NCBI RefSeq assembly: GCF_900157305.1
Contig: NZ_LS974202.1
Location: 744,001 to 808,000, forward strand
Length of the DNA: 64,000 nt
Source of the DNA: Mesotoga infera
GTDB lineage: Bacteria > Thermotogota > Thermotogae > Petrotogales > Kosmotogaceae
Direction of reading: 5' to 3'
Shown here: one piece after another, positions 1-64,000 of the stretch
How the letters are laid out: every line of letters begins with the position of its first letter
Numbering within the stretch: position 1 is the first letter of the stretch
Position numbers and translations under genes: made by a program
The notes under the pieces: generated by a model
Told to the model about the DNA's origin: nothing
The model's database searches: none
Seen by the model: the letters and a program-made list of their open reading frames with translations, nothing else

Positions 1-1819
1 AGAGGAGCTCTATATCACGGCCGGTCTTGACCTGGGATCTGTCGTCTATCATCGTAAGACTGGCGGCGATGTATCCGGCCGTCAGGGGATGGTCGCCGGT
101 GATCATTATAGTTCGTATCCCTGCCTCTTTGGCGGTTACGATCGATTCTTTGACACCCTCTCTCGCCGGGTCCATCATACCGAACATCCCTATGAAGATC
201 AGATCTCTCTCCTCCACGGTTTCACTCTCGACTTCGCTCTCTTCGACCGGTCTGAAGGCTATGCCGAGCACACGCATGCCATTGGAGGCCATCGAGTTGT
301 TGCTCTCCACGATTCTGCTCTTCCACCCTTCGTCGAGGGGGTGTACTTCGTCTCCTTCCAGTACTCTATCGCACACCTCCATGAGCGAATCTACGGCTCC
401 CTTGGTGAAGGCGACGTATTTCTCTATTCCATGCTCTCGTAAGTGTTCGGGAACATCGGCGGCGACTGCGCCTTTCGGGTCGGATTCGATCGCGTGTACG
501 GTTGTCATTCTCTTTCTCTCCGAGTCGAAAGGCTTTTCGAGAACTCTGGGCATCGCCTGTTCGAGATCGCCCTTTTCAATTCCGACCCTGTAGGCGGCAT
601 ATACAAGCGCGCCTTCGGTAGGGTCTCCGATCATATCGACCTGTTGCTTTTTTTGTACCGGTGGCTTGATAGTGGCGTCGTTGCAGAGAGCCCCTCCTGT
701 GAGCATTATCTCCAGCGCCCTGTTATCGTCCTCGGGAAGCGACTCGGGATCGGGTTCGTCTTCCTTTCCAAAATCCAGCCTTCGCCCGGCCATCTCGAGG
801 AGAGTTACGCGCATTCTGTTCTCGGTTATCGTTCCCGTCTTGTCCGAACATATCACCGTTACTGAGCCGAGAGTTTCGACGGCCGTGAGTTTGCGTATGA
901 GCGCATTTTTCTTGAGCATCCGCTGGGCGCCAAGGGCAAGTGCTATCGTCACCACTGTCGGAAGGCCTTCCGGAACGGCGGCTACGGCGAACGAGACGGC
1001 GGTCAGGAACATAAGCTCGAGATCTTCTCCCCTTAGAAGCCCCATCACGAAGATAACGGCGACTATGCCCATCGCCAGAAGCGCCAGAACCTTGCCGAGC
1101 TGGTCGAGGTTCTTCTGGAGCGGCGTCTGGCCTTCGCGTGTGTCCTGTATCATCGTGGCGATTCGACCGATCTCCGTGCTCATACCGGTCGCCGTCACGA
1201 TTCCCGTTCCCCTTCCGTAAGTGACAACGGTACTCGAGTAGGCCATGTTTTTCCTGTCGCCGAGCGCAGGGTTTTTATCCTCTATTATCCCGCTATGTTT
1301 GTCTACCGCTTCCGATTCACCCGTCAGGGCCGATTCCTGTATCTTGAGGTTACTTGTTTCGATGAGACGCATATCGGCGGGGACTATGTTGCCAGCCTCC
1401 AGGATCACTATATCGCCGGGGACGACTTCGACCGCGCTTATCTCGACCGTTTTGCCCTCGCGTCTTACCTTCACCTTCGGGACGGACAGCCTTTTCAGGG
1501 CGGACATGGCCTTTTCGGCCTTGTACTCCTGGGAGAAGCCGAGAATAGTGTTGAGCGTGACTACCGCCAGTACAACTATCGTATCCCTGATCTCTCCTAT
1601 GAAGGCCGTTATAATTGCCGCGGCGATCAGTATTATGATCATAACCGAGGACAGCTGGGCGAGAAGTATCTTCCACGGGCTTCTCTTGTTTTTCTCGCTC
1701 AGTTCGTTCCTGCCGAATTTTTCGAGCCTCTCCCTTACCTCTACCGGAGAGAGCCCCTCTTCTCTAGAGTTCAGCCTCCGTATCGCTTCTTTTTTCTCGA
1801 GCCGGTACATGCTTTCCAT
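1..1819 (-). CDS. P-type calcium-transporting ATPase, C-terminus cut by window edge
   Basis: ATP-driven cation pump of the inner membrane. About 606 residues are visible from an ATG at 1819 and the protein runs off the left edge. In order: N-terminal cation-ATPase domain, first membrane pair near residues 55-100, actuator loop with TGES at 166-169, PEGLP at 283-287 in the fourth membrane helix, phosphorylation motif CSDKTGT with the catalytic Asp at 326, and the P-domain motif TGDH near 570. PEGLP with this domain order is typical of type IIA (SERCA/PMR1-like) Ca2+ pumps. The remaining P-domain and the last membrane helices lie outside the window. It follows the ABC permease by 45 bases on the same strand, so it may be the last gene of the GntR-controlled operon. 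The family is certain; Ca2+ as the ion is inferred from motif similarity. Confidence 0.9.
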   Translation of the reverse strand, partial: MESMYRLEKKEAIRRLNSREEGLSPVEVRERLEKFGRNELSEKNKRSPWKILLAQLSSVMIIILIAAAIITAFIGEIRDTIVVLAVVTLNTILGFSQEYKAEKAMSALKRLSVPKVKVRREGKTVEISAVEVVPGDIVILEAGNIVPADMRLIETSNLKIQESALTGESEAVDKHSGIIEDKNPALGDRKNMAYSSTVVTYGRGTGIVTATGMSTEIGRIATMIQDTREGQTPLQKNLDQLGKVLALLAMGIVAVIFVMGLLRGEDLELMFLTAVSFAVAAVPEGLPTVVTIALALGAQRMLKKNALIRKLTAVETLGSVTVICSDKTGTITENRMRVTLLEMAGRRLDFGKEDEPDPESLPEDDNRALEIMLTGGALCNDATIKPPVQKKQQVDMIGDPTEGALVYAAYRVGIEKGDLEQAMPRVLEKPFDSERKRMTTVHAIESDPKGAVAADVPEHLREHGIEKYVAFTKGAVDSLMEVCDRVLEGDEVHPLDEGWKSRIVESNNSMASNGMRVLGIAFRPVEESEVESETVEERDLIFIGMFGMMDPAREGVKESIVTAKEAGIRTIMITGDHPLTAGYIAASLTMIDDRSQVKTGRDIELL

Positions 1820-1864
1820 TATACGACCCCCCGCGAACGTTCTCTTTGGTACAAGTTTATCATT

Positions 1865-3541
1865 TCATAGCGAAAGGTCTCTGTCCAGAAGGGCTCTGGT
1901 CCTTTTTATGAGCACTGGCCACAGCGACACCGTCCCCGCGGCGCATATCGCGGCTATTATGAGGGCCATCACCCAGCCGGCCAGCGTGCTTCTCAACAGA
2001 TATGTCAGGTAACCCAGGCCGCCGACAAAACCGAAGACCACCGGTATCGATAGGGCGACGTTCAGGTTCTGTTTCATAGCCTTCTGAGGATTGTCCCAGT
2101 GAAGGTATGGTCTCACCACGTCGATCAGCATCTGTATCACGTTCAGGAATGTTACAGCCAGAGCGCCTATGGCGAAGATCAGAAATCCCTCCAGCAGTGA
2201 GATTTTCATTATTATTCCAAGCGCGATCGAGGCCGAAAGCGGGCCTATCATACTGAGCGTTTCAACGTGGATGAACTTCGCTTTCATTATCTCGGAAACA
2301 CCCACGGGCAGCGCCTTCAATTCCGTGATCAACCTGCCTTCGCGACTGAATATGGAGGTTGCCAGCCCGTTTATTCCACCGGCCAGCGTGGCAACCAGGA
2401 TACCCATCGGAAGGAATATCTCCCTGTAATTCTCGAGAATTTTTATCATCTGTCCCAGCTCGTCGGTCTGGCCAGCCACGGCCGCTATCACCAGGATTAT
2501 CGGAAAGATGACCACGTTGCCGAAGCCGTTGAAAGTGAAGGCGGGGACTTTTAGAAAGTACCACCATTCACGCCTGAGCAGCGCGCCGAAGGGGGTCGAT
2601 TGCGCTCCCATGAGCCCCGCGATCTCGCCTTCGTTGAGCTTGCTCCTCCTGGCGTAGTTTTCCTGGAGACTCGAGTATATGGAGTAGTAGAACCTGTTCC
2701 CCAGCCACAGAAAGCCGCCGAGTGCCGCCAGATGGAGCCCTATGAAAGCCAGGAACCAGAGGAGCCCTTCCACGACGGGTCTCGTGAGCGCCCTCATAAC
2801 GAGTATGGTTGGCGGATATACGCCGGCCGTCTTGTTGAGTAAGGCGTCTTTGTCGGAGAACATGCGGGCGAAATCTTCCGGGCTCATGTTGGGGTCCATG
2901 CGGCTGCTCACGAAGACAAAGGCCAGCGCCGCGACTACGATGCCAACGCTCACGAAATAGACGAGAGAGTCCCTGTGCCTGTTGAATCTGAGAACACGCG
3001 ACAGCGGCAGTATTATTATCGCGCTCACCAGTAGAGGCAACACCTGACTGAGCAAAAAGACGACTGCCATGAAGGGCCAGTACATTAACCCCGCGCCGCT
3101 CCTGATGCCGAAGTAGATGTACGGCGGGAGTACGATCACCAGGGAGATTATCATCAAATCCAGCAGAACGACAAAGAACTTGGCCAGCAAGACTTCGGTA
3201 GATTTCAGCGGCAACGACACGAGGACGCGCATATCATCGCCGAAGAAAAAAGTGCTGACCATGAGAAAGATTCCCAGCACGAGACCGAAGAGGTTGGCCA
3301 TGATGAAGGGATTGGCCAGAAAGAGCTCCTTAACGCCGGCCGCCTCGTACTGGGTGTACATAGTGTCCATGAGCATACCGTAGAGAGGACCCAGCGATAC
3401 GACCATTAGCACTATCACTCCCGCGATGAGCGCCGGCTCCCAGAGGCGTTCTCTTCGCCTGAAATGGTAGATCGATCTCGGAATGTTGTAATGGGAGTTA
3501 ATTAGCGTCCAGGTAAGAGAAATCACCATTTTCGGTCTCAC
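1865..3541 (-). CDS. ABC transporter permease (ABC-2-like, 558 aa)
   Basis: Multi-pass membrane protein with about a dozen hydrophobic segments; the first follows a short basic N-terminus and the last ends shortly before the C-terminus. It resembles the large exporter permeases encoded after single ABC ATPases. The start is the GTG at 3541, preceded by GGAGGTGA at a spacing of seven bases, so the gene overlaps the end of the ATPase gene at 3498-4256 by 44 bases. Tight overlap implies translational coupling and a two-component exporter. The substrate is unknown. It is the sixth or seventh gene of a long minus-strand run starting near 8585. Confidence 0.8.
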   Translation of the reverse strand: MRPKMVISLTWTLINSHYNIPRSIYHFRRRERLWEPALIAGVIVLMVVSLGPLYGMLMDTMYTQYEAAGVKELFLANPFIMANLFGLVLGIFLMVSTFFFGDDMRVLVSLPLKSTEVLLAKFFVVLLDLMIISLVIVLPPYIYFGIRSGAGLMYWPFMAVVFLLSQVLPLLVSAIIILPLSRVLRFNRHRDSLVYFVSVGIVVAALAFVFVSSRMDPNMSPEDFARMFSDKDALLNKTAGVYPPTILVMRALTRPVVEGLLWFLAFIGLHLAALGGFLWLGNRFYYSIYSSLQENYARRSKLNEGEIAGLMGAQSTPFGALLRREWWYFLKVPAFTFNGFGNVVIFPIILVIAAVAGQTDELGQMIKILENYREIFLPMGILVATLAGGINGLATSIFSREGRLITELKALPVGVSEIMKAKFIHVETLSMIGPLSASIALGIIMKISLLEGFLIFAIGALAVTFLNVIQMLIDVVRPYLHWDNPQKAMKQNLNVALSIPVVFGFVGGLGYLTYLLRSTLAGWVMALIIAAICAAGTVSLWPVLIKRTRALLDRDLSL

Positions 3542-4256
3542 TACCGGTCACCTCCAGGAAGAGTTGTTCAAGGCTTCCCTGTCCCCTAAGATCTCTCAGT
3601 TCCTTCACGGTTCCCACGAACTCGAGTTTTCCTTTGTTTATTATGCCTATTCTGTCGCAGATCCTCTCGGCCACTTCCATCACATGGGTCGAGAAGAACA
3701 CGGTGTTTCCCGCCTTCACGTGGTTCCTCATCATCTGCTTAAGTATGAAGGCCGATTCCGGGTCGAGACCGACGATCGGCTCGTCGAGTATCCAAAGATC
3801 GGGGTTGTGAATGAGCGCGGCGATTAGTGAAAGTTTCTGGCGCATACCGTGCGAGTAAGTCGAAACCGGATCCTTGATCGCATCGGAAAGCTTGAAGTTC
3901 TGCAAGAGTCTTTCGGCCCTTTCGGCGCGTACGGACGGCGGTATTTTAAAGACGTCGCAGATGAGATTGAGGTACTGTATCCCTGTTATTTTCTCCATCA
4001 CCAGAGGTTCGTCGGCCACGTAACCCATCTTCAATTTCGCCTCGACAGGCGAAGAGGCCACGTCGATGTCTTCTATCATGATCTGTCCTTCGGTAGGCTT
4101 GAGAAGTCCCACTATCATCTTTATTGTGGTGGTCTTCCCGGCGCCGTTTGGGCCGAGAAAGCCGAAGATCTCCCCGCGCTTGACGGTCATGCTGACTCCG
4201 TCAACGGCCTTCACGCTTCCGCTGTAGATTTTCGTGAGTTGCCTGATTTCGATCAT
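3498..4256 (-). CDS. ABC transporter ATP-binding protein
   Basis: A 252-residue nucleotide-binding subunit. Walker A is GPNGAGKTT at about residues 35-43, the signature is SHGMRQKLS rather than the textbook LSGGQ, and Walker B is LWILDEP followed by GLD. This signature variant is common in ABC-2/bacitracin-type exporters. The ATG at 4256 has AAGGAGG upstream. It partners with the overlapping permease at 1865-3541. It resembles the ATPase at 38255-39010 in the same window, which also sits beside a ~500-residue permease, so the two are probably paralogous exporter modules. Confidence 0.88.
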   Translation of the reverse strand: MIEIRQLTKIYSGSVKAVDGVSMTVKRGEIFGFLGPNGAGKTTTIKMIVGLLKPTEGQIMIEDIDVASSPVEAKLKMGYVADEPLVMEKITGIQYLNLICDVFKIPPSVRAERAERLLQNFKLSDAIKDPVSTYSHGMRQKLSLIAALIHNPDLWILDEPIVGLDPESAFILKQMMRNHVKAGNTVFFSTHVMEVAERICDRIGIINKGKLEFVGTVKELRDLRGQGSLEQLFLEVTGSETENGDFSYLDAN

Positions 4257-4272
4257 CTTTTTCCTCCTTGAT

Positions 4273-5139
4273 TTATTTCCCGTTTTCGCTCCTTACCAGA
4301 ATCTGGAAAAACTCTTCCAGATCTGGAACGGAAATGGTTGCGTCGTCGATCCTGTAGAACTCCTCTATCTTCTCGTTGTTCTCCACGATAATCGAAAGCC
4401 TGTTGAGCTCTTCGGCGACAGCGAAGGCGCTCTTGCTCTCTATGTTGGCTCTCTTTTTCAGAGGCATGTGAATTATCCTGTACTTCTCCTTGATACCGTC
4501 TATCGTGCCGGCGAAGCGAACCCTTCCATTGACCATTATGAAGAATTCGTCGGCTATCCGTTCGACCTCGGGTATTATATGGGAGGTGTAGAGAACGGTC
4601 TTGCCGACGATCACTTTCTCCCTTATGAACTCCAGCGTATCCTCCCTCAAAATCGGATCGAGTCCCCAGGTCGGTTCGTCCAGGATGTACAGATCGCTGT
4701 CGGTCGAGAGCGCCAGACTTATGTACAGGGCCGTTTTCATGCCGTTGGAGAAGGTTCCGATCTTCTTGTTCGGTGGCAATTTGTAGTGGTTGATCAGCTC
4801 CCTCGCGTGCTTCCCGTCGAAGCTGCCCGAAATTTTTGAGGCGAGTCTTAGGGCCTTCTCAACGTTGAGATTTTCATAGAAGCTCTTCTCTTCGGGAACG
4901 AAAGAGAGCCTGTTTCTGACAAGATCAACGTCGCTTCCGAAAACCTCCACACTTCCCGAATAATCTACGAAGCCGAGGATAGATTTCAACACCGTCGTCT
5001 TGCCGGCCCCGTTGGGACCGAGAAGCGCGTAAATACGCTGGCTTTCCATCTCGAGAGACACACCCCTGACGGCCTGGACCTCTCCTGGATAGGTCTTTTT
5101 CAGGTTGCTTATTTTGAGTGTCAGCTCTGGTATTTCCAT
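4273..5139 (-). CDS. ABC transporter ATP-binding protein (YtrB-like)
   Basis: A 288-residue ABC ATPase with Walker A GPNGAGKTT at 41-49, signature FSNGMKTALYIS and Walker B LYILDEPTWGLDP. The ~70 residues after the D-loop are a C-terminal extension seen in YtrB-type ATPases. The gene starts inside the end of the GntR gene (19-base overlap), the classical arrangement of a YtrA-type repressor and its ABC exporter. It is clearly paralogous to the ATPase at 7731-8585: both share VPE-(E/D)-KSFYENL after Walker A and DEPTWGLDP at Walker B. The dedicated permease is probably the ABC-2 protein at 1865 or 6971; the substrate is unknown. Confidence 0.87.
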   Translation of the reverse strand: MEIPELTLKISNLKKTYPGEVQAVRGVSLEMESQRIYALLGPNGAGKTTVLKSILGFVDYSGSVEVFGSDVDLVRNRLSFVPEEKSFYENLNVEKALRLASKISGSFDGKHARELINHYKLPPNKKIGTFSNGMKTALYISLALSTDSDLYILDEPTWGLDPILREDTLEFIREKVIVGKTVLYTSHIIPEVERIADEFFIMVNGRVRFAGTIDGIKEKYRIIHMPLKKRANIESKSAFAVAEELNRLSIIVENNEKIEEFYRIDDATISVPDLEEFFQILVRSENGK

Positions 5140-5495
5140 ATATTTTCAATCACCTCCAGGAGTTTATCCAGAGAGATGCCCGACTTCTTCAGACGAAGTA
5201 TTGGCTCTTTAAGCTCCTCGGAAAGAGTATCGAACATGGAATCTCTCACTTTTTCTCCATCACTGACTACTATATACCCCAGACCCTGTCTCGCCATAAT
5301 GGTCCCCTCCATTTCCAGTTCTCTGTAAGCCCTGGCGACCGTGTTGGGGTTGACCCTTATCTGGGATGCCATCTCTCTTATCGAGGGAAGAGTGTCTCCC
5401 TCTTTCAATTTTCCTTTGATGATCTCTTCTCTGACACCCCTCTTGATCTGGTCATAGATTGGCACGGGAGATCTCATGTCGATATCTAGCCACAC
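5121..5495 (-). CDS. GntR-family repressor, YtrA subfamily
   Basis: A 124-residue regulator with an N-terminal winged helix-turn-helix (about residues 10-75: PIYDQIKRGVREEI, then a recognition region around REMASQIRVNPNTVARAYREL) and only a short C-terminal dimerisation tail. This size is diagnostic of YtrA-type GntR proteins, which repress neighbouring ABC transporter operons. The start is a GTG at 5495 with AAGGTGA six bases upstream; an ATG at 5477 is a weaker alternative. It lies inside the operon it probably controls. The best operator is the inverted repeat at 8614-8636, which covers the promoter of the whole gene run. No separate promoter or palindrome is evident just upstream of 5495. 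Confidence 0.88.
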   Translation of the reverse strand: MWLDIDMRSPVPIYDQIKRGVREEIIKGKLKEGDTLPSIREMASQIRVNPNTVARAYRELEMEGTIMARQGLGYIVVSDGEKVRDSMFDTLSEELKEPILRLKKSGISLDKLLEVIENIWKYQS

Positions 5496-5546
5496 ATTAT
5501 CACCTTCAATCTCCAGATGCGAGCTAAGAAACGTTCTGCGTCCTTC

Positions 5547-6863
5547 TCATTTCCGTTCAGCTTCCCGCTTTATCCATTCCTCCAGAAGATCTATCAGCTC
5601 CACGGCTACGTATCCCGGTCTATCGTATTCTTCTACACTCTTTATAGTGCCGTCGGTTTCGTTGAATATGTGGTTCAGGCCCGGTAGAAGCTTCAAAGTT
5701 ATGTTTGGCCTTTCTCCGAGCTTCTCGACAAAGACGTCGAAGTATTTTTTGGGGCTCTGGAAGTCTAGCTCTGCGTTCACTATCAGCACCGGCATCTCGG
5801 TCTCTTCAAGCACCGGCATGCAGAAGTATTTGTCGAAGCTGTAGTAGTAGCCGGCCGTTATACCCTGTCCGAGATCGGTCTCGGGTGGTATCTCCTGATT
5901 CAGCATCTTGGTGAAAAAATCTTTTGTCTGTGCCTTTTGTTCTTCGGTCAGCTGAACGCCAACCAGGTCGAGGTTCTGATCGAGGCTTATCTGGGCCAGT
6001 TTCATAGGTGAACCGGCAAGCAGAATCATTCCGTCGACGCCGGCCTCCCGAGCGATCCAGGGCGCCACCATTCCGCCCATCGAATGTCCTGCCAGATAAA
6101 TGGAGCTGAACTGGGGAATTCCCTTCATCTGACCGATTATCGTAAGTGCGTCTTCTATATACTCCGCGTCGGCGTTTATTCCGATTTCGGCCGCCTGCTG
6201 GGGATACACATAGTACTTCTTGGGATATCTCAGGGTGGCTATTCCCCTCGAGGCGAGACCGGCCGCGAGATCCCTATAGGGTTTGTTCGGGCCGAGAGTG
6301 CCGTCGATGTCGTGTGTTCCCGAGCCCTGAAGGATTATCACGAGCGGATAAGATTCCAGACCGTTGGGAACCATGAGTTTGGCGGGCAGATAATAGGGGT
6401 CTTTGCCCACGGTTATATCCTGCTCGGTGTAATTGGCCGGGTTCACATACTCGGGCAGAGGCCTCTCTTCAGGGACTTCGACGGGCTGCGTTTCGGTCTT
6501 TTGGTAGCTCGAAGGCCTCACGAAGAAACCGGCGACTTTTCCCTCGGTGTTCAACGTCACTATGAAATCGAAGATACCGGCTTTGAATTCGGTGGCGAAA
6601 ACATAAACCATATACTCGCCCTGCTGGACCTGTTGAACATCCAGCGTGGCTATCGGCCTGCCGAGCTGGACATCGAGCTGGGTCTTCAGGTTTTTCAGCA
6701 CCGTGACGGGCTGGGCTTTTCTCATCGTCTCGTCCTGCATCTGGTAGATCTCTTCGAACCTGCCTTCGTAAAGACCGTTGATATACTGGATCGCTATATC
6801 TACCGAAGCCATGGCCAGTACGGAAAATAAAACCACTAGCAACAAAACCAGTTTTCTCTGCAT
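5547..6863 (-). CDS. Secreted alpha/beta hydrolase with N-terminal DUF3887-like domain
   Basis: 438 residues. A signal peptide (MQRKLVLLLVVLFSVLAMAS) is followed by a ~100-residue DUF3887-like domain and then an alpha/beta-hydrolase fold. LQGSGTHD near residue 180 looks like the oxyanion-hole strand, GHSMGG near 260 is the nucleophile elbow with catalytic Ser, and GLNH near 395 holds the likely catalytic His; an Asp around NAELDFQSP would complete the triad. The exported protein probably acts as an esterase or acyl hydrolase on peptides, lipids or antibiotics. Sitting between two ABC exporter modules, it may process or detoxify what they transport, but no substrate can be named. Confidence 0.83.
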   Translation of the reverse strand: MQRKLVLLLVVLFSVLAMASVDIAIQYINGLYEGRFEEIYQMQDETMRKAQPVTVLKNLKTQLDVQLGRPIATLDVQQVQQGEYMVYVFATEFKAGIFDFIVTLNTEGKVAGFFVRPSSYQKTETQPVEVPEERPLPEYVNPANYTEQDITVGKDPYYLPAKLMVPNGLESYPLVIILQGSGTHDIDGTLGPNKPYRDLAAGLASRGIATLRYPKKYYVYPQQAAEIGINADAEYIEDALTIIGQMKGIPQFSSIYLAGHSMGGMVAPWIAREAGVDGMILLAGSPMKLAQISLDQNLDLVGVQLTEEQKAQTKDFFTKMLNQEIPPETDLGQGITAGYYYSFDKYFCMPVLEETEMPVLIVNAELDFQSPKKYFDVFVEKLGERPNITLKLLPGLNHIFNETDGTIKSVEEYDRPGYVAVELIDLLEEWIKREAERK

Positions 6864-6970
6864 ACTTCAAAACCTCCCGTATGAAATGGATCGAAAAGTT
6901 GATCGTACATCTTTTTTAACTTGCTGCATCAACAGTGTATCGCTCGATACGGTTCATCCGTTCACTATCA

Positions 6971-7741
6971 TTATAATTCTTTCTTTTTGAAGAGCACGTA
7001 ATCTGCGGCCGTCAGTGCGATCGTCACCGCCAGAAGCGCCACCAGGTAGATCCAGTCTATCGTTCCGCTCTGAATTACAGTCGTTGCCAGAATGAAAGGA
7101 TAGGGATTCAGCCATGAGATCGCCTCGATCATTCCGATTATCGGAAGTCCTATAATCAGTATGATACCTAACACTACCGGTTTCACCTGATCCTTGCTAA
7201 TCACGGACAACAGCGTGAAGAGCGAGTAAAAGAAGGCGACACCCACAAGTTGCTGGAGAAGAGCCTTCAATGTTCCCGAGAAGTTCACTCCGTAACCGGT
7301 CAGGTTCATCGCGATCGGTCCTAGCAGGGATAAAGCGGTCGTAACTACCAGGACCACGCCCAGTCCGATCAGATACTTCGCCATAAAGACGTCTTTCCTG
7401 TTTTTTCTCGAGAGGAGGAAGTAGATGGTCTTTTTGTCGAACTCTTTGGCGAAGATCGGAAAGGTTATCAACAATACCACCAGGGGCAAGAACTGCCCGA
7501 AGTTTTTGCCCTGCCACTGACTGAGCAGATAGTAGTTGTCGTCGTCGAGTTTTGTGAGGCTCGATGTGTCGCCGATTAGTTTCTTCAGAAAGTCGGGCAA
7601 CTCCTCGAGCTGTCCGGCCATCTCGGACATCATCTGGGAGGCGTACGGTCTCATCACGATTGTCGTTATGAGAGAAATCACCAGAACGGCTATGATCAGA
7701 ATCACCCTGAGTTTCATTTCGTTCAGTTCCTTATAGAGCAT
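6971..7741 (-). CDS. ABC-2 type transporter permease
   Basis: 256 residues with six predicted membrane segments: the first at 12-30, then a ~65-residue extracytoplasmic loop, then a cluster of five from about 80 to 250. This is the usual ABC-2 permease layout. The ATG at 7741 follows GGGGGAAC and overlaps the stop region of the ATPase at 7731-8585 by 11 bases, so the two form an exporter. It is the second gene after the main promoter at 8618-8647. Confidence 0.85.
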   Translation of the reverse strand: MLYKELNEMKLRVILIIAVLVISLITTIVMRPYASQMMSEMAGQLEELPDFLKKLIGDTSSLTKLDDDNYYLLSQWQGKNFGQFLPLVVLLITFPIFAKEFDKKTIYFLLSRKNRKDVFMAKYLIGLGVVLVVTTALSLLGPIAMNLTGYGVNFSGTLKALLQQLVGVAFFYSLFTLLSVISKDQVKPVVLGIILIIGLPIIGMIEAISWLNPYPFILATTVIQSGTIDWIYLVALLAVTIALTAADYVLFKKKEL

Positions 7742-8585
7742 TTTTGTTCCCCCTTACGAGAAGGCTGAAGAAAACTTCGAGATCTACCTTTTCTTCTTTT
7801 GCGCTTCCGATTTTTCCTAGCTTTTCCATTGCGTTCTTATCGTCGGTCAAAACTTTGACTGCTCCCGTTTCCTTGACCACGGCCAGGTATCCGTTTCTGT
7901 CCAGCTCGGTCCCGGCCGGCAGACAGAAGAGCGTGAACCTCTCGTCCAGGCCTTTCAACTCTCCACTGTACAGTATCTCGCCCTTGTACATTATCGAGAA
8001 GACGTCTGCTATCTTTTCTATTTCCGGTATTATATGGGAAGTGTAGAGAACTGTCTTTCCGCTGTCTGACAAACCTCTTATCATATCCAGAACTTCGTCC
8101 CTTCTCAGGGGATCAAGCCCCCAGGTCGGTTCGTCGAATATGAAGATATCGGCCGATTGGGCCATCGCGATCGAAAGGTATGCCGCAGTCCTCATGCCGT
8201 GAGAGAAGGAGGAGATCTTTTTACCCATCGGGAGATCGAAATGCCTCATGAGCTCTTCGGCCTTCGAGGGAAGGAAATTGTCCAGAACCATCGAACACAT
8301 TTTGATGGCCTTCTCGGGGGTGAGGTTTTCGTAGAAGCTCTTGTCCTCAGGTACGAAGGATATCCTGTCTCTCACTTCTTCCACGGTCTTTCCCAGAATT
8401 TTTATTTCACCGCTGTACTCTACCAGGCCCAGAATCGATTTCAGTGTGGTGGTCTTACCCGCGCCGTTCGGCCCCAGGAGGGCATTGACCCTTCCCGGAA
8501 CTATCTCCAGGTCGATACCCTTGACAGCTTCAAAACTTCCATACGACTTTCTCAGGTTTCCTATTACTATCGTTCTTGCAGACAC
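7731..8585 (-). CDS. ABC transporter ATP-binding protein (YtrB-like), first gene of operon
   Basis: About 284 residues. Walker A GPNGAGKTT, signature SFSHGMRTAAYLS and Walker B IFIFDEPTWGLDP are intact, followed by a C-terminal extension like that of its paralogue at 4273-5139. The reading frame extends to a GTG at 8594, but that codon overlaps the Shine-Dalgarno; the GTG at 8585, eight bases after AAGGAG, is the better start. The gene lies directly behind a consensus promoter overlapped by the putative GntR operator, so it is the first target of the regulator. It pairs with the ABC-2 permease at 6971-7741. Confidence 0.87.
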   Translation of the reverse strand: MSARTIVIGNLRKSYGSFEAVKGIDLEIVPGRVNALLGPNGAGKTTTLKSILGLVEYSGEIKILGKTVEEVRDRISFVPEDKSFYENLTPEKAIKMCSMVLDNFLPSKAEELMRHFDLPMGKKISSFSHGMRTAAYLSIAMAQSADIFIFDEPTWGLDPLRRDEVLDMIRGLSDSGKTVLYTSHIIPEIEKIADVFSIMYKGEILYSGELKGLDERFTLFCLPAGTELDRNGYLAVVKETGAVKVLTDDKNAMEKLGKIGSAKEEKVDLEVFFSLLVRGNKNAL

Positions 8586-8613
8586 CGGAATCACTCCTTT
8601 TTATCTATCACAT

Positions 8614-8636
8614 CTGTACTATATCAAATAGTACAG
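8614..8636. promoter_or_regulatory. Putative GntR/YtrA operator (9-bp perfect inverted repeat)
   Basis: Arms CTGTACTAT and ATAGTACAG are perfect reverse complements around ATCAA. The repeat covers the -10 box and part of the spacer of the promoter at 8618-8647. The GTACTA...TAGTAC core is typical of sites bound by YtrA-type GntR repressors, and such a repressor is encoded in the same operon at 5121-5495. Confidence 0.72.
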
Positions 8637-8647
8637 TTAGTTGTCAA
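8618..8647 (-). promoter_or_regulatory. Sigma70-type promoter of the ABC/hydrolase/GntR operon
   Basis: On the minus strand: -35 TTGACA at 8642-8647 (perfect), an 18-base spacer, and -10 TATAGT at 8618-8623 (five of six). It reads leftward into the ATPase gene at 8585. The inverted repeat at 8614-8636 overlaps it, so occupancy would block RNA polymerase. Confidence 0.7.
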
Positions 8648-8878
8648 GGGGGGAATTTTTTCGCGTTCTCTGTCCTTCAAGAAGCGGTGAATGCGTATAA
8701 ACCATTTATGAAGCTAATCAAACGATACTTCATCAAAAAAATGAAATGGGGGATTATTGTGAACAATATCCGGTGCTTCTTCTTTTCTCTGGTTAGCAAC
8801 TGGCGATCTCGAGACGATTCAAGTGAGTAAACCATGAGTCGCCAGTAATTACTTAAACCGTTTCCCGGAAGTAATGAA
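8648..8878. other. Gene-free stretch between divergent operons
   Basis: No credible coding region or RNA gene seen. Its only notable structure is a pair of 8-base arms ACTGGCGA (8799-8806) and TCGCCAGT (8839-8846), 32 bases apart, which could loop or bind a regulator. Short frames here lack ribosome sites. Confidence 0.5.
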
Positions 8879-8907
8879 TTGAGTATTTCTAAATCTCATG
8901 CAAAAAT
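8879..8907 (+). promoter_or_regulatory. Possible promoter of the GGDEF/HD-GYP gene
   Basis: TTGAGT at 8879-8884 and AAAAAT at 8902-8907 with a 17-base spacer, about 55 bases before the GTG start at 8964. Matches to consensus are only moderate. Confidence 0.35.
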
Positions 8908-8963
8908 ATATCAAGTGTTAAAATCTTTATGGGTTTACATGGCTTCTTGACGGGGAGATTATC

Positions 8964-11891
8964 GTGAGGTCCAGACTGACACCATTCCTGGTGGCCGCCT
9001 TAAGCGCTTTGCTAATGCTGATTATGATACTTATAACGCTGGAGAACAAGACGAGCAAAACGGAGAAGCAGCTCGCCGGTTCTACCAGGCTTTTCGTCGA
9101 TGAGACTGTAAAAGCCGTTCTTATCGGTTACTTCCACCGCGATTGCATCTTGAAATCCATCGAAGAAGGGGACATCGAGTCGGTCTCCCATAACCTTGAA
9201 TACCTCATGGAAGACAACGCTCCCCTGTCAGGAGTGCGGGTGGTCATCGACGGAACGCCTTTCATCGAACTGGGCGATATAATCACTCACAACGATACCG
9301 TGGCCGTCAAGGGTGATATGCCTTACACTATCTTCTACGACGAGGGCTTCTTACTGGCCGCAACAGCGATAAGCGATGGCCGCGGAGCACAGAATGCCGA
9401 TGATTCTTATGCACTTATCGCGATAAAGCTGTCCAGCATCATCGATCTTCTGACTGATGAGAGGTATGTTCTCTCAGAAAAAGCCAATACGAAGATATAC
9501 GGAAGTCTCGGAATAAGGCTAGCGAGAGACATAAACATGGGAAACGCCCTTTCCCTGGTCTTCGCGTTTGTAATCAGTTACCTGTTTATGATTTTTATTC
9601 AGACAAAGACTGAAAAAGGCTTCGTGGTCGCGAAGAATAGAGAACAAGCCTTCCTTCTTAACAGCATACCGTCGATGATATGGTGTCTGAAAGACAGCAG
9701 AACCTTTGGAATGGTTAACAGTCAGTTCGCACGATTCTTCGGTAAACGACCCGAAGAGATAGAGAACCATGTTATCGAAGATGTGCTTCCGTCAAGCGAA
9801 GTTGAAAGCTGCATCGAGAGCAATGAAGAAGTCATCAGAAGCAAGGCGCCTGTCTCTTTCAAGCAGAGCTCCACGAATCACGCCGGTGAGAAGAGAACCA
9901 TAGCAATCACCAAGATTCCCGTAACCAGCGAGAGCGGAGAAGTCGATTCCATAATCTGCACCGCCGAAGATGTGACCGACAAAGAAGTCGCCGAAAGTAG
10001 GCTCAGATTGATTCAGTTCGCTCTGGACAACGTCAACGAAGAGGCCTTCTGGATCTCCAAAGAGGGCGATATACTTTACGTCAACAAAGCGACATGCAAG
10101 GCTCTCGGATACAGCCAGGACGAACTGGTCGGAATGAAAGTCCATGACGTGGATCCGACCGAATTGGCAAAGAATAGGGACTTGAACTGGGAACAGGTCA
10201 AGAAGAGCCGTCAGGATGTGATAGAGACTTTCCACCGCAGGAAAGACGGCACTATCTTTCCCGTAGAGGTGAATAGAAATTATCTGATTTACGAAGAAGG
10301 CCAGGAGTACGAATTCAGCTTCGCCAGGGACATATCTGAACGGCGAAGTGCACAAAACAGATTGGAAAGAGAAAAACGGAGGATCGAAAGACTCCACGAA
10401 ACGGCATTGGCCATGGAGAGATGCAGAGAAAAGCGGGAGGTCTTCGAACTCATAATTCAGGCCGCCAGAAGCATACTCGACTTCGACATATGCTTCGTCG
10501 CGATCGCCGAGAACGATCACTTTTCCATCAAGATCTCGTCCAATCTCAGTCCCGAAGACCCAACAACCATGCCGCTGAACGTGGGAATAGTGGGAAAGAC
10601 TTACAGAGAGAAAAAGAGCTTTGTTCTTGAGGATATACAGGAATCGGAACAGGCCTTCAGGACCAACAATGAATACCACGGGGGACTGAGCGTTCCCGTG
10701 GGAAATATCGGTGTTTTTCAGGCCATGTCGATGGAGAAAAACGCGTTCACAGATGAAGACGTCAAGCTGGCCGAACTGCTTATGTTGCACGCCAGCGAAG
10801 CGATAAAGCGAATAGAGACAGAACAAGAGATGGCTTACATGTCTCTTCACGACAGGTTAACCGGCCTCTACAACAGGGTCTATTTCGAGGAGGAGATCCA
10901 GAGGCTAAACTATTCTAGACTTTACCCGATCTCGATAATCTCGGCCGATATAGACGGCCTCAAGTTGATAAACGACACGATGGGCCATTCCACCGGAGAC
11001 GATTTGTTGAGGTCTTTCGCCGAAATTCTTAAGGCCAACATGAGGAGTTCCGACGTCGTTTCGCGTTTCGGAGGAGATGAGTTCGCCGCGATTCTGGTAT
11101 CCACCGATCGTCCAACGGCCGAAAGAGTCATTGAAAGGATAAGGAAGGCTGTCGCCAGATACAACGAAAGTCGGAGCGGTCCGTTCCTCAGCTTTTCAAT
11201 GGGAGTCGCCACGAGCAATAACGGCGAGAGCTCTCTGCTGGATTGCTTGAAGCTGGCCGACGATCTTATGTATCGTGACAAACTGAGCAGGAGCAACAGT
11301 GTAAGAAGTCAGATGGTGAATACTTTGCTGCTAACTCTTGCGGAGAAGGATCATATATCGGGCGGTCATGCGAGCAGACTTCAGGAAATGGCTATCAAAC
11401 TCGGCAAAAGAATGGGGCTCAACTCCGACCAGTTGGTGGACCTCTCTCTGTTTGCCCAGGTGCACGATCTTGGAAAGGTGGGTATCCCCGATAGAATACT
11501 TTTCAAACCGGGAAAACTGACGGAAGAGGAGTGGGGGATAATGAAGCTCCATCCCGAAAAGGGGTACAGAATAGCCGTATCTTCCCCGGACCTTTCTACA
11601 GTCGCCGACCTCATACTCAGACACCACGAGAGATGGGATGGAAAGGGGTATCCACTCGGGTTGGAAAGAACCGAGATCCCGATCGAATGCAGGATTCTTT
11701 CAATTGTGGACGCCTACGACGCCATGACTAACGATAGACCTTACTGCAAGGCAAGGAGCCATTCGGAGGCCCTCAAAGAAATCGAAAGATGTGCCGGAAC
11801 TCAGTTCGATCCAAAGATCGTCGAGGAATTCCTTAAAATGCTTCAAGAAAGTCCCCGTCTTCAAGGTTCCGTATCTTCGGAGAACTCATGA
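8964..11891 (+). CDS. Membrane PAS-PAS-GAF-GGDEF-HD-GYP protein (c-di-GMP synthesis/turnover)
   Basis: 975 residues, GTG start with GGGGAG upstream. Two membrane helices (about 8-27 and 195-213) flank an extracytoplasmic sensor domain. Cytoplasmic order: PAS (~225-345), PAS (~347-465), GAF (~480-630), GGDEF (~640-785) and HD-GYP (~790-965). GGDEF is intact at about 703-707, with the RxxD inhibitory site (RSSD) five residues before it. HD-GYP has HDLGK near 834 and HHERWDGKGYP near 887-897. Both catalytic domains look competent, so the protein could make and degrade cyclic di-GMP, switched by the sensory domains. It stands alone, with the next gene converging from the other strand. Confidence 0.93.
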   Translation: MRSRLTPFLVAALSALLMLIMILITLENKTSKTEKQLAGSTRLFVDETVKAVLIGYFHRDCILKSIEEGDIESVSHNLEYLMEDNAPLSGVRVVIDGTPFIELGDIITHNDTVAVKGDMPYTIFYDEGFLLAATAISDGRGAQNADDSYALIAIKLSSIIDLLTDERYVLSEKANTKIYGSLGIRLARDINMGNALSLVFAFVISYLFMIFIQTKTEKGFVVAKNREQAFLLNSIPSMIWCLKDSRTFGMVNSQFARFFGKRPEEIENHVIEDVLPSSEVESCIESNEEVIRSKAPVSFKQSSTNHAGEKRTIAITKIPVTSESGEVDSIICTAEDVTDKEVAESRLRLIQFALDNVNEEAFWISKEGDILYVNKATCKALGYSQDELVGMKVHDVDPTELAKNRDLNWEQVKKSRQDVIETFHRRKDGTIFPVEVNRNYLIYEEGQEYEFSFARDISERRSAQNRLEREKRRIERLHETALAMERCREKREVFELIIQAARSILDFDICFVAIAENDHFSIKISSNLSPEDPTTMPLNVGIVGKTYREKKSFVLEDIQESEQAFRTNNEYHGGLSVPVGNIGVFQAMSMEKNAFTDEDVKLAELLMLHASEAIKRIETEQEMAYMSLHDRLTGLYNRVYFEEEIQRLNYSRLYPISIISADIDGLKLINDTMGHSTGDDLLRSFAEILKANMRSSDVVSRFGGDEFAAILVSTDRPTAERVIERIRKAVARYNESRSGPFLSFSMGVATSNNGESSLLDCLKLADDLMYRDKLSRSNSVRSQMVNTLLLTLAEKDHISGGHASRLQEMAIKLGKRMGLNSDQLVDLSLFAQVHDLGKVGIPDRILFKPGKLTEEEWGIMKLHPEKGYRIAVSSPDLSTVADLILRHHERWDGKGYPLGLERTEIPIECRILSIVDAYDAMTNDRPYCKARSHSEALKEIERCAGTQFDPKIVEEFLKMLQESPRLQGSVSSENS

Positions 11892-11926
11892 GCCGGTGAA
11901 ACGGCCACAGGTTTCCGGCACACAGT
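11892..11926 (+). terminator. Possible terminator after the c-di-GMP gene
   Basis: GCCGGTGAAAC (11892-11902) can pair, with a two-base bulge, with GTTTCCGGC (11911-11919), followed by a short T-rich stretch. It lies between convergent genes. Confidence 0.4.
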
Positions 11927-11932
11927 TTTCGT

Positions 11933-12619
11933 TTATCTCTTCACATCGTTGACTATATTGCCGTCTCTTATTTCGACTATCCTGTCGGTCTCTTCGGCGA
12001 TCCTTCTATCGTGCGTGATCACTATGAAGGTCGTTCCGTATTTCGCGTTCAGATCACGCATCAGTCTGAACACCTTGGCCGATGTATCGGAATCCAGATT
12101 TCCGGTCGGCTCGTCGGCCAGTATCACTTTTGGGTTGTTGATCAACGCCCTCGCGATGGCCGTTCTCTGCTGCTGGCCGCCAGACATATTGGGAGCGAGG
12201 TTATCTTTTACCTGGGTTATTCCGACAACTTCCATGAGTTCCTTCGCTCTTTCGATCACTTCCCTCGAAGGCCGGATCGCCTTTATTTTGTAAGGCATCA
12301 ATATATTCTCGAAGGCTGTGAACTCCGGTAGAAGGTAATGGAACTGGAATATGAAACCTATCGTCTCGTTCCTTACGGCGGCCAGCTCGTTCTTGCTCAT
12401 GGTGTCCGTCCTTTTGCCGTTTATGGTTATCTCTCCGCTGGTTGGAAGGTCGAGAGTGCCCATGATGTTCATGAGGGTGGATTTTCCGCTGCCGGATTGG
12501 CCGACGATAGAATTGAAGGAACCTTCTTCGAAAGTCAGGTTGATCCCGTGGAGCACTTCGGTCTTGATAACAGTCCCATACACCTTTCTTACTTCTTTCA
12601 ATTCGATTATGTTAGCCAT
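11933..12619 (-). CDS. ABC transporter ATP-binding protein, MacB/LolD type
   Basis: 228 residues, the usual LolD/MacB ATPase length. Walker A is GQSGSGKST, the signature MSGGQQQRTAIARAL and Walker B VILADEPTGNLD; the last two are hallmarks of the LolD/FtsE/MacB subfamily that drives FtsX-like permeases. ATG at 12619 with GAGGTGATAAGGA upstream, overlapping the permease gene end by eight bases. Such pairs move lipoproteins, peptides or drugs from the outer face of the inner membrane. It is the last gene of a four-gene operon starting with the aldo/keto reductase. Confidence 0.92.
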   Translation of the reverse strand: MANIIELKEVRKVYGTVIKTEVLHGINLTFEEGSFNSIVGQSGSGKSTLMNIMGTLDLPTSGEITINGKRTDTMSKNELAAVRNETIGFIFQFHYLLPEFTAFENILMPYKIKAIRPSREVIERAKELMEVVGITQVKDNLAPNMSGGQQQRTAIARALINNPKVILADEPTGNLDSDTSAKVFRLMRDLNAKYGTTFIVITHDRRIAEETDRIVEIRDGNIVNDVKR

Positions 12620-13778
12620 TCCTTATCACCTCGACGGGACTGAGTTTCGACGATCTTCTGGCCGGAACGAGCGCGGCAATGGTGGAAGCGCCGATGGCTA
12701 TGAAGGCCGACAGCATGATGAATCCGTAGTTCACGTAGATACCGACGACCGGCTCGCCGTCGGGACCGACCGCGAAGGTGCTGAACATAAGTATAAGAAG
12801 GAAGCCGAAAGCTATACCGACGACCGCGCCGATTATACCGAGAGTCAATCCCTGGAAGAGGAAGACCTGACTCGAAACTGAATCTTTCAAACCCATCGCC
12901 TTCAGAATACCTATCTGCCTGGATTTCTGGACAACGGTTATCGCGAGCACGCTCGCTATTCCAAGTGAAACGGCGATTATCACAAAGACCTGTATCATTA
13001 TGCTCGATACGCTTTGCCCGTTGAGACCTGTCAACAGATCTTCATTCTGCGCCTTCCAGTTGGTGACGTCAAATTTCGCGTCAGCCAGCGCCGATGCTAT
13101 CGCAGTTGCATCTTCGTCGGCCTTGAATACTTCTTCTACCTGCATCTCGATAGAAGTTACGGAGTCTCCAAGTTTGCCGACACCCTGCGATGTCGCTATT
13201 GACGAGATCAGCCATGACTTGTTCAGGCTGGCCACTTTCAGATCGAAGACTCCCACTATTTTTAGAGTCTCGATGGACCTGTCGGGGGTTATTACGGTTA
13301 TCTGCCCGCCCTTTTGAAGGCCGAGCTCGTCTTTCAGATCCTTACCGATCAGAACCTCATCGGCCGTTTTGGGAAGCTCCCCTTCAATAATTCTTGTATC
13401 GATGCCGTATATCGAATTGGCCTGCGGGAACTGAAGCCCTCTTAGGAGGACGGAAATCGTGCGATCGCCGCTGCTTATGAAGACGGGAACATCTGCACTT
13501 GCCGAGAGCGCCGTCAGGGGTGTCGGTAGCTGGAGGGACTCCACCTTTTCCTGTATCTCTTGCCAGTTCTCTATCTTCCTGTCTGGAGTATTCGACGTTA
13601 TGGTAACCTGCGACGAGTTGCCTATGGTAGTATTGACCAGATCTTTCTGGAGACCCTGGATCAGCGATCCTATGAAGACCTGTACCGAGACCCCTATGGC
13701 GATTCCAAGTATTATAAGCAGGGTCTGCGCCTTGCTGGAGGAAAGAAATCTGAAGGCTATCGAAAGGGCCAGTTTCAT
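12612..13778 (-). CDS. FtsX-like ABC transporter permease (MacB/LolC type)
   Basis: 388 residues with the standard topology: one N-terminal membrane helix (about 15-35), a ~220-residue periplasmic MacB_PCD domain, then three C-terminal helices of the FtsX domain (about 260-385). The sequence LSPVEVIRNG at the end is characteristic of this family. It starts at ATG 13778 and overlaps the cobalamin-binding gene by four bases, so translation is probably coupled. It works with the ATPase at 11933-12619 as a mechanotransmission-type ABC system. Confidence 0.9.
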   Translation of the reverse strand: MKLALSIAFRFLSSSKAQTLLIILGIAIGVSVQVFIGSLIQGLQKDLVNTTIGNSSQVTITSNTPDRKIENWQEIQEKVESLQLPTPLTALSASADVPVFISSGDRTISVLLRGLQFPQANSIYGIDTRIIEGELPKTADEVLIGKDLKDELGLQKGGQITVITPDRSIETLKIVGVFDLKVASLNKSWLISSIATSQGVGKLGDSVTSIEMQVEEVFKADEDATAIASALADAKFDVTNWKAQNEDLLTGLNGQSVSSIMIQVFVIIAVSLGIASVLAITVVQKSRQIGILKAMGLKDSVSSQVFLFQGLTLGIIGAVVGIAFGFLLILMFSTFAVGPDGEPVVGIYVNYGFIMLSAFIAIGASTIAALVPARRSSKLSPVEVIRNG

Positions 13779-14428
13779 TTGAGATCACGCTCCCCCATCT
13801 TCAGAATCTCGACCGGATCGGTGAGATAAATGTCGGCGCCGATCTCTTTCCAGTATTCTGGGTTGTTTCTAAAGGCGTTTCCCCCAACGATTATACTGGA
13901 CTGGGGCGTCCACTGCTTGATTTGTGAAATGACGCGCCGCCCGCTTATCAGATTGTAGTAGTTGGATATGCTAACGGCAACGTACAGTGGCTTTAAAACC
14001 TTAACGGCCTCTAGAAAGGAATCCTGTGGGGTGTTCGCGCCGGCGAAAGTAACGTCGTAACCGGCCAGCGCGAAGATATCGGCGATCATCCTCGCTCCGA
14101 TTTCGTGGTACTCCTCAATCGGGCAGACGACGGCAACCTTGGGGCCTTTTACGTCGCCGAACCTCTCCCTTTTCTTGCGCGCGATATAGGGGTAGCAACA
14201 CTCCATTACCGTTCTGACTATGGAACTTCTCACATGTTCGTTCCATATGCAGAGCCTGTCGGACTCGTAATCACAGTCCCATTCGTTCAGGGCGGGAGTC
14301 AACACATGAAGATAAAGACCGGGAATGTCCGTCCTTTCCTCATCTATGGCTTTTATACAGATCTCGACCGCCCTGTCTTTGTCCTGTTCGTCCAGAGCCT
14401 TTCTGAACTCCTCATAGAGCGTTTTCAA
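13775..14428 (-). CDS. Stand-alone cobalamin (B12)-binding domain protein
   Basis: 217 residues. The N-terminal ~90 residues form the helical cap domain with NEHVRSSIV, matching the EH motif of the B12-binding cap in sensory proteins such as CarH. The C-terminal ~120 residues are a Rossmann-type cobalamin-binding domain with EYHEIG, a D/ExHxxG motif holding the lower-axial His, and later VGGNAF where the family has SGG/VGG. No MerR DNA-binding domain and no methyltransferase partner are present. TTG start at 14428 after GGAGGTGG. Both junctions in the operon are four-base overlaps. It may be a corrinoid-based sensor or carrier; which one is unknown. Confidence 0.8.
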   Translation of the reverse strand: MKTLYEEFRKALDEQDKDRAVEICIKAIDEERTDIPGLYLHVLTPALNEWDCDYESDRLCIWNEHVRSSIVRTVMECCYPYIARKKRERFGDVKGPKVAVVCPIEEYHEIGARMIADIFALAGYDVTFAGANTPQDSFLEAVKVLKPLYVAVSISNYYNLISGRRVISQIKQWTPQSSIIVGGNAFRNNPEYWKEIGADIYLTDPVEILKMGERDLK

Positions 14429-15261
14429 ACGAGCCCACCTCCCTTTAATTCGTCTAGAATCTTCATGTCCTCCGGAGTCAGAACGATGTTCTTCGAATCG
14501 ATGTTCGATCTCAGATGATCGATTTTTTCCGCTTTCGGTATCACGATTACTCCTTCCTTTCCTAGAAGCCAGGCCAGCATTATCTGCTGGGGAGAGGCGT
14601 AGTATTTCTCCGCCAACCTCTCAAGCGCCTGCCTGGTGAATTCACTCACAAGATTTCTCTTCAGGGGAGAATAAGCCGTGAGGGTTATGCCTTCACTCTG
14701 ACAGAATGGAAGAAGCTCATACATCGCCTGACGATCCTCGATGTTGAAAAGAACCTGGTTGTTGACGATAGGTTCCGTCGAGACGGCGATCGCTTTCTTG
14801 AGGAGGTTTGTATCGAAGTTCGAAACGCCGATGAACCTGGTTCTTCCGGCCCTGACCTCGTCTGCCATCGCCTTCATGGTCTCGCCCAGAGGCACGTCGG
14901 GATTGGGCCAGTGAACCAGATACATATCGACATAGTCGGTGCGTAACCTTTTTAGTGTACCGTCCAGCGCTCTGTGCAGATCTCTCTCTCTCAGGTGCGT
15001 CGGCCAAACCTTGGAGACCAGAAAGAGCTCTCTCCTGTCGAAAAGCGATATGGCTTCCCCGATCAACTCTTCAGTATGGCCTCCGGCGTAATATTCGGCA
15101 GTGTCTATGTGATGGTAGCCCATCTCTATCGCACGTGCGATGGTATCTATGTACTCCCCGTCCCTGGAGGTGTCCGGACCTTCCCTACCTCCGATAGCCC
15201 ACGTTCCCAGACCGATTGCAGCTATCTTCTCGTCGCTATTTTTGAGTCGCCTGTATATCAT
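14425..15261 (-). CDS. Aldo/keto reductase
   Basis: 278 residues, NADPH-dependent oxidoreductase of the TIM-barrel AKR superfamily. The catalytic tetrad is visible: Asp in HIDTAEYY (near 53), Tyr in the same motif (near 58), Lys in VSKVW (near 83) and His in VHWPNP (near 118). The C-terminal IPKAEKIDHLRSN matches the NADP-binding loop. ATG at 15261 with AGGGGTGA upstream. It opens a four-gene operon with the B12-binding protein and the FtsX-type ABC pair. Confidence 0.92.
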   Translation of the reverse strand: MIYRRLKNSDEKIAAIGLGTWAIGGREGPDTSRDGEYIDTIARAIEMGYHHIDTAEYYAGGHTEELIGEAISLFDRRELFLVSKVWPTHLRERDLHRALDGTLKRLRTDYVDMYLVHWPNPDVPLGETMKAMADEVRAGRTRFIGVSNFDTNLLKKAIAVSTEPIVNNQVLFNIEDRQAMYELLPFCQSEGITLTAYSPLKRNLVSEFTRQALERLAEKYYASPQQIMLAWLLGKEGVIVIPKAEKIDHLRSNIDSKNIVLTPEDMKILDELKGGGLV

Positions 15262-15445
15262 ATTTTCACCCCTTTAATTGATTTTACATTATGCTAATGA
15301 AGCCGGCAAGAACGGTAAAGAGCCGTTCGAAGTATTCAATTTTGATTTTGACATGCCTGCCGCCCGATTCTTACACGGAAGAATGGTAAAATATTGAGGA
15401 GAAGAGATATCTATCATGGTCGTTTGATCGGAGGTTTTACCGCCT

Positions 15446-16150
15446 ATGAAAGTAGCCGAAATGATAAAGAGCCTGTGGATGATCGTTCGCTCCGTCATTC
15501 CTCTTGCAGGCTTTTTGATAATCTTCCAGGTTTTAATTTTCAGAAAGCCGCTCGGGGATCTTAAGAGCCTGCTCCTGGGCATCGTGATGAGCGTATTCGG
15601 TCTTTTCCTGTTTCTCAAAGGAGCCTCGATCTCCCTCATACCGCTGGGAGGCTCCTTCGGCAGGAGTATCGTGGTTCTTGACAACATTCTGCTGATAATA
15701 GCCATAGCCTTTTTGCTGGGCTTTCTGGCAACTCTGGTCGAGCCGGCCCTGACTTCGACCTCGCTGGAAATTGAAGAAGTTTCGACAGGGACTATACCCT
15801 CGGCCTCGATCACTTACTCCGCGGCGGTGGGATTCGGACTCGGCATGGCTCTGGGTGTTTTCAAAATCGTGAGCGGCACCTCCATCAAAACTATAATGGT
15901 TCCTTTTTTGATTGCAATGACGGTTCTTGTGATACTTTCCAGCAAAGAGATGGTGGGCATAGCCTTCGACGTTGCGGCAGCCACTACCGGACCGGTCAAT
16001 ATACCGATAACCGTGGCGATCTCGATAGGCCTTTCTTCGGTCATACAGGGCAGTGATCCTCTGCTCAACGGATTCGGGCTGGTCGGTTTCGCCTTCATGG
16101 GTGCGGCTATGTCGATTCTCTTTTTAGGCACCGTTATGAGGTTCTTCTGA
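15446..16150 (+). CDS. DUF1538 family integral membrane protein
   Basis: 234 residues, nearly all hydrophobic, with seven or so membrane segments. EPALTSTSLEIEE and ATTGPVNIPITVAISIG are conserved-looking blocks of the DUF1538 family of putative transporters. GGAGGT lies ten bases before the ATG. It is followed after 11 bases by a PII-like protein, a linkage often seen for this family and suggesting nucleotide-gated transport. DUF1538 is frequently present as two copies in tandem; only one is encoded here. Confidence 0.8.
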   Translation: MKVAEMIKSLWMIVRSVIPLAGFLIIFQVLIFRKPLGDLKSLLLGIVMSVFGLFLFLKGASISLIPLGGSFGRSIVVLDNILLIIAIAFLLGFLATLVEPALTSTSLEIEEVSTGTIPSASITYSAAVGFGLGMALGVFKIVSGTSIKTIMVPFLIAMTVLVILSSKEMVGIAFDVAAATTGPVNIPITVAISIGLSSVIQGSDPLLNGFGLVGFAFMGAAMSILFLGTVMRFF

Positions 16151-16161
16151 GGAGTGATACT

Positions 16162-16467
16162 GTGAGTGATGTCTGCGCGATAATCGCGATTGTAGAAAGG
16201 GGAAGGGCCGAGGAGATAGTAAAGGCCGCCCGGGCCGCCGGAGCAAGGGGGGCGACCGTGAGCTTCGGGAGGGGTACTAGCGACAACGAAATAAAGAAGT
16301 TCCTGCATATAAACGTTGAGTCTTCGAAGGAAATTATACTCATACTCACGAAGAGAAGCGATCTGGACGGCATATTCCAGGCCGTTGTCGATTCGGGAAA
16401 ACTCGAAGAGGAGGGGAAGGGAATAGCTTTCGTGCTGGACGTCCCGAAGATGGTCGGCAGATTGTGA
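16162..16467 (+). CDS. PII-like regulatory protein
   Basis: 101 residues, GTG start at 16162 with GAGGAGTG upstream. The beta-alpha-beta repeats of the PII/GlnB fold are recognisable: AIIAIVERGRAEEIVKAA for the first unit, ARGATVSFGRG before the T-loop, and EEEGKGIAFVLDV in place of the B-loop/beta strand. The T-loop region is short and lacks the uridylylated Tyr context of GlnB, so it belongs to the divergent PII group that regulates adjacent membrane proteins rather than glutamine synthetase. The likely partner is the DUF1538 protein encoded just before it. Confidence 0.8.
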   Translation: MSDVCAIIAIVERGRAEEIVKAARAAGARGATVSFGRGTSDNEIKKFLHINVESSKEIILILTKRSDLDGIFQAVVDSGKLEEEGKGIAFVLDVPKMVGRL

Positions 16468-16492
16468 AGATGCACACAACCCGTCGCTCCTC

Positions 16493-17236
16493 TTACCGCC
16501 CTTGATTCTTTCTTTTCGAACCCTGTTTTATCAGATCGATTTCCTTTTTTCCTAGCTTTTTGATCTCCCCGGGCCTGGGCACAATCGAGATGTCCAGACC
16601 GCCTATCGAGACCCTGACCAGGCTCACAACGCTCTTTCCCAGAGCTTTGAACATCTCTCTTATCTCCCGCTTGTGACCTTCGTGAAGTATCAATCTCAGA
16701 GTGGTTGTATCTCTGTCGCTTCTGGCTATACTAACTCTGGCGGGCGAGGTGGTAAAACCATCCTCAAGAGTTATCCCGTCTCTGATGGCCTGCAACTGAA
16801 TATCGTCGAGTTTTCCACGTATTTTGACAAGGTAGGCCTTTTCGATCTCCGAAGCGGGGTGTGAAACCAAGTGAGCCAGTTCCCCGTCGTTGGTCAGAAT
16901 CAACAGCCCGGAAGTCCCCTGGTCGAGCCTCCCGACGTGGAAGACACGCTCTTGTATCTTCCCGGCTATAAGGTCCGAGAGAGTCTTTCGGCCGCGGTCG
17001 TCGGTCATGGCGCTGAGATATCCGGCCGGTTTGTTGATCAAATAGACGACCGTGGCCTGTTTTTTGAATTCCAGGGTCTTGCCGTCGAATTCGATCGACG
17101 AGCTCTGGGGATCGATTTCCCGTCTGGGGTATCTTTCGACTTTCCCGTCAATCCTGACTCTGCCGTCCAGTATCGCCTGTGTCGATTTCCTCCTGGACAG
17201 GCCCGTCAGCCGGGACAGTATCTCCTGTAGTCTCAA
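16493..17236 (-). CDS. rRNA pseudouridine synthase, RsuA/RluB family
   Basis: About 247 residues. An S4 RNA-binding domain (RLQEILSRLTGLSRRKSTQ) precedes the catalytic domain with GRLDQGTSGLLILTNDG, whose Asp is the catalytic residue, and GHKREIREMFKALG near the end. It isomerises uridine to pseudouridine in ribosomal RNA. An open frame extends to 17272, but a TTG at 17236 preceded by GGAGGAG at seven bases is the far better start and aligns with the family N-terminus. The gene still overlaps the last ~89 bases of scpB. The exact rRNA position is not predictable. Confidence 0.88.
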   Translation of the reverse strand: MRLQEILSRLTGLSRRKSTQAILDGRVRIDGKVERYPRREIDPQSSSIEFDGKTLEFKKQATVVYLINKPAGYLSAMTDDRGRKTLSDLIAGKIQERVFHVGRLDQGTSGLLILTNDGELAHLVSHPASEIEKAYLVKIRGKLDDIQLQAIRDGITLEDGFTTSPARVSIARSDRDTTTLRLILHEGHKREIREMFKALGKSVVSLVRVSIGGLDISIVPRPGEIKKLGKKEIDLIKQGSKRKNQGR

Positions 17237-17759
17237 CTTTCTCTCCTCCGCCCAGGGAAAGGCCCTGAACAATTTCGGAAAGATCTTCCAGCTGGAAAAG
17301 ATCGTAAAATTTCTTCGTTGTTTTGTAGAGATACGGGCGACCCGGCAGCTTGGATTTCCTCTTGCCGATCAAGCCCATCTTAGACAACTCGAGAAGCTGG
17401 TTCTGTGTGGAACGGCCCCTGATCAGTTCCACGTCGTTCTTGGTGAGCGGTCCCTTTATCGCGACGATCGCGAGGGCTTCCATCTGAGTGTCGGTTATAC
17501 TGACTATCGGCCTGGTGGATATCTGGCTCACGTAGTTTTGCAGCTCGGGCTTGGTGTAGAACCTCAACTTGCCGTTGACGGATTTTATCATCACTCCGTG
17601 TTCGGAGGTGGCGTAATCGCTCTCGATCTCTTCCAGAAGGAGCGTTACCTGGTTGAGCTTCATTCCCACGATCGATGCGATCTTCCTGGGTTCTATACCG
17701 TTCCTGGCCGAGAATATGAGAGCCTCAATAGCGGCTTTTCTGGAGAGTTCATCGCTCAA
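17148..17759 (-). CDS. scpB: Segregation and condensation protein B
   Basis: 203 residues, kleisin-associated subunit of the SMC-ScpAB condensin. Two winged-helix domains: the N-terminal one with AAIEALIFSARNGIEPRKIASIVG, the second with ETQMEALAIVA-like ITDTQMEALAIVAIKGPLTKNDVELIRG. The C-terminal ~25 residues are acidic and not conserved, and they are the part that overlaps the downstream synthase gene. TTG start at 17759 with GGAGGCG upstream, overlapping scpA by 11 bases. Confidence 0.93.
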   Translation of the reverse strand: MSDELSRKAAIEALIFSARNGIEPRKIASIVGMKLNQVTLLLEEIESDYATSEHGVMIKSVNGKLRFYTKPELQNYVSQISTRPIVSITDTQMEALAIVAIKGPLTKNDVELIRGRSTQNQLLELSKMGLIGKRKSKLPGRPYLYKTTKKFYDLFQLEDLSEIVQGLSLGGGEKVETTGDTVPADGPVQEEIDTGDTGRQSQD

Positions 17760-18456
17760 GTGAACGCCTCCTGATTACCAAAGGGTCTGGACTTTCTAAT
17801 ATGTACCTGTTGAGTTTTAGAAGCTCAAGGACGGCGAGAAAGGAAACTATTATTTCCGACCTGCTTTCGAGCTCTCTCAAGAATTCGTACAGCTCTATCC
17901 TTTCGTAAAGCTCCTCTATCTGCTTCATCCTGTCTTCGACCCTCACGCTTTCGGCGACTATCGTGTACACTCTGTCTCTCAAAGCGGTTTCTTTAAGTAT
18001 CGATTTGAAAGCGGCCATGAGCTTGTCGGGAAGCTCGTCGCTCCTATCAGCTTCAACTGAGGGCTTCGCCATTGCCCTCTCGTAGCTGTATGAATCATAG
18101 AGCTTTATTCTAAAACGTTTGGACAGCTCCTTCACGGCCTGGTACTCTTCGACCCTTCTGAAGAGTTCCTTCTGCTGGTTTTCGAAAGCCTCCGCCTCCC
18201 TGTCGCTCAACCTTGGAAGTAGGGCTTTGGATTTCATTTCCATCAGGGTTGAGGCCATGACCAGGAAATCGGAGGCTATGTTCATATCCAGAGATTTCAT
18301 CTTGTTAATGTAGGCTATGAATTCGTCGGCTATGAAGGTTATCGGTATCGAACGAATATCGACCCGGTGTTTTTTGGCCAAATAGAGTAGCAGGTCGAGT
18401 GGTCCCTCAAATTCCGGTAAATTGAAGACCAGCTGCAGCTGCTCCACTTCTACCAC
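17749..18456 (-). CDS. scpA: Segregation and condensation protein A (kleisin)
   Basis: 235 residues. The N-terminal motif NLPEFEGPLDLLLYLAKKH, which docks on the SMC neck, is clear. A helical middle (SDFLVMASTLMEMKSKALLP) and a C-terminal winged helix follow. With ScpB it closes the SMC ring for chromosome segregation. GTG start at 18456; overlaps trpS by seven bases. Confidence 0.94.
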   Translation of the reverse strand: MVEVEQLQLVFNLPEFEGPLDLLLYLAKKHRVDIRSIPITFIADEFIAYINKMKSLDMNIASDFLVMASTLMEMKSKALLPRLSDREAEAFENQQKELFRRVEEYQAVKELSKRFRIKLYDSYSYERAMAKPSVEADRSDELPDKLMAAFKSILKETALRDRVYTIVAESVRVEDRMKQIEELYERIELYEFLRELESRSEIIVSFLAVLELLKLNRYILESPDPLVIRRRSLER

Positions 18457-19433
18457 CCCAGCTTCGTCGCTCGCAACACCTTGCGCATAGTTTCCTGCGC
18501 AATGGCACGGGCTTTAGAGTTGCCTTCCTCTATTATTCTATCGACCACCCGGGGGTTGTCCTTCAGATAAGCCAGTTTCTCCCAGACCGGAGAGAGGCTT
18601 GTAACAAGGTTTTTCTGCAACAGCTTTTTACAGTCGAGGCAGCCGATACTTGCGGTTTTACAACCGTTCACTACCCAATCCTTATCGCTCTGTGAGGTGG
18701 TGAAGGCTTTGTGGTAATCCCATACCGGGCATTTTTCTGGGTCGCCGGGGTCGGTTCTACGCTTTCTGGCCGGATCGGTCATCATTGGAGCCAGCATTTT
18801 CCATAGTTCCTTCTCGTCGGTATCTATCAGTATGAAGTTGTTGTAGCTTTTGGACATCTTTCGACCGTCGGTGCCCGGTAGTCTGGGAACCTTCGCCAGG
18901 ATCGGCTCCGGTTCGGGAAAGACCTCGCCGAACTGGTTGTTGAATTTTCGGGCCACTTCCCTGGTCAACTCAACGTGATAGATCTGGTCCTCTCCCACGG
19001 GAACGCCATTGGCGAGATACATGAGTATATCGGCAGCCTGCAGGACAGGGTAGAGCAGGAAGCCCCCGCTAGAGAGATCCCTGTCCAAGATCTGCTCTTT
19101 TTGATCCTTGTAGGTGGGAACTCTCTCGAGCCTCGATACGGGGATCAGCATGGAGAAATATACGAAGAGCTCGGCGTGCTCCTTTATCGCCGATTGTATG
19201 AAGAGAACGGACTTCTCGGGATCGAGCCCGACCGCTATATAAGTCCTGATTATATCCAGCGTCCATTCCCTGAAGTTTTCCGTGGAGTCTATATGAGAAG
19301 TCAACCCGTGCCAGTTGGCCACAAAGTAGAAGCAATCGTTTCCGCTGTCTTGAAGCTCCTTCCACTTTTCAAGAGTTACAAAATGGCCCAGATGAAGTCT
19401 GCCGGTAGAGCGCATGCCACTGAGAATCCGCAC
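18450..19433 (-). CDS. trpS: Tryptophan--tRNA ligase with iron-sulfur-type cysteine motif
   Basis: 327 residues, class Ic synthetase charging tRNA(Trp). The HIGH-type motif is TGRLHLGH near residues 10-17 and KMSKS is exact in GRKMSKSYNN near 196. A C-x22-C-x6-C-x2-C pattern runs from CPVWDYH to CLDC (about residues 237-269); the same spacing binds a [4Fe-4S] cluster in T. maritima TrpRS and may help read the anticodon. GTG start with GGAGGG six bases upstream. It leads the trpS-scpA-scpB-pseudouridine synthase run. The ~145-base leader shows no T-box elements. Confidence 0.95.
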   Translation of the reverse strand: MRILSGMRSTGRLHLGHFVTLEKWKELQDSGNDCFYFVANWHGLTSHIDSTENFREWTLDIIRTYIAVGLDPEKSVLFIQSAIKEHAELFVYFSMLIPVSRLERVPTYKDQKEQILDRDLSSGGFLLYPVLQAADILMYLANGVPVGEDQIYHVELTREVARKFNNQFGEVFPEPEPILAKVPRLPGTDGRKMSKSYNNFILIDTDEKELWKMLAPMMTDPARKRRTDPGDPEKCPVWDYHKAFTTSQSDKDWVVNGCKTASIGCLDCKKLLQKNLVTSLSPVWEKLAYLKDNPRVVDRIIEEGNSKARAIAQETMRKVLRATKLGW

Positions 19434-19579
19434 TGAAATCCCTCCAAACCCGAAACTCTGACTCTATACGATGTCCGGTCAAGCCGGTACGGTAAAGTTC
19501 TTACAATGTATTTTAGCACAGAATGATGTTATCATATTTGAGGGTTTACTATAAAAAAACAGGTATCGGGAGGTAATAT

Positions 19580-20167
19580 ATGAAATTCAACACCCTTCTA
19601 ATCATTCTCGTCGTGGTCATGGTCGGTATGACCGCCGTGAATATGTTTATGGCCTTCAACAACAGGCTGGATATCGAAACGCTTTCCTCTTCGAGCAACT
19701 ATAAATACGATTATGAAGGTCGTGCCACGCTGGACATAGAGACGGAGATTCTCTTCAACAAACCCAATCAGATGACTCAATTTCTCGAGCAGTACGAAAA
19801 GCCCAAAGAGCAACAGCAGGCGGATTTTCAGGAGTCAATCACCAAGTTCGCCGAGAGTTTCAATAGGATCATGACGGTGGAAGATTTTCAGTCAACGGCA
19901 ACGGTACTGGGTACAAACCGGGTAAAGGTGGTCGAGCACGCAGTGATTGCAGGCTTTTCCGCAGTTGAAGAAGGTATCGTGAATACAGATATGGGCGATA
20001 TGGAGTTCGATCTCACCGGCGTCGAGTCGTCTCTGACCCTGGAGATCCCCGCCGGCGCGAAGGTTGTGAGTGTGGAGCCGGAACCGAGCTCCTCGATAGG
20101 AGGAAACATCTTCATATGGAGCAACACCGGAAAAACGCCCTTTCCGAAGATAAGGTTCGGCCAGTGA
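19580..20167 (+). CDS. Hypothetical membrane-anchored protein
   Basis: 195 residues; not recognised with confidence, possibly one of the small Thermotogae-specific DUF families. An uncleaved signal anchor (about residues 5-27) leaves a ~165-residue extracytoplasmic, beta-rich domain with a polar, Gln/Glu-rich stretch near 60-85. GGGAGGTAATAT before the ATG is a strong ribosome site. The stop codon overlaps the likely start of the sirtuin gene, so the two are co-transcribed. Confidence 0.75.
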   Translation: MKFNTLLIILVVVMVGMTAVNMFMAFNNRLDIETLSSSSNYKYDYEGRATLDIETEILFNKPNQMTQFLEQYEKPKEQQQADFQESITKFAESFNRIMTVEDFQSTATVLGTNRVKVVEHAVIAGFSAVEEGIVNTDMGDMEFDLTGVESSLTLEIPAGAKVVSVEPEPSSSIGGNIFIWSNTGKTPFPKIRFGQ

Positions 20168-20925
20168 AAACCCCGACCGATGAAGCGGTCTCTTTCTTCG
20201 AACTGCTGAAAAGTTCGAGCAAGACCGTCGTCCTGACCGGGGCCGGTGTCTCCGTAGCCAGCGGTATCCCCGATTTCAGGAGTTCGGGTGGGCTTTACAG
20301 CAAAGTCTCTCCTGAGGTCTTCGAGCTGGATTTCTTTCTGGGCAACCCCGCCGCTTATTACAGAATCGCCAGAGAGAGAATACATACGATGGCCGACAGA
20401 GATCCCAACCCCACTCATTTTATGCTTTCAAGGCTCCAGCGAGAGGGCATGATAGGAGAGATAATAACCCAGAACATAGACGGCCTGCAGCAACGCGCAG
20501 GTGCAAAAGATGTTATAGAACTTCATGGGAGTGTCTCTTCTTTCTCGTGCATGAAATGCCACAGGAGATATTCCAGAGACGAGCTGGAAAAACTTCTTGA
20601 AGAGAGCGAAATCCCCTTGTGTAGCTGCTCGGGGCTTATAAAGCCCGACATAGTTTTTTTCGGCGAGATGCTTCCTGCCGAGGCCATTCGAAGGGCCGAA
20701 AGGGCTGCGGTCGATTCAGAACTCTTCGTGGCGATGGGTTCTTCACTGGTAGTCTATCCGGCGGCTCAGTTCCCAGTGATGGCCAAGTCTTCCGGCGCGA
20801 CTCTGGCAATAGTGAACAGGGATTCAACGGGCCTTGACTACATGGCCGATCACATATTCAACGTCACTCTCGAGAAGTTCTCCGGCGAGGTTCTCGCCCT
20901 TCTGGATGCGCGTCACCAACAATAA
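20164..20925 (+). CDS. NAD-dependent protein deacylase, sirtuin
   Basis: About 253 residues. It removes acyl groups from lysines using NAD. The Rossmann motif is GAGVSVASGIPDFRSSGG, then TQNIDGLQ with the conserved Asn-Asp, HGS with the catalytic His, and a zinc ribbon CMKC...CSCS (the second pair is C-S-C). The following KPDIVFFGEMLP is typical. The GTG at 20164 overlaps the preceding stop (GTGA) and gives the usual short N-terminus; an in-frame ATG at 20116, twelve bases after AGGAGG, is the alternative. It resembles class U sirtuins such as T. maritima Sir2. Confidence 0.92.
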   Translation: MKTPTDEAVSFFELLKSSSKTVVLTGAGVSVASGIPDFRSSGGLYSKVSPEVFELDFFLGNPAAYYRIARERIHTMADRDPNPTHFMLSRLQREGMIGEIITQNIDGLQQRAGAKDVIELHGSVSSFSCMKCHRRYSRDELEKLLEESEIPLCSCSGLIKPDIVFFGEMLPAEAIRRAERAAVDSELFVAMGSSLVVYPAAQFPVMAKSSGATLAIVNRDSTGLDYMADHIFNVTLEKFSGEVLALLDARHQQ

Positions 20926-20958
20926 GTGTTTTTGCGAGTCTCAACATACTTGCCAGAT

Positions 20959-20991
20959 AAATCCCCGCTCAAGACTCAAGCGGGGATTTTT
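20959..20991. terminator. Bidirectional intrinsic terminator
   Basis: Perfect 11-base arms AAATCCCCGCT and AGCGGGGATTT around a nine-base loop, with T-runs in both directions. It separates the convergent sirtuin and P5C dehydrogenase genes. Confidence 0.88.
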
Positions 20992-21052
20992 GATCGAGAG
21001 TTCGAAAACCTCAATTACAGAGTACGGGTAACTGTAAGGCCAGGTACCCGGG

Positions 21053-22627
21053 TTAGGGTATGATCTTTTCACTTATCGACTTTCCCTGGAGGAAGAGCAG
21101 AAGATAATCTCTACCGCCGGCCTTTGAATCGGTACCGGACATATTGAAACCTCCGAAGGGTTGCACTCCCACCAGGGCGCCGGTACATTTCCTGTTGAAG
21201 TAGAGGTTACCCACGTGGAAAATGGCCTTTGCTCTCTCTATTCGATGCCTGTTCTTGCTGTAGAGAGAGCCGGTAAGTCCGTACTCCGTTCCGTTGGCGA
21301 TTCTCATCGCGTCTTCGAAGTCTTTCGCCTTTATGACAGCCGTTACGGGACCGAAGATCTCCTCCTGCGCTATTACAGCATCCGGCGGCACGTCGAAGAA
21401 AACCGTAGGCTCAATGAAGAAGCCCGTCCCGTCTAGGCGCTTGCCTCCTGTCAGGAGTCTTCCCTCGCTCTTTCCTTTATCTATATAGCCGAGTATTCTC
21501 TTCATGGCGTTTTCGTTTATTACCGGACCCATGTAGTTGTCAGGATCGGTGGTATCTCCGACAGTCAATTTCTCGGTCTTTTCTTTGATCATCGCCACCA
21601 TCTTTTCGTAAACGTCTTCGACCACGATTATCCTTGACCCGGCAGAGCATTTCTGTCCCTGAAAGCCGAATGCGCTCGCCACGGCGCCATTTGAAGCGGC
21701 TTCGAGATCTGCGCTTTCGTCAACGACGACGCAGTCTTTACCACCCATTTCCAGGACAACTCTCTTTATCCATTTCTGACCAACATGATGCCTGGCGGCC
21801 AGTTCGTTTATCCTCAGGCCGACCTCTTTCGATCCGGTGAAGGATACGAAACGGATGGCCGGATTTTCAACTATGTAATCGCCTATCTCTCCGCCGGAGC
21901 CGGGAATGAAGTTTACGACACCATCGGGCAGACCGGCTTCCTTCAGTATCTGTACGAATTTTGCGGCAATAACCGGCGAATCCGATGCCGGCTTTAGCAG
22001 CACGCAGTTTCCGGAAACGGCCGCGGCAGTGGTCATGCCGACCATTATGGCACAGGGAAAGTTCCAGGGTGGAATCACCGCTCCGACACCAAGTGGTATG
22101 TACCGCAACAGATTGTACTCTCCCGGAACCTGAACGACCGGTTGGGGTTCGTCATAGCGTAGCGCCTCGCGGCTGTAGAACTCGAGGAAATCTATCGCCT
22201 CTGCGAGATCGGCGTCGGCTTCTATCCAGCTCTTCCCAACTTCCAGTATCATCGTGGCGTCGAGTTCAAAGCGCTTCTGACGCATGATTTCCGCCGCCCT
22301 CAGGAAGGGTTTGACCCTTTCGTAAGCCGGCAACATGCTCCAACTTTCGAACGCTTTATAAGCGCAATTCAGCGCTTTATCGACTATACCCATGTTGGCA
22401 CTAGAGACTCTGCCAACGATCTCTTCGGGGTTGGCAGGGTTGCGCGAGAGGATCCTCTTCTCGGTTGAGATGGGCTCTCCTCCGACCATTAAATCGTACT
22501 CCTTGCTTTCCGACCTCAACGCTTCTATCGCGCTCCGCATCTTCTCTCTCACACCCGGGTCGGAGGGATCGATGTAAGATTCGTTACGGAACGGCGGTAT
22601 TACCATATGGTTGGTTGCTTCCAGCAT
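21053..22627 (-). CDS. 1-pyrroline-5-carboxylate dehydrogenase (L-glutamate gamma-semialdehyde dehydrogenase)
   Basis: 524 residues, NAD-dependent aldehyde dehydrogenase of the PruA/RocA size class. Catalytic Glu lies in VLEMGGKD (near 290) and catalytic Cys in QGQKCSAGSR (near 322); PWNFPCAIMVG and FTGSKEVG are the cofactor-binding motifs. It oxidises P5C/glutamate semialdehyde to glutamate, the second step of proline breakdown. The gene follows the proline dehydrogenase-like subunits on the same strand with only ten bases between, which supports this assignment over a generic aldehyde dehydrogenase. ATG with AGGAGG upstream. Confidence 0.92.
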   Translation of the reverse strand: MLEATNHMVIPPFRNESYIDPSDPGVREKMRSAIEALRSESKEYDLMVGGEPISTEKRILSRNPANPEEIVGRVSSANMGIVDKALNCAYKAFESWSMLPAYERVKPFLRAAEIMRQKRFELDATMILEVGKSWIEADADLAEAIDFLEFYSREALRYDEPQPVVQVPGEYNLLRYIPLGVGAVIPPWNFPCAIMVGMTTAAAVSGNCVLLKPASDSPVIAAKFVQILKEAGLPDGVVNFIPGSGGEIGDYIVENPAIRFVSFTGSKEVGLRINELAARHHVGQKWIKRVVLEMGGKDCVVVDESADLEAASNGAVASAFGFQGQKCSAGSRIIVVEDVYEKMVAMIKEKTEKLTVGDTTDPDNYMGPVINENAMKRILGYIDKGKSEGRLLTGGKRLDGTGFFIEPTVFFDVPPDAVIAQEEIFGPVTAVIKAKDFEDAMRIANGTEYGLTGSLYSKNRHRIERAKAIFHVGNLYFNRKCTGALVGVQPFGGFNMSGTDSKAGGRDYLLLFLQGKSISEKIIP

Positions 22628-22637
22628 TTCTTACCTC

Positions 22638-23780
22638 CTATACTACGTTTTTCTCTCTGGTGAAGCCACGCTCGAATCTCTGCAGGCTCAGGTTGGATAT
22701 ATCCACGCTCCTGGGCTCGCCAAAGACTATCCATTCGGCCAGGGCCTCTCCGACCGCCGGCGCGAGCATGAAACCGTGGCCCGAGAAGCCTATCGCAAAG
22801 TAGAAGTCCTCCACTTCGTTCGACCTGTCTATTATCGGTTGCGCATCGGGGGACATATTGTAGAGTCCGGCCCAGTGTCTCAGGATCCTCACATCCCTAA
22901 GAAACGGAAAGAACCGCGGCATTTTGTCAGACATCTCCTTGAGGAACTTCCAGGTCGGTGTTATTTCCAATCCCGGAAGCTCGTCCCTGTCACCCTGACC
23001 CATGATGAAATTTCCCGATTCGGTTTGCCTTATATAGAAATTGTTCACGAAGCTTATGACCAGAGGGTCGAGAATGTGCTCCAGAGGTTCGGTGACGAAT
23101 ATCTGATGTCTGTAGGATTCGGTTGGAAGGTTTAGTCCGACCATTTCTCCCACCTGGTGCGAGTACCCGCCCGCGGCGTTGACCACAATCCCCGTCTCGA
23201 TCTCTCCCCTGTCCGTAACGACGGTCTTGATCTTGCCGTTCTCTAACAGCACTCTCTTTGCTTGTGTATGAGTCACTACCTCTACACCCATTTTCTCGGC
23301 GGCCCTGGCATAGCCGAAGGTAGTCAGATGGGGATTGGCGTGGCCGTCGCTCGGACAGTACGCCGACAGTTTCAGACCTTCAAGGTTCATGAAGGGAAAT
23401 TTCCTGGTCGTCTCTTCCCGTGAGAGCAGGACGACATCGAGTCCCTCTTCCTGCTGCATGGCGACATTCTTCTTAAAGAGCGCCTCCTCCTCTTCGTTGT
23501 ACGCTAGAAGCAGGTAACCTCCCTGAAAGTATTCGATGTCCAGTCCGACTTCTTTCTCGAAGTTTTTGAAGTGTTCGACGCTTCTCATGGCCAGCCGGAC
23601 GTTCATTCTTTCCGACCACTGCTGCCTGATCCCCCCGCCGCACCTTCCGGTAGAGCCGGAAGAGAGGTAATCTCTTTCGAGAAGTACCACATCTGTGAGT
23701 CCGTTTTTAGCCAAATAGTAGGCAGTGGCAGAGCCGACGACGCCGCCACCGATTATCGTTACGCGCGCCTTATTTTTCAT
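22638..23780 (-). CDS. FAD-dependent amino-acid dehydrogenase subunit, probable proline dehydrogenase beta subunit
   Basis: 380 residues of the DAO/glycine oxidase family. The FAD-binding motif GGGVVGSATAYYLAKNG starts at about residue 12, followed by STGRCGGGIRQQ; the C-terminal GLYNMSPDAQPIIDRS and GFSGHGFMLAPAVGE close the FAD site. Together with the downstream P5C dehydrogenase and the upstream iron-sulfur flavoprotein and ferredoxin-like subunit, this matches the beta subunit of archaeal-type dye-linked L-proline dehydrogenase. Sarcosine or another N-methyl amino acid is the main alternative substrate. It overlaps the upstream gene by 11 bases. Confidence 0.85.
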   Translation of the reverse strand: MKNKARVTIIGGGVVGSATAYYLAKNGLTDVVLLERDYLSSGSTGRCGGGIRQQWSERMNVRLAMRSVEHFKNFEKEVGLDIEYFQGGYLLLAYNEEEEALFKKNVAMQQEEGLDVVLLSREETTRKFPFMNLEGLKLSAYCPSDGHANPHLTTFGYARAAEKMGVEVVTHTQAKRVLLENGKIKTVVTDRGEIETGIVVNAAGGYSHQVGEMVGLNLPTESYRHQIFVTEPLEHILDPLVISFVNNFYIRQTESGNFIMGQGDRDELPGLEITPTWKFLKEMSDKMPRFFPFLRDVRILRHWAGLYNMSPDAQPIIDRSNEVEDFYFAIGFSGHGFMLAPAVGEALAEWIVFGEPRSVDISNLSLQRFERGFTREKNVV

Positions 23781-25590
23781 CTTCGTTCACCTTTACGTTT
23801 CTTTCGATCGCTCCGAAACTCACCGGAATCACCGGCGGCCTGAGGGTTCCAGGAGATAATTTTTCTACCGGCAATCCCGTCTCGCCTGAAAGGATCATTA
23901 GTGTGTTCAGACGACAGGTTCTGCCTCCGCAGGGCCCCATGCTCACCCTCAGATACCTCCGCAGCTCTTCGAAATCTACATAGCCCTCTCTTATGGCCTT
24001 CTTGACCTGTTCAACCGTTATCTCTTCGCAGCGACAGACCAGTGAGCTTTCTTCTCTGTTCGTTACGTGTATGTGGCGAACATCTCTGCCCAGCTCTTCG
24101 GGAACGGTCAGATAAACTATGTTCGTTTTGTTTGCCGATCTGGTGATACGATCGACCCTTGCCGTGCAGAGCACTTCGCCGTTTCTTCCGATTGCGTAAA
24201 CCGTCTGGCCTCTCTCTGGAACGGGGAGAAATTCGTAGGGGATTCCCACCAGAGCCATTCCATCCTCCCTCTCCTGATACATGAATATGGCAAGACCCGG
24301 GCACTTGGTAGCGCAGACACCACAGCCCGTACATCTCGAATAATCTATCACAGGCACATCGTTTATATTCGCTCCGATCTTTATCGCTCCGACCGGGCAA
24401 CTCGTTTCGCAGGGGTTGCACGGTATAGCTTCGAAGCATTCGATTATCGGTCTCAACTTTCCCCTGAACTCTTCGGGTCTGTTCACTTCGCCCTCTACAT
24501 ACCTGGCCGCTCGTGTCGCCAGGTTCATCTTTTCAAGGCCGGAACGTATTTTAGAAGATGTCGGCCCGCACCGGAACCTATTCAGAGTCTCTTTGAGATC
24601 TGTCAGACGTGTTTCGTCACACTCTCCCTTTATGTCTTTCACTATGTTCAGACCGGCGATCCTGCCTTCTATCATCGCGGTCGTCGCTTCCTCAATACCC
24701 GAAACGTCTCCGGCCACGAAGACTCTATCTATCGTCGTTCTCATATCCCCGTCATGTAGAGGAACGTAACCTCCGAGTTCGGGTATGTATTTCAGCTGTC
24801 CTCCTGCCTGAGCTACCAGCTCGGCCGATGGCGTGAGTCCCACGGCGATACAGATGGTGTCGATCACCAATTCTCTCTCCGTTCCCGGTACAGGTTTCCA
24901 ACGGTCGTCCAGGGCCGTTATCAGCGCGCCTTTCACCGACTCCTCGCCGATCGCCTTGAGGATGGTATGGTTCAGGAGAACGGGAATGCCCAGTCGTTTT
25001 ACTTTGTCCGCGTGCACACGGTAACCACCTATTCGACTGGAAGCCTCCAGTATCGCTTTGACTTCGACTCCGGCCTGGGCCAACTGGTAAGAAACGATCA
25101 ATCCGATATTTCCAGAGCCGATCATGAGCACACTCTTTCCGGGAAGGATTCCGAACTGATTCATCAGGGTCTGGACGGCACCCGCCCCGTAAACTCCGGG
25201 AAGATCGTTGTTGTCGAACTGCAGAAATCTCTCCGAAGCTCCCGTAGCCACAAGAAGTCGCGCAGGATTGTAGAGAGTGGTACTGTCGCTTCGTCTGTCA
25301 AGAACGGGCACGCCGTCGGGATAGATAGCAAGAACCGATGACTCGCTAGCTATGGTTGCCCGTGAGTAAAGAGACAGCTCCTTCAACAGCTTAACGGCTA
25401 TTTCCATTCCCCTGGTCGAGGCATAGAAGTTTTCGCTTCCGAAGAACTTATGGGTCTGTTTCACCAGCTGTCCTCCGGGCGAAATACCCTCGTCCACCAC
25501 CAGCACTCTCAACCCTTCGCGAGCCGCTTCTATGGCGCCGCAAAGTCCGGCCGGTCCTCCGCCCAGGACGAGAAGGTCGGGATTACTCAC
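23770..25590 (-). CDS. FAD/NAD oxidoreductase with ferredoxin and [2Fe-2S] BFD domains, probable proline dehydrogenase alpha subunit
   Basis: About 606 residues. The FAD motif GGGPAGLCGAIEAAREG is at the N-terminus and a second dinucleotide motif GSGNIGLIVSYQLAQAG near 155. A 4Fe-4S region follows (CNPCETSCP, then CTGCGVCATKCP, about 390-430), and a C-terminal BFD-like [2Fe-2S] domain has CRCEEIT and GPCGGRTC. It carries electrons from the substrate-oxidising flavin to NAD or another acceptor. In characterised archaeal enzymes these electron-transfer modules are partly separate small subunits; here they are fused. The GTG at 25590 after GAGGTGA is preferred to the GTG at 25599 inside the Shine-Dalgarno. 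Confidence 0.85.
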   Translation of the reverse strand: MSNPDLLVLGGGPAGLCGAIEAAREGLRVLVVDEGISPGGQLVKQTHKFFGSENFYASTRGMEIAVKLLKELSLYSRATIASESSVLAIYPDGVPVLDRRSDSTTLYNPARLLVATGASERFLQFDNNDLPGVYGAGAVQTLMNQFGILPGKSVLMIGSGNIGLIVSYQLAQAGVEVKAILEASSRIGGYRVHADKVKRLGIPVLLNHTILKAIGEESVKGALITALDDRWKPVPGTERELVIDTICIAVGLTPSAELVAQAGGQLKYIPELGGYVPLHDGDMRTTIDRVFVAGDVSGIEEATTAMIEGRIAGLNIVKDIKGECDETRLTDLKETLNRFRCGPTSSKIRSGLEKMNLATRAARYVEGEVNRPEEFRGKLRPIIECFEAIPCNPCETSCPVGAIKIGANINDVPVIDYSRCTGCGVCATKCPGLAIFMYQEREDGMALVGIPYEFLPVPERGQTVYAIGRNGEVLCTARVDRITRSANKTNIVYLTVPEELGRDVRHIHVTNREESSLVCRCEEITVEQVKKAIREGYVDFEELRRYLRVSMGPCGGRTCRLNTLMILSGETGLPVEKLSPGTLRPPVIPVSFGAIERNVKVNEDEK

Positions 25591-25894
25591 TTTTCTCACC
25601 TCTGCCTTTCTGCTTTCGAACTCTCATACCCTCCTTCACCGGAGTGATGCAAGTTCTTACGTTGGCTTTTCCATCGACTTCCATCAGGCATGAAGAACAT
25701 TTGCCGATTGCGCAGAACAGCCCCTGAGGTCTTGAACCTTTGGGGGTAATTCGCAACATTCTCACACCGTTAGCGTGAAGAGCGGCCGCTATGGACTCGC
25801 CTTCGTACGCTTGCATTTGAACGTCTTCGAAATAAAAAACGATCTTCTTACCTCTTTCGAATTTGAGAAGAGGATGTTCTACGATTCTTTCCAA
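25583..25894 (-). CDS. [2Fe-2S] ferredoxin-like subunit of the proline dehydrogenase complex
   Basis: 103 residues of the Fer2_4 type, like the N-terminal domain of heterotetrameric sarcosine oxidase alpha. Ligand pattern CAIGKCSSC followed after 11 residues by Cys in VRTCITPV gives C-x4-C-x2-C-x11-C. TTG start at 25894 with GGAGGCG seven bases before. It is the first gene of the proline operon and overlaps the alpha-subunit frame by a few bases. It probably passes electrons between subunits. Confidence 0.83.
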   Translation of the reverse strand: MERIVEHPLLKFERGKKIVFYFEDVQMQAYEGESIAAALHANGVRMLRITPKGSRPQGLFCAIGKCSSCLMEVDGKANVRTCITPVKEGMRVRKQKGRGEKSE

Positions 25895-25923
25895 GATATC
25901 GCCTCCATTTACTGAGCATTACA

Positions 25924-25956
25924 ATTATAAGTATTCCGGTCTTCAGGAAGAAGACC
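25924..25956 (-). promoter_or_regulatory. Promoter and candidate operator of the proline operon
   Basis: On the minus strand a perfect -10 TATAAT lies at 25924-25929, about 30 bases before the TTG start of the ferredoxin gene. The -35 position is poor in consensus and is covered by a perfect 7-base inverted repeat, GGTCTTC (25938-25944) and GAAGACC (25950-25956), with AGGAA between. A weak -35 under a palindrome suggests an activator or repressor site. Confidence 0.5.
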
Positions 25957-26088
25957 AGCATACCGGTGCATACTCCCGAACAGACAAAATAAGCTGCTAT
26001 AATTGTCTGTATAAAGACCTGCCGGAATAGGGATGCGGTTGAAAGCGTACACAATCCCCAATCCGGATAACTGGAGGACAACCAACAC

Positions 26089-26838
26089 ATGGAAAAGAGA
26101 CCACTCTTGCTGGGGCACAGGGGAATGGGAACAGGAGAAGGGGAGAACTCTCTTCTTTCACTCGTGAGGGCGATTCAGATAGGCGCCGACGGCGTGGAGC
26201 TCGATGTTCACTCGACCAGAGATGGAGTTCTGGTGGTGACACACGACCGTGATCTCAACAGAACCCTCGGTGTCGATATTACGGTTCCTGAAAGTAGTTA
26301 CAGAGTATTGAAAAAGAAAGGGCTGTTTTCTCCGGAGAAGTTGACGACTCTCGAAAAGGTCTATCTGGAACTTCCCGACACGGCCTTTATAAATGTAGAG
26401 ATAAAGGATCCTCTGGCGGCTCCTCTGGCTGTTCCGTTGGTCCGGAGCTTCAACGCTCTCGATAGAACGCTATTTTCATCTTTTCATCACGGCTGCCTGC
26501 TTGAAATCCGCAAACAGTGCAACGATGCGAAGATCGGTCTTCTGATCGGGGAAGATGCCAGAGGCAAAGACCCCATGTCTTATTTTGGGGAGTTGTTGTC
26601 CGTCTATAAGCCTTACTCGATGAATCTTCCAGTTCAAATGTTCGAGGAAGTGGGTTTCAAAAAAAGCGTGGAATTCATAAAACTCCTTCGAAAGACGGGA
26701 ATTGCCGTAGCTCTTTGGACTCTGGACGACCCCGATTTACTGCTCAAGTTGGAGGGCGAAATCGATATTGTCATAACCGACAACTTGCAGGGCATGATAG
26801 CACTTACCGGAGGAAGGACCTCTGGAAAGCGAGGGTGA
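26089..26838 (+). CDS. Glycerophosphodiester phosphodiesterase
   Basis: 249 residues, TIM-barrel enzyme cleaving glycerophosphodiesters to glycerol 3-phosphate and an alcohol. GHRGMGTGEGENSL (catalytic His and metal region), GADGVELDVHSTRDG with Glu and Asp metal ligands and the second catalytic His in VVTHD are all present; the ending IVITDNLQGM matches the family. ATG at 26089 follows GGAGG at 11 bases. First of three genes in a plus-strand run. Confidence 0.93.
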   Translation: MEKRPLLLGHRGMGTGEGENSLLSLVRAIQIGADGVELDVHSTRDGVLVVTHDRDLNRTLGVDITVPESSYRVLKKKGLFSPEKLTTLEKVYLELPDTAFINVEIKDPLAAPLAVPLVRSFNALDRTLFSSFHHGCLLEIRKQCNDAKIGLLIGEDARGKDPMSYFGELLSVYKPYSMNLPVQMFEEVGFKKSVEFIKLLRKTGIAVALWTLDDPDLLLKLEGEIDIVITDNLQGMIALTGGRTSGKRG

Positions 26839-27602
26839 TGAGATTGTTCTATATCGAGAAGATACTTTCCTCAATATTGACACCGCCTGGCCTAATTATC
26901 CTCATCCTACTGATCTTAGCGCTGACTCTTCTTAGAAAAAAAGATGCCCGCGGGATAAAGGCCGCCGGAATCGTTCTGCTGGTTCTCACTATCTTTGGAT
27001 ATCTTCTTTCAACAGGGCTGGGAACGTACCTCTATCTGCGACCGCTCGAAAAAGAGTACCCGGTACCAAAATCGGTGAGCGGTCAGGTTATAGTTGTTCT
27101 CAGCGGCGGAGTGGTCATAACTCCAGCTGGCCAGGTGCTGGACAATCACAGCGTGGCCCGGCTGAGCGCGGCTTTGAAACTCCACCTTCAAACCAAGCTG
27201 CCGATAATAGTCTCCGGATCATTCGTGCCCGGAAGGAACACTCTACCGGTGGCCGAGCTGATGAGGGACTGGTTGCTCGGGCAGGGAGTTAGCACCTCCA
27301 GAATTCTGGTGGAACCGCAGGCGAGAAACACCTGGGAGAACGCGGAATATACCGCCAGACTTTGCTCACAAAGCGGCTGGAAGAGTGTGATCCTCGTCAC
27401 GTCTGCCGTACATATGAAGAGGGCTGTGAAATCCTTCGAGAAATTCGGCCTGACCGTTACACCATATCCTACCGATTACCTGTATGACCATACGGACTTT
27501 GGATTTGTGGATATTCTTCCTTCCAGAGACGCTTTGAACGCAAACCTTGCCGCGATTCACGAGTTTTTCGGTCAGATCAGGTACGCTTTCATGAATCCTT
27601 GA
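26838..27602 (+). CDS. YdcF/ElyC family (DUF218) membrane protein
   Basis: About 254 residues. Two N-terminal membrane helices (about 14-30 and 40-60) are followed by the DUF218 domain: IVVLSGGVV, then ARLSAALKLHLQTKLPIIVSG, EPQARNTWENAEY and ILVTSAVHMKRAVKSFEKFG. These proteins are linked to envelope polysaccharide or lipid-carrier metabolism. The ATG at 26838 overlaps the preceding stop (TGATG), so it is translationally coupled to the GDPD gene. Confidence 0.85.
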   Translation: MRLFYIEKILSSILTPPGLIILILLILALTLLRKKDARGIKAAGIVLLVLTIFGYLLSTGLGTYLYLRPLEKEYPVPKSVSGQVIVVLSGGVVITPAGQVLDNHSVARLSAALKLHLQTKLPIIVSGSFVPGRNTLPVAELMRDWLLGQGVSTSRILVEPQARNTWENAEYTARLCSQSGWKSVILVTSAVHMKRAVKSFEKFGLTVTPYPTDYLYDHTDFGFVDILPSRDALNANLAAIHEFFGQIRYAFMNP

Positions 27603-27614
27603 AAGGAGGGTAAG

Positions 27615-28907
27615 ATGTGTGATACCTTTGTGGCTCTGGGAAACTCCACGCTTGACGGCAGAACGATTTTCGCCAAAAACAGTGATAGAGAGCCGAATGA
27701 ACCCCAATACGTCTTCTTCTATCCCCGGATGGAATGCGACAGCAAGGAGCTCTATACAACCTCCCAGAAGATAAAGCAGGTCGAAAAAACCTACGCGGTG
27801 CTCATCTCCAAGCCTTCATGGATGTGGGGCGGTGAGATGGGAGTGAACGAAAACGGCGTGGCAATCGGCAACGAGGCGATCTTCACCAGAGAGATGGTCA
27901 GCAGGCAAGGGTTACTGGGGATGGACATTCTCAGAATCGCCCTGGAAAGATCGGAAAGCGCCGAACAGGCCGTAACGGTTATCACCGATCTCATACAGAG
28001 GTACGGCCAGGGCGAAAGTGCAGGTTACACGAAAGCTATCTTCTACCACAACTCCTACATAGTGGCCGACAGGGAAACCGCCTGGGTTCTGGAGACTTCC
28101 GACAGATACTGGACCGCAGAGCGGGTGAAAGACTGCGCGTCGATCTCCAATTGTCTGACTATTGCGGGTACCGGGGAATTGCAACATCCGGAAACCGTCG
28201 GCAACGCACTGGAAAAGGGCTGGTGCAAAAGGGCCGAAGATTTCGGCTTCAAGAAATGCTACGAGAAGAAGTTCTTTTCATGGCTCTCCGGTGGAGAGGC
28301 CCGCCGGAGACGAACGATGAATCTTGTGGGAGAGAAAGATTTAGATTTGAAAAAGACTTTCGAAATACTGAGGGACCACGGCGGATCGCGGCTCTTCGGT
28401 TCCATGAAGAATATCTGTATGCACGCCGGCACCGGGTTGGTGAGTTCACAGACTACCGGCTCCATGGTCGTGGTTCTCGGTGAGAAGATCGAAGTCTGGT
28501 TAACCAATACCAGTGCGCCCTGTCTTTCTTTCTATAAACCCGTCTGGTTCGATTCCGATTCCTCGACCCTGCCCTTCGAGAAGGAAGCTGATGCGCTCAA
28601 TCATTGGGGCAACTGGGAGGTCTTCCACCGTATGGCTGTGACCCGTTATGAGAAAGCCAGACAGTTGTGGGAGCAGTACTGTTTACCGTTCGAAGAGGAG
28701 TTGATCCTGCACAAAGATTCCCTGGAGCACCGCGATATCACCGCCCAGGCCTTCGATACGGGCTGGAAAATCGCGAAAAAAATGGCTTCCCTGCTCCAGG
28801 GGAGTCCCATAGAAGCCGGTTTTTTCAACAGGAGATACTGGGAGAAGAAAAACAGGGAGCTTCAGGAATTGAAGGCCAAGAACTTCAAGAGGCCCGGATT
28901 TGTCTGA
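27615..28907 (+). CDS. C69-family (secernin-like) dipeptidase
   Basis: 430 residues of the N-terminal-nucleophile hydrolase fold. Cys2 in MCDTFVALG becomes the catalytic N-terminal residue after Met removal. GRTIFAKNSDREPNEPQ and MGVNENGVAIGNEAIF are the conserved core of dipeptidase A/secernin proteins. GAAAGGAGGG precedes the ATG. It ends one base before the convergent MBL hydrolase gene, with no terminator between. Confidence 0.88.
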   Translation: MCDTFVALGNSTLDGRTIFAKNSDREPNEPQYVFFYPRMECDSKELYTTSQKIKQVEKTYAVLISKPSWMWGGEMGVNENGVAIGNEAIFTREMVSRQGLLGMDILRIALERSESAEQAVTVITDLIQRYGQGESAGYTKAIFYHNSYIVADRETAWVLETSDRYWTAERVKDCASISNCLTIAGTGELQHPETVGNALEKGWCKRAEDFGFKKCYEKKFFSWLSGGEARRRRTMNLVGEKDLDLKKTFEILRDHGGSRLFGSMKNICMHAGTGLVSSQTTGSMVVVLGEKIEVWLTNTSAPCLSFYKPVWFDSDSSTLPFEKEADALNHWGNWEVFHRMAVTRYEKARQLWEQYCLPFEEELILHKDSLEHRDITAQAFDTGWKIAKKMASLLQGSPIEAGFFNRRYWEKKNRELQELKAKNFKRPGFV

Positions 28908-28908
28908 T

Positions 28909-29505
28909 TTATCTGAAGAAAGGATTGTCGATCAGAATTTCACGGGCGTCTGTCCCGGGGCCGTGACCGGGAAACACCTTCAGGTCCGGTCCGTTCTCGA
29001 AGATCTCCTTAAGCAGACGTAGGCTGTCGATCATCGCGTCTTCGGAACCGCCGGGGAGATCGGTTCTGCCTATGGATTCCATGAAGACTGTATCTCCGGT
29101 GAAAAGTATTCCGCCGTCGTACAGATAGCAGCACGAGCCGGGGGTGTGCCCGGGAGTGTGTATCACTCTCCACTTTTCGCCGATTTGCAGGCAATCCACG
29201 ATGGCCGATTCGTCTATCCTAAGAGGGCCCCTTCCAAAGAAATTCAGAAGGCTCTTTTCAGCGTCGAGGAGTCTCTCTCTGTCGAGCGGATGGACGAAGA
29301 TTCGATCGTACTTTAACCTGTCAATATCGAAGATATGATCGGCATGTCCATGCGTTATAAGGATCGAGAGTTTTTTGTCTCCCACAAAATCGATTATCCG
29401 GTCGGCAGTACCTATTCCCGGATCTATAACTACTGTCCCGTTTTCTTCTTCGATCAGATAGCAGTTCTCTTCCATCCTGCCGGAAAGGATTCTTCTTATC
29501 ATCAC
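28909..29505 (-). CDS. MBL-fold metallo-hydrolase (glyoxalase II-like)
   Basis: 198 residues. The metal-binding signature THGHADH is intact (near 50-56), followed by HTPGHTPGSCCY, GDTVF and the final PGHGPGTDA. This is the pattern of short glyoxalase II-like hydrolases that cleave thioesters. The gene overlaps the upstream membrane-protein gene by four bases. The real substrate cannot be stated from sequence. Confidence 0.9.
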   Translation of the reverse strand: MMIRRILSGRMEENCYLIEEENGTVVIDPGIGTADRIIDFVGDKKLSILITHGHADHIFDIDRLKYDRIFVHPLDRERLLDAEKSLLNFFGRGPLRIDESAIVDCLQIGEKWRVIHTPGHTPGSCCYLYDGGILFTGDTVFMESIGRTDLPGGSEDAMIDSLRLLKEIFENGPDLKVFPGHGPGTDAREILIDNPFFR

Positions 29506-30179
29506 TTCGCTCCTTTCGATACGGTTTTCTTTTTCTTATGGCCCTTCTTATTTCTCAGATATATGTCCATTTGAAGGAATATACCGAACAGAGACGTCGC
29601 AAGAAAGACCAGCAGCATGGTTAAAAGATCGGTGATATCTCTGAAAAAATAACTCACCGCGAGCATCAACAGAAAGGCTCCCACCAACGAGGTAGATACA
29701 ATCATTACGTAATCCATGAACTTAACCGCCAGCCAGCCGAAAAGACAGCCCGCCAGAACGAAGGGTGGATCGAGAATCGTCAGACTCTGAAAAGCGCCCA
29801 GGCTTTGGGTGATATACGTTGCGAAAAAACCCGTTCCCAAGAGAACCATCGTAAAGACGAAGATTTCTCTAGCCTTGATCGCCACAAGCGGCAGAAGGAT
29901 CCCGATAAGGATCATGAGCTCGACCGTGTACAGCGTCTCCATTCCCTGTCCCCAGAGATAACCGACATGAGATCCGATGACTGTCCAGAGTACGGCATAG
30001 AAAATCGCGAAGAGTTTCCTTCCAAATATCAGAAGCGAAAGGCCTATCACCACGAAAGCTACGATTGTGTAGACCGTGAGAGAAGAGAGAGCTCCCACCA
30101 GCTCCGTCAGATCGCTGGCACCGGAAATCCAGCCTTTGAATCTATTTATGAACTCTTCAAGAACGACGGGAACGGCCAT
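29502..30179 (-). CDS. Hypothetical integral membrane protein
   Basis: 225 residues with seven or so membrane segments between about residues 33 and 210 and a basic C-terminus (RNKKGHKKKKTVSKGAK). The spacing of short polar loops, including two GxxxG-like segments, is reminiscent of DUF4203/TMEM198-type proteins, but I do not claim membership firmly. The ribosome site is weak (AGAAGG). It precedes and overlaps the MBL hydrolase gene. Confidence 0.7.
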   Translation of the reverse strand: MAVPVVLEEFINRFKGWISGASDLTELVGALSSLTVYTIVAFVVIGLSLLIFGRKLFAIFYAVLWTVIGSHVGYLWGQGMETLYTVELMILIGILLPLVAIKAREIFVFTMVLLGTGFFATYITQSLGAFQSLTILDPPFVLAGCLFGWLAVKFMDYVMIVSTSLVGAFLLMLAVSYFFRDITDLLTMLLVFLATSLFGIFLQMDIYLRNKKGHKKKKTVSKGAK

Positions 30180-30316
30180 ACAGAACCTTCTTCAATCCAA
30201 TCATTTTTTATTGAACGCCACTTACCCGCTTCGAAAGGGCGGAATTTTGCCGTACAAACAATATTCTACATTAGATATAATTGCCAACCAAGGCCAGATC
30301 ATCAGCAAAGGACAAT

Positions 30317-30341
30317 AAAAGGCCACCCGAAGGCGGCCTTT
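30317..30341 (-). terminator. Intrinsic terminator of the PEP carboxykinase gene
   Basis: On the minus strand AAAGGCCGCC pairs with GGTGGCCTTT (one G-T wobble) around a TTCG tetraloop, followed by TTTATT. It begins 12 bases after the pckA stop codon. Confidence 0.85.
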
Positions 30342-30352
30342 ACCGATATTCG

Positions 30353-32008
30353 TCAGTATCTGAGCCTTTCGATGAGCTTTGCGAAGACTTCAGCGGCCTC
30401 GCTGGGCAGTCTGTCGAAGCCACCTCTTTCGGTTTCCCGACTCTTAATGAAGTTGAATCTGTCAACGAGTCTGTCTCTAAGAAGTTTCATGTAATCTTCG
30501 TCGCTGGTATCTGGAGTGAAGCCGTCCAGTTCCATTATCTGCAACTCTTCGAAAGGTTCCCACTTCTTGAACCGGGCCTTACCCTCGACTATGCTCTCCA
30601 GTATATTGAGGGTCAACTCTTTGGGAATCTTCCTCTCTCCAAAATGCCCGGTATTGAATATGTAGCAATCGATTTTCCTCTTCTTGAATAATTCGAGAAA
30701 TCTTTTGAAATCATCCGATAGAGGATAAGTTCTGAACGGGTTGGCGTAAGGCTCTATAACCAGAGCGTTGGGATCTACCCCGGGCGCGAGCCTCTCGGCC
30801 GAGGTCCTTTTTGTGGCTAGAGTGGCTCCCATGGCCGAAGAAAGAACTGGATCTTCGATTTTTACGACGGGTGGTATCGAAGGGTCTTTCATTAGCCACA
30901 CGATAGTATCGACCGGTTCGTCGAATTTATCGACCCTGTTGGGGGACCATAGCCTGGATTTAATGGCCCTGCCGTTTCCGTTGCGAATATCTTCGGAAAC
31001 GATCACTATATTACCGTTTTCGTCCTGTGTTGCCCCGACGTTTTGAACTGAGAGAAGGTACCTGTTGTCATCACTGCAAAGTGGATAATCGGAGGTCTTG
31101 TCGAAATACGAAGGCTCGAGCGCGACCGAAGAGCCATTTTTCGAGGAGATAACGAACGCGTCGTCGTGAAGTATGGTTACATCGTACTTCCCTCCGTGCT
31201 TTGCATGGGTCAGTGTCGATTTGCCCGATCCTGAGAGCCCGAAAAAGCTTACGACATATTTTCTATCGGATAAATTGTACCTCTTTTGACCGCCATGACA
31301 GGCCGCGAAGCCCTGTCTGTTGGCGCAACCCCAGGCCAGCGTCAGAGTCCCTTTCTTGAATTCTCCGAAATAGCGCATACCGAGAATGGCGGCGCAGTTG
31401 TGTTCGGGATCGAAGAAACTGAGCCCGAGGGGATGCTCCGGATGTTGCCAGTCGGGATCGGAGAAGACGAATATCTCACCCTCGTCGTCGAACTTTTTCG
31501 AATTCTCGTACATCTCGTTGTAGAACTCGTTCATAGGCTGAAAATTCAAAAGCCAATTGTACATGATATTTTCGTAATCCTCCGGAACGAGGAGATGTGC
31601 CTTGATCATGAAATCCTGATCAAGACCGATATAACCCTGTACATGGTACATCTTCTTCTTTCTGGTGTTGTATATGGCCTCTCTTATTTTTGCACAATAA
31701 TCCGCCTCGCTCACTCCCGGTTCACCGAGGATCCGTCTTGCAGAAGCGCAACGACCTGTAACGGCGCCATCGTTGAACAGGAGCACCTTCGAGTCGGGCT
31801 CAAGGCCGAGTTTTTCCGGTTTGTAGACGGGCATATCGGTCACGATCGTGCCGGCCGAACTCTTCGCCAGTTTGTAAGCTTCACAGGGAGAGATAACCGT
31901 TGAAACATTGTTGCCGTAAAAGGCAGTCTCGATGGTAGTTCTAGTCTGAGAAAAGAGCGGATTAGACTTTCCAATACTGCTCCTTGTAAATCTGGAACTA
32001 CTTGACAT
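30353..32008 (-). CDS. pckA: Phosphoenolpyruvate carboxykinase (ATP)
   Basis: 551 residues, the usual length for ATP-type PEPCK, interconverting oxaloacetate + ATP and PEP + CO2 + ADP. The P-loop is GLSGSGKST (near 265), the kinase-2 metal motif HDDAF (near 292), and an ACHGG substrate-side segment precedes it. This ATP-type motif set rules out the GTP enzyme. GGAGGTGA lies before the ATG. The leader contains a terminator-like hairpin at 32029-32057, and an intrinsic terminator follows the gene. With the nearby proline operon it fits gluconeogenic growth on amino acids, which is inference. Confidence 0.95.
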   Translation of the reverse strand: MSSSSRFTRSSIGKSNPLFSQTRTTIETAFYGNNVSTVISPCEAYKLAKSSAGTIVTDMPVYKPEKLGLEPDSKVLLFNDGAVTGRCASARRILGEPGVSEADYCAKIREAIYNTRKKKMYHVQGYIGLDQDFMIKAHLLVPEDYENIMYNWLLNFQPMNEFYNEMYENSKKFDDEGEIFVFSDPDWQHPEHPLGLSFFDPEHNCAAILGMRYFGEFKKGTLTLAWGCANRQGFAACHGGQKRYNLSDRKYVVSFFGLSGSGKSTLTHAKHGGKYDVTILHDDAFVISSKNGSSVALEPSYFDKTSDYPLCSDDNRYLLSVQNVGATQDENGNIVIVSEDIRNGNGRAIKSRLWSPNRVDKFDEPVDTIVWLMKDPSIPPVVKIEDPVLSSAMGATLATKRTSAERLAPGVDPNALVIEPYANPFRTYPLSDDFKRFLELFKKRKIDCYIFNTGHFGERKIPKELTLNILESIVEGKARFKKWEPFEELQIMELDGFTPDTSDEDYMKLLRDRLVDRFNFIKSRETERGGFDRLPSEAAEVFAKLIERLRY

Positions 32009-32028
32009 TTTTCACCTCCAGAATAACA

Positions 32029-32057
32029 CAAAAAATCTGGTCGGTAAAAACCGGCCA
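32029..32057 (-). promoter_or_regulatory. Terminator-like hairpin in the pckA leader
   Basis: On the minus strand TGGCCGGT and ACCGACCA form an eight-base stem with one mismatch around TTTT, followed by a T-run, about 20 bases before the pckA Shine-Dalgarno. It could be an attenuator or the end of an upstream transcript. Confidence 0.45.
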
Positions 32058-32932
32058 TTAAATTAATAGTATTAAGAATAATGGGTATGAACTTTTGAAA
32101 ACAGGCGAACAGGTTCAATTATGATCATGCGACAGGTGAATTTTATCATTGCCGAGAATCCTACATCAAGGTTATTAACACACTTGGAGGTAATAAAGCA
32201 TACAATTAAAATAGGGGAAAAGTACTATATACAAAACTATATGATCGGTTGTTGGTAAGAGTCAAGAAAGAGCGTCGAGAATTCACTTCGCTCACGAGAA
32301 GGGGAGAGCGAAAATGGGGACTGACAAATCTCTTCATGTCTGTCCCGTTTTTTGCGAAGACCGGGATCCTGACTGGGAGCACGTCAGGATGACGTGAGGG
32401 GGCTGTCATCCCGTGTCATCCCGTAGTGCTCCCATCCTGTCATCCCGTAATGCTCTTATACGGGATCTCGTTCTTTTACTCTTTCGAAGGACCAGGATGC
32501 CGGATCAAGTCCGGCATGACGGGGAGGAGGAAGAATGTGATTCTGAGTCAAGCTCAGAATGACATCAAGTGAGTCCGGCATGACGAAAAGGAGCAAAGAC
32601 CGCGAAAAACCGCGTTTTTCGCGTTCTAGACCCTAGACCCGAAACCCGAGACCCGCTGCTCGTGTCTCGCCCTCTCTCCTCTTCTCGTACGTCTCTAAAC
32701 AGAGGTAAGAGGAATGAGGTCAGAGGTAAGAAGATCAAAATCCCGCTCTTCTCGCCTTACACCTCTACCCTCTCACCTCTGGTTCCGCTCTTCCCGTTCT
32801 CTCCTCTCTCTTCCTCTCTCCTCTTCTCGCGCTCCTTAACTAAGAACGAAGAACTTGGGCGCATCGCGCCGGAACCACTCTTTTTACCTTCCAAGGACGG
32901 CTCCTGACCTCTTCTCGTTTCCAGCTCTGTCG
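32058..32932. repeat. Gene-free island of short palindromic repeats and CT-rich sequence
   Basis: About 875 bases without a credible gene. From left to right: ATCCTGAC/GTCAGGAT (32366-32390); three copies of GTCATCCCGT (32405, 32415, 32439); ATGCCGGA-TCAAG-TCCGGCAT (32497-32517); ATTCTGAG-TCAAG-CTCAGAAT (32540-32560); a partial third copy at 32574-32585; CGCGAAAAA/TTTTTCGCG (32601-32623); then a long pyrimidine-rich tract (about 32660-32850) with repeated TCTCCTCTTCTCG. The two perfect palindromes share the loop TCAAG and are followed by a GAC. Such mosaics of short dyads occur as mobile or decaying intergenic repeats in several bacteria. Confidence 0.75.
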
Positions 32933-35281
32933 CTATTTCTTCTCCTGTATCGAGATCTCATAGAACCTCTCCAACCTCTGCATAACCAGGTTGTTGAACG
33001 TGCCTTCGGGATATTTCCCGTTGCCGTCGGGTTGGCCCGCTTTCAGGCCGGTCAAAAGCTCGATAGCCTCGTCCACGGTTTCAACAGTCCAGATGTTGAA
33101 CCTGCCACTCTTTATGGCCTGAACGATTTCATCGGGCAAAACGAGATTGTCGAAATTGGTTTCGGGGATCGCCACCCCCTGTTTCCCGTTGAGACCCTTC
33201 AACTTGCAGAGCTCGTAAAAGCCTTCCACTTTGAACTGGACTCCTCCGACGGGTTGAATTCTTCCGCTCTGATTTATCGAGCCCGTAACGGCTATCGATT
33301 GCTTTATGGGAACCTCCGCAATCGCCGAAAGGAAAGCGATGGTTTCGGCCACGGAAGCGCTGTCTCCATCGACCACCGAATACACCTGCTCGAAGCTGAT
33401 CGATCCGTTCAGGCTGAGGGGAAATTCCCGCGCATATTTCGAGTTCATGTACCCCTGAATTGTGAGGCCGGCCTTGTCGTGGATATTGCCGCTCAGTTCC
33501 GATTCTTTCTGAATGTCCACTATGCCACTGTTCCCCGGACCGACCTTGGCGGTTATTTTGACCGGTATTCCGAACGATAGATCTTCAGTCTGTACCACCG
33601 TCAAACCATTTATCTCTCCGATCAGCTCGCCTTCGGTTTGAACGAGAAGCGTGGAGTCGGCGAACATCTCCTTCACTTTATCCTGGTACAGAGAAACCCT
33701 CGTCTTCATCTCTTCCCAGGCCCGAGTAACATCTCCGGCCGAGACCATATCTCCGCCATTGATCTCTGCAATGGCCGAACTCTCCAGTAGAAGCTGTTTA
33801 AGGGCTCCAAACTGGGTTGAAACCTTCTTCCTGTTTCCCGAAAGTATTATCGCTTTCTTTATTACTTCCTTCACCGCATCCCTGTCGAAATCCATGAGCG
33901 AATTTTCGCGAGCGATGGAACAGATCAATCCGCAGAGTTTCCCCACCGTGTCACCGTCGAATCGCATCTCCCAGTCGAATTCGGCCTTTATCTTGAACAG
34001 CTTCTTGAAATCAGTGTCCATGGTGCTCAACATGCTGTATATCCAGGGTTCGCCTATCATTATGATCTTGATGTCCAGCGGAATCGGTTCGGGTTTCAGA
34101 CTGACTGTCGAGAGCAATCCAATTTTGTGTTCCAGATTTTCGATGACTTCCGAACCGGAGAAGAGAAGCTGCTTCAATGTCTGCCAGACGTATGGCTCGC
34201 TCAAAACGCTCTTGGCGTCGAGCACAAGGTAACCTCCGTTGGAACGGTGGATCGCCCCGGAGCGGATCATCGAGTGGTCTGTGTCCAGCATTCCCATCCT
34301 TGCCAGGTACTCTATCCTTCCAAAGAGACTCGAGTAATTCGCGTTAGTCACTTCGACGATGGGCTTGCCCTTTATACCGGAATTGTCAACGAAGAGATTG
34401 ATGGCGTATCTCTTTCCGAAGAAACTCTTGGCGTCTGTCTCCTGGCTGAAGAAAACGCCTAGGTTGTCCAGAAGGTCGCCCCGCAGGTTATCGATGAATT
34501 CTGTGACCTCTTTGCTCTCGCTGAACTTGTCTTTCATCTCCTTGATATGCCCTTCCAGCGCGAAAGACGCCACATCCCGGTTCAGCTCTTTGAACTTCTC
34601 CCCGTATTCCTTCTCCATTTTGCTCATTCTCAGGATGTAGGAATTAACCAGCTCTCTAACTTCCTCGCCTTTTTTGCTTATCGTTTTCTGGTACTCTTCA
34701 GGCAGGGCCTCGTATATCTCCTGTGTCAAAGGTTTTCCGTTCCAGAGAGGGATCGTTGCCACCCCCGTTTGATTTATCTGCACTGTGAAATCTTTTTCTC
34801 TGGCTTTTTCTATGAGTTCTTTCAGCAAACTCGATCGGTTTTCCGCTTGCTCGCTCTGTATGGCAGACACTTTCTGCTGGTAGTCCTCACTCTGAAAGCT
34901 CTCGCTTATCGCGTTTATAGTTATTTCGACGAATTCTCCCATTTCTTTCTGAAAGCTCTTCCCCATTCCAGCCTTCAGGGGGATCGAGTTGGGCGATCTG
35001 GGATCGTCGAAGTTATAGACATATATCCAGTCGCCGGGCGTTTCGCCACCCTCGGCTTTTTTCTTCAAGTAACGGCTCACGAAGGTCCTTCTTCCGGTGT
35101 TGGTCGATCCCGACACAAAGATGTTGTATCCCCTGGCCTTTATCTTAAGTCCCGTTTCCAGCGCCTTTATAGCGCGCTCCTGTCCTATGAACTCTTCCAG
35201 TCCATCTATGGATTTAGTTGACTTCACCTTTCTTGGCAAAGTGACTTTGAGATCGATTTCCCTCCAGTTCAATTTTCGCAT
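32933..35281 (-). CDS. Lon-like ATP-dependent protease (AAA_32/LonB-type)
   Basis: About 782 residues. The N-terminal AAA module has SGSTNTGRRT as Walker A, with Arg where Lys is canonical, as is common in this Lon subgroup. A long insertion, predicted coiled (about 130-280), follows. GGYLVLDAKSVLSEPYVW and a sensor region lead into the S16 protease domain, with catalytic Ser in DGDSAS (near 655) and Lys in GGVQFKVEGF (near 702). It is probably a cytoplasmic quality-control protease, distinct from classical Lon because it lacks the LAN domain. The ATG at 35281, six bases after GGAGGT, is preferred to the adjacent TTG. Confidence 0.9.
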   Translation of the reverse strand: MRKLNWREIDLKVTLPRKVKSTKSIDGLEEFIGQERAIKALETGLKIKARGYNIFVSGSTNTGRRTFVSRYLKKKAEGGETPGDWIYVYNFDDPRSPNSIPLKAGMGKSFQKEMGEFVEITINAISESFQSEDYQQKVSAIQSEQAENRSSLLKELIEKAREKDFTVQINQTGVATIPLWNGKPLTQEIYEALPEEYQKTISKKGEEVRELVNSYILRMSKMEKEYGEKFKELNRDVASFALEGHIKEMKDKFSESKEVTEFIDNLRGDLLDNLGVFFSQETDAKSFFGKRYAINLFVDNSGIKGKPIVEVTNANYSSLFGRIEYLARMGMLDTDHSMIRSGAIHRSNGGYLVLDAKSVLSEPYVWQTLKQLLFSGSEVIENLEHKIGLLSTVSLKPEPIPLDIKIIMIGEPWIYSMLSTMDTDFKKLFKIKAEFDWEMRFDGDTVGKLCGLICSIARENSLMDFDRDAVKEVIKKAIILSGNRKKVSTQFGALKQLLLESSAIAEINGGDMVSAGDVTRAWEEMKTRVSLYQDKVKEMFADSTLLVQTEGELIGEINGLTVVQTEDLSFGIPVKITAKVGPGNSGIVDIQKESELSGNIHDKAGLTIQGYMNSKYAREFPLSLNGSISFEQVYSVVDGDSASVAETIAFLSAIAEVPIKQSIAVTGSINQSGRIQPVGGVQFKVEGFYELCKLKGLNGKQGVAIPETNFDNLVLPDEIVQAIKSGRFNIWTVETVDEAIELLTGLKAGQPDGNGKYPEGTFNNLVMQRLERFYEISIQEKK

Positions 35282-35352
35282 CAAGATACCTCCTTCCTAT
35301 TTCTAATGATAACAAATGACGACACAGGTTAACACGACCGGCGATTGGATAG

Positions 35353-35910
35353 TTATCGGTCCGGGGTATGTTTTCCTCGAAAATAGAATATCTTTTCGAT
35401 CTCGATGCCACCTTCGAGCGATCCGCTCAGAATCGCCAGATTGTTGACTTCGAATTCCCGGTGAAAATCGCGGAAGACGAGTCTCTCCATCGCCGGGCAG
35501 AAGTTTTCCCGGTTGAGGTCCCTGCCGAAAATCAGCGTTATATGGGGTATCCAGTGCGCAATTCCGTACAGATCTTGAGCATCTCTTTCAGGACCGAAAA
35601 ACCTTCTCCACAGCGCATCGTGAAAACGGGATAATTCGGGAATTCGGGCTATACCTATATAGACCACCGGGCTCTCTCCGGAAAAAACGCCCAGGTACTC
35701 TGTCCTGACGGTGAAGGGATCGACGCTTTCAATAGTCGCTTCGATTTTTTCGTAGAGCCCTTCGGTGGAATCCTCGACGACGCAGTATGTGAAGTGGGGA
35801 TAGGGAGTTACCAGCACGGAGCGGAAATTGAAATCTCTCTCCAGCTCGTGCCATATCAGGTGAACCATTTCGCTTATTCGATCGGGCAAAAGAGTTACCA
35901 GCGCCTTCAT
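35353..35910 (-). CDS. 2H phosphoesterase / 2'-5' RNA ligase family protein
   Basis: About 185 residues with the two signature motifs PHFTY (near 39) and PHITLIF (near 147), each supplying H-x-T of the active site. Family members hydrolyse 2',3'-cyclic phosphates or ligate RNA. The ATG at 35910 has GGAG six bases upstream; a GTG at 35925 is the alternative. It is encoded 32 bases after the RND exporter gene on the same strand, without an obvious functional link. Confidence 0.82.
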   Translation of the reverse strand: MKALVTLLPDRISEMVHLIWHELERDFNFRSVLVTPYPHFTYCVVEDSTEGLYEKIEATIESVDPFTVRTEYLGVFSGESPVVYIGIARIPELSRFHDALWRRFFGPERDAQDLYGIAHWIPHITLIFGRDLNRENFCPAMERLVFRDFHREFEVNNLAILSGSLEGGIEIEKIFYFRGKHTPDR

Positions 35911-35942
35911 AGGACTCTCCGACACCGGCCATCGGGCCTGAA

Positions 35943-38066
35943 TTAAGCGTCACCTTGCAGTTTGTCTTTTTTCCATCGCCTCGCCGCTATCTCCGGGAGG
36001 AGAATCAGAGTGAATGTCATCCCCACCGCCAGTCCGCTCACCATCAATTTGGCAACATCCACGTACAGAAGCAGTGGGGTCAGTAAAAGAACGGAGAAGC
36101 CGGCGATTAGGCTCAATCCGTTGGTGAATATGGCAGCCGCCGTCTGATGATAGGCTCTCTCGGGATCTCCGAATCTTCGGAGCCATATGGTGAAGTGTAT
36201 CGCGTAATCGATCACCAAACCCATGAGCATCCCGGAAATAAGGGCCGTTGAGATGCTCAGGCTTATTCTGAATAGGGCCATGAAGATGAAGTTGAAAAGA
36301 GTGGTCAGCGCGATAGGTATAGTGGCGATAAAAGTGGATTTTACGCTTTTGAAGATCGTGAAAAGCAAAAGGAGTATTAGTGCGAAAGAGACCACCAGGC
36401 TCTGTATCTGGTTGGACACCACCGACGAGTTAACGCTCTTCCATATCAATGTCGTACCGGCGAGGGTGAAATCGAATTTTTCGTCGAGAAGCGGGTACCT
36501 CGCGATCAGCTCTTTCACAGAGTCCTTAAGTTTCTCCGCGCTGAGGCTGTCGCTGGTCGGAGAAAAGAGGTTTATCCTCATGGCTCTTTGGCTTATCATA
36601 AGCGAGGTCGCGCTTCCTAGAACGCCGGTGTTGTCCAGAACCCTTATAAGTAAAGGCAGTGGGATGTTGGTCTGTCGGGAGATATCGACAGGGCTGAGTA
36701 CTTTGGATATACCCTCCAGCGCTTCCAGTTCTTTCTGGAAATCGACCAGTTGACTTGCCTGCTCTCCGGTTATGGCCAGTTTCCCGCCGCTTTTGGGTGT
36801 GATCATAAGCGTGTAGTTGGTTAACCAGCCAAAGGCCTCTTTCATCTTCTCGGCGTTCCTGCGAATCTCGGAATTCTCTTTGAAGAAGGCATATTGATCT
36901 ATATTCATAGGAATCGTCATTATCAACAACGGTGATATCGCCGACATCACCACAATCACCCACATCAAAGCCTTTCTGATCTTCGGCGAGATCTCCACCG
37001 GGGAAGCCGTGAGAACGACACTGGCGCACCATTTAGTCGATACCAGTCCTGGAAGTATGATCAACGTGAAAACGGCCGAGGAGAAGATTCCTACGCAGAC
37101 CAGTATCCCCATATCACGGAACGCCCGCATATCCAGAAGGATGTACGAAGAGAAACCGGCCATCGTTGTGAGGGCAGAAAAAAGGATAGGCACCCTCTCT
37201 TCGTGAATGGTTCGCCTTATAGGGTTTTCCTGTTTAGCGCAGTTTTCCTGGAATCTCGATAGGAAGTGCATGCCATAGGCGCTTCCGATTATCACAATGA
37301 AAGACGGTATCATCACCGTGAGGCTGTTGATCTGCGTCTTGATCAAACCCATTATCCCGACGACCAGAACGGCGGCTCCTGCAGGAGGAACGAGCGTGAG
37401 GAGGGCAAGCGAGATCCTTCTGAATTTGACCATGTAAACGGTGAAGATTGCGAGAAAGATGAAAGGTGGATATACGAAGGTCAGGTCCATTATCGACCTG
37501 AAGGTCGTCGAATTGGCTACACTCTCGCCTATCAATCTGTATTCATTTATACCCAGTTCTTTCAAAGTGGCTTTCAGTGAGAGTATATTTGAACCGCTCT
37601 TGAATTCATTTCCACTCGCAACGGTTATCAGAACGCCGTAATACTCGCCATCGGAAGATATTATCAGGTCTCTATAGAAGGGATCGTTTAGAATATCCAT
37701 ATTCAGAACCAGTTTTTCGCCTGATTGGTAGACATACTCCGTTTTAGGTATCTGCAACGTCAGGAGGTTTAGCTTTCCCAACTCGACGGCATCGAACACG
37801 GAGGCTACCGTGTTGACCCAGTCGAGTCCGTCGATCTTTTGAGTGACCTCTTTCAACTTCTCGAGCGAGAGACCGGACGAGTTCAGCACCACCATCACCG
37901 TTCCCGTGTCTCCAAACTCCCGCGCGACACGGCTAAAAGCCATCAGCTCGGGATCATCCTCGCTGAGAAAGGATCCCGGAGACGGTTCGAAATAGAGACC
38001 ATCTATACCAAGAAACAGGACTACCACGACTGCAGTCAGCGTGGCGAAGGAGACCAGCTTTATCAT
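35943..38066 (-). CDS. RND/MMPL-family transporter
   Basis: 707 residues built from two similar halves, each with one helix, a ~150-200-residue extracytoplasmic loop and five clustered helices (N-terminal helix about 5-22, cluster 195-350; second helix about 365-385, cluster 560-700). MGLVIDYAIHFTIWLRRFG resembles the conserved RND/HAE3 helix-4 motif, with the Asp probably carrying protons. Such proteins export lipids, hopanoids or drugs. GAGGTG precedes the ATG. It is transcribed divergently from the ABC exporter at 38255. Confidence 0.88.
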   Translation of the reverse strand: MIKLVSFATLTAVVVVLFLGIDGLYFEPSPGSFLSEDDPELMAFSRVAREFGDTGTVMVVLNSSGLSLEKLKEVTQKIDGLDWVNTVASVFDAVELGKLNLLTLQIPKTEYVYQSGEKLVLNMDILNDPFYRDLIISSDGEYYGVLITVASGNEFKSGSNILSLKATLKELGINEYRLIGESVANSTTFRSIMDLTFVYPPFIFLAIFTVYMVKFRRISLALLTLVPPAGAAVLVVGIMGLIKTQINSLTVMIPSFIVIIGSAYGMHFLSRFQENCAKQENPIRRTIHEERVPILFSALTTMAGFSSYILLDMRAFRDMGILVCVGIFSSAVFTLIILPGLVSTKWCASVVLTASPVEISPKIRKALMWVIVVMSAISPLLIMTIPMNIDQYAFFKENSEIRRNAEKMKEAFGWLTNYTLMITPKSGGKLAITGEQASQLVDFQKELEALEGISKVLSPVDISRQTNIPLPLLIRVLDNTGVLGSATSLMISQRAMRINLFSPTSDSLSAEKLKDSVKELIARYPLLDEKFDFTLAGTTLIWKSVNSSVVSNQIQSLVVSFALILLLLFTIFKSVKSTFIATIPIALTTLFNFIFMALFRISLSISTALISGMLMGLVIDYAIHFTIWLRRFGDPERAYHQTAAAIFTNGLSLIAGFSVLLLTPLLLYVDVAKLMVSGLAVGMTFTLILLPEIAARRWKKDKLQGDA

Positions 38067-38254
38067 TCAACACCTCGCAAACTCTGGATATTATATCATC
38101 TGTGGTAGAGTTGAAAGGAGTTGTTTGAAAGATTCTCGTTTCTGTCTAGACCTCCCGGGATAGAACACAACTACGACCGGACGACGTAGAATATACAGAG
38201 GTCGGAGACTTTGATGTAGTTTGAGTGAATTTCAGAACGATGGAGGGAACGACT

Positions 38255-39010
38255 GTGATTATCTGCAGGAAATTAACCAAAACTTTTGATGTGACAACAG
38301 TTGTCGATAATCTCGATCTCCAGGTGAAAGCCGGAGAGATATATGGGTTTCTCGGTCCCAACGGGGCCGGAAAAACGACTACGATCAGGATGTTGACCGG
38401 AACTTTGAAACCGACCTCAGGAGAGGTGGAGATACTCGGCATGAACTTCGCAGCGAACGAACTCCAGATCAAGAGCAGGATAGGAGTCGTTCCCGACGAG
38501 CCCAGAATCTACTCGTACTTCACCGGAATGGAGTTTCTCGAATTCATAATGGATATTTTTCCAGCAAAAAAGGGAGAGGCCATGAAGAGAGTCGGCGAAC
38601 TGTGCGAGGCTTTCGGAGTCGATTATCTTGGGAAGATGATTTCCGAGATGTCTCACGGTATGAAACAGAAGATAATGGTGATTTCAGTCCTCATGAGAAG
38701 GCCCGAAGTCATATTTCTCGACGAGCCGACCGTCGGTCTAGACGCCAGAAGCGCCAAAATATTGAAAATGCTTCTGGAAAAATACAAAAATGAAGGCTCC
38801 ACGATCTTCATGACCACGCACGTTCTCGAAATCGCCGAAAAGATGTGCGACAGGATCGGGATCATCAACAAGGGAAGGCTAATATCTCAGGGAACTATGG
38901 AAGAGATTCGCAAATCTATGGGCGCAGGGGAGAGGGAAAGTCTGGAAGACATCTTCCTCCAGCTCACCGGAGAGAACGAAGACATTCAGGATATAGTGAA
39001 CGCCCTATGA
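38255..39010 (+). CDS. ABC transporter ATP-binding protein
   Basis: About 251 residues. Walker A GPNGAGKTT near 33-41, signature MSHGMKQKIMV, Walker B VIFLDEPTVGLD. The frame is open to an ATG at 38225, but the GTG at 38255 with GGAGGG seven bases upstream is the better start. It is close in motif and length to the ATPase at 3498-4256. Its partner is the permease starting 13 bases later. Confidence 0.88.
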   Translation: MIICRKLTKTFDVTTVVDNLDLQVKAGEIYGFLGPNGAGKTTTIRMLTGTLKPTSGEVEILGMNFAANELQIKSRIGVVPDEPRIYSYFTGMEFLEFIMDIFPAKKGEAMKRVGELCEAFGVDYLGKMISEMSHGMKQKIMVISVLMRRPEVIFLDEPTVGLDARSAKILKMLLEKYKNEGSTIFMTTHVLEIAEKMCDRIGIINKGRLISQGTMEEIRKSMGAGERESLEDIFLQLTGENEDIQDIVNAL

Positions 39011-39023
39011 AGGAGTGAGTGGC

Positions 39024-40526
39024 TTGAACGATCTCAAACTTCTTTTCAAATACAGGCTGTTCGTCTTCCCGAACAAGAAGGGAACCAGAGGCGGCTTTTC
39101 GCCTCAACTAATGGTTTTTCTCATATTCACATGCATGATCGGCATCTTTCTGTGGAACGTATTTGCCTCGATACGTGGCGTCGAGATCGATGGCACTCCT
39201 ATCGCCACTGTTATGGCCGGATTCTTTCTCACCGTTTCCGGTCTGTTCTTTCTAATGTCTTTCTCCGCGACCACTTCGTATCTCTTCATAAGAAACAGCG
39301 AGATCGATATGCTACTGGTTTTGCCCGTCAGGAGAACAAGTATAGCTATCTACCAGATAGCAATCTCCACGTTCTATCAGGGCTTGACGCTTTCAGTCTT
39401 TCTCGGGATCGCTCTTTCGTATCACCTGAGGGCCGATTCTAGACCAATCGTCGGAATCCTTGCGCTCCTGGCCCTGCTAATCGACACTGTCCTCCTGGCC
39501 TCGATCATTGCCGTCGCTTTTGGAAGATTCATGTCCAGAGCCGCGGCCAGGAAGCTGATGTTCGTTGTGCAGATTATCAGCGGATTCATGTTTTTCATTA
39601 TAGTGCAGCTCGTCCCAAGGAGCGCCGACAATATACCGGTGTATCTCCAGAAACTGGCGGACGCCTGGAAGATTCTGGCCAATCCGGCGAACCTCTTCAC
39701 CTGGAGTGTCAGGGCCTCTAACGAACCGCTCTTTCTTCTTCTGAGCGTTGTGATGATCCCGGTTTTCGGAGCCATCTTCTACAGGATAGCCGGCTCGCTC
39801 AAATTCGAGCCCCTATCCTATTCGCGGAGTAGAGGAAAACGCGTCGTGTTCAGTGAGAAACGCGGCAGCGCGCTGATCCGGAGGGAATTAAAAATATACA
39901 GGCGATACGAACAGCTCATCTACTATCTCTTTTATCCGGTAATCTTCGGCTTGATCTTCGGTTTGATCTCGGAGAATCTCACGACCTCCATTTTCACTAT
40001 GGTTCTCATCAGCACGATTTTCACCACGATCCAGTCGGCCTTTCTCATGGGACGGGAATATCCCTTCATCGAAACTACCAAGGCTCTCCCGCTTTCGCTG
40101 GAAAGGATAGTGTTCATCAAGACTATCCTGCCCGTTTTGCTCGGCATACTTCTTTTCACTGGAGTTCTTCTGACAAGCATTCTCGTGAAGCACACTACGT
40201 TTTTGTATCTTGCAGTTGTTCCGATCGTGTTCGTACTATACGTGACCTCCTCTTTACTCGGAATAAAGGGAGTTCTCGAGAGTCCTCCCGATCGTATGGA
40301 CAACCCGAACGCCTTCATGCGAACCAAGTTCGTGTTACTGAACCAGATAATATGCATGGGTCTGAGCTTTGGGTCCATAATGCCAATAACGATTATCATG
40401 GAAGGAACACCTGGCAGTCCGGGAATATGGATCGCTTTGCTGATAGCGCTTTTGTCAACGGCAGCGGCTGTCGTAATATCTTTTGCCATCCGAAGGAGAG
40501 TTCTTGTGAAGATGAAAGAAATATGA
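39024..40526 (+). CDS. ABC exporter permease, ~500 aa
   Basis: About 500 residues with roughly twelve membrane segments in two groups, separated by a cytoplasmic basic region near residues 270-300 (SRGKRVVFSEKRGSALIRRELKIYRRYE). It resembles permeases of two-gene ABC exporters and, in architecture, the permease at 1865-3541. A TTG at 39024 with AAGGAG eight bases upstream is preferred; a GTG at 39015 overlaps that Shine-Dalgarno. Substrate unknown. Confidence 0.8.
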   Translation: MNDLKLLFKYRLFVFPNKKGTRGGFSPQLMVFLIFTCMIGIFLWNVFASIRGVEIDGTPIATVMAGFFLTVSGLFFLMSFSATTSYLFIRNSEIDMLLVLPVRRTSIAIYQIAISTFYQGLTLSVFLGIALSYHLRADSRPIVGILALLALLIDTVLLASIIAVAFGRFMSRAAARKLMFVVQIISGFMFFIIVQLVPRSADNIPVYLQKLADAWKILANPANLFTWSVRASNEPLFLLLSVVMIPVFGAIFYRIAGSLKFEPLSYSRSRGKRVVFSEKRGSALIRRELKIYRRYEQLIYYLFYPVIFGLIFGLISENLTTSIFTMVLISTIFTTIQSAFLMGREYPFIETTKALPLSLERIVFIKTILPVLLGILLFTGVLLTSILVKHTTFLYLAVVPIVFVLYVTSSLLGIKGVLESPPDRMDNPNAFMRTKFVLLNQIICMGLSFGSIMPITIIMEGTPGSPGIWIALLIALLSTAAAVVISFAIRRRVLVKMKEI

Positions 40527-40569
40527 GATCCAGCGTTTGATCCAATTCTAAAAGGGTAGGAGGTGCTCC

Positions 40570-41265
40570 ATGTACAGGGCAGGGGTCATTCTCTCGGGGT
40601 GTGGAAAGAAAGATGGCACCGATATAACGGAGGCGGTGATGCTTTTTCTGGCACTCGATAGAGCCGGTGTCGAAACCGTATGTATGTCGATAGACAAGGA
40701 TCAATTCGAAGTCGTAAATCACCTCGAAGACAGTACACAGATGAGCGGACAGAAGAGGAACATGCTCATCGAATCGGCACGGCTGGCCCGCGGTGGTATA
40801 GTCGACCTAGACGGGGTTGAAAACGTAGATTTCGATATACTGATAATTCCCGGTGGTAAGGGAGTTTTAAAGAATCTTTCGACCTTCATGAGCGAAGAGC
40901 TGGAATTTCGCGTCAACAGCTCTGTGCAGAGAATAATAGCGGATTCTAATCGGTCGGGCAAACCCATCGGAGCCATGTGCGGCGCGGTGGTTCTACTGGC
41001 CAAATCGCTCGAAAATATCGCGAACAATCTGAAGATAACGGTCACCGGTCAATCGGAGGAGGGCAGGATCGCGATAGAGAGAACAGGATTTAACCATCGG
41101 GATTGCCAGGAAGGAGAAGTCTGCACTGACGAGGAAAATATGATAGTTACATCGCCCGCCCTATCGCCAGATGTCGATCTAGAGGTCGTGAGAACGACGG
41201 CCGAATCAATGGTGCAGGCGCTCTTGACTCTATTAAGGAAAAAGGGGGGCAGCCCCTTAAATTAA
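40570..41265 (+). CDS. ElbB-like glyoxalase (DJ-1/PfpI family)
   Basis: 231 residues. GVILSGCGKKDGTDITEAVM at the N-terminus, IIPGGKGVLKNL and PIGAMCGAVVLLAKS with the nucleophile-elbow Cys are characteristic of ElbB, a class I glutamine amidotransferase-like protein with glyoxalase activity reported in E. coli. AGGAGG lies before the ATG. It follows the ABC permease by 43 bases and may be co-transcribed. AAGGGG-GGCAG-CCCCTT at its 3' end, followed by T-rich sequence, could terminate the transcript. Confidence 0.88.
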   Translation: MYRAGVILSGCGKKDGTDITEAVMLFLALDRAGVETVCMSIDKDQFEVVNHLEDSTQMSGQKRNMLIESARLARGGIVDLDGVENVDFDILIIPGGKGVLKNLSTFMSEELEFRVNSSVQRIIADSNRSGKPIGAMCGAVVLLAKSLENIANNLKITVTGQSEEGRIAIERTGFNHRDCQEGEVCTDEENMIVTSPALSPDVDLEVVRTTAESMVQALLTLLRKKGGSPLN

Positions 41266-41295
41266 CCTTTTAAGCGCTTGATTCATCAACATGAG

Positions 41296-42237
41296 TCACT
41301 GACGAGCGGGGCGACTCCAGAGAAACTCTTCCAGAGCGAAAAGTATCAAGGCAACCAGAAAGGGAATCAGATAGAAAATCACCCTGTACAGTAAGAGAGC
41401 GGCAATCAGTACATCCGCCTCTAATGAAGGGGAAAGAATAACCAGGGTCATAGCTTCGAAAACGCCCAACCCACCAGGTACCTGGCTGGAAAGACCGGCG
41501 AACTGTGAAAGCAGAAAGACGGCCAGGATCGGTATATATTGGACTGGAGGGAGGAGGAAGTAAAGAACCCCGGCCGAAAGAAGCCAGTCCATCGTGGAAA
41601 TCGCCGTCTGTGATAATGTGAAAGTCTTGCCCGGAAGAGAGAATCTGAGGTTTCTGAATCTGAACGGCTTTTTTCTGATGATCACTATAAAAAGATAAAG
41701 ACAGTAAATCGCTATCGCCACCGCTCCCAGGATCTGAAGAGAGTTGAAAGGCACCCTTATCACCGCCTGCGTTAGCGGATACCATAGAGTGAAGACAACT
41801 CCGGCGAGCGCGAAGAAACCCAGCCAGAAAGTCAGGTAATTCAACACGATTATCCCAAGAATCTTCCCGGAACCCACTTTCCACTTTCCGTACATTCTGA
41901 ATCTTACGCTGGTGCCGGATAGAAAGGTAAAACCGATGTTCTTGCTGAAGGTATAAGCGATGAAGGAAACAAGGGCCGTCCTTCCGTAACCCTTTTTCAC
42001 ACCCAGATGGAGTGAAGAGATCAAGTCGTAAAGTGTCAGGTTCGCATAAGCGAGGAACGTAAACACTACGGCCATCATAAACCTGGACAGGGGGATAGCG
42101 CCTATCTTGTCGGCTATGTCGCTTATAGTGTATCTCCCAATTTCTCTTATCAGAACGGCCACGGAAACGATGAACAGCGCTATCCCGAGTAGCGGAAGCA
42201 ACTTTCTCAACTTAAACGGGAGAGAGCTAAATATCAT
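41296..42237 (-). CDS. Flippase-like / lysylphosphatidylglycerol synthase transmembrane-region protein
   Basis: About 313 residues with eight or so membrane segments, from residue 12 to 305. The conserved block is SQFAGLSSQVPGGLGVFEAMTL near 245-265, with PGGLGVFE diagnostic of the UPF0104/LPG_synthase_TM family. It lacks the soluble aminoacyl-transfer domain of MprF, so it probably flips a lipid rather than modifying one. ATG at 42237 overlaps the stop of the acetamidase gene. Confidence 0.85.
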   Translation of the reverse strand: MIFSSLPFKLRKLLPLLGIALFIVSVAVLIREIGRYTISDIADKIGAIPLSRFMMAVVFTFLAYANLTLYDLISSLHLGVKKGYGRTALVSFIAYTFSKNIGFTFLSGTSVRFRMYGKWKVGSGKILGIIVLNYLTFWLGFFALAGVVFTLWYPLTQAVIRVPFNSLQILGAVAIAIYCLYLFIVIIRKKPFRFRNLRFSLPGKTFTLSQTAISTMDWLLSAGVLYFLLPPVQYIPILAVFLLSQFAGLSSQVPGGLGVFEAMTLVILSPSLEADVLIAALLLYRVIFYLIPFLVALILFALEEFLWSRPARQ

Positions 42238-43112
42238 CAAAGTATCTCTTTTGGTATCTTTACGCGAACGGTAACTAACGGGTTGACGATCTGACTAACT
42301 GTGAGATCGCACGTTATGCTGGTCAGCATATACGCCTCTGACTTTGAAATCGATTTCCTGTCGGCTATGAAGCGGACGGCCCTTTCAACCGCTCCCCTGG
42401 TTGCTTCTTCAAAAGTTTTCGCGCTGTGCACCATATAGAAAGCGTTATCATTTTCTACCATCGGACCGTCGATAGTGCTTCTATCCAGCTCGATGCTAAT
42501 CCTGACGGTCGCCCTTATCTCTATTCCCGTTCCGCAGATTTCACCGTTGCCCATCCTGGCGTGCACATCGCCCAGCGCGAGGTTAGCTCCCTCCACGAAA
42601 ACCGGGAGAAAAACCTTCGATCCGGCGCAAATATCGTTGGTATCTAAATTACCACCGTGAAGGCCGGGCGTTCCGCAAGATACCGATTCCTTTGCGGGCG
42701 ATGTCCCTATGACTCCTATCATGGGTTTAATCGCGAAGCGGGTTCCTTTGAAAGAGGCGTGACCGTCGCGGATAGGCACCATCTCGGTGACACAATCGCT
42801 AACGATCTCTCCAACCGGGCCCCAACCGGGGCAGGTTTCCACAACTCCCTTTTCATCGACTTCTATGCTTTCTATGTTCACGATCAGAGTATCGCCGGGC
42901 AAGGCTCCCCTTACGCCGATTGGTCCGGTTGCCGGATTTATGTGAGAGAAGTCGAAACCGCTGCCCACCGTCTGAAGTTCCGAGACAATCGCATGACCGA
43001 AACAATCTTCGGTCTCGACGATTATCGTGTCTCCCGGGGAGACTTCGATGGCCCGACAGTTAGCGGGAGACATCTCGTATATTACCCTGTCCCTTCCTAT
43101 TTTATGGATCAA
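42237..43112 (-). CDS. Acetamidase/formamidase family hydrolase
   Basis: About 291 residues. PATGPIGVRGALPGDTLIVNI, GCGTP-like SCGTPGLHGGNLDTNDI and LALGDVHARMGNGEICGTGIE are the conserved blocks of this metal-dependent amidase family, which hydrolyses short amides; T. maritima has a related protein of the same length. A TTG at 43112 placed seven bases after GGAGGT is preferred; a GTG at 43121 overlaps the Shine-Dalgarno. Confidence 0.9.
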   Translation of the reverse strand: MIHKIGRDRVIYEMSPANCRAIEVSPGDTIIVETEDCFGHAIVSELQTVGSGFDFSHINPATGPIGVRGALPGDTLIVNIESIEVDEKGVVETCPGWGPVGEIVSDCVTEMVPIRDGHASFKGTRFAIKPMIGVIGTSPAKESVSCGTPGLHGGNLDTNDICAGSKVFLPVFVEGANLALGDVHARMGNGEICGTGIEIRATVRISIELDRSTIDGPMVENDNAFYMVHSAKTFEEATRGAVERAVRFIADRKSISKSEAYMLTSITCDLTVSQIVNPLVTVRVKIPKEIL

Positions 43113-43216
43113 CCCCTCCACCTCCAGATCGATATATTTCCATATTATTCTATATTACAGCATCTTCCGGGATTTCCAAGCACTCCCTCGATTCAGGGTC
43201 TTGGGACACGATGACC

Positions 43217-43230
43217 GTAACATATGTTAC
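43217..43230. promoter_or_regulatory. 14-bp perfect palindrome between divergent genes
   Basis: GTAACATATGTTAC is a perfect palindrome lying between the acetamidase gene (minus) and the cupin gene (plus), about 57 bases before the cupin start. A candidate operator; the cognate regulator is unknown. Confidence 0.45.
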
Positions 43231-43286
43231 CGACCTCTCCGCTCAGATAAATTAGTATATATTTACAAATCTAGGGGGTGAAGATC

Positions 43287-43604
43287 GTGTACAGGAGCAG
43301 CATAAATAACGGAAAGTTGATTCTTGACAAACCGGGGCTTAAGGGTAGAGTTATCTACAGCAAGGAGTCGGCACACGCTGCAGTCATAGAAATAGAAAAG
43401 GATGCCGAACTGCCCTCCCACAGAACCCCCGTCGATGTGTTCATGCTCGTCCTTGAAGGCAAAGGCGTTATAACCATAGGGGAAGAAAGTTACGAAGTTT
43501 CGAGGAACGATGTAGTCGATAGTCCGAAAATGATTCCGCATGGAATAAAAAACACCGGTAGCGAAACTCTCAGAGTTTTGGTGGTTAAAGCTCCAAGACC
43601 GTAA
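43287..43604 (+). CDS. Small single-domain cupin protein
   Basis: About 105 residues. The two cupin motifs are degenerate but visible: HRTPVDVFMLVLEGKG for the first and PHGIKNTGSE for the second, which keeps a metal-type His. GTG at 43287 follows AGGGGG at a good distance; an upstream GTG at 43278 overlaps it. The small beta-barrel could bind a ligand or metal; function unknown. Confidence 0.8.
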   Translation: MYRSSINNGKLILDKPGLKGRVIYSKESAHAAVIEIEKDAELPSHRTPVDVFMLVLEGKGVITIGEESYEVSRNDVVDSPKMIPHGIKNTGSETLRVLVVKAPRP

Positions 43605-43660
43605 ACAACTTGATCGGCCCAGCTCGAGATAATCGCGGTACGGGTTTTACGCAATCTTGA

Positions 43661-43691
43661 GAAAACGAGAGGAGAGGCCTCCCTCTCCTCT
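43661..43691 (-). terminator. Terminator of the oligopeptide ABC operon
   Basis: Perfect 10-base arms AGAGGAGAGG (43668-43677) and CCTCTCCTCT (43682-43691) with a four-base loop; on the minus strand the stem is followed by CGTTTTC. Located about 105 bases after the oppF stop. Confidence 0.65.
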
Positions 43692-43795
43692 GCGAACCCT
43701 GACCCTTTATTTTAATCGTGTCTTCTGTCGTGAATTCGGTCACATCTCTATCTTTCTTACCTCGAATATTTTGGTGCGATCAAACGCTCTAGCTC

Positions 43796-44809
43796 TTAAA
43801 CCGCCTCTTGAACTTCCTTCCATCTTCTGCAGGCGTGGTAGTGTCCGTTCTCTATCTCTTGCAGTTTGGGCTCTTCCTTCTCCCTGCACTCGTCAACCGC
43901 GTAGGGACATCTCGGATGGAACCTGCATCCCTTGGGTATGTTCGCGGCAGAGGGGATCTCTCCCTTTATCGGCACTATCTTCGCCTTGTTAACCTTTCCG
44001 GCCACAGGCTCGCACACAGCAGCTATCAGCGCTCTCGTGTATGGATGCACCGGCCTGTCTATCACGTCGTCGGGCTCTCCCATCTCTATTATCTTTCCAA
44101 GGTACATCACCGCTATCCTGTCGGTGAAGTATCTCGCAGTCGACAGATCGTGCGTTATGTACAGGTATGTCAGTCCCAGATCCCTCTGCACTTCCTTCAT
44201 CATGTGCAGTATCTCCGCCCTCGTCGAGAGGTCTATCATCGAGACTGGTTCGTCGGCCACCAGCAACTGCGGGTTGAGCAGCAACGTCCTCGCCGTCGCA
44301 GCCCTCTGCCTCTGCCCTCCAGAGAGCATGTGAGGGTATCTCACCAGGAACTCTTCCGGCGGGTTCAGCTTCACTTCCTTCAAAGCCTTCTCTATCATCT
44401 TCAGCCTTTCGTCTCTGTCCTCTCCAAGTTTGTGTATTATGAGCGGCTCTTCCATCACGTCCCTTATCTTGAACCGCGGGTTCATCGATGCGTACGGGTC
44501 CTGAAAGATCATCTGCACGTTTCTCCTGTACTTCTTCAGTTCTTCTTTCTCTATGTGTGTTACGTCTTTTCCGTCCAGGAGCATCGTACCTCCTGTCGGT
44601 TCCAGCAGTTTCATTATCAGCTTGCCAGTCGTCGTCTTTCCACACCCGGACTCACCTACCAGTCCGAATATCTCGCCCCTCTTTATCGAGAAGCTCACTC
44701 CGTCTACCGCCTTCACATACCTGTGCTCTCCCCTGAAGAACTCTCTTATGTTTCTCCTGACCGGAAACCATTTCTGGAGGTCTTTCACTTCTATTATCTT
44801 CTCGCTCAT
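43796..44809 (-). CDS. oppF: Oligopeptide ABC transporter ATP-binding protein OppF
   Basis: About 337 residues. Walker A GESGCGKTT, signature LSGGQRQRAATARTLL and Walker B LLVADEPVSMID are intact. The C-terminal oligo_HPY domain has CRFHPRCPYAVDEC, a cysteine set that can bind an iron-sulfur cluster. The ATG at 44809 overlaps the OppD stop (ATGA) and has GGAGGTG upstream; the longer open frame to 44902 is not used. Confidence 0.92.
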   Translation of the reverse strand: MSEKIIEVKDLQKWFPVRRNIREFFRGEHRYVKAVDGVSFSIKRGEIFGLVGESGCGKTTTGKLIMKLLEPTGGTMLLDGKDVTHIEKEELKKYRRNVQMIFQDPYASMNPRFKIRDVMEEPLIIHKLGEDRDERLKMIEKALKEVKLNPPEEFLVRYPHMLSGGQRQRAATARTLLLNPQLLVADEPVSMIDLSTRAEILHMMKEVQRDLGLTYLYITHDLSTARYFTDRIAVMYLGKIIEMGEPDDVIDRPVHPYTRALIAAVCEPVAGKVNKAKIVPIKGEIPSAANIPKGCRFHPRCPYAVDECREKEEPKLQEIENGHYHACRRWKEVQEAV

Positions 44810-45774
44810 CTCTTGCACCTCCAGCAGGCAACCATGTGTTCCTCTTCTATCTCTATCAGCGGTGGTTCTTCCTTTGCGCACTTCTCCATCGCAACGGAAC
44901 ATCTCGGATGGAATCTGCAGCCCGACGGTGGCTCAAGCAGGTCTGGCGGTGCTCCGGGAATGAAGGAGAGCGTGCTCACCTTTTCGTGCAGTCTCGGTGT
45001 GGCCGCCAGAAGGTTCCTCGTGTAAGGGTGGCAGGGGCCCTTCTCTCCGTATATCTGTTCGTTCGTTCCTATCTCGACTATCTTTCCGGCGTACATCACC
45101 GCTATCCTGTCCGAGACTTCGGCCTCCGTGGCCAGATCGTGTGTTATGAAGATGAACGAGAGATCGAGCTTCTCCTTCAGGTCTTTCAGAAGGTTGATTA
45201 TCTGAGCCTGCACTATCACGTCCAGCGCCGTCGTCGGTTCGTCGCAGATGATAACCCTCGGCTCCAGGAAGAGCGCGGTCGCTATCGCTATCCTCTGTTT
45301 CATCCCCCCGGAAAGTTCGTGAGGGTATCTCTTCACCACTTCTCCGGATAGTCCCACCAGGTTGAGGTACTTCTCTATCCTCTTCCTGGCCTCCTCTCTC
45401 TCCATCTGCCTGTGCTCCTGGAGAGTCTCCATCATCTGTTTGCCTATGGTGTAAACGGGCGTGAGCGTGTTCATCGCTCCCTGGAAGACCATGGATATCT
45501 TCTCCCAGCGAACGTTCTTCCTCATCTCACCCTCGCTGAGCGGTGTTATGTCTAGCCCGTCAACCTCTATCCTTCCTCCCACTATCTTGCCCGGAGGCGT
45601 TGGCATCTTGAGAAGGGCGAAGCCCGTGGTGGTCTTTCCGCATCCCGACTCCCCCACCAGTCCCAGCGTCTCCCCCTTCTTCAGACTGAAGCTTATATCG
45701 TCCACGGCCTTGACTATCCCCTTGCTCGTGTAGTAGTAAAGCTTCAGGTTATCCACTCTAAGTATTTTCTCCAT
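44806..45774 (-). CDS. oppD: Oligopeptide ABC transporter ATP-binding protein OppD
   Basis: About 322 residues. Walker A GESGCGKTT, signature LSGGMKQRIAIATALF, Walker B VIICDEPTTALD, then the oligo_HPY cysteines CRFHPRCSVAMEKC. The true start is the ATG at 45774 (MEKILRVDNL), just after the OppC stop at 45780; the open frame beyond it is a shadow of oppC. Confidence 0.92.
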   Translation of the reverse strand: MEKILRVDNLKLYYYTSKGIVKAVDDISFSLKKGETLGLVGESGCGKTTTGFALLKMPTPPGKIVGGRIEVDGLDITPLSEGEMRKNVRWEKISMVFQGAMNTLTPVYTIGKQMMETLQEHRQMEREEARKRIEKYLNLVGLSGEVVKRYPHELSGGMKQRIAIATALFLEPRVIICDEPTTALDVIVQAQIINLLKDLKEKLDLSFIFITHDLATEAEVSDRIAVMYAGKIVEIGTNEQIYGEKGPCHPYTRNLLAATPRLHEKVSTLSFIPGAPPDLLEPPSGCRFHPRCSVAMEKCAKEEPPLIEIEEEHMVACWRCKR

Positions 45775-45779
45775 CTTCT

Positions 45780-47176
45780 TTACCTCGTCTTCAGCTTCGG
45801 GTTCAGTATCTTGTCCATCGCGAACCCTACAAACGCAAAGGTCATTCCCATAAGCGCTATCGCCAGCCCCGGCGGTACTACCCACCACCACATGCCGCTC
45901 AGCATGGCTCCGCCGCTGTGGGCATCCTGCAGTATCTGACCCCAGGTGACTATGGTTGGATCGCCCAACCCCAGGAGACTCAAAGTCGCCTCTACGACGA
46001 TGGCGCCGGGTACATAGAGGGCCATGGAGGCGAAGGCGTAAGGAATGAGGAGCGGAACCATGTGTTTGAAGATGATTCTGGCGTTCGAAGCGCCCAGTGC
46101 TCTGGATGCCTCTATGTACGTCTCTTCCTTTATCTGCAATCCCATGCTCCTGACGGTCTTGACCGGCCCTACCCAGTAGAAGATACTCATTATGAGTATG
46201 ATCACCCATATGCTAGGGCTTGAAGACCGCGCTCCATGACTATTAGAACCGGCAGAAGTGGAACGCTTATGAATATCTCGAAGATCCTCTGCATTAAGGA
46301 GTCTTTCCAGCCTCCGAGGTACGCGCTCATGACCCCGTAGATCACGCCGATCGAGACCGATATGACCGCCGTGAGAAGCCCGATCAGCAGCGCCCATTTC
46401 ACTCCGGCCAGCACCCCGCTCCAGATATCCCTCTTCGAGTTGTCTGTACCCAGTATGCCCTGAACCCTCCCTGCTACCTTCATCGAAGTCGAATCTATCC
46501 GGTCGCTCTCTTTCTGAAGGATCATGGAGACGAGAATTCTGTACTCCCCTTTCAGGGGATCGGGCGTGAAGGGAACGGAGTTCTCGATTTTCGAGAAAAT
46601 TATATCGGTGGTTTTCAGAGTCTGAGTTGTAACACCGTTCAGGGCATTCAATTTTTTCAAGAAGTTCAGAACATCGTTTTTGGAAGTTTTGTCGATTGCT
46701 ATGCGGAGTTCTTTGCCTTCTTGAATCTCCATGGGTTTTCTCATAAGGTCTATCTTCCGACCATCGGGTCTCTCTATTGACATTATCACAGTGACGTTCC
46801 CACTGCCTGAGGCCTTGAATATCAGGTCAGAGGGAGCCACATCGTACCGGTAATCGTACACGAAAGTCTCTTCAATTATCCTCACAGTTCCCGCATTTTT
46901 CTCATCTAGCCGTGATTCTTCAAGCTCTTGCGACACCGCGCGTTTCTTTGAAGTGAAGAGGTTGATCCACTCGGGAGCCGCGCTGGCCGGGTTGTCTTCC
47001 CAGTAAGTAATGTCTTTCCAGCGCGTGTTGGTTTCGGAAAAAGGTAATAGAATCGGTTCAAAGAAAAGTACGAACAGGAACAACCCGAGGAGGACCAATC
47101 CGATCAGCCCGGATTTAACTTTCCGAAACTCTTTCCAAAAATCTCTTATAGAATCCTTTATATCGGTCCACCTCAT
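45780..47176 (-). pseudogene. oppC: Oligopeptide ABC permease OppC, interrupted by two 1-base insertions
   Basis: The N-terminal part (ATG 47176, stop at 46202) has one membrane helix, a ~190-residue extracytoplasmic insertion, and the start of the permease core up to LLPVLIVM. The C-terminal part reads in another frame from SIWVIILIMSIFYWVGP to the stop at 45780 and holds the EAA loop (EASRALGASNARIIF). Removing one G at 46234/46235 and one T at 46215 (minus-strand bases) restores VMSAVFKPSIWV and one 465-codon frame. Either the gene is inactive or the assembly has two errors within about 20 bases. It overlaps oppB by four bases. Confidence 0.85.
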
Positions 47177-48213
47177 GCCTTACCACCAACCTTGATCCTG
47201 GGATCGAGAAGCCCGTATATGAGATCAAGAATGACCAGCCCGCCTATGTACAGCCCTGTAGTAACGGCGAGATTACCCATGAGTACCGGTACGTCGTTCT
47301 GCTGAAGGGCGAACCAGAAGAGGTTACCCATCCCCGGCCATGAGAAGATTCCCTCGAAGACTATGTTTCCGGAAACCGATGCCAGAAGCGCCAGAAGCGA
47401 CATCGTGACTATGGGAGGGGCGGCCGTTCTCATCGTGTGACCGTAGAGGATCTTGCGTTCGGGTATGCCTCTGGCTCTGGCCGCCATTATGTAGTCTTCC
47501 TGGAGGATTCCCAGGACTATGTTTCTGGTGAGGAAGGCCCTTCCCCAGAAGCCTAGAACGACCAGCGTGAGGACGGGAAGCGCTAGGTGGTAAATGAGAT
47601 CGAAGAAAAATGCGATCCCTTCCGGTGGAGGTGTCGAGTGAAAGTTACCCGAGGGGAATATCTTTACCGTATATGCGAAGAACATGATCAATATCATACC
47701 CAGCCACCACGAGGGCATGCCGAAGACGACCATTGTACCGACCGATGTACTCTTGTCGAGGACGCCACCGGCCTTTTGTGCTTTTTTTAGACCCAACCAG
47801 ACACCGATAACAATATCAACTAACATCGCCGTGCTGAACAGTAGGAGGGTTCGCGGGATTTTCTCAGAAACGATCGCCCAGACGTCTCTATCGCCCGCGG
47901 CCGAACGTATCGCCGTAGATTTTCCTAAATTCAAGGTCAGGGTGGACCAGGTTCGCCATATTATTCTTTCGAATATAGGTTTATCAAGCCTGTATTGAGA
48001 ATACTTCTCAAGGCGTCTGTTCTCTATAAAAGATTGTATCTGTTGTGTGCCTCTGCTGTCGAGTCCCATCATCTCGGCCCTTATTTCCTCTTCAATCTGG
48101 GCTCTCAATGTCTGTTCCATTACACTGTTGAAGAGCACCGAGAAGATGAAAACCAGGACTATGTAGATGAGGATTCCATAGAAGACCCTTTTAAGGATAT
48201 ACTTCCAGAACAT
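47173..48213 (-). CDS. oppB: Oligopeptide ABC transporter permease OppB
   Basis: About 346 residues with six membrane helices (first 8-30) and a ~90-residue extracytoplasmic insertion after helix 1. The EAA loop reads YIMAARARGIPERKILYGHTMR. An open frame extends to 48240, but that codon sits in the T-tract of the terminator hairpin at 48235-48257; ATG 48213 after GAGGTG is the real start. Confidence 0.9.
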   Translation of the reverse strand: MFWKYILKRVFYGILIYIVLVFIFSVLFNSVMEQTLRAQIEEEIRAEMMGLDSRGTQQIQSFIENRRLEKYSQYRLDKPIFERIIWRTWSTLTLNLGKSTAIRSAAGDRDVWAIVSEKIPRTLLLFSTAMLVDIVIGVWLGLKKAQKAGGVLDKSTSVGTMVVFGMPSWWLGMILIMFFAYTVKIFPSGNFHSTPPPEGIAFFFDLIYHLALPVLTLVVLGFWGRAFLTRNIVLGILQEDYIMAARARGIPERKILYGHTMRTAAPPIVTMSLLALLASVSGNIVFEGIFSWPGMGNLFWFALQQNDVPVLMGNLAVTTGLYIGGLVILDLIYGLLDPRIKVGGKA

Positions 48214-48226
48214 TTGCCACCTCAAC

Positions 48227-48257
48227 AATAAAAACGGCATCCCCGTTCGGGATGCCG
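48227..48257 (-). terminator. Intercistronic terminator between binding-protein and oppB genes
   Basis: Perfect nine-base arms CGGCATCCC and GGGATGCCG with loop CGTTC (plus-strand reading), followed on the minus strand by TTTTTATT. It should release part of the transcripts so that the binding protein is made in excess over the membrane components. Confidence 0.85.
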
Positions 48258-48267
48258 TCGTGTATTA

Positions 48268-50769
48268 TCAGTAGATTATGGTGGAAGTGACCGATGAAGC
48301 CGGCACAGCACCTTCCAGCGAAGCAATGGCGAGCACGTTGTAAGAACCGGCCTCGAGTCCTTCGAGCGATTCGGCCTTGATGACCGTCTCAAAGACGCCC
48401 TCTTCCTTCAGTTCGGCGTTGAAGTTGAGCTCCCCGTTCGGTGTGATGATCGTCACAACGACCGATCCTTTGGAGGCTTTGGAGACCTCTTCAGATGGAT
48501 ACGCGACTTCCGAAACGTTCACCAGAACGGTCGTGTCCATTCCCTTCATTATTATCGCTGGGATGTCTATGGAATCTATCGACAATCTCACGGTTCTCAG
48601 GTATTCCTTCCAGTAAGTGGATTCGTACGGGTACGAAGGATCCCTGAAGGCCCTACATTCAGCATAATTGGCCGTAGAATCGTATTTAGAAAGGTAGTAC
48701 GGTCCGTTGCTTATATAGGCGTGGCCGTACTTGTCGATGAAGTCTATGGCTGCCTGGTATCTGGTCTTCGCTTCTTCGGCAGTTATGAGTCCCTTCAGAG
48801 AGTTGGGAATATGCCCCTTATCTCTGAGTTCAACCAGTTTTGCCCTTATATCCTTGACATGGTTCGGTACCAGTACATCGACTTCTGTTATCGCAGAGTC
48901 GTTCCTGAAGGCATAAACTGTTCCGGAACTGCTCCCATTGGCGACGATTTCCGCGAGAGCTTCGTAAATTTCCCAGGAAACGATTACGAACGGCTGTCTG
49001 TGAACGCCGAGCGATGGAGCGCCCCACTGAGCGGTTCTGTCCACGCTGGCCGGGAAGTTGTAATTGAAGTAGGTGGTGATAGTGTTGTCGTCATTCACAA
49101 CCCAGCCAAGAATCGTATCTTGCCCGCTTCTCATATAGTTCTCATAGGATGCTTCGTAGTACTTGTCGTTTTCTCCGTCTTTGCTCATCCATTCGTCGGT
49201 GAATGCGTAAGCGTAGAGATAATCGTTCACGGTTATCGGCTGACCGTTGTGCATCTTTCCACCGAGCAGTGTGTACGTACCGGTCGACATCGCCTTCACG
49301 CCGGGACCGACTTCTTTCCACTGCTTTGTTGCACTGTCGAACCTTATGGCGTTTTCCGGAACGTCGATCGTCCCTACCACGATACCCTCGGCATTTCTTT
49401 CGACTTTCGTGATTATGTCTTCTGCTTTCCAGCTCACTCTGTATGGAGTATGGATCGCAGAGGCCGGGCTTTCGAAAGAACTCGGATCGGAGAGGATCGT
49501 GACTACGTTGGAAGTGTAAGTGTCGCTCATTCCGTCAGGACCGATCGGATCCCAGGAAGACATGAACAGAGAACCTATCGAGGAGAACTGTGTGACGAAG
49601 AGAACCCTATCCTGAGTAAGAGCGGTTTTAAGAGACCAGTCGTTAAGACCGTCGCCAAGACCGTAGGCGAATCTGTCGACCATTCTCGCTTTGTTGGCGG
49701 TGAAGTAGGCTTCCTGATAACAGACGTAAAGTCTTACGGCGTCTTTGAGACCCATCTCGACGGCTGTGAGGGAGAGATCCCAGTACTCCTCTTCTGTGAG
49801 GAAGTTGCCTGTATAAGCCTTTTCTATGAGGTCGTCTAGTTCGAAGTTGCTGAAATTCCAGAAATCGGCGTTTCCACGTCCGGGCATATAAGTTCCACCG
49901 GTGGAGTACATCTGTCTGGCTATGTGTTCCCAGAAGGCTCTCGTCGCGCCGGCCGACCATGCTTCGGTGTAGAGGTTCCACTGCATTTCGGCTGGATCTG
50001 TTCCGTAAACAGTGTTGCTAGCCTTTGTTCTTTCCCAGACAAGTCTTTCCACGGTAATTCCGGCCTTTTCAAGCTGCAGGGCGACGTATTCGCCAAGTTT
50101 GACCCTGACGTTGGGGTCGTCGGCCCTTATAACGAATTTCACAAGTACCGGCTCGTTGTCGAAGTACCACTTTCCATCTTTCCGGGTCAGTCTTCCCTGG
50201 TTCTCGGAAAGCTTCGAGGCATTCTCAAGAGCCTTGACGATGGCTTCCAGAGCCCTCGATTCGTTTCCCTCGAAACTTAATCCGAGCTTATTGGCTACCA
50301 GACCGTACCTGTAAGTGCCGGGTTGTCCTGGTGTAGCCATCGAGATCATTGGACCACCGGCTCCGCCGAGGATCTCGTCGACTATGTACTGTCTGTTGAT
50401 CAGATCGTTGAGAGCGAATCTGATCTCGTTGATGGCCATAACGTTGAAGAAATCCTTACCCGCGATGTTAGCGAAGTAAGGGGCCTTGTTTGGGTACGGA
50501 TTGATGAACAGGGAGTAGGTCAGCGAGGGAACGGCGTAGATATCGAGCTTCTCGCGTGTAGCCTGATCCATACCCATAAGCGTCGGAGCCGAGACGCCTT
50601 CCATGAAGATGTCCGTCAAGCCTTCGGAAACGTCCTTGAGGCCGAGTTCCTGAGACATCTTCACATTGAAGTAAATGATGTCGGCGATGGCACCTTTCTC
50701 GACGGCCAACAGCAGACCACCGAACGTCAAGGCGCTTGCAAGTAACAGTACCAGAAATTTCTTACTCAA
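48268..50769 (-). CDS. oppA: Oligopeptide ABC transporter substrate-binding protein (833 aa, oversized)
   Basis: 833 residues, longer than the usual 500-650 for SBP_bac_5 proteins. A signal peptide (MSKKFLVLLLASALTFGG) is followed by the binding domain; GLNDWSLKTAL and later YLYAYAFTDEWM-type segments fit peptide-binding proteins. The last ~90 residues (from about SIDIPAIIMKGMDTTVLVNV) form a beta-rich Ig-like tail. TTG start with GGGGGCG upstream. A terminator follows and the rest of the opp operon comes next. The ligand may be a peptide or an oligosaccharide, since Thermotogae use this family for both. Confidence 0.87.
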   Translation of the reverse strand: MSKKFLVLLLASALTFGGLLLAVEKGAIADIIYFNVKMSQELGLKDVSEGLTDIFMEGVSAPTLMGMDQATREKLDIYAVPSLTYSLFINPYPNKAPYFANIAGKDFFNVMAINEIRFALNDLINRQYIVDEILGGAGGPMISMATPGQPGTYRYGLVANKLGLSFEGNESRALEAIVKALENASKLSENQGRLTRKDGKWYFDNEPVLVKFVIRADDPNVRVKLGEYVALQLEKAGITVERLVWERTKASNTVYGTDPAEMQWNLYTEAWSAGATRAFWEHIARQMYSTGGTYMPGRGNADFWNFSNFELDDLIEKAYTGNFLTEEEYWDLSLTAVEMGLKDAVRLYVCYQEAYFTANKARMVDRFAYGLGDGLNDWSLKTALTQDRVLFVTQFSSIGSLFMSSWDPIGPDGMSDTYTSNVVTILSDPSSFESPASAIHTPYRVSWKAEDIITKVERNAEGIVVGTIDVPENAIRFDSATKQWKEVGPGVKAMSTGTYTLLGGKMHNGQPITVNDYLYAYAFTDEWMSKDGENDKYYEASYENYMRSGQDTILGWVVNDDNTITTYFNYNFPASVDRTAQWGAPSLGVHRQPFVIVSWEIYEALAEIVANGSSSGTVYAFRNDSAITEVDVLVPNHVKDIRAKLVELRDKGHIPNSLKGLITAEEAKTRYQAAIDFIDKYGHAYISNGPYYLSKYDSTANYAECRAFRDPSYPYESTYWKEYLRTVRLSIDSIDIPAIIMKGMDTTVLVNVSEVAYPSEEVSKASKGSVVVTIITPNGELNFNAELKEEGVFETVIKAESLEGLEAGSYNVLAIASLEGAVPASSVTSTIIY

Positions 50770-51257
50770 TTTGTTTCGCCCCCTTTTGCAGTTGGTTCTG
50801 TGTTCGTTCCACAGAACGTCTTAAATCGTGTTGATTTATTAAAAATAATTCTGATCACGAATTAGTTTTATCAATATTGACCTGCACTATTTGGGAATTA
50901 TTTCTTTATCCCAAAATTATTTCCCCATTTCCGGGCATATACCAAATTAATATGAAGTTTATCACAATAATTCGAAGTAAGTCAAGCAAATAAATAAAGT
51001 ATATCCCGATATACTTTTCAATTATTTTGATTACGCCTTCATTAGATTCGTAATTATGGCTATTTAGGAAGTAATATCAGGGTTTTTTTGGAAATTTCCG
51101 TGCTTATAGAACAATAGCTTCAATTTGCTTTTGTATGATTCATATTTTTTCTTTATTGTCCGCATGAATGTGAAAAATTTATTTGCCGTCCATGTGTTCC
51201 CGGCCAAAAACTGGTTCTTTTTTCTAGAAGTCGTTCAGTGCCTTACCAAAGAACGCT
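50770..51257. promoter_or_regulatory. AT-rich regulatory region upstream of the binding-protein gene
   Basis: No gene seen. Palindromes: GTTCTGTG (50795-50802) with CACAGAAC (50810-50817) in the leader, and a 10-base perfect dyad AAAGTATATC/GATATACTTT with a two-base centre at 50996-51017. A direct repeat AATTATTTC occurs at 50896 and 50915. A possible minus-strand promoter is TTGATA with AATTAT at 18 bases, around 50848-50877. The dyads are candidate operators for control of the transporter. Confidence 0.5.
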
Positions 51258-51297
51258 AAAAAAAAAGAAGCGACCGGGTTTCACTTCCGGTCGCTTC
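51258..51297 (-). terminator. Intrinsic terminator of the amino-acid transport/catabolic cluster
   Basis: Perfect 11-base arms GAAGCGACCGG (51267-51277) and CCGGTCGCTTC (51287-51297); on the minus strand a run of nine T follows. It lies about 35 bases after the DHDPS-family gene. Confidence 0.9.
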
Positions 51298-51333
51298 CAG
51301 TTTTATTATTCTTGAGAAAATCGGGCTGAAAGG

Positions 51334-52239
51334 TTAGAACTGTATTCCAACCTCGGCCATAACTTTGAACAATTCGCGGTCGAGACCCTCTATCTCTTCT
51401 CTCGTGGAAAGCTTTAGAGGCATCCTCACTCCGCCCATTCTCAAACCCCTCTTCTCAAGAACGGCTTTCATGTAAGGTATGTTGGCGCCGTTTCCAATGG
51501 CCATCGTGAGTTTGGTGAGGGATTTCTGCGCTTTGAAGGCCTCATCGTATTTGCCGGCCCTTACCGCATCACGAACTTTGACGAAGAACTCCGGAAAGAC
51601 TGCTCCCGGACCGGATACGCAGGCTTTCCCTCCGTTCATTAGAACGGCCGAATAGGCAGCATCGCAACCGACGACCGTGTTGAACGTACCGGGGAGATTC
51701 TGGATCACTGACAATGCGTACACGAAGTCACCGCTGCTGTCCTTCACACCGACGACCCAGGGATGCTTCTGGTGAAGCCTCTTCAACACATCGACGCTTA
51801 TCCAGTTTTTTGTGAGCGACGGTATGTTGTATATGTAGAGCGGATACTCCCCCATCTCCGTGGCGATGGCATCGTAGAAGGCGAAGAGCTCATCTTGACT
51901 GTGTTTGAAAAAGAATGGAGTCACAACGGCGGCAGCGTGAGCGCCACAGGCTTTGGAATGCTTAAGGAGGTCGATAATATCCTCGAAAACCGCCGCGCCG
52001 CAGTGGGATATTATAGTCACTCTATCGTCGTTGGCCTTTATGAAAGCCTCGAGCGCCTTCTTCCTTTCCGAAACGCAGAGAGAGGTTCCCTCGCCCGTGG
52101 TGCCAAGCACGAACATACCGTTCACGCCCTTCTCCACGAGAAAATCCACATAATTGGATATCGCACCGTACTCTATTTTCATTCCATCGGCCGACATTGG
52201 AGTCAGTGGAGCGACACCTACACCTTCTAAAAGTCTCAT
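51334..52239 (-). CDS. DHDPS/N-acetylneuraminate lyase family aldolase
   Basis: 301 residues, class I aldolase TIM barrel. GTTGEGTSL binds the keto-acid carboxylate, Tyr in YIYNIP and the Schiff-base Lys in GVKDSSGD (near 164) are in place. Because it sits in a catabolic-looking, IclR-linked cluster and overlaps an aminotransferase gene by four bases, it may act on a keto acid produced by that enzyme rather than in lysine synthesis. Product assignment beyond family level is not possible. GGAGG lies upstream of the ATG. Confidence 0.85.
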   Translation of the reverse strand: MRLLEGVGVAPLTPMSADGMKIEYGAISNYVDFLVEKGVNGMFVLGTTGEGTSLCVSERKKALEAFIKANDDRVTIISHCGAAVFEDIIDLLKHSKACGAHAAAVVTPFFFKHSQDELFAFYDAIATEMGEYPLYIYNIPSLTKNWISVDVLKRLHQKHPWVVGVKDSSGDFVYALSVIQNLPGTFNTVVGCDAAYSAVLMNGGKACVSGPGAVFPEFFVKVRDAVRAGKYDEAFKAQKSLTKLTMAIGNGANIPYMKAVLEKRGLRMGGVRMPLKLSTREEIEGLDRELFKVMAEVGIQF

Positions 52240-53405
52240 CGCAATAATCCTCCTTCTGCCAGCCTCCGGGCCGCCTCTTCCATGAGAGATGTTTCCTGCA
52301 CCAGCCCCATTCTCACCCTGTGACTCCCATTGAGCCCGTACGCCGTTCCCGGCACAACTAGAATTCCGTATTCTTTGTATAATTTCTCGGTGAAGAACCA
52401 GGGATCTACGCCTTCAGGGGTTTCCACCCAGGTGTACATGGCACCTTGCGGTGGAGAGAATCTCAGACCTATATCGCTCAGTCCATGAACGAGTGCGTCG
52501 CGTCTTTGCTGATACATACCGCTCAGTTCTCTGTAAAAAGAATCGGGCGTCTCTTTCAAAGCCGTTACGGCCGCTTGTTGTATCGGATAGAAGACGTTAG
52601 AGTCGATTTTTGATTTATAAAGTTTTACCGCATCTACCAGCCTCTTGTCACCGACGATGGCGCCTACCCTCCAGCCGGCCATGTTGTAGGTCTTCGAAAA
52701 GGCGAAGTATTCGAATCCCAGTTCCAGGCCGGGACGGGCTTGCAGATAACTGTGGACCGTCAATCCGTCGAAGGCTATCTCCGAGTACGCCAGATCGCTC
52801 ATCACGGCGAAGTCGTAGCGTGAGGCAATTTCCGAGAGACTCTTATAGAAATCCAGGCCGACGATTCTGCCCGTTGGGTTCGATGGGTAGTTCACGATGA
52901 CGATCTTCGGCCCGTGAAGTCTGGCCTTGTGTTCGATCTCGCTCAGAACCTCGTCCGCCTCGGCATCGCTGTTGTAGGTCAACAACTTGCCTCCGGTGAA
53001 AAGAACGGCCTCGAAGTAGGTCGGATAGCCGGGATCGGGTACCATGACGACGTCTCCCGCATTGACCAGCGAGTGCAGTGCGTTGAATATGGCCTCCTTT
53101 ATACCCACGGTGATGAGTACGTTGTCTTTGGGGTCTATCTCGACTCCAAAGCGTTTGCCATACCAGTAAGCCACCGCTTCGCAGAGCTCGGGAGCGCCGT
53201 GTTGGGGCGGATACGTATGATAAGCCGGATTGTCGAGATGCGTCTTCATGGCCTCGATTATCCAGGCGGGCGTGGGTCTGTTCGGAGCACCGATAGAAAG
53301 GTTGATCATGGGGTATTTGGATGGCTGTGTTTTCAACTTGTTTATGAAACCAAAAGCATCCGGCCTGAAGAACTCAAGCTTTGAGCACTCCAGTTGGTAT
53401 CTCAT
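52236..53405 (-). CDS. PLP-dependent aminotransferase, class I/II
   Basis: 389 residues of fold type I, similar in layout to LL-diaminopimelate or aspartate-type aminotransferases. INLSIGAPNRPTP is near the N-terminus, NYPSNPTGR contains the conserved Asn, and the PLP Lys is in FAFSKTYNMAGWRVG (near 240); the C-terminal SHRVRMGLV carries the substrate-carboxylate Arg. It overlaps both neighbours by four bases, in line with a transport-plus-degradation operon for an amino acid. Confidence 0.88.
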   Translation of the reverse strand: MRYQLECSKLEFFRPDAFGFINKLKTQPSKYPMINLSIGAPNRPTPAWIIEAMKTHLDNPAYHTYPPQHGAPELCEAVAYWYGKRFGVEIDPKDNVLITVGIKEAIFNALHSLVNAGDVVMVPDPGYPTYFEAVLFTGGKLLTYNSDAEADEVLSEIEHKARLHGPKIVIVNYPSNPTGRIVGLDFYKSLSEIASRYDFAVMSDLAYSEIAFDGLTVHSYLQARPGLELGFEYFAFSKTYNMAGWRVGAIVGDKRLVDAVKLYKSKIDSNVFYPIQQAAVTALKETPDSFYRELSGMYQQRRDALVHGLSDIGLRFSPPQGAMYTWVETPEGVDPWFFTEKLYKEYGILVVPGTAYGLNGSHRVRMGLVQETSLMEEAARRLAEGGLLR

Positions 53406-54049
53406 CTGTTATTACCTCCCTCGAGTTTTTTCGAAACGATTATCAACGGATAGCATACGAGTATGAAGAAAGCCGATACGATAGAGAAAGCTATGAACGG
53501 ATTCAACGTGAGCTGCATGATCTGACGGGACGTCCTGACTATCTCCACCATCCCTACCAGCGAGACGATAGACGTGTCCTTTATCGTCATAACTATCTGA
53601 CCGACAATCGAGGGCATCGTCGTCTTGATTATCTGCGGCAGTATTATGAGAGTCACTTTCTGAAAGTAGCTCATGCCTAGCGCTTCGGCAGCTTCGAACT
53701 GCCCTTTGTCCATAGCTACAAGGCCGCTTCTGAAAACCTCGGAGAGGTAAGCGGTCGCCGTTATAGAAAGAACCACGATTCCTGTTTGGAAGGCTCCCAG
53801 TTCGATTCCGACATATGGCAGTGCGAAGTAAATGGCGTAAACGATTATCAGGAAGGGAGAGCCTCTGACTATCTCGACCAGTACGGCCAGGACTTGCGAT
53901 AATACGGGTATTCTGTGAAACCTCACAAAGGCTATCACTATTCCCAGCACTATTCCTATGGCGAGAACGAAGGGCAGAAAGGCCAGGTTACTCAAAAAGG
54001 CTATGCCTAGCCTATAAACCTGCTGTATGAGCGATATATCCTGCATCAT
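53402..54049 (-). CDS. Polar amino-acid ABC transporter permease
   Basis: 215 residues of the HisM/GlnP family: four to five membrane helices and the EAA loop EAAEALGMSYFQKVTLIILPQ. It forms the membrane channel with the permease encoded just upstream, sharing a four-base overlap with it and with the aminotransferase gene. Confidence 0.92.
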   Translation of the reverse strand: MMQDISLIQQVYRLGIAFLSNLAFLPFVLAIGIVLGIVIAFVRFHRIPVLSQVLAVLVEIVRGSPFLIIVYAIYFALPYVGIELGAFQTGIVVLSITATAYLSEVFRSGLVAMDKGQFEAAEALGMSYFQKVTLIILPQIIKTTMPSIVGQIVMTIKDTSIVSLVGMVEIVRTSRQIMQLTLNPFIAFSIVSAFFILVCYPLIIVSKKLEGGNNR

Positions 54050-54735
54050 ACCACCTTCCCGAAGCCGAACCAGCGCCTCGCGCTACGTGCTGGTTCTTTC
54101 TTGCCGCCGATAAGATGGCTCAAGAGCGCTAGTATAAGATAAATACCGAAGTACATTAGCATCGGTATCCCGAAAGACTCGAAGGGCATATAAGTTCTCG
54201 CCGCTATCTTCCTGGCCGTGTATGTGAGTTCCGGTATCACGAGGACCGCGGCCAGACTTGTATCCTTTATGAGATAAGAGAATTGACTTATCAACGGTGG
54301 TAGTATCTTCTTGAACACCTGGGGAAGGATTATCAACCTCATGGTTTGAAACCACGAAAGCCCCAGCGCCCTCGAAGCTTCAGACTGTCCTTTGTCCATT
54401 GAAGTCAGGCCACCCCTCACTATCTCGGATATGTACGCCCCGCTGTTGAGAGAGAATGCTATGATCGCGCTCTGAAACGAGGTCAACATGATACCGGTTA
54501 TGGGAAGCCCGTAATGCACAAAATAGAGCTGAACGAGCAAAGGGGTGGATCTTATAAAACCCGTGTAAATCCCTACGGGGATAATTGCCAGCTTCGATTT
54601 CATCGTCGATATTATTCCTACGACGGTTCCGATTATCAAAGCAAAAACGCCGCTGAGTGCGGCTACCTTGAGAGTCTCAAACAACGCTTCGAAAAAATCC
54701 GGCAGATACTGTGATATCATTCTCATATCAAGCAC
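54046..54735 (-). CDS. Polar amino-acid ABC transporter permease
   Basis: 229 residues of the HisQ/GlnP family. The EAA loop reads SEASRALGLSWFQTMRLIILPQ. RSTPLLVQLYFVHYGLP is the conserved N-terminal block. Paralogous to the adjacent permease; the two probably form a heterodimer. Confidence 0.92.
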   Translation of the reverse strand: MLDMRMISQYLPDFFEALFETLKVAALSGVFALIIGTVVGIISTMKSKLAIIPVGIYTGFIRSTPLLVQLYFVHYGLPITGIMLTSFQSAIIAFSLNSGAYISEIVRGGLTSMDKGQSEASRALGLSWFQTMRLIILPQVFKKILPPLISQFSYLIKDTSLAAVLVIPELTYTARKIAARTYMPFESFGIPMLMYFGIYLILALLSHLIGGKKEPARSARRWFGFGKVV

Positions 54736-54743
54736 GGTATCAC

Positions 54744-55475
54744 CTACAGTATCTTGCTCAGGAATTCTTTGGTCCTTTCACTCCTGGGGTTTGTGAAGAA
54801 CTCGTTCTTCGGTGTCAGTTCGATTATCTTTCCGTCGTCGAGAAAACCTACTTTGTTGGCCACTTCTCTTGCAAAGCCCATCTCGTGGCTGACTATTATC
54901 ATAGTCATGCCGCCGAGCGCCAGCTTTATCATGACATCGAGAACTTCCTTTATCATCTCCGGGTCGAGAGCAGAAGTGGGTTCATCGAAAAGCATCAGTT
55001 TTGGATCCATGGCGAGAGCTCTTGCGATCGCCACTCTCTGTTTTTGACCGCCGGATAGTTGTCCCGGATACGCATCGTATTTAGCTGAAAGACCTACCTG
55101 GTCAAGTAAGCTCTTCGCCTTTTCGTAAGCTTGATCTTTCGGCATCTTTTTGACATGTATAGGTGCAAGAGCGACGTTGTCCATCACCGAAATGTGAGGA
55201 AAGAGATTGAAGTGTTGAAAGACCATGCCGGAGTTCTTCCTGACATAGCTGAGATTGGCGCGACTGGATTTGATGTCCTTTCCAAGTACCTCGATCGTTC
55301 CCTCGTGATAATGCTCGAGCATGTTTATGCATCTGAGCAGCGTACTCTTGCCCGCACCGCTCGGACCGCAGAGAACCAGCACGTCGCTTTCGTAAACATC
55401 GAGATCTATGTTTTTCAGCACATGGAGTTTTCCGAATGATTTATGTAAGCCTCTTATCCTTACAACACGTTCCAT
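54744..55475 (-). CDS. Polar amino-acid ABC transporter ATP-binding protein (GlnQ-like)
   Basis: 243 residues. Walker A GPSGAGKST, signature LSGGQKQRVAIARALAM, Walker B LMLFDEPTSALDPEM: all canonical for the GlnQ/HisP group. AAGGGG precedes the ATG. It lies between the binding-protein gene and the two permease genes. Confidence 0.94.
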   Translation of the reverse strand: MERVVRIRGLHKSFGKLHVLKNIDLDVYESDVLVLCGPSGAGKSTLLRCINMLEHYHEGTIEVLGKDIKSSRANLSYVRKNSGMVFQHFNLFPHISVMDNVALAPIHVKKMPKDQAYEKAKSLLDQVGLSAKYDAYPGQLSGGQKQRVAIARALAMDPKLMLFDEPTSALDPEMIKEVLDVMIKLALGGMTMIIVSHEMGFAREVANKVGFLDDGKIIELTPKNEFFTNPRSERTKEFLSKIL

Positions 55476-55499
55476 AGAATTCCCCTTTCAATTCCTGAA

Positions 55500-55525
55500 G
55501 TGGGATGGGGAAGGCCCCATCCCAC
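55500..55525 (-). terminator. Strong intercistronic hairpin after the binding-protein gene
   Basis: Perfect 11-base arms GTGGGATGGGG and CCCCATCCCAC around AAGG, without a T-run. Lacking the T-run, it more likely stabilises the 3' end of the binding-protein message or pauses polymerase than terminates fully. Confidence 0.65.
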
Positions 55526-55546
55526 AGAATAATGTTTGCAGAACGC

Positions 55547-56332
55547 TCAGTCAACTACGAACGACGGAACCCATTCCTTGCCGACATACTTTTCATAGAT
55601 CTTTCCGTACTCACCTGTCAGCTTTTCCCACTTGATGAACCAGTTGAACCAGTTAACTAGCGAGTCGGAATCCTGGTCCTGTCTGAATGCCAGTCCATAA
55701 GTATCGGGTCTGACATAACCTTCTAGAATCTTCAAATCGGGATTCTTGTTCACAAGTTCGATACAGATCATCTCATCGTCCATGACCGAATCGATTCTGC
55801 CAAGCTTGAGATCGGTCATCCACTCGGCCAGGTTATCGTACAGAGAGGCCTTCTTTCCCCAGGTCTGTTCGATGAAATCGGCGTGGACCGACCCCATGGT
55901 CGCGCCCATCTTAACACTGGGAGCCGCGAGATCCTTCCAGCTGACCAGCGGAGAGTCCTTCCTTGCGATTGCCACTATTCCGGTCAAAAAGTACGGATCG
56001 GAAAAACGGATCGACTTCATTCTGGTGAGGGTCATCGACATATTCGCGGCGATCATATCGACTTTTCCCGAGAGGAGCGATGGAATAAGGCTTTCCCAAG
56101 CCATATCCTGCCATTCGATCTGGACTCCCATTTCCTTGGCGGCCAGTTCCATCAATTCAACAGTGAATCCGGTAGGCTTTCCGGTGGGATCTCTGTACTG
56201 CATAGGAACTGCTGTCATATCGGTTGCCACAACGATTTTTCCCTTCTTCACAATGTTCTCCAGCGTCGTGGCTACCAGCGTGGAACTCACGAGCAATAAC
56301 GCAATAACTACAAAAACAAGCAACTTCTTCAT
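55547..56332 (-). CDS. Polar amino-acid ABC transporter substrate-binding protein
   Basis: 261 residues of the SBP_bac_3 family. A signal peptide of ~22 residues (MKKLLVFVVIALLLVSSTLV) is followed by GKIVVATDMTAVPMQYRDPTGKPTGFTVELMELAAKEMG, the ligand-binding N-lobe. The ligand is a polar amino acid, not determined. First gene of the transporter run; a conserved 17-base motif and a 17-bp palindrome lie upstream. Confidence 0.92.
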   Translation of the reverse strand: MKKLLVFVVIALLLVSSTLVATTLENIVKKGKIVVATDMTAVPMQYRDPTGKPTGFTVELMELAAKEMGVQIEWQDMAWESLIPSLLSGKVDMIAANMSMTLTRMKSIRFSDPYFLTGIVAIARKDSPLVSWKDLAAPSVKMGATMGSVHADFIEQTWGKKASLYDNLAEWMTDLKLGRIDSVMDDEMICIELVNKNPDLKILEGYVRPDTYGLAFRQDQDSDSLVNWFNWFIKWEKLTGEYGKIYEKYVGKEWVPSFVVD

Positions 56333-56361
56333 TTTTTCTTCCCCTTTCGTCTTTTAGTATG

Positions 56362-56378
56362 CTTACCGTTACGGTAAG
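56362..56378. promoter_or_regulatory. 17-bp perfect palindrome in the leader of the amino-acid binding-protein gene
   Basis: CTTACCGT and ACGGTAAG around a single T, about 30 bases before the ATG at 56332. A candidate operator or leader hairpin. Confidence 0.5.
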
Positions 56379-56641
56379 TGAAAACTCCTCACGGATTGAA
56401 AAATGTATGTGGATTAGCAGAATTAGTTCAATAATATAGAACACTATTCAACAATGTAGTAATTCATGTATTAACGATACCAGATTACTTCCGATAATAC
56501 AAAAACATTCTGTTCTGATTTATGACGTTCTGAAACAATTAAAGGTCTTTACACCTGATTATGAAGTGCGATTTGACTTCACTGCCTTTGAATGAGTGCT
56601 TTTCTACCGTTAGCTTTATGAATCTCGAGTTTTGTGGGCAA
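56379..56641 (-). promoter_or_regulatory. Upstream region of the amino-acid transporter operon with IclR-site candidate
   Basis: No gene seen. A possible minus-strand promoter is TTGAAC with TACATT at 18 bases (about 56399-56428). Further upstream, ATTCAACAATGTAGTAA at 56446-56462 matches 15 of 17 bases of a sequence just before the IclR gene (57408-57424). Confidence 0.5.
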
Positions 56642-57397
56642 TCAGTTGGCGAAGTCTCTATAAAGATCGTTGAGAATCTTCATAGTTTTCAAGAAGGGTT
56701 CCTTGTAGGCTTCGATAGCTTCATCGGTCATTCTGTCAGCCGGACCGGCTATACTCACGGCATACCTGGCCACTCCGTGGTTATCCAGTATGGGAGCGGC
56801 GATGCATTTTATGCTCTCCTCCTGCTCGATCCTATCGTAGGCGTAACCGTTGCAGCGTATCGTATCGATCTCTTTCTTCAAAAGCTCCGGGTCCGTGATT
56901 GTGTTCGGCGTCCTCTTCACCAGCTTGACCCTTTCCAGATAGCCGTTTATGTATGAGTCGGTCTGGAAAGCCAGCAGGGCTTTTCCAACTCCGGTGCAGT
57001 AAAGCGAGGCGGTCACACCGACGGTCGAATGAGGCCTCAAAGCGTGGGTTGGATGGAGACATTCGATATATATCACCTGATCTCTGTAAAGCGATGTGAG
57101 GTGGATCGTTTCGTTTATCCTGTTCCTCAGCTCCTCAAGATGAGGAAGCGCGATCTCCCTGAATTCCATGTTTCTTCTCATAAGACCGCTGAGCTGCAGT
57201 ATTCTGTTGCCGAGCATATAATTGTTACCGTCCCGGGCGAGGTAGTCCAGATTCGTCATCGCGGCCAGTATATTGTGAACGGTTGCCTTGGGATAGCCAA
57301 GCCTGGCAACTATATCGCTGAACCGCCATTTGCCTTTCTCGAAAAATAGTTCGAATATCTCATCGACCTTTTTGAACGCCTTGAAATGTTCCGTCAT
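56642..57397 (-). CDS. IclR-family transcriptional regulator
   Basis: About 251 residues. N-terminal winged helix-turn-helix (FSDIVARLGYPKATVHNILAAM, residues ~27-48), then the IclR effector domain with TGVGKALLAF and AAPILDNHGVARYAVSIAG. The ATG at 57397 has GGAG six bases upstream; an ATG at 57409 lacks a ribosome site. It precedes the amino-acid transporter and catabolic genes on the same strand and likely controls them and itself. Confidence 0.9.
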   Translation of the reverse strand: MTEHFKAFKKVDEIFELFFEKGKWRFSDIVARLGYPKATVHNILAAMTNLDYLARDGNNYMLGNRILQLSGLMRRNMEFREIALPHLEELRNRINETIHLTSLYRDQVIYIECLHPTHALRPHSTVGVTASLYCTGVGKALLAFQTDSYINGYLERVKLVKRTPNTITDPELLKKEIDTIRCNGYAYDRIEQEESIKCIAAPILDNHGVARYAVSIAGPADRMTDEAIEAYKEPFLKTMKILNDLYRDFAN

Positions 57398-57407
57398 ATT
57401 GCACTCC

Positions 57408-57424
57408 ATTCAACATTGTCGTAA
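57408..57424 (-). promoter_or_regulatory. Candidate IclR operator at its own gene
   Basis: ATTCAACATTGTCGTAA (plus-strand reading) lies immediately upstream of the IclR ribosome site and matches 15 of 17 bases of 56446-56462 in front of the transporter genes, in the same orientation relative to both downstream genes. Confidence 0.5.
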
Positions 57425-57503
57425 GTATTAATAGAATATCAGAAAAATTCGCGCTTTGCCCGGAACGGCAACTTAGGAATTCGTGGACAGAGATTTACTT
57501 TCT

Positions 57504-59378
57504 TTATACCGCCTCCACGAAATCTTTTTCAAACTGGCTTGTGTAGAGTTCTGCGTAGAAGCCGCCACGCGCTAGGAGTTCTTTGTGGGTTCCCTGTTCT
57601 ACTATGTCGCCTTCGTTCATAACCAGTATTAGATCAGCGTCCCTTATGGTCGAAAGCCTGTGGGCTATTACGAAGCTTGTCCTGTCTTTCATCAGGTTTT
57701 TCATGGCCAGTTGTATGAGGGCCTCCGTTCTTGTATCGACCGAACTGGTGGCTTCGTCGAGTATGAGGACCTTCGGGTCTGCCAGGATTGCCCGGGCGAT
57801 CGTTATGAGCTGCTTCTGCCCCTGGGAGATGTTGGTTTGCTCTTCGTTCAGCACCAAATCATACCCATCCGGGAGGGTGTGGATGAACGAGTCAACGTGA
57901 GCAGCCTTAGCCGCTGCGAGAATTTCTTCATCCGTGGCGTCGAGCCTTCCGTATCTGATGTTGTCACGGATGCTGGCGTTGTACAGCCAGGTGTCTTGAA
58001 GCACCATGCCGAAGTTTTCTCTCAGGTCGTGCCGGGTGTATTCCTTTATATTGTGGCCGTCAAGGAGTATCTCTCCTGAGTTGACATCGTAGAAGCGCAT
58101 GAGGAGTTTGACGATGGTTGTCTTTCCCGCTCCGGTAGGCCCCACGATGGCTATGTTGTGTCCTTCGTCTACTTCGCAGGAGAAGTCTTTTATTATTATC
58201 TTCTCCGGGTCGTAGCCGAATCTGACGTTCTTGAACTCGACGTGGCCATGATGCTCGACTCCTTTTACAGGATTGTTGGTCTCGGTGATCTCTTCTTCCT
58301 CTTCCAGGAACTCAAACACCCTTTCCGCAGCCGCGGCCGTCTGCTGGAATATATTCATGATGTTCGCGATCTGGGCGATAGGCTGAGTGAAAGATCTCAC
58401 ATACTGGATGAAGGCCTGGATATCGCCGACTGTTATCATCTTTCTGACGGCGAACCAGCCGCCCATTATGGTTATGAGGACATATCCCAAGTTGCCTACG
58501 AAGGTCATGATGGGCATCATCATGCCTGAGAGAAACTGGGATTTCCAGGCGGAGTCGTACAGTTCGCCGTTGAGCCTGTCGAAGGTCTCTATGCTTTTGG
58601 CCTCTCCGTTGAAGGCCTTTACGACGACGTGGCCCCCGTACATCTCCTCTATATGGCCGTTAACCTTCCCGAGATACTCTTGCTGCTTTGCGAAGTATCT
58701 CTGGGATATCCTAACCACAAAGGCGATGAGTCCCATGGAGACAGGTAGTATGAGGAGGGCTATCAGTGTGAGCTGCCAGCTTATCGAGAACATCATTATG
58801 GTGACACCGATTACGGTCGTGATAGACGTTATAATCTGGCTAAGACTCTGGTTTAGCGTTCTGCTTATGGTATCGACGTCGTTGGTTACCCTCGACAGGA
58901 CGTCTCCCTGGGAGGTCTTGTCGAAGTATTTGAGCGGGAGCCTATTTATCTTCCTGGAAATTTCCTGTCTGAACTTATACGTGATCTTCGCCGATATGCC
59001 GGACATGATCCAGCCCTGAATATATATGAACAGCGCGCTGAGTACATACAGTCCGAGGAGGATCAACATAGTCCTGGCAATGGAGTCGAAGTTTATGCCT
59101 TCGCCGGTCCCGGTGATTTTGGCCATGATACCTTCGAAGACTTCTGTCGTCACAGTCCCAAGTATCTTCGGCCCGATGATTGAAAACACGGCACCGGCAG
59201 CCGCGAAACAGAATACTATGAGTATCAGGATCTGATATTTCCTCAGGTATTGGACAAGTTTCCTTATGGTTCCTCTGAAATCTTTGGCCTTCTCGCCTCC
59301 GCGCATCATGCCCGGGCCCATCGGGCCGCCACCGCGATTTTGAGGACTTCTTTCGCTTTCTCTGTTCTGCCTGCTCAT
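57504..59378 (-). CDS. Heterodimeric ABC multidrug exporter subunit, canonical catalytic Glu
   Basis: 624 residues: a Gly/Arg-rich N-terminus, six membrane helices (about 45-345) and an ATPase domain. Walker A GPTGAGKTT, Walker B VLILDEATSSVD with the catalytic Glu, and an atypical signature ISQGQKQL in place of LSGGQ. Together with the next gene it matches the asymmetric exporters typified by T. maritima TM287/288, in which one ATP site is degenerate. It overlaps its partner by four bases. Confidence 0.92.
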   Translation of the reverse strand: MSRQNRESERSPQNRGGGPMGPGMMRGGEKAKDFRGTIRKLVQYLRKYQILILIVFCFAAAGAVFSIIGPKILGTVTTEVFEGIMAKITGTGEGINFDSIARTMLILLGLYVLSALFIYIQGWIMSGISAKITYKFRQEISRKINRLPLKYFDKTSQGDVLSRVTNDVDTISRTLNQSLSQIITSITTVIGVTIMMFSISWQLTLIALLILPVSMGLIAFVVRISQRYFAKQQEYLGKVNGHIEEMYGGHVVVKAFNGEAKSIETFDRLNGELYDSAWKSQFLSGMMMPIMTFVGNLGYVLITIMGGWFAVRKMITVGDIQAFIQYVRSFTQPIAQIANIMNIFQQTAAAAERVFEFLEEEEEITETNNPVKGVEHHGHVEFKNVRFGYDPEKIIIKDFSCEVDEGHNIAIVGPTGAGKTTIVKLLMRFYDVNSGEILLDGHNIKEYTRHDLRENFGMVLQDTWLYNASIRDNIRYGRLDATDEEILAAAKAAHVDSFIHTLPDGYDLVLNEEQTNISQGQKQLITIARAILADPKVLILDEATSSVDTRTEALIQLAMKNLMKDRTSFVIAHRLSTIRDADLILVMNEGDIVEQGTHKELLARGGFYAELYTSQFEKDFVEAV

Positions 59379-61600
59379 GCTAATTCCGCCTCTGAGAGCT
59401 GTGACAGCGCGATTTCCCTGTATGTCTGACAGCTTGCCATGAGTTCGTGGTGTTTGCCGATTCCAACCAGATTGCCCTCGTCAAGGACGAGTATCTGATC
59501 GGCGTTCTTTATCGTCGCTATTCTCTGGCCAACTATTATCATTGTGCAATCACCCGTTTCTTCTTTTAGTTTTCTTCTCAGCGCTGCATCGGTTTTGAAA
59601 TCGAGAGCCGAAAAGCTGTCATCAAAGAGAAGTATTTTCGGTTTCTTCAAAAGCGCTCTGGCTATGGAAAGTCTCTGTTTCTGTCCACCAGATACGTTTG
59701 TTCCGCCCTGAGAGATAGGAGAGTTGTATCCTCCTTCTTTTGTGGTTATAAACTCAAGTGCCTGGGCAATTTTAGCAGCCCTCTCGACTTCTTCCTCGGA
59801 AGCCGTCTCGTCGGCGTATTTCAAGTTCGACTCTATCGTTCCACTGAAGAGGATGCCCTTCTGGGGAACATAGCCTATCTTCTCTCTCAGATCGTGCTGA
59901 CTCACTTCCCGGATATCTATTCCGTCAACCAGGACCTGACCACCGCAGACATCGTAGAACCTCGGTATCATGTTCAATAGTGTCGATTTTCCCGAACCTG
60001 TGGAACCGATGATTGCCGTTGTTTGTCCCGGGAGTGCCGTGAAGCTTATGTTGTTCAGGATGTTTTTTTCAGCTCCGGGAAAGCGGTAGCAGACATTCTT
60101 GAACTGCACGATTCCTTTGAAATTCTTTCCGAACTTCTTTGGGTTCTTTGGGTCTTTTATCTGCGGATCGACTTCAAGTATTTCGGAGACTCTGGCTGCC
60201 GAAACGGAGGCTCTCGGGATCATTATAAACATCATGGTCAACATGAGGAAGGCGAAGATGATCAACATTGCGTACTGAATGTAGGCCATCATATCTCCGA
60301 CCTGCATGGTTGAAGCCTCTATCTGGTGGGCTCCTACCCAAACGATGAGGAGCATGGTTCCGTTCATGACGAACATTATCGCAGGCATCAGCACAACCAT
60401 TACCCGGTTGACGAAGAGCTCGGTCTTCGTGACGTCCCTGTTCGCAGTGTCGAATCTCTCTTCTTCGAATTTCTGGGTATTGAAGGCCCTGACGACCATT
60501 AAACCGGACAGGTGTTCCCTTGTGACCAGGTTCAGTCTGTCTATGAGTTTTTGTATCTTCTTGAATTTCGGCAGAGCTATGGCGAATACGATACCCACCA
60601 TGCCGAGCAATATAATAACGGCGAGGGCGATGACCCAAGACATGGATGTGCTCTTCTCAAGCGCCCTTATTATTCCGCCGACACCTATGATTGGCGCGTA
60701 GAATACCATTCTTATTATGAGAACAACCACGAGCTGTATCTGGGTTATGTCGTTGGTCGTTCTGGTTATGAGCGAGGCTGTAGAAAACCTTGCGAATTCT
60801 GAGTTCGAGAAATTCTCGACCTTTTCGAAGACGTCTCTCCTCAGGGCTCTGGCCGAGGCGGCCGCTATCTTCGATGCGATCAAGGCGACCATTATAGTGC
60901 ACAGTGCGCTCAGCAGGGTTACGAGAACCATTGTAAAACCTGTACGGAGGACGTAACCGCTCTGCAGCTTTTGGGTGTTCATACCAAGCTCTTCGTAGAT
61001 CTCCTTCACGGCGAGGGCGGCCGATTGGTTGACTATGTTTTCGCCCATGACTTGGACCATGGTATCGACCTGATTGAGCATTTCCAGCCTCTGTGCTTCA
61101 GGCATCAGGCGCATCAGCAGGAAGACGTTCGCTCCTTCCGGTATGGTGAAACCGCTGGGAGCGGTGAAGTTCCCGTTTTCCCCGGCCATGGCGCTCTTGA
61201 CTCCGGAATAGGCCATAAGCGCTTTGCCAAGAATCAGATTGAGTGAGTCGCGACTTTGAATGTCGTCGGACTTCAGAATATAGACTTCTTTACTCTCAAG
61301 TGCCGGATACTTCTTCAGGTTCTTTTCGTAATCGGCCGTGCTTTTGTTGACCAGAACGTAGTGTTCCAGAATTTGTTGCCTGTCTTCTCCGCTCATGAAA
61401 AGCGACACATTATCGAACGTTTCTTTACTTATAGCCTCGGGTATGGCGTCTTCGATACCGCCCTGCTGAATACCGACGTTTACGATATTCGACATATAGT
61501 CTGGGAGGGCAAGCTCGGACATGGCCTGGACGAAGAGCAGCGCTACCGCGACTATGATGAACACAGTGTAGGGTTTAAGGTACCTGATCAGCTTGAACAT
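59375..61600 (-). CDS. Heterodimeric ABC multidrug exporter subunit, degenerate ATP site
   Basis: 741 residues. After helix 1 (about 13-32) there is an unusually long extracytoplasmic insertion (~35-220) before helices 2-6. ATPase domain: Walker A GSTGSGKST, signature VSGGQKQRLS, and Walker B ILLFDDSFSALD with Asp where the catalytic Glu should be, so this site binds but probably hydrolyses ATP poorly. Partner of the 624-residue subunit. The insertion is not typical of drug exporters and may contact substrate or another protein. Confidence 0.9.
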   Translation of the reverse strand: MFKLIRYLKPYTVFIIVAVALLFVQAMSELALPDYMSNIVNVGIQQGGIEDAIPEAISKETFDNVSLFMSGEDRQQILEHYVLVNKSTADYEKNLKKYPALESKEVYILKSDDIQSRDSLNLILGKALMAYSGVKSAMAGENGNFTAPSGFTIPEGANVFLLMRLMPEAQRLEMLNQVDTMVQVMGENIVNQSAALAVKEIYEELGMNTQKLQSGYVLRTGFTMVLVTLLSALCTIMVALIASKIAAASARALRRDVFEKVENFSNSEFARFSTASLITRTTNDITQIQLVVVLIIRMVFYAPIIGVGGIIRALEKSTSMSWVIALAVIILLGMVGIVFAIALPKFKKIQKLIDRLNLVTREHLSGLMVVRAFNTQKFEEERFDTANRDVTKTELFVNRVMVVLMPAIMFVMNGTMLLIVWVGAHQIEASTMQVGDMMAYIQYAMLIIFAFLMLTMMFIMIPRASVSAARVSEILEVDPQIKDPKNPKKFGKNFKGIVQFKNVCYRFPGAEKNILNNISFTALPGQTTAIIGSTGSGKSTLLNMIPRFYDVCGGQVLVDGIDIREVSQHDLREKIGYVPQKGILFSGTIESNLKYADETASEEEVERAAKIAQALEFITTKEGGYNSPISQGGTNVSGGQKQRLSIARALLKKPKILLFDDSFSALDFKTDAALRRKLKEETGDCTMIIVGQRIATIKNADQILVLDEGNLVGIGKHHELMASCQTYREIALSQLSEAELA

Positions 61601-62061
61601 CAGTTTTGTCCTCTTTCTGTTGGATTGTGCGATTCTTCAAGTATTGTTCTAAGCTTTTCAAGCCCTTCCAGAATGAAGTCAAGATCTTCTTCAGTGGCGG
61701 TCGACAGTGCCCTTCTCATCTTCTGGGCAAAGGCAATGAGGTGTCTCTTGACGGGTTGTTGATACTCTTCCGCAAGGCTTATCATAACGATTCGCCTGTC
61801 TTTTTCGCTTCTCTTCCTTTCAACTATCTTCTTTTCGACGAGTCTGTCGATGATCCCTGACACCGTGCTATTTGAGAGATCGAGTTTCCTGCTTATATCG
61901 CTTACCTTCATATCGCCATAGTGATTCAGCACTCTCATGACAAGGATCTGTGACTGGGTAACATCCAATTTCTTAAGGTCGCTTTCGAAACTCTGCTTGA
62001 TAAGCGACATTATCCTCTTGATCAGTGTCAACATTTCTTCTATTTTCGAACTCTCTTCCAA
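61600..62061 (-). CDS. MarR-family transcriptional regulator
   Basis: 153 residues with a central winged helix: VTQSQILVMRVLNHYGDMKVSDISRKLDLSNSTVSGIIDRLVEKKIVER, then the wing KRSEKDRRIVMISL. TTG start at 62061 with AAGGTGG upstream. It shares one base with the exporter gene and so heads a three-gene drug-efflux operon. It probably represses its own promoter through the palindrome at 62120-62139. Confidence 0.92.
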   Translation of the reverse strand: MEESSKIEEMLTLIKRIMSLIKQSFESDLKKLDVTQSQILVMRVLNHYGDMKVSDISRKLDLSNSTVSGIIDRLVEKKIVERKRSEKDRRIVMISLAEEYQQPVKRHLIAFAQKMRRALSTATEEDLDFILEGLEKLRTILEESHNPTERGQN

Positions 62062-62119
62062 CTAAACCACCTTCTGAGCAGATTATTGGACCTTTCGTAA
62101 CCGAATAATCTGTAGTCGA

Positions 62120-62139
62120 ATATTTCGCGTACGAAATAT
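62120..62139. promoter_or_regulatory. Putative MarR operator
   Basis: ATATTTCG and CGAAATAT are perfect arms around CGTA. The 20-bp palindrome lies immediately downstream of the -10 box of the MarR-operon promoter, where binding would block initiation. Confidence 0.68.
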
Positions 62140-62168
62140 ATTTTACAGCAATAAACCGGAAGTGTCAA
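62140..62168 (-). promoter_or_regulatory. Promoter of the marR-exporter operon
   Basis: Minus strand: -35 TTGACA at 62163-62168 (perfect), 17-base spacer, -10 TAAAAT at 62140-62145 (five of six). Confidence 0.75.
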
Positions 62169-62298
62169 CGGAAAAATCAAAAAATCGGAACTCAATAAAT
62201 TACGGGACTACGGTAAAGGAACTTCGCGATACAGTACGGAGGGAACTTCTCAGAGCTGTTTGCTCTCTTTCAAAGGGCGATTTTCTACACTTGACGTT

Positions 62299-62368
62299 CG
62301 ATATTCATCGATACTTAACAATTATAGTTTGACAACTATCAAACCGGGTGATATGATCTAAATGTAAG
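62299..62368 (+). promoter_or_regulatory. Promoter/operator A of the twin-peptide locus
   Basis: -35 TTGACA at 62329-62334, 17-base spacer, -10 TATGAT at 62352-62357. GTTTGACAACTATCAAAC (GTTTGA/TCAAAC arms) covers the -35. The 70-base block is 59/70 identical to the minus-strand block at 62854-62923. The conserved part extends upstream of the -35 (TTCATCGATA, AATTAT), consistent with a bound regulator. Confidence 0.8.
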
Positions 62369-62399
62369 AGATACATCGAACTTAGAGGAGGGAGCATAA

Positions 62400-62498
62400 A
62401 TGAAATCTACAAAAGTCAGATCGGTGAAAGAAATCTTCGACCAGATAGAAAAAATCAAGGTAGACGCCCTCAAGTCCGGAGCCTTCTACCGCTTTTAA
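62400..62498 (+). CDS. 32-residue peptide A
   Basis: Not recognised. The 32-codon frame has an ATG at 62400 preceded by GAGGAGGGAG (AGGAGG eight bases before), a consensus promoter 43 bases upstream, and an intrinsic terminator downstream, so it is a complete tiny transcription unit. The peptide is basic and amphipathic: a Lys/Arg-rich N-terminus, KEIFDQIEKIK in the middle (heptad-like Ile spacing), and a C-terminus ending SGAFYRF. It has no Cys, no signal peptide and no GG leader motif. Positions M1, I12, I16, K18, D22, G27 and F29 are identical in the twin at 62725-62823, and charge is conserved at about eight others. Possible roles: signal peptide, bacteriocin/toxin, or regulator of a membrane protein. 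Confidence 0.75.
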   Translation: MKSTKVRSVKEIFDQIEKIKVDALKSGAFYRF

Positions 62499-62553
62499 GA
62501 AGCGTGAAGATAGCATAACAGAGCCCCTTCAACATAGAGAAAGAAAGTCATTG

Positions 62554-62580
62554 GAGCCCCTAAAAAGGGGCTCGTTTTTT
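62554..62580 (+). terminator. Intrinsic terminator of the peptide A gene
   Basis: GAGCCCCT (62554-62561) and AGGGGCTC (62566-62573) with loop AAAA, then a T6 run. An extra upstream copy of GAGCCCCTT at 62521-62529 could pair with the same right arm instead. Confidence 0.92.
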
Positions 62581-62620
62581 ATAACCGGATATTTTTGAAC
62601 AATTACAAGTACCGGTCAAA

Positions 62621-62650
62621 AGAAAAAAAGAAGGGTCTCGCTGGAGACCC
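62621..62650 (-). terminator. Intrinsic terminator of the peptide B gene
   Basis: On the minus strand GGGTCTC and GAGACCC with loop CAGC, followed by TTCTTTTTTTC. It lies about 75 bases after the peptide B stop and 41 bases from the opposing terminator. Confidence 0.85.
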
Positions 62651-62724
62651 AATGTCATCTTTCTTTCCGTGGGGGAAAAAGGGGGGTTGCTTTGTATGTT
62701 CGGTTCTACTGGTGTGCCTTTTAG

Positions 62725-62823
62725 TTAGAGAGCCAGAAAATTACCCAACCTTGCAGAATCCGATCTCGCTTTGTCTATGGCTTTCTGGATATCTCTAATT
62801 CTCGTGAAAGTCCTTATTCTCAT
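62725..62823 (-). CDS. 32-residue peptide B, twin of peptide A
   Basis: Not recognised. ATG at 62823 with GGGAGGG about five bases upstream; stop TAA at 62725-62727, with a second in-phase-independent TAA nearby. It is exactly as long as peptide A. The N-terminus is Arg-rich (MRIRTFTRIRD), the middle is IQKAIDKARSD, and the end is GNFLAL, more hydrophobic than FYRF in A. Identity to A is 7 of 32, with conservative exchanges at most charged positions (R/K2, R/K10, D/E11, D/E17, R/K20, R/K25). It has its own consensus promoter and terminator and is convergent with peptide A. It was probably generated by an inverted duplication followed by fast divergence of the coding part. Confidence 0.72.
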   Translation of the reverse strand: MRIRTFTRIRDIQKAIDKARSDSARLGNFLAL

Positions 62824-62853
62824 GCTGATCCCTCCCGCAGGTTCGATATTTTT

Positions 62854-62923
62854 CTTACATAATGATCATATCACTTAGTTTGATAGTTGTCAAACCATAA
62901 TTATTAAATATCGATGAACATCA
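62854..62923 (-). promoter_or_regulatory. Promoter/operator B of the twin-peptide locus
   Basis: Minus strand: -35 TTGACA at 62888-62893, 17-base spacer, -10 TATGAT at 62865-62870. It contains the same GTTTGACAACTATCAAAC element as promoter A. The 70-base block aligns without gaps to 62299-62368 with 11 differences. Confidence 0.8.
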
Positions 62924-63083
62924 AACTATGCTGGTATGAAGGCCATTCCGCTACTATTATTTGTTGATTCTAAAGACTTCGGACCATAGAACGGGTTATG
63001 AGCATACACCATCGACGAACAAACTGCCCTACTGTCAGTATTCACGGATATTTATATACTTTCCGTTCATTTCTTCTGCATCT

Positions 63084-63144
63084 TTTAGAATGAGTTCTAA
63101 ACATATCGAACACCTTGTATGGTATAATTCTATTCATATCGAAC
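63084..63144 (+). promoter_or_regulatory. Promoter with repeats upstream of the 63.16 kb gene
   Basis: Extended -10 TGGTATAAT (TATAAT at 63123-63128). A perfect dyad TTTAGAA-TGAG-TTCTAAA occupies 63084-63101 at the -35 position. CATATCGAAC occurs twice, at 63102-63111 and 63135-63144, exactly 33 bases apart (about three helical turns) and flanking the -10. Confidence 0.6.
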
Positions 63145-63161
63145 CTGGAGTGTGGCTTCAT

Positions 63162-64000
63162 TTGCGAATGGTTCCCGGATATGTTGAATTAGTTGAAATT
63201 CTCATGGCGTGCGCTTATGCCGACAAAGAGAGTTATTTTGATTCAGTCTCGGAGGATCTGGGCGTCGATTTTAAGCCGGGTGAAGAGCTGGAGCTTTTTC
63301 TCCGGTTCTTGAGAGGCGATTCGAACTGGTCGATAAAGGTGGCCGTGAACGTATTCTCCGAAATAAAGGATAGCGTGATCTTCTTCTGCGACATGCCCCC
63401 CTCTTCTGGAAAGATAGTGACTATCGAAGAGACTATGGAAAGCCTCAAGAACGATTTCAGAGGTAAGGCCAGATGCGTGGTCGAGAGCATCCTTCTGAAC
63501 AACTTGAATTTCTCGAAGGAAGAGGTTGAAAGGGCACTGGGTGGTGATCTAAATATAGTTGCCGAAGCCGTCGATAGGGCTAGCGACCTTTCGGAGAACA
63601 CGACCTGGTTCATTACCCAGCTGGTGAACTTCCCGCAACAATCTCAGGAGATTCTCATGTTTGCCCTGACAGTTCTGAAGAAGTATTACGAAGATTCGGG
63701 GCTCAGGAAGAAAAACCTTGGCTGTATAAACGAGACCATTGAATCCTTTGGTCAGGAGGAATACAAAGAAGTCGCCTCAGGGTTTCTGGAACTCTACGGA
63801 GTAACGGCCAGGGATGAGTCTCCTCTGTACCTACTTCTGCAGAACACGCTCCAGTATCCGGGCGTGAGATACGCCTACGCCTGCGACAAGCAGTTCGTCG
63901 TTCTCAACAATCAGCTCAAGCAACTCGAAGAAATCGTCAACCCTTATATCACCGACCACATTCTCAGACTCTTTCTCAAAAACTTCTCCGATCCTACGAA
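63162..64000 (+). CDS. Unrecognised soluble protein, truncated by window edge
   Basis: About 279 residues visible, running off the right edge. No signal peptide or membrane helix. Predicted mainly alpha-helical, acidic, with segments such as ADKESYFDSVSEDLGVDFKP near the N-terminus and LKQLEEIVNPYITDHILRLF near the visible end. The start is uncertain: TTG at 63162, eleven bases after TGGAG, is used here; ATG at 63168 and GTG at 63150 are in frame. Some long regulators of this general type carry a C-terminal winged helix, which would lie beyond the window, so a regulatory role is only a guess. Confidence 0.65.
   Translation, partial: MRMVPGYVELVEILMACAYADKESYFDSVSEDLGVDFKPGEELELFLRFLRGDSNWSIKVAVNVFSEIKDSVIFFCDMPPSSGKIVTIEETMESLKNDFRGKARCVVESILLNNLNFSKEEVERALGGDLNIVAEAVDRASDLSENTTWFITQLVNFPQQSQEILMFALTVLKKYYEDSGLRKKNLGCINETIESFGQEEYKEVASGFLELYGVTARDESPLYLLLQNTLQYPGVRYAYACDKQFVVLNNQLKQLEEIVNPYITDHILRLFLKNFSDPT

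Follow-up and report, generated by a model that had tools for sequence, protein, structure and literature searches.

A cobalamin-binding-fold protein paired with a Lol-superfamily ABC exporter in Thermotogota and a few Lokiarchaeota-phylum archaea: a putative B12-responsive transporter subunit

The window analyzed here, a stretch of 64,000 nucleotides from the 2.97-Mb genome of Mesotoga infera, carries four genes arranged head to tail on the minus strand, which encode an aldo/keto reductase (AKR), a small protein with the B12-binding fold (hereafter, the B12 protein), a permease and an ABC ATPase (Table 1). The original prediction held that the B12 gene is locked between its neighbors by four-base overlaps, and such overlaps are indeed found at both the AKR/B12 and the B12/permease junctions, followed by an overlap of eight bases between the permease and ATPase genes. 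The span given there, 13775-15261, contains the AKR and the B12 protein but leaves the permease and the ATPase, which occupy 11933-13778, outside. The TTG start codon of the B12 gene overlaps the stop codon of the AKR gene (TTGA) and is preceded, at a distance of six bases, by GGGAGGTGG, which by its position is probably the ribosome-binding site. The run is flanked by a divergent DUF1538 gene on one side and a convergent GGDEF/HD gene on the other. Promoter and terminator scans returned 4 and 6 sites, respectively, compared with 2.9 and 4.1 in shuffled sequences. The riboswitch scan of the window gave no Rfam match at the gathering threshold, and at 11 other loci the same threshold yielded tRNA only and no riboswitch; riboswitch control of these genes was accordingly rejected.

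Table 1. Features of the four-gene run, in window coordinates
Feature	Position	Strand	Basis and remarks
Aldo/keto reductase (AKR), 278 aa	14425..15261	-	ORF list and Pfam; leads the run, but only within the window's genus
GGGAGGTGG, probable ribosome-binding site of the B12 gene	14435..14443	-	Position; putative function
B12 protein (putatively B12-binding, sensor-like), 217 aa, TTG start	13775..14428	-	ORF, Pfam, fold model, alignment
FtsX/MacB_PCD permease, 388 aa, LolE/LolC-like fold	12612..13778	-	ORF, Pfam, model; constant neighbor of the B12 protein
LolD-like ABC ATPase, 228 aa	11933..12619	-	ORF, Pfam, NCBIfam

The order B12 protein, permease, ATPase is kept at all 24 loci found, which belong to 21 Thermotogota genomes and three genomes of the phylum to which a Lokiarchaeota record belongs (hereafter, the lokiarchaeal phylum); the ATPase is visible at 23 of these loci, and at the 24th its position is cut off by the contig end. 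Gene order that varies among relatives had been named as grounds for abandoning the predicted association, and this test came out in its favor: the genes for the B12 protein and the permease are adjacent in 24 of 24 cases, an arrangement beyond chance given that every locus keeps both side by side. The four-base overlap between them recurs at 17 of the 24 loci, with an 18th unclear, and the eight-base overlap between permease and ATPase at 22 of 23. Among 103 Thermotogota genomes, a profile of the B12 protein gave 21 matches of at least 213 bits, the remaining ones among those listed (E up to 1e-20) scoring 106-124 bits; in 195 genomes of the lokiarchaeal phylum, it gave three matches of 256-314 bits, and the others among those listed reached at most 139 bits. 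With the window's permease as the query, the same 21 of the 103 Thermotogota genomes were recovered (best piece at least 201 bits), the next genome scoring 77.5 bits, and a close permease (at least 228 bits) was found, among 190 lokiarchaeal-phylum genomes, in the same three and in one more (G198), with weaker matches of 58-77 bits in a further 12. The Fisher p of 2e-22 for the co-occurrence of protein and permease is a description only, because the genomes are related, and the pairwise distances across 22 genomes, which correlate between the B12 protein and the permease (r = 0.87) and between the B12 protein and the ATPase (r = 0.92), are likewise uncontrolled for kinship.

The pairing of the B12 protein and permease genes is thus solid, with one exception found, G198, in which permease and ATPase are present and the region upstream of the permease contains neither a B12 gene nor a recognizable remnant of one. 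Permease-ATPase pairs that are more distant (22-25% identity) and lack a B12 gene also occur in Thermotogota; one genome (G047) has an in-frame stop in the B12 gene with the permease and ATPase genes open, and another (G050) has a broken permease. All four observations count against the view, developed below, that the B12 protein is a subunit of the transporter.

The AKR, which the original prediction had counted as a member of the unit, is confined to the window's genus: it lies directly upstream of the B12 gene at all nine loci of that genus, and the stretches retrieved for the remaining 15 loci contain no close copy; two of these loci (L044 and L049) have distant AKR-like genes on the opposite strand (27% and 22% identity). 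The conserved unit therefore consists of three genes, and the AKR was rejected as a part of the mechanism for the family as a whole. Among the loci scanned, the genes upstream of the unit vary from genus to genus and encode, according to Pfam, a P5C-reductase-like protein (L045), an indigoidine-A-like protein (L047 and L049), a pyrophosphatase (L048), a DUF6544 protein (L044), a DUF1761 protein (L033) or a protein without a Pfam match (L034 and L043). Dissemination of the unit by phages or plasmids was also considered and rejected: the phage scan gave no match to the B12 protein, no relative was confirmed in the viral contigs scanned, and the twelve matching plasmid records all showed less than 34% identity; five of these annotate a cobalamin-dependent protein, and the two examined encode long paralogues of 350 and 373 aa. 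The wider scan of genome contigs used one protein and not an alignment as the query, so that the spread of the family beyond Thermotogota and the Lokiarchaeota phylum is poorly sampled.

The B12 protein matches the Pfam families B12-binding (5.2e-16) and B12-binding_2 (3.6e-6), both above the cut-offs, and its AlphaFold2 model (mean pLDDT 92.3) comprises a helical cap (residues ~1-90) and a Rossmann B12 domain (~95-217), so that both hallmarks of the cobalamin-binding fold, this domain pair and the D/ExHxxG loop, are found. Foldseek ranked photocobilins first, followed by MttC, the Chloracidobacterium MerR-family B12 domain, AerR and CarH. In VIA-align comparisons, the photocobilin 8j2w (Z 24.6, 2.3 A, 204 residues) and the MerR-family B12 domain 8jbt (Z 21.4, 2.7 A, 207 residues) fit best, followed by MetH (Z 19.9, 2.9 A, 208 residues), the monomethylamine corrinoid protein MtmC (Z 19.7, 3.0 A, 204 residues) and CarH (Z 18.8, 2.8 A, 191 residues), which by these scores is no closer in fold than MetH. 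A single-sequence search of the PDB placed 8jbs (3.4e-11) ahead of MttC (1e-7), and a profile search placed MttC (3.5e-14) just above 8jbs (8.5e-14). The best NCBIfam models, MtgC and pyl_corrinoid, score slightly above CarH, all of them far under the cut-off. Within the window's genome, the best relative is a sensor-like paralogue encoded in a 381-aa frame (87.6 bits), and two methyltransferase-type corrinoid proteins match at 30.6 and 32.2 bits. Long paralogues of this kind adjoin a GGDEF gene at 7 of 11 loci, six in Thermotogota (Pfam recognized one of these neighbors, and the other five were assigned from their resemblance to the GGDEF protein of the window) and one in Ilyobacter (annotated); those without such a neighbor are three from the lokiarchaeal phylum and one from Skermanella. 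A branch with support of 100/100 separates the 24 B12 proteins from the other rows of a 38-row tree, and the fork between the long paralogues and the corrinoid proteins is weak (51/89), with long branches. By fold and pairwise scores, the B12 protein thus appears nearest to B12 sensor domains, from which it may descend, and the tree leaves the corrinoid proteins of methyltransferases as possible closest relatives. The predicted close tie between a sensor-type cobalamin-binding fold and an ABC exporter pair holds up on both Pfam domains, the fold and the conserved gene order.

The ligand motif ExHxxG (E106-Y-H108-E-I-G111) and the cap motif EH (E64-H65) are present as had been claimed, E64, H65, E106 and H108 in all 24 proteins and G111 in 23; the invariant columns further include C102, P103, G130 and P134, and C52, C60 and W62 are each kept in 23 proteins. 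The published light signature of B12 domains comprises the four motifs GxxW, EH, GxxH and GxxxP (PMC11796333), of which the window's protein carries two, EH and GxxxP. Both are universal in the family, and GxxW is lost altogether, Gly51 and Trp54 being found in none of the 24 proteins and in all 11 long paralogues, each of which carries GxxW-x9-EH. The glycine of GxxH is replaced by glutamate in the window's protein, column 105 containing E in 21 proteins and D, G and Q in one each, compared with Gly in 5 of the 11 long paralogues. A light switch of the CarH type, with which the original prediction compared the protein, is not borne out by a protein with only two of the four motifs from a family in which GxxW is absent. 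According to PMC10442372, the tryptophan of CarH stacks on the adenosyl group, the EH glutamate bonds to the same group, and the next residue, His132, binds cobalt once the adenosyl group is lost. In the B12 protein, W50 (present in 19 of the 24 proteins, with an aromatic residue in 23) lies 13 residues before E64, compared with 9 in CarH-type domains, and W62 sits inside the EH turn; the longer spacing before EH noted previously is therefore found when counted from W50, but an ungapped alignment sets Y54 at the position of the CarH-type tryptophan. W50, four residues earlier in what the AlphaFold2 model presents as a loop (residues 49-59), may replace the lost tryptophan. Overall, the alignment, from which the geometry of C52 and C60 is also judged, indicates that the part of the cap that would read the upper ligand is rebuilt in these 24 proteins. 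Because the adenosyl-stacking tryptophan column is lost in all of them, AdoCbl is possibly not the ligand.

The permease contains MacB_PCD and FtsX domains, and its partner gene had been taken, together with it, for a MacB-type exporter; the comparisons favor a different member of the superfamily. The model of the permease (pLDDT 79.8, pTM 0.56) has the LolC/LolE fold (Z 31.9, 4.3 A, 371 residues), with lower scores against a pneumococcal non-canonical transporter (Z 25.4), MacB (Z 21.6) and the haem exporter HrtB (Z 20.6, 6.0 A, 330 residues), and the best NCBIfam models are lolCE for the permease (137.1 of 362.45 bits) and LolD for the ATPase (255 of 307.75 bits), both below the cut-offs. 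In MacB, the ATPase is fused to the permease, whereas here they are encoded by separate genes. MacB works with MacA/TolC partners, and lipoprotein release by LolCDE involves LolA/LolB; the seven genes scanned between 8964 and 16467 include no membrane-fusion gene. At E 1e-15, the window's genome contains no other permease of this kind, a close permease is absent from 82 of the 103 Thermotogota genomes, and the permease occurs in archaea; a housekeeping role in lipoprotein release is therefore disfavored. The archaea of the Lokiarchaeota phylum are not known to have an outer membrane to supply.

Cobalamin seems to be within reach of the hosts. In the window's genome, a single cobalamin riboswitch precedes a BtuFCD-type set of periplasmic-binding, FecCD and ABC genes, and the genome appears to import B12; it also has two adenosyltransferase genes (PduO-type and CobA-type) and no match to CbiD. 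CbiD is found in 3 of the 21 unit-bearing Thermotogota genomes; the other 18 therefore probably do not make the corrin ring, and export of home-made B12 was rejected on this count. At least one adenosyltransferase is encoded in all 21 of these genomes, and also in 100 of the 103 overall, so that the supply of AdoCbl is uninformative as a discriminating test.

The association of the B12 protein with a two-gene membrane pump suggests a transporter that is either switched by B12 or handles it. The most economical reading, which we hold tentatively and at slightly less than an even chance, is that the protein is a putative cytosolic regulatory subunit that responds to cobalamin and gates its own, dedicated ABC exporter of type VII (Lol/MacB superfamily). 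A B12 domain of the kind to which transcription factors or diguanylate cyclases respond in other systems would here hold cobalamin between the Rossmann domain, with His108 as the lower ligand, and the helical cap with its EH motif, thereby fixing the position of the cap. The cap would move upon loss or change of the upper ligand, or upon a change in the redox state of cobalt or thiols that is read by C52/C60, and its shift would cause the protein to bind or release the permease-ATPase complex and hence the exporter to open or shut. This reading draws on the adjacency at 24 of 24 loci, the co-occurrence in the same 21 genomes, the varying upstream genes, the single branch in the tree, the residues kept in all 24 proteins and the cobalamin at hand, and also on the fits to 8j2w and 8jbt, the score of the sensor-like paralogue and the GGDEF neighbors of the long paralogues. 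Against it count, besides the exceptions to gene pairing given above, the rank of CarH relative to MetH, the profile search headed by MttC, the NCBIfam ranking of MtgC and pyl_corrinoid ahead of CarH, the weak fork in the tree and the doubt about AdoCbl as the ligand. That these genes represent a new type of ABC transporter, either under the control of B12 or exporting corrinoids, in Thermotogota and some Lokiarchaeota-phylum archaea, with a B12 sensor domain that has a two-cysteine cap in place of the adenosyl-stacking one as a standing subunit of a Lol-superfamily exporter, is possible, with the balance leaning against it.

The B12 protein could instead be a cytosolic carrier that trades corrinoids with a membrane complex, which in turn would export or partition non-preferred or damaged corrinoids. 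Such a function would agree with the steady association between a corrinoid-binding fold and an ABC pair of the exporter class and with the fit of the permease model to HrtB, a tetrapyrrole exporter, and C52/C60 could bind cobalt once the upper ligand is gone. However, HrtB ranks under LolC/E and MacB, the window's genome appears to import B12, and no corrinoid gene was found among the window's neighbors or the 18 neighbors scanned at other loci; with corrin makers scarce among the hosts, the export reading is weakened, and we consider it unlikely. Loss of B12 binding has been proposed for class II LitR (PMC9758184), and the B12 protein might similarly be a former B12 protein that now serves the transporter as a structural or thiol-redox subunit without cobalamin. 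The lost cap tryptophan and the gained cysteines point in this direction, but the retention of E106, H108, G130 and P134 in every protein and of G111 in 23 would be best explained by cobalamin binding, which makes this adaptor role rather improbable. Light sensing by the B12 protein, in which photolysis of AdoCbl would switch the exporter as it switches transcription in CarH, is also unlikely and has, in our estimate, a slim chance: B12 photoreceptor domains are its nearest matches in fold, it retains EH, GxxxP and the lower histidine, and all unit-bearing Thermotogota have adenosyltransferases, but these enzymes are equally a background feature, the group is known from anaerobic, mostly dark habitats, and of the light signature GxxW is missing throughout and the glycine of GxxH from all but one protein. 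A small catalytic corrinoid protein that partners a methyltransferase, with the transporter moving its substrate or product, would agree with the profile matches to the MttC, MtgC and pyl_corrinoid models, the proximity in fold to MetH and MtmC and the weak forks of the tree, but is improbable, because no methyltransferase was found among the seven genes at 8964-16467 or the 18 neighbors scanned elsewhere and because EH, invariant here, is missing from the two methyltransferase-type corrinoid proteins of the genome, which moreover match far more weakly than the sensor-like paralogue.

Returning to the regulatory subunit, the nearest precedents share parts of the proposed arrangement. The photocobilins (SasPcob 8j2w/8j2x and AbDPcob 8j2y) have the same cap-plus-Rossmann fold, and according to PMC10979010 a stand-alone photocobilin influences a separate cyclase through protein contact, a likeness to the contact proposed here; the B12 protein, with its 217 aa in all, has no space for a globin-like domain, has lost GxxW and is partnered by an ABC exporter in place of a diguanylate cyclase. 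CarH/LitR (5c8a, 5c8d) and the MerR-family proteins 8jbs/8jbt share the fold, EH, the lower histidine and GxxxP, whereas the B12 protein lacks a DNA-binding domain and has, in all 24 family members, a residue other than tryptophan in the tryptophan column, with C52/C60 instead. MttC (7xcn), the best profile match, MtmC (3ezx) and the B12 module of MetH (1bmt) share the domain pair and the histidine loop, and differ in the methyltransferase genes, absent among the neighbors scanned here, and in EH, which the two corrinoid proteins of this kind in the window's genome lack. On the membrane side, LolCDE has the permease fold and a similar ATPase, but has two permeases where there is one here, the scores fall below the NCBIfam cut-offs, and the present unit also occurs in the Lokiarchaeota phylum. 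The tetrapyrrole exporter HrtBA belongs to the same superfamily as the permease, which, however, has a Lol-like outer domain; HrtBA has a smaller outer part and is not known to have a B12 partner.

Among the literature matches listed, the titles and abstract beginnings contain no earlier account of a B12-binding protein in partnership with an ABC exporter, and B12 sensor domains are described in PMC10979010 and PMC9758184 as acting on DNA-binding proteins and diguanylate cyclases. If the regulatory reading is correct, a membrane transporter would be a novel type of output for these domains. According to PMC11071462, no active mechanism of cobamide export has been identified in bacteria, and mycobacterial BacA carries cobalamin both ways in liposomes, as PMC10960864 reports; if true, a corrinoid-exporting function would be relevant to the release or expulsion of corrinoids by bacteria. 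The unit consists of three small genes and is directly testable in E. coli.

In one Thermotogota genus (loci L034 and L088), the B12 gene of the conserved unit is directly preceded by a gene for a protein with a signal-like start, possibly a substrate or partner; the L034 copy is without a Pfam match. In the genome of the window itself, a 380-aa relative carries B12 domains and the canonical GxxW-x9-EH motif, with no Pfam match in residues 1-168, and its gene overlaps a GGDEF gene, a pairing also found at five further Thermotogota loci and in Ilyobacter.

Within the window, the 975-aa protein gene is convergent with the ATPase gene of the unit, and the DUF1538 protein is perhaps a P-II-regulated membrane protein.

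Features near the unit, and the long paralogue with its GGDEF gene
Feature	Locus	Position	Strand
Protein with signal-like start, hydrophobic C-terminus	L034	5270-5953	
Same	L088	5759-6442	
DUF1538 protein, then 101-aa P-II-like protein	window	15446-16467	+
975-aa protein (PAS, GAF, GGDEF, HD domains)	window	8964-11891	+
380-aa B12-domain protein	L050 (G000:C1 near 1585000)	6844-7986	
GGDEF gene	L050 (G000:C1 near 1585000)	5916-6881	

A Lokiarchaeota-phylum genome (L153, G198) holds a permease and an ATPase of the unit's family without the B12 gene. An in-frame stop lies within the B12 gene of G047 (L087), and the permease gene is broken in G050 (L086), a genome of the same genus; these lesions reflect either decay or assembly error.

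Follow-up and report, generated by a model that had tools for sequence, protein, structure and literature searches.

Bacterial small RNAs that also encode a small protein, such as RNAIII, SgrS and SR1, form the group of dual-function sRNAs, and ArsR regulators are known mainly for metal sensing. In the Thermotogota, a small-peptide locus of Thermotoga maritima, TM1316, was reportedly described by Frock et al. in 2013. The coding of peptides by sRNAs has been treated elsewhere (PMC5521070), and in the icaR mRNA of Staphylococcus aureus a C-rich motif in the 3' UTR pairs with the Shine-Dalgarno (SD) sequence (PMC3868564). About a dozen putative ncRNAs are on record for T. maritima, four of them with small ORFs and none with peptide evidence (PMC3636130). 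Transcriptomes of Kosmotoga olearia have been published, and the main text of that paper makes no mention of ArsR (PMC5674127). Small proteins and regulatory 3' UTRs thus far remain largely uncharted in the Thermotogota.

The locus described here lies in a window of 64,000 nucleotides (C1:744001-808000) of a Mesotoga genome, G000, that consists of a single contig of 2,965,660 bases. It comprises two convergent peptide genes, A and B, and a divergent operon for two ArsR-type regulators. The preliminary description covered the two genes; the ArsR operon, the operator-like palindromes and the C-rich 3' UTR of B are additions to it. A literature search found no paper that describes the locus; we read it as a previously undescribed arrangement in which a dual-function small mRNA adjoins two autoregulated repressors. 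Like icaR, the B mRNA has a C-rich 3'-UTR motif able to pair with an SD sequence, and it is tied to a repressor circuit; unlike icaR, which encodes the repressor itself, it encodes a 32-residue peptide, and its conserved block (C6-U4/5-C5-AC with a hairpin) is longer than the icaR motif. With the dual-function sRNAs it shares a short transcript, a small ORF under selection and a separately conserved non-coding part. It differs from RNAIII, SgrS and SR1 in having no sequence relation to them (no Rfam model matched the window at its gathering score), in probably being controlled by two divergently encoded ArsR proteins, and in its confinement to the Kosmotogaceae. The two regulators share with the ArsR/SmtB proteins (NolR, SmtB, the SdpR-type autorepressor) a C-terminal winged helix and autoregulatory-looking operators, but depart from them in their large N-terminal helical domain, their arrangement as tandem paralogues and, on a reading of the HTH helix region, the lack of a visible metal site.

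The peptide genes and their promoters

Gene A (MKSTKVRSVKEIFDQIEKIKVDALKSGAFYRF; 62400..62498, plus strand) and gene B (MRIRTFTRIRDIQKAIDKARSDSARLGNFLAL; 62725..62823, minus strand) are each made up of 32 codons and a stop. Both agree in frame, length, strand and position with the preliminary description, as does the ungapped identity of the two peptides, 7 of 32 residues (M1, I12, I16, K18, D22, G27 and F29, on reading the two sequences). Purifying selection acts on both genes at the peptide level. Among eight Mesotoga genomes, B has a pooled pS of 0.62 against a pN of 0.16, with 146, 164 and 369 differences at the three codon positions; in shifted frames the synonymous excess is absent (pS ~0.21, pN ~0.26). 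For A, the values are 0.62 and 0.28 (six genomes with an intact gene of 32-33 codons). The ORFs of relatives are frames of 31-35 residues, mostly 32-33, with change biased to third positions, and B always has 32 codons in Mesotoga (G000, G001, G002, G004-G007 and G009). Thus, the proposal that these are real peptide genes, which the preliminary description had staked on the frame being conserved in relatives and on the absence of a non-coding pattern of change, is borne out. That a peptide is translated is close to certain.

The accompanying idea of diversifying peptides is not supported, given the purifying selection on both genes and the decay of A to a pseudogene in two species. In these genomes, G005 and G007, the decayed copies (L075 around 5096; L076 around 6172) keep the promoter and operator sites and have lost the reading frame, as judged by eye. 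Because B is found in eight Mesotoga genomes, of which only six have an intact A, B is the core gene in the Kosmotogaceae and A an accessory paralogue found in Mesotoga only.

The peptides are amphipathic, with a net charge of +1 to +6 and a mean hydrophobicity below zero, and contain no hydrophobic stretch. No leader or secretion signal is visible by reading, and sequence searches of Pfam, NCBIfam, PHROGs and PDB gave no significant match. Peptides of the sister genera are merely ~13-25% identical to B, with length and a C-terminal G-x-F pattern conserved in most. We consider it probable that the peptide acts inside the cell rather than being exported.

Among 103 Thermotogota genomes, B is present in 13 (eight from Mesotoga, five from three sister genera) and in none elsewhere; of the ten Mesotoga genomes searched at the DNA level, eight gave a match to the locus. 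Convincing hits of the peptide profile were limited to Mesotoga and two sister genera. A fourth genus (G010) has, upstream of ArsR1, a 32-codon gene, MRKRNSNDWKKIERYVDDVKLSVMKLGNFFSL, that escaped the profile and was found by reading the DNA; its operator is perfect and its 3' UTR is C-rich. The apparent absence of the peptide gene from G003 is resolved by a contig that stops at the start of ArsR1, and neither the peptide gene nor the ArsR pair was seen in G008 (78% complete) or in genus g5. The ArsR pair occurs in 14 genomes of the family, and in every one with a sequenced flank the peptide gene lies divergent to ArsR1. The constant neighbour is the operon ArsR1-ArsR2-HAD hydrolase. The MarR gene and two ABC exporter genes to the left of A belong to the locus in G000 and G004 alone; in other Mesotoga their place is taken by QueD-like and EcfT-like genes (names from reading the sequences). 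No conserved exporter, protease, immunity gene or metal transporter was seen near the locus. The parallel to TM1316 that had been raised at the outset is not supported and comes down to a short peptide gene and a common phylum: among the short ORFs of Thermotoga-type genomes the peptide profile matches none convincingly, the ABC and MarR genes are not general to the locus, and the neighbours of A and B are different.

Each gene has a consensus promoter with 17-base spacing, an SD sequence and its own terminator, as first described. The promoters, TTGACA-17-TATGAT in both cases (A, 62329..62357, plus strand; B, 62865..62893, minus strand), each score 11/12 and have TG before the -10 box (extended). 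The predicted intrinsic terminators lie at 62554..62573 (A, plus strand) and 62633..62650 (B, minus strand). Promoter-like sites number 5 against 2.5 in shuffled sequence, and terminator-like sites 4 against 0.9.

The flanks and promoter regions of A and B form a 97-bp inverted repeat with 81% identity. In G000 and G004 the A promoter shares 69-83% identity with each of the B promoters, and just 48-58% with the A promoters of other Mesotoga; peptide A of G000, by eye, resembles the other A peptides. The simplest reading of these comparisons is that gene conversion from B across the inverted repeat overwrote the A promoter in the G000/G004 lineage. As the A promoter looks overwritten by one of the B type, the likeness of the two would reflect recent homogenisation. 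The preliminary description had inferred co-regulation from this likeness. The promoters are indeed of a co-regulated type, and every copy retains its operator-like sites, but the argument from likeness fails as stated.

A conserved C-rich 3' UTR in the B mRNA

Between the stop codon of B and its terminator lies CAACCCCCCUUUUUCCCCCACGGAAAGAAAGAUGAC, which contains a conserved C-rich block, CAACCCCCCTTTTTCCCCCACGGAAAGAAAGATGAC (62654..62689, minus strand), recognised by pattern, covariance model and conservation. Across five diverse Mesotoga genomes, identity reaches 96% in the block, compared with 73% for the coding sequence of B, 59% at third codon positions and 33% downstream of the terminator. 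The pattern of the block core has exactly one match per genome in 12 of the 103 genomes and none in a reversed control. The covariance model matches 13 of the 103, which are exactly those seen with the peptide gene. In G011, where the B locus lies around C1:627594-627801, a weak second match of this model occurs (C1:914804-914877, minus strand; E 0.009). Paralogue A is without the block. We hold it very likely that the block functions as RNA.

A possible small hairpin, UUUUCC-loop-GGAAAG, would leave the C-rich sequence exposed; with slight covariation, one pair being changed on both sides, this structure is no more than suggested. The C-rich tract is complementary to purine-rich SD sequences, and pairing of this kind is a plausible but tentative mode of action. 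Against its own leader the tract does no better than against generic SD regions in 10 of the 13 genomes; in the other three, all outside Mesotoga, own-leader pairing is clearly above that background. In this respect the B locus is unlike icaR, and icaR-like control in cis was set aside as the leading mode.

Operator-like palindromes and the ArsR pair

An 18-bp palindrome, GTTYGA-N6-TCRAAC, recurs three times at each peptide promoter and twice at the ArsR1 promoter. In A, a palindrome search placed the operator-like sites O1 (GTTCGATATTCATCGATA) at 62296..62313, O2 (GTTTGACAACTATCAAAC) at 62327..62344, over the -35 box, and O3 (GTAAGAGATACATCGAAC) at 62364..62381, in the 5' leader. The corresponding sites of B are at 62909..62926 (O1), 62878..62895 (O2, over the -35 box) and 62841..62858 (O3, in the leader); among five diverse Mesotoga they are 79, 90 and 89% identical, respectively, against 62-66% for the intervening gaps. 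At every peptide promoter the palindrome or a near-match covers the -35 box, and related sites are found 31 bp upstream of it and, within the leader, 37 bp downstream. The same search found two sites at the ArsR1 promoter, GTTCTAAACATATCGAAC (63094..63111) and ATTCTATTCATATCGAAC (63127..63144), a pair that recurs at 33-bp spacing in Mesotoga loci. Shuffled sequence gives 0.3 sites per 3.6 kb at equal stringency.

G000 has three perfect copies of the palindrome, one at each peptide promoter and a third within a coding sequence; the third, from its position, was treated as chance rather than as an operator. Across the family there are 0-3 perfect sites per genome, usually including a peptide promoter, and the regulon therefore looks local. 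Position and co-occurrence make ArsR1 and/or ArsR2 the probable regulator of these palindromes, a view that we hold with some confidence. Another local regulator in G000, the MarR encoded at 61600-62061 on the minus strand, is missing from the loci of most relatives. Upstream of its gene, an inverted repeat at 62100-62160, ATTTCGCGTACGAAAT, looks like a MarR operator.

The ArsR1 gene begins at 63162 on the plus strand and runs past the end of the window at 64000; it encodes a protein of ~355-358 residues, assigned by domain and structure matches. The genes for ArsR2 and the HAD-type hydrolase follow 3' of it, outside the window (G000:C1:808229-809961). ArsR1 and ArsR2 are tandem paralogues with the winged helix at the C-terminus and a helical domain at the N-terminus. 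By its winged helix-turn-helix domain, ArsR1 is a member of the ArsR/SmtB family: its G006 orthologue matches Pfam HTH_5 at E 1.2e-13, and the G000 protein scores 55.5 bits with NF033788, for which the cut-off is 55. In the predicted structure of ArsR1 (pLDDT 84, pTM 0.79), the N-terminal 260 residues form a confidently modelled helical domain, for which no Pfam or PDB counterpart was found; Foldseek matched the model at the winged helix only (NolR/SmtB). The model of ArsR2 is poorer (pLDDT 72). Read from the sequence, the region of the HTH helix, YVDELAKLLGLS, lacks the expected cysteine ligands. No full-length relatives of ArsR1 or ArsR2 were found outside Kosmotogaceae-type genomes, including in a wider search of other bacteria for the ArsR2 family. 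In G055 there is a partial match at a contig end.

Function of the locus and related peptide arrays

We propose an ArsR-repressed dual-function small mRNA that supplies a peptide as well as a regulatory RNA element rich in C, a reading to which we give an even chance. It brings together a reading frame under selection, a conserved RNA block, repeated palindromes and strict linkage to the ArsR genes. The regulon would consist of the divergent ArsR1-ArsR2 operon, a ~235-nt monocistronic B mRNA and, in Mesotoga, the accessory inverted paralogue A. ArsR1 and/or ArsR2 would bind the 18-bp palindromes both at the peptide genes, where these cover the -35 box and parts of the leader, and at their own promoter, and all these promoters would be repressed until a signal acts on the N-terminal helical domains. 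Once derepressed, the B mRNA would yield its basic amphipathic peptide, probably cytosolic, and the C-rich single strand and hairpin of its 3' UTR would most likely serve as a regulatory RNA element. The C-rich strand might pair with G-rich SD sequences in trans or, in some species, with its own. An action of either the peptide or the RNA on the two ArsR proteins, if real, would be a new type of input for the ArsR family. In this compact, family-wide locus, conservation marks the peptide, the RNA element, the operator and the regulator separately, so that a single mutation would suffice to test any one of them.

The main rival holds that the 32-residue peptide, or its C-terminal GNFLAL/GAFYRF, is the ligand of ArsR1 or ArsR2 in an autoregulatory or quorum-sensing loop. 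Two regulators with large domains, always present together with the peptide gene and divergent to it, would suit such a loop, as would the modelled ArsR1 helical domain with no solved counterpart and the diversified tandem arrays formed by related peptides. A secreted pheromone or bacteriocin, however, is expected to have a leader or processing site and a conserved dedicated exporter. Neither these nor an adjacent conserved protease was seen, and the ABC genes adjoin the locus in two genomes only. Further, within Mesotoga peptide B is conserved and does not vary from strain to strain, and a signalling loop has no need of a highly conserved 3' UTR; we regard it as unlikely, though worth keeping in view. 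The opposite emphasis, in which the C-rich 3' end is the functional product and the ORF merely protects or times the RNA, draws on the block being more conserved than the coding sequence and being shared with sister genera whose peptides are so divergent. This is difficult to square with the clear purifying selection on the peptide, with its conserved length and G-x-F terminus, or with paralogue A, a selected peptide without the block, and we think it improbable.

Two further explanations carry much less weight. Small, basic, amphipathic peptides encoded by convergent genes with similar promoters could suggest that A and B are the two partners of a toxin-antitoxin or bacteriocin-like module. 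A type I toxin would be a hydrophobic membrane peptide with an overlapping antisense RNA; these peptides are not hydrophobic, and the two genes have separate terminators and no antisense overlap. The supposed partner A is missing from other genera and decayed in two Mesotoga genomes while B persists, and there is no conserved immunity or export gene, all of which makes such a module highly improbable. The match of the ArsR C-terminal domain to ArsR/SmtB models would fit a metal- or stress-responsive detoxification locus with the peptide as effector. Its atypical 260-residue N-terminal extension, the cysteine ligands missing from the HTH helix region and the lack of a nearby metal transporter argue against this, the least probable of the explanations considered.

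A profile built from tandem peptides of other genera detects arrays of several short genes in the Kosmotogaceae. It matches peptide A weakly (E 6.7e-4, in a search of its own genome), and hhalign aligned the array profile with that of the A and B peptides at a probability of 79% over 20 columns. On these profile comparisons, A and B are likely homologous to the array peptides of ~32 residues. It is conceivable, though we doubt it, that all these peptides, single or in arrays of up to five, are signals, intracellular or exported, for a new peptide-responsive class of ArsR regulators, with the mRNA doubling as a C-rich RNA. In G000 a five-peptide operon lies outside the window (C1:890634-891318; L200:6500-7330; minus strand). 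It encodes basic peptides of 30, 33, 33, 30 and 32 residues, each with its own SD, in an order conserved in several Mesotoga, and is followed by genes for a zinc-ribbon-type protein and nagA (names from reading the sequences). Similar three-gene arrays adjoin nagA in Kosmotoga-type genomes (L029, L030 and L192). The operon is duplicated in G002, where a group II intron-type reverse transcriptase, split over two frames, lies near one of the two arrays (L189:8479-9715).
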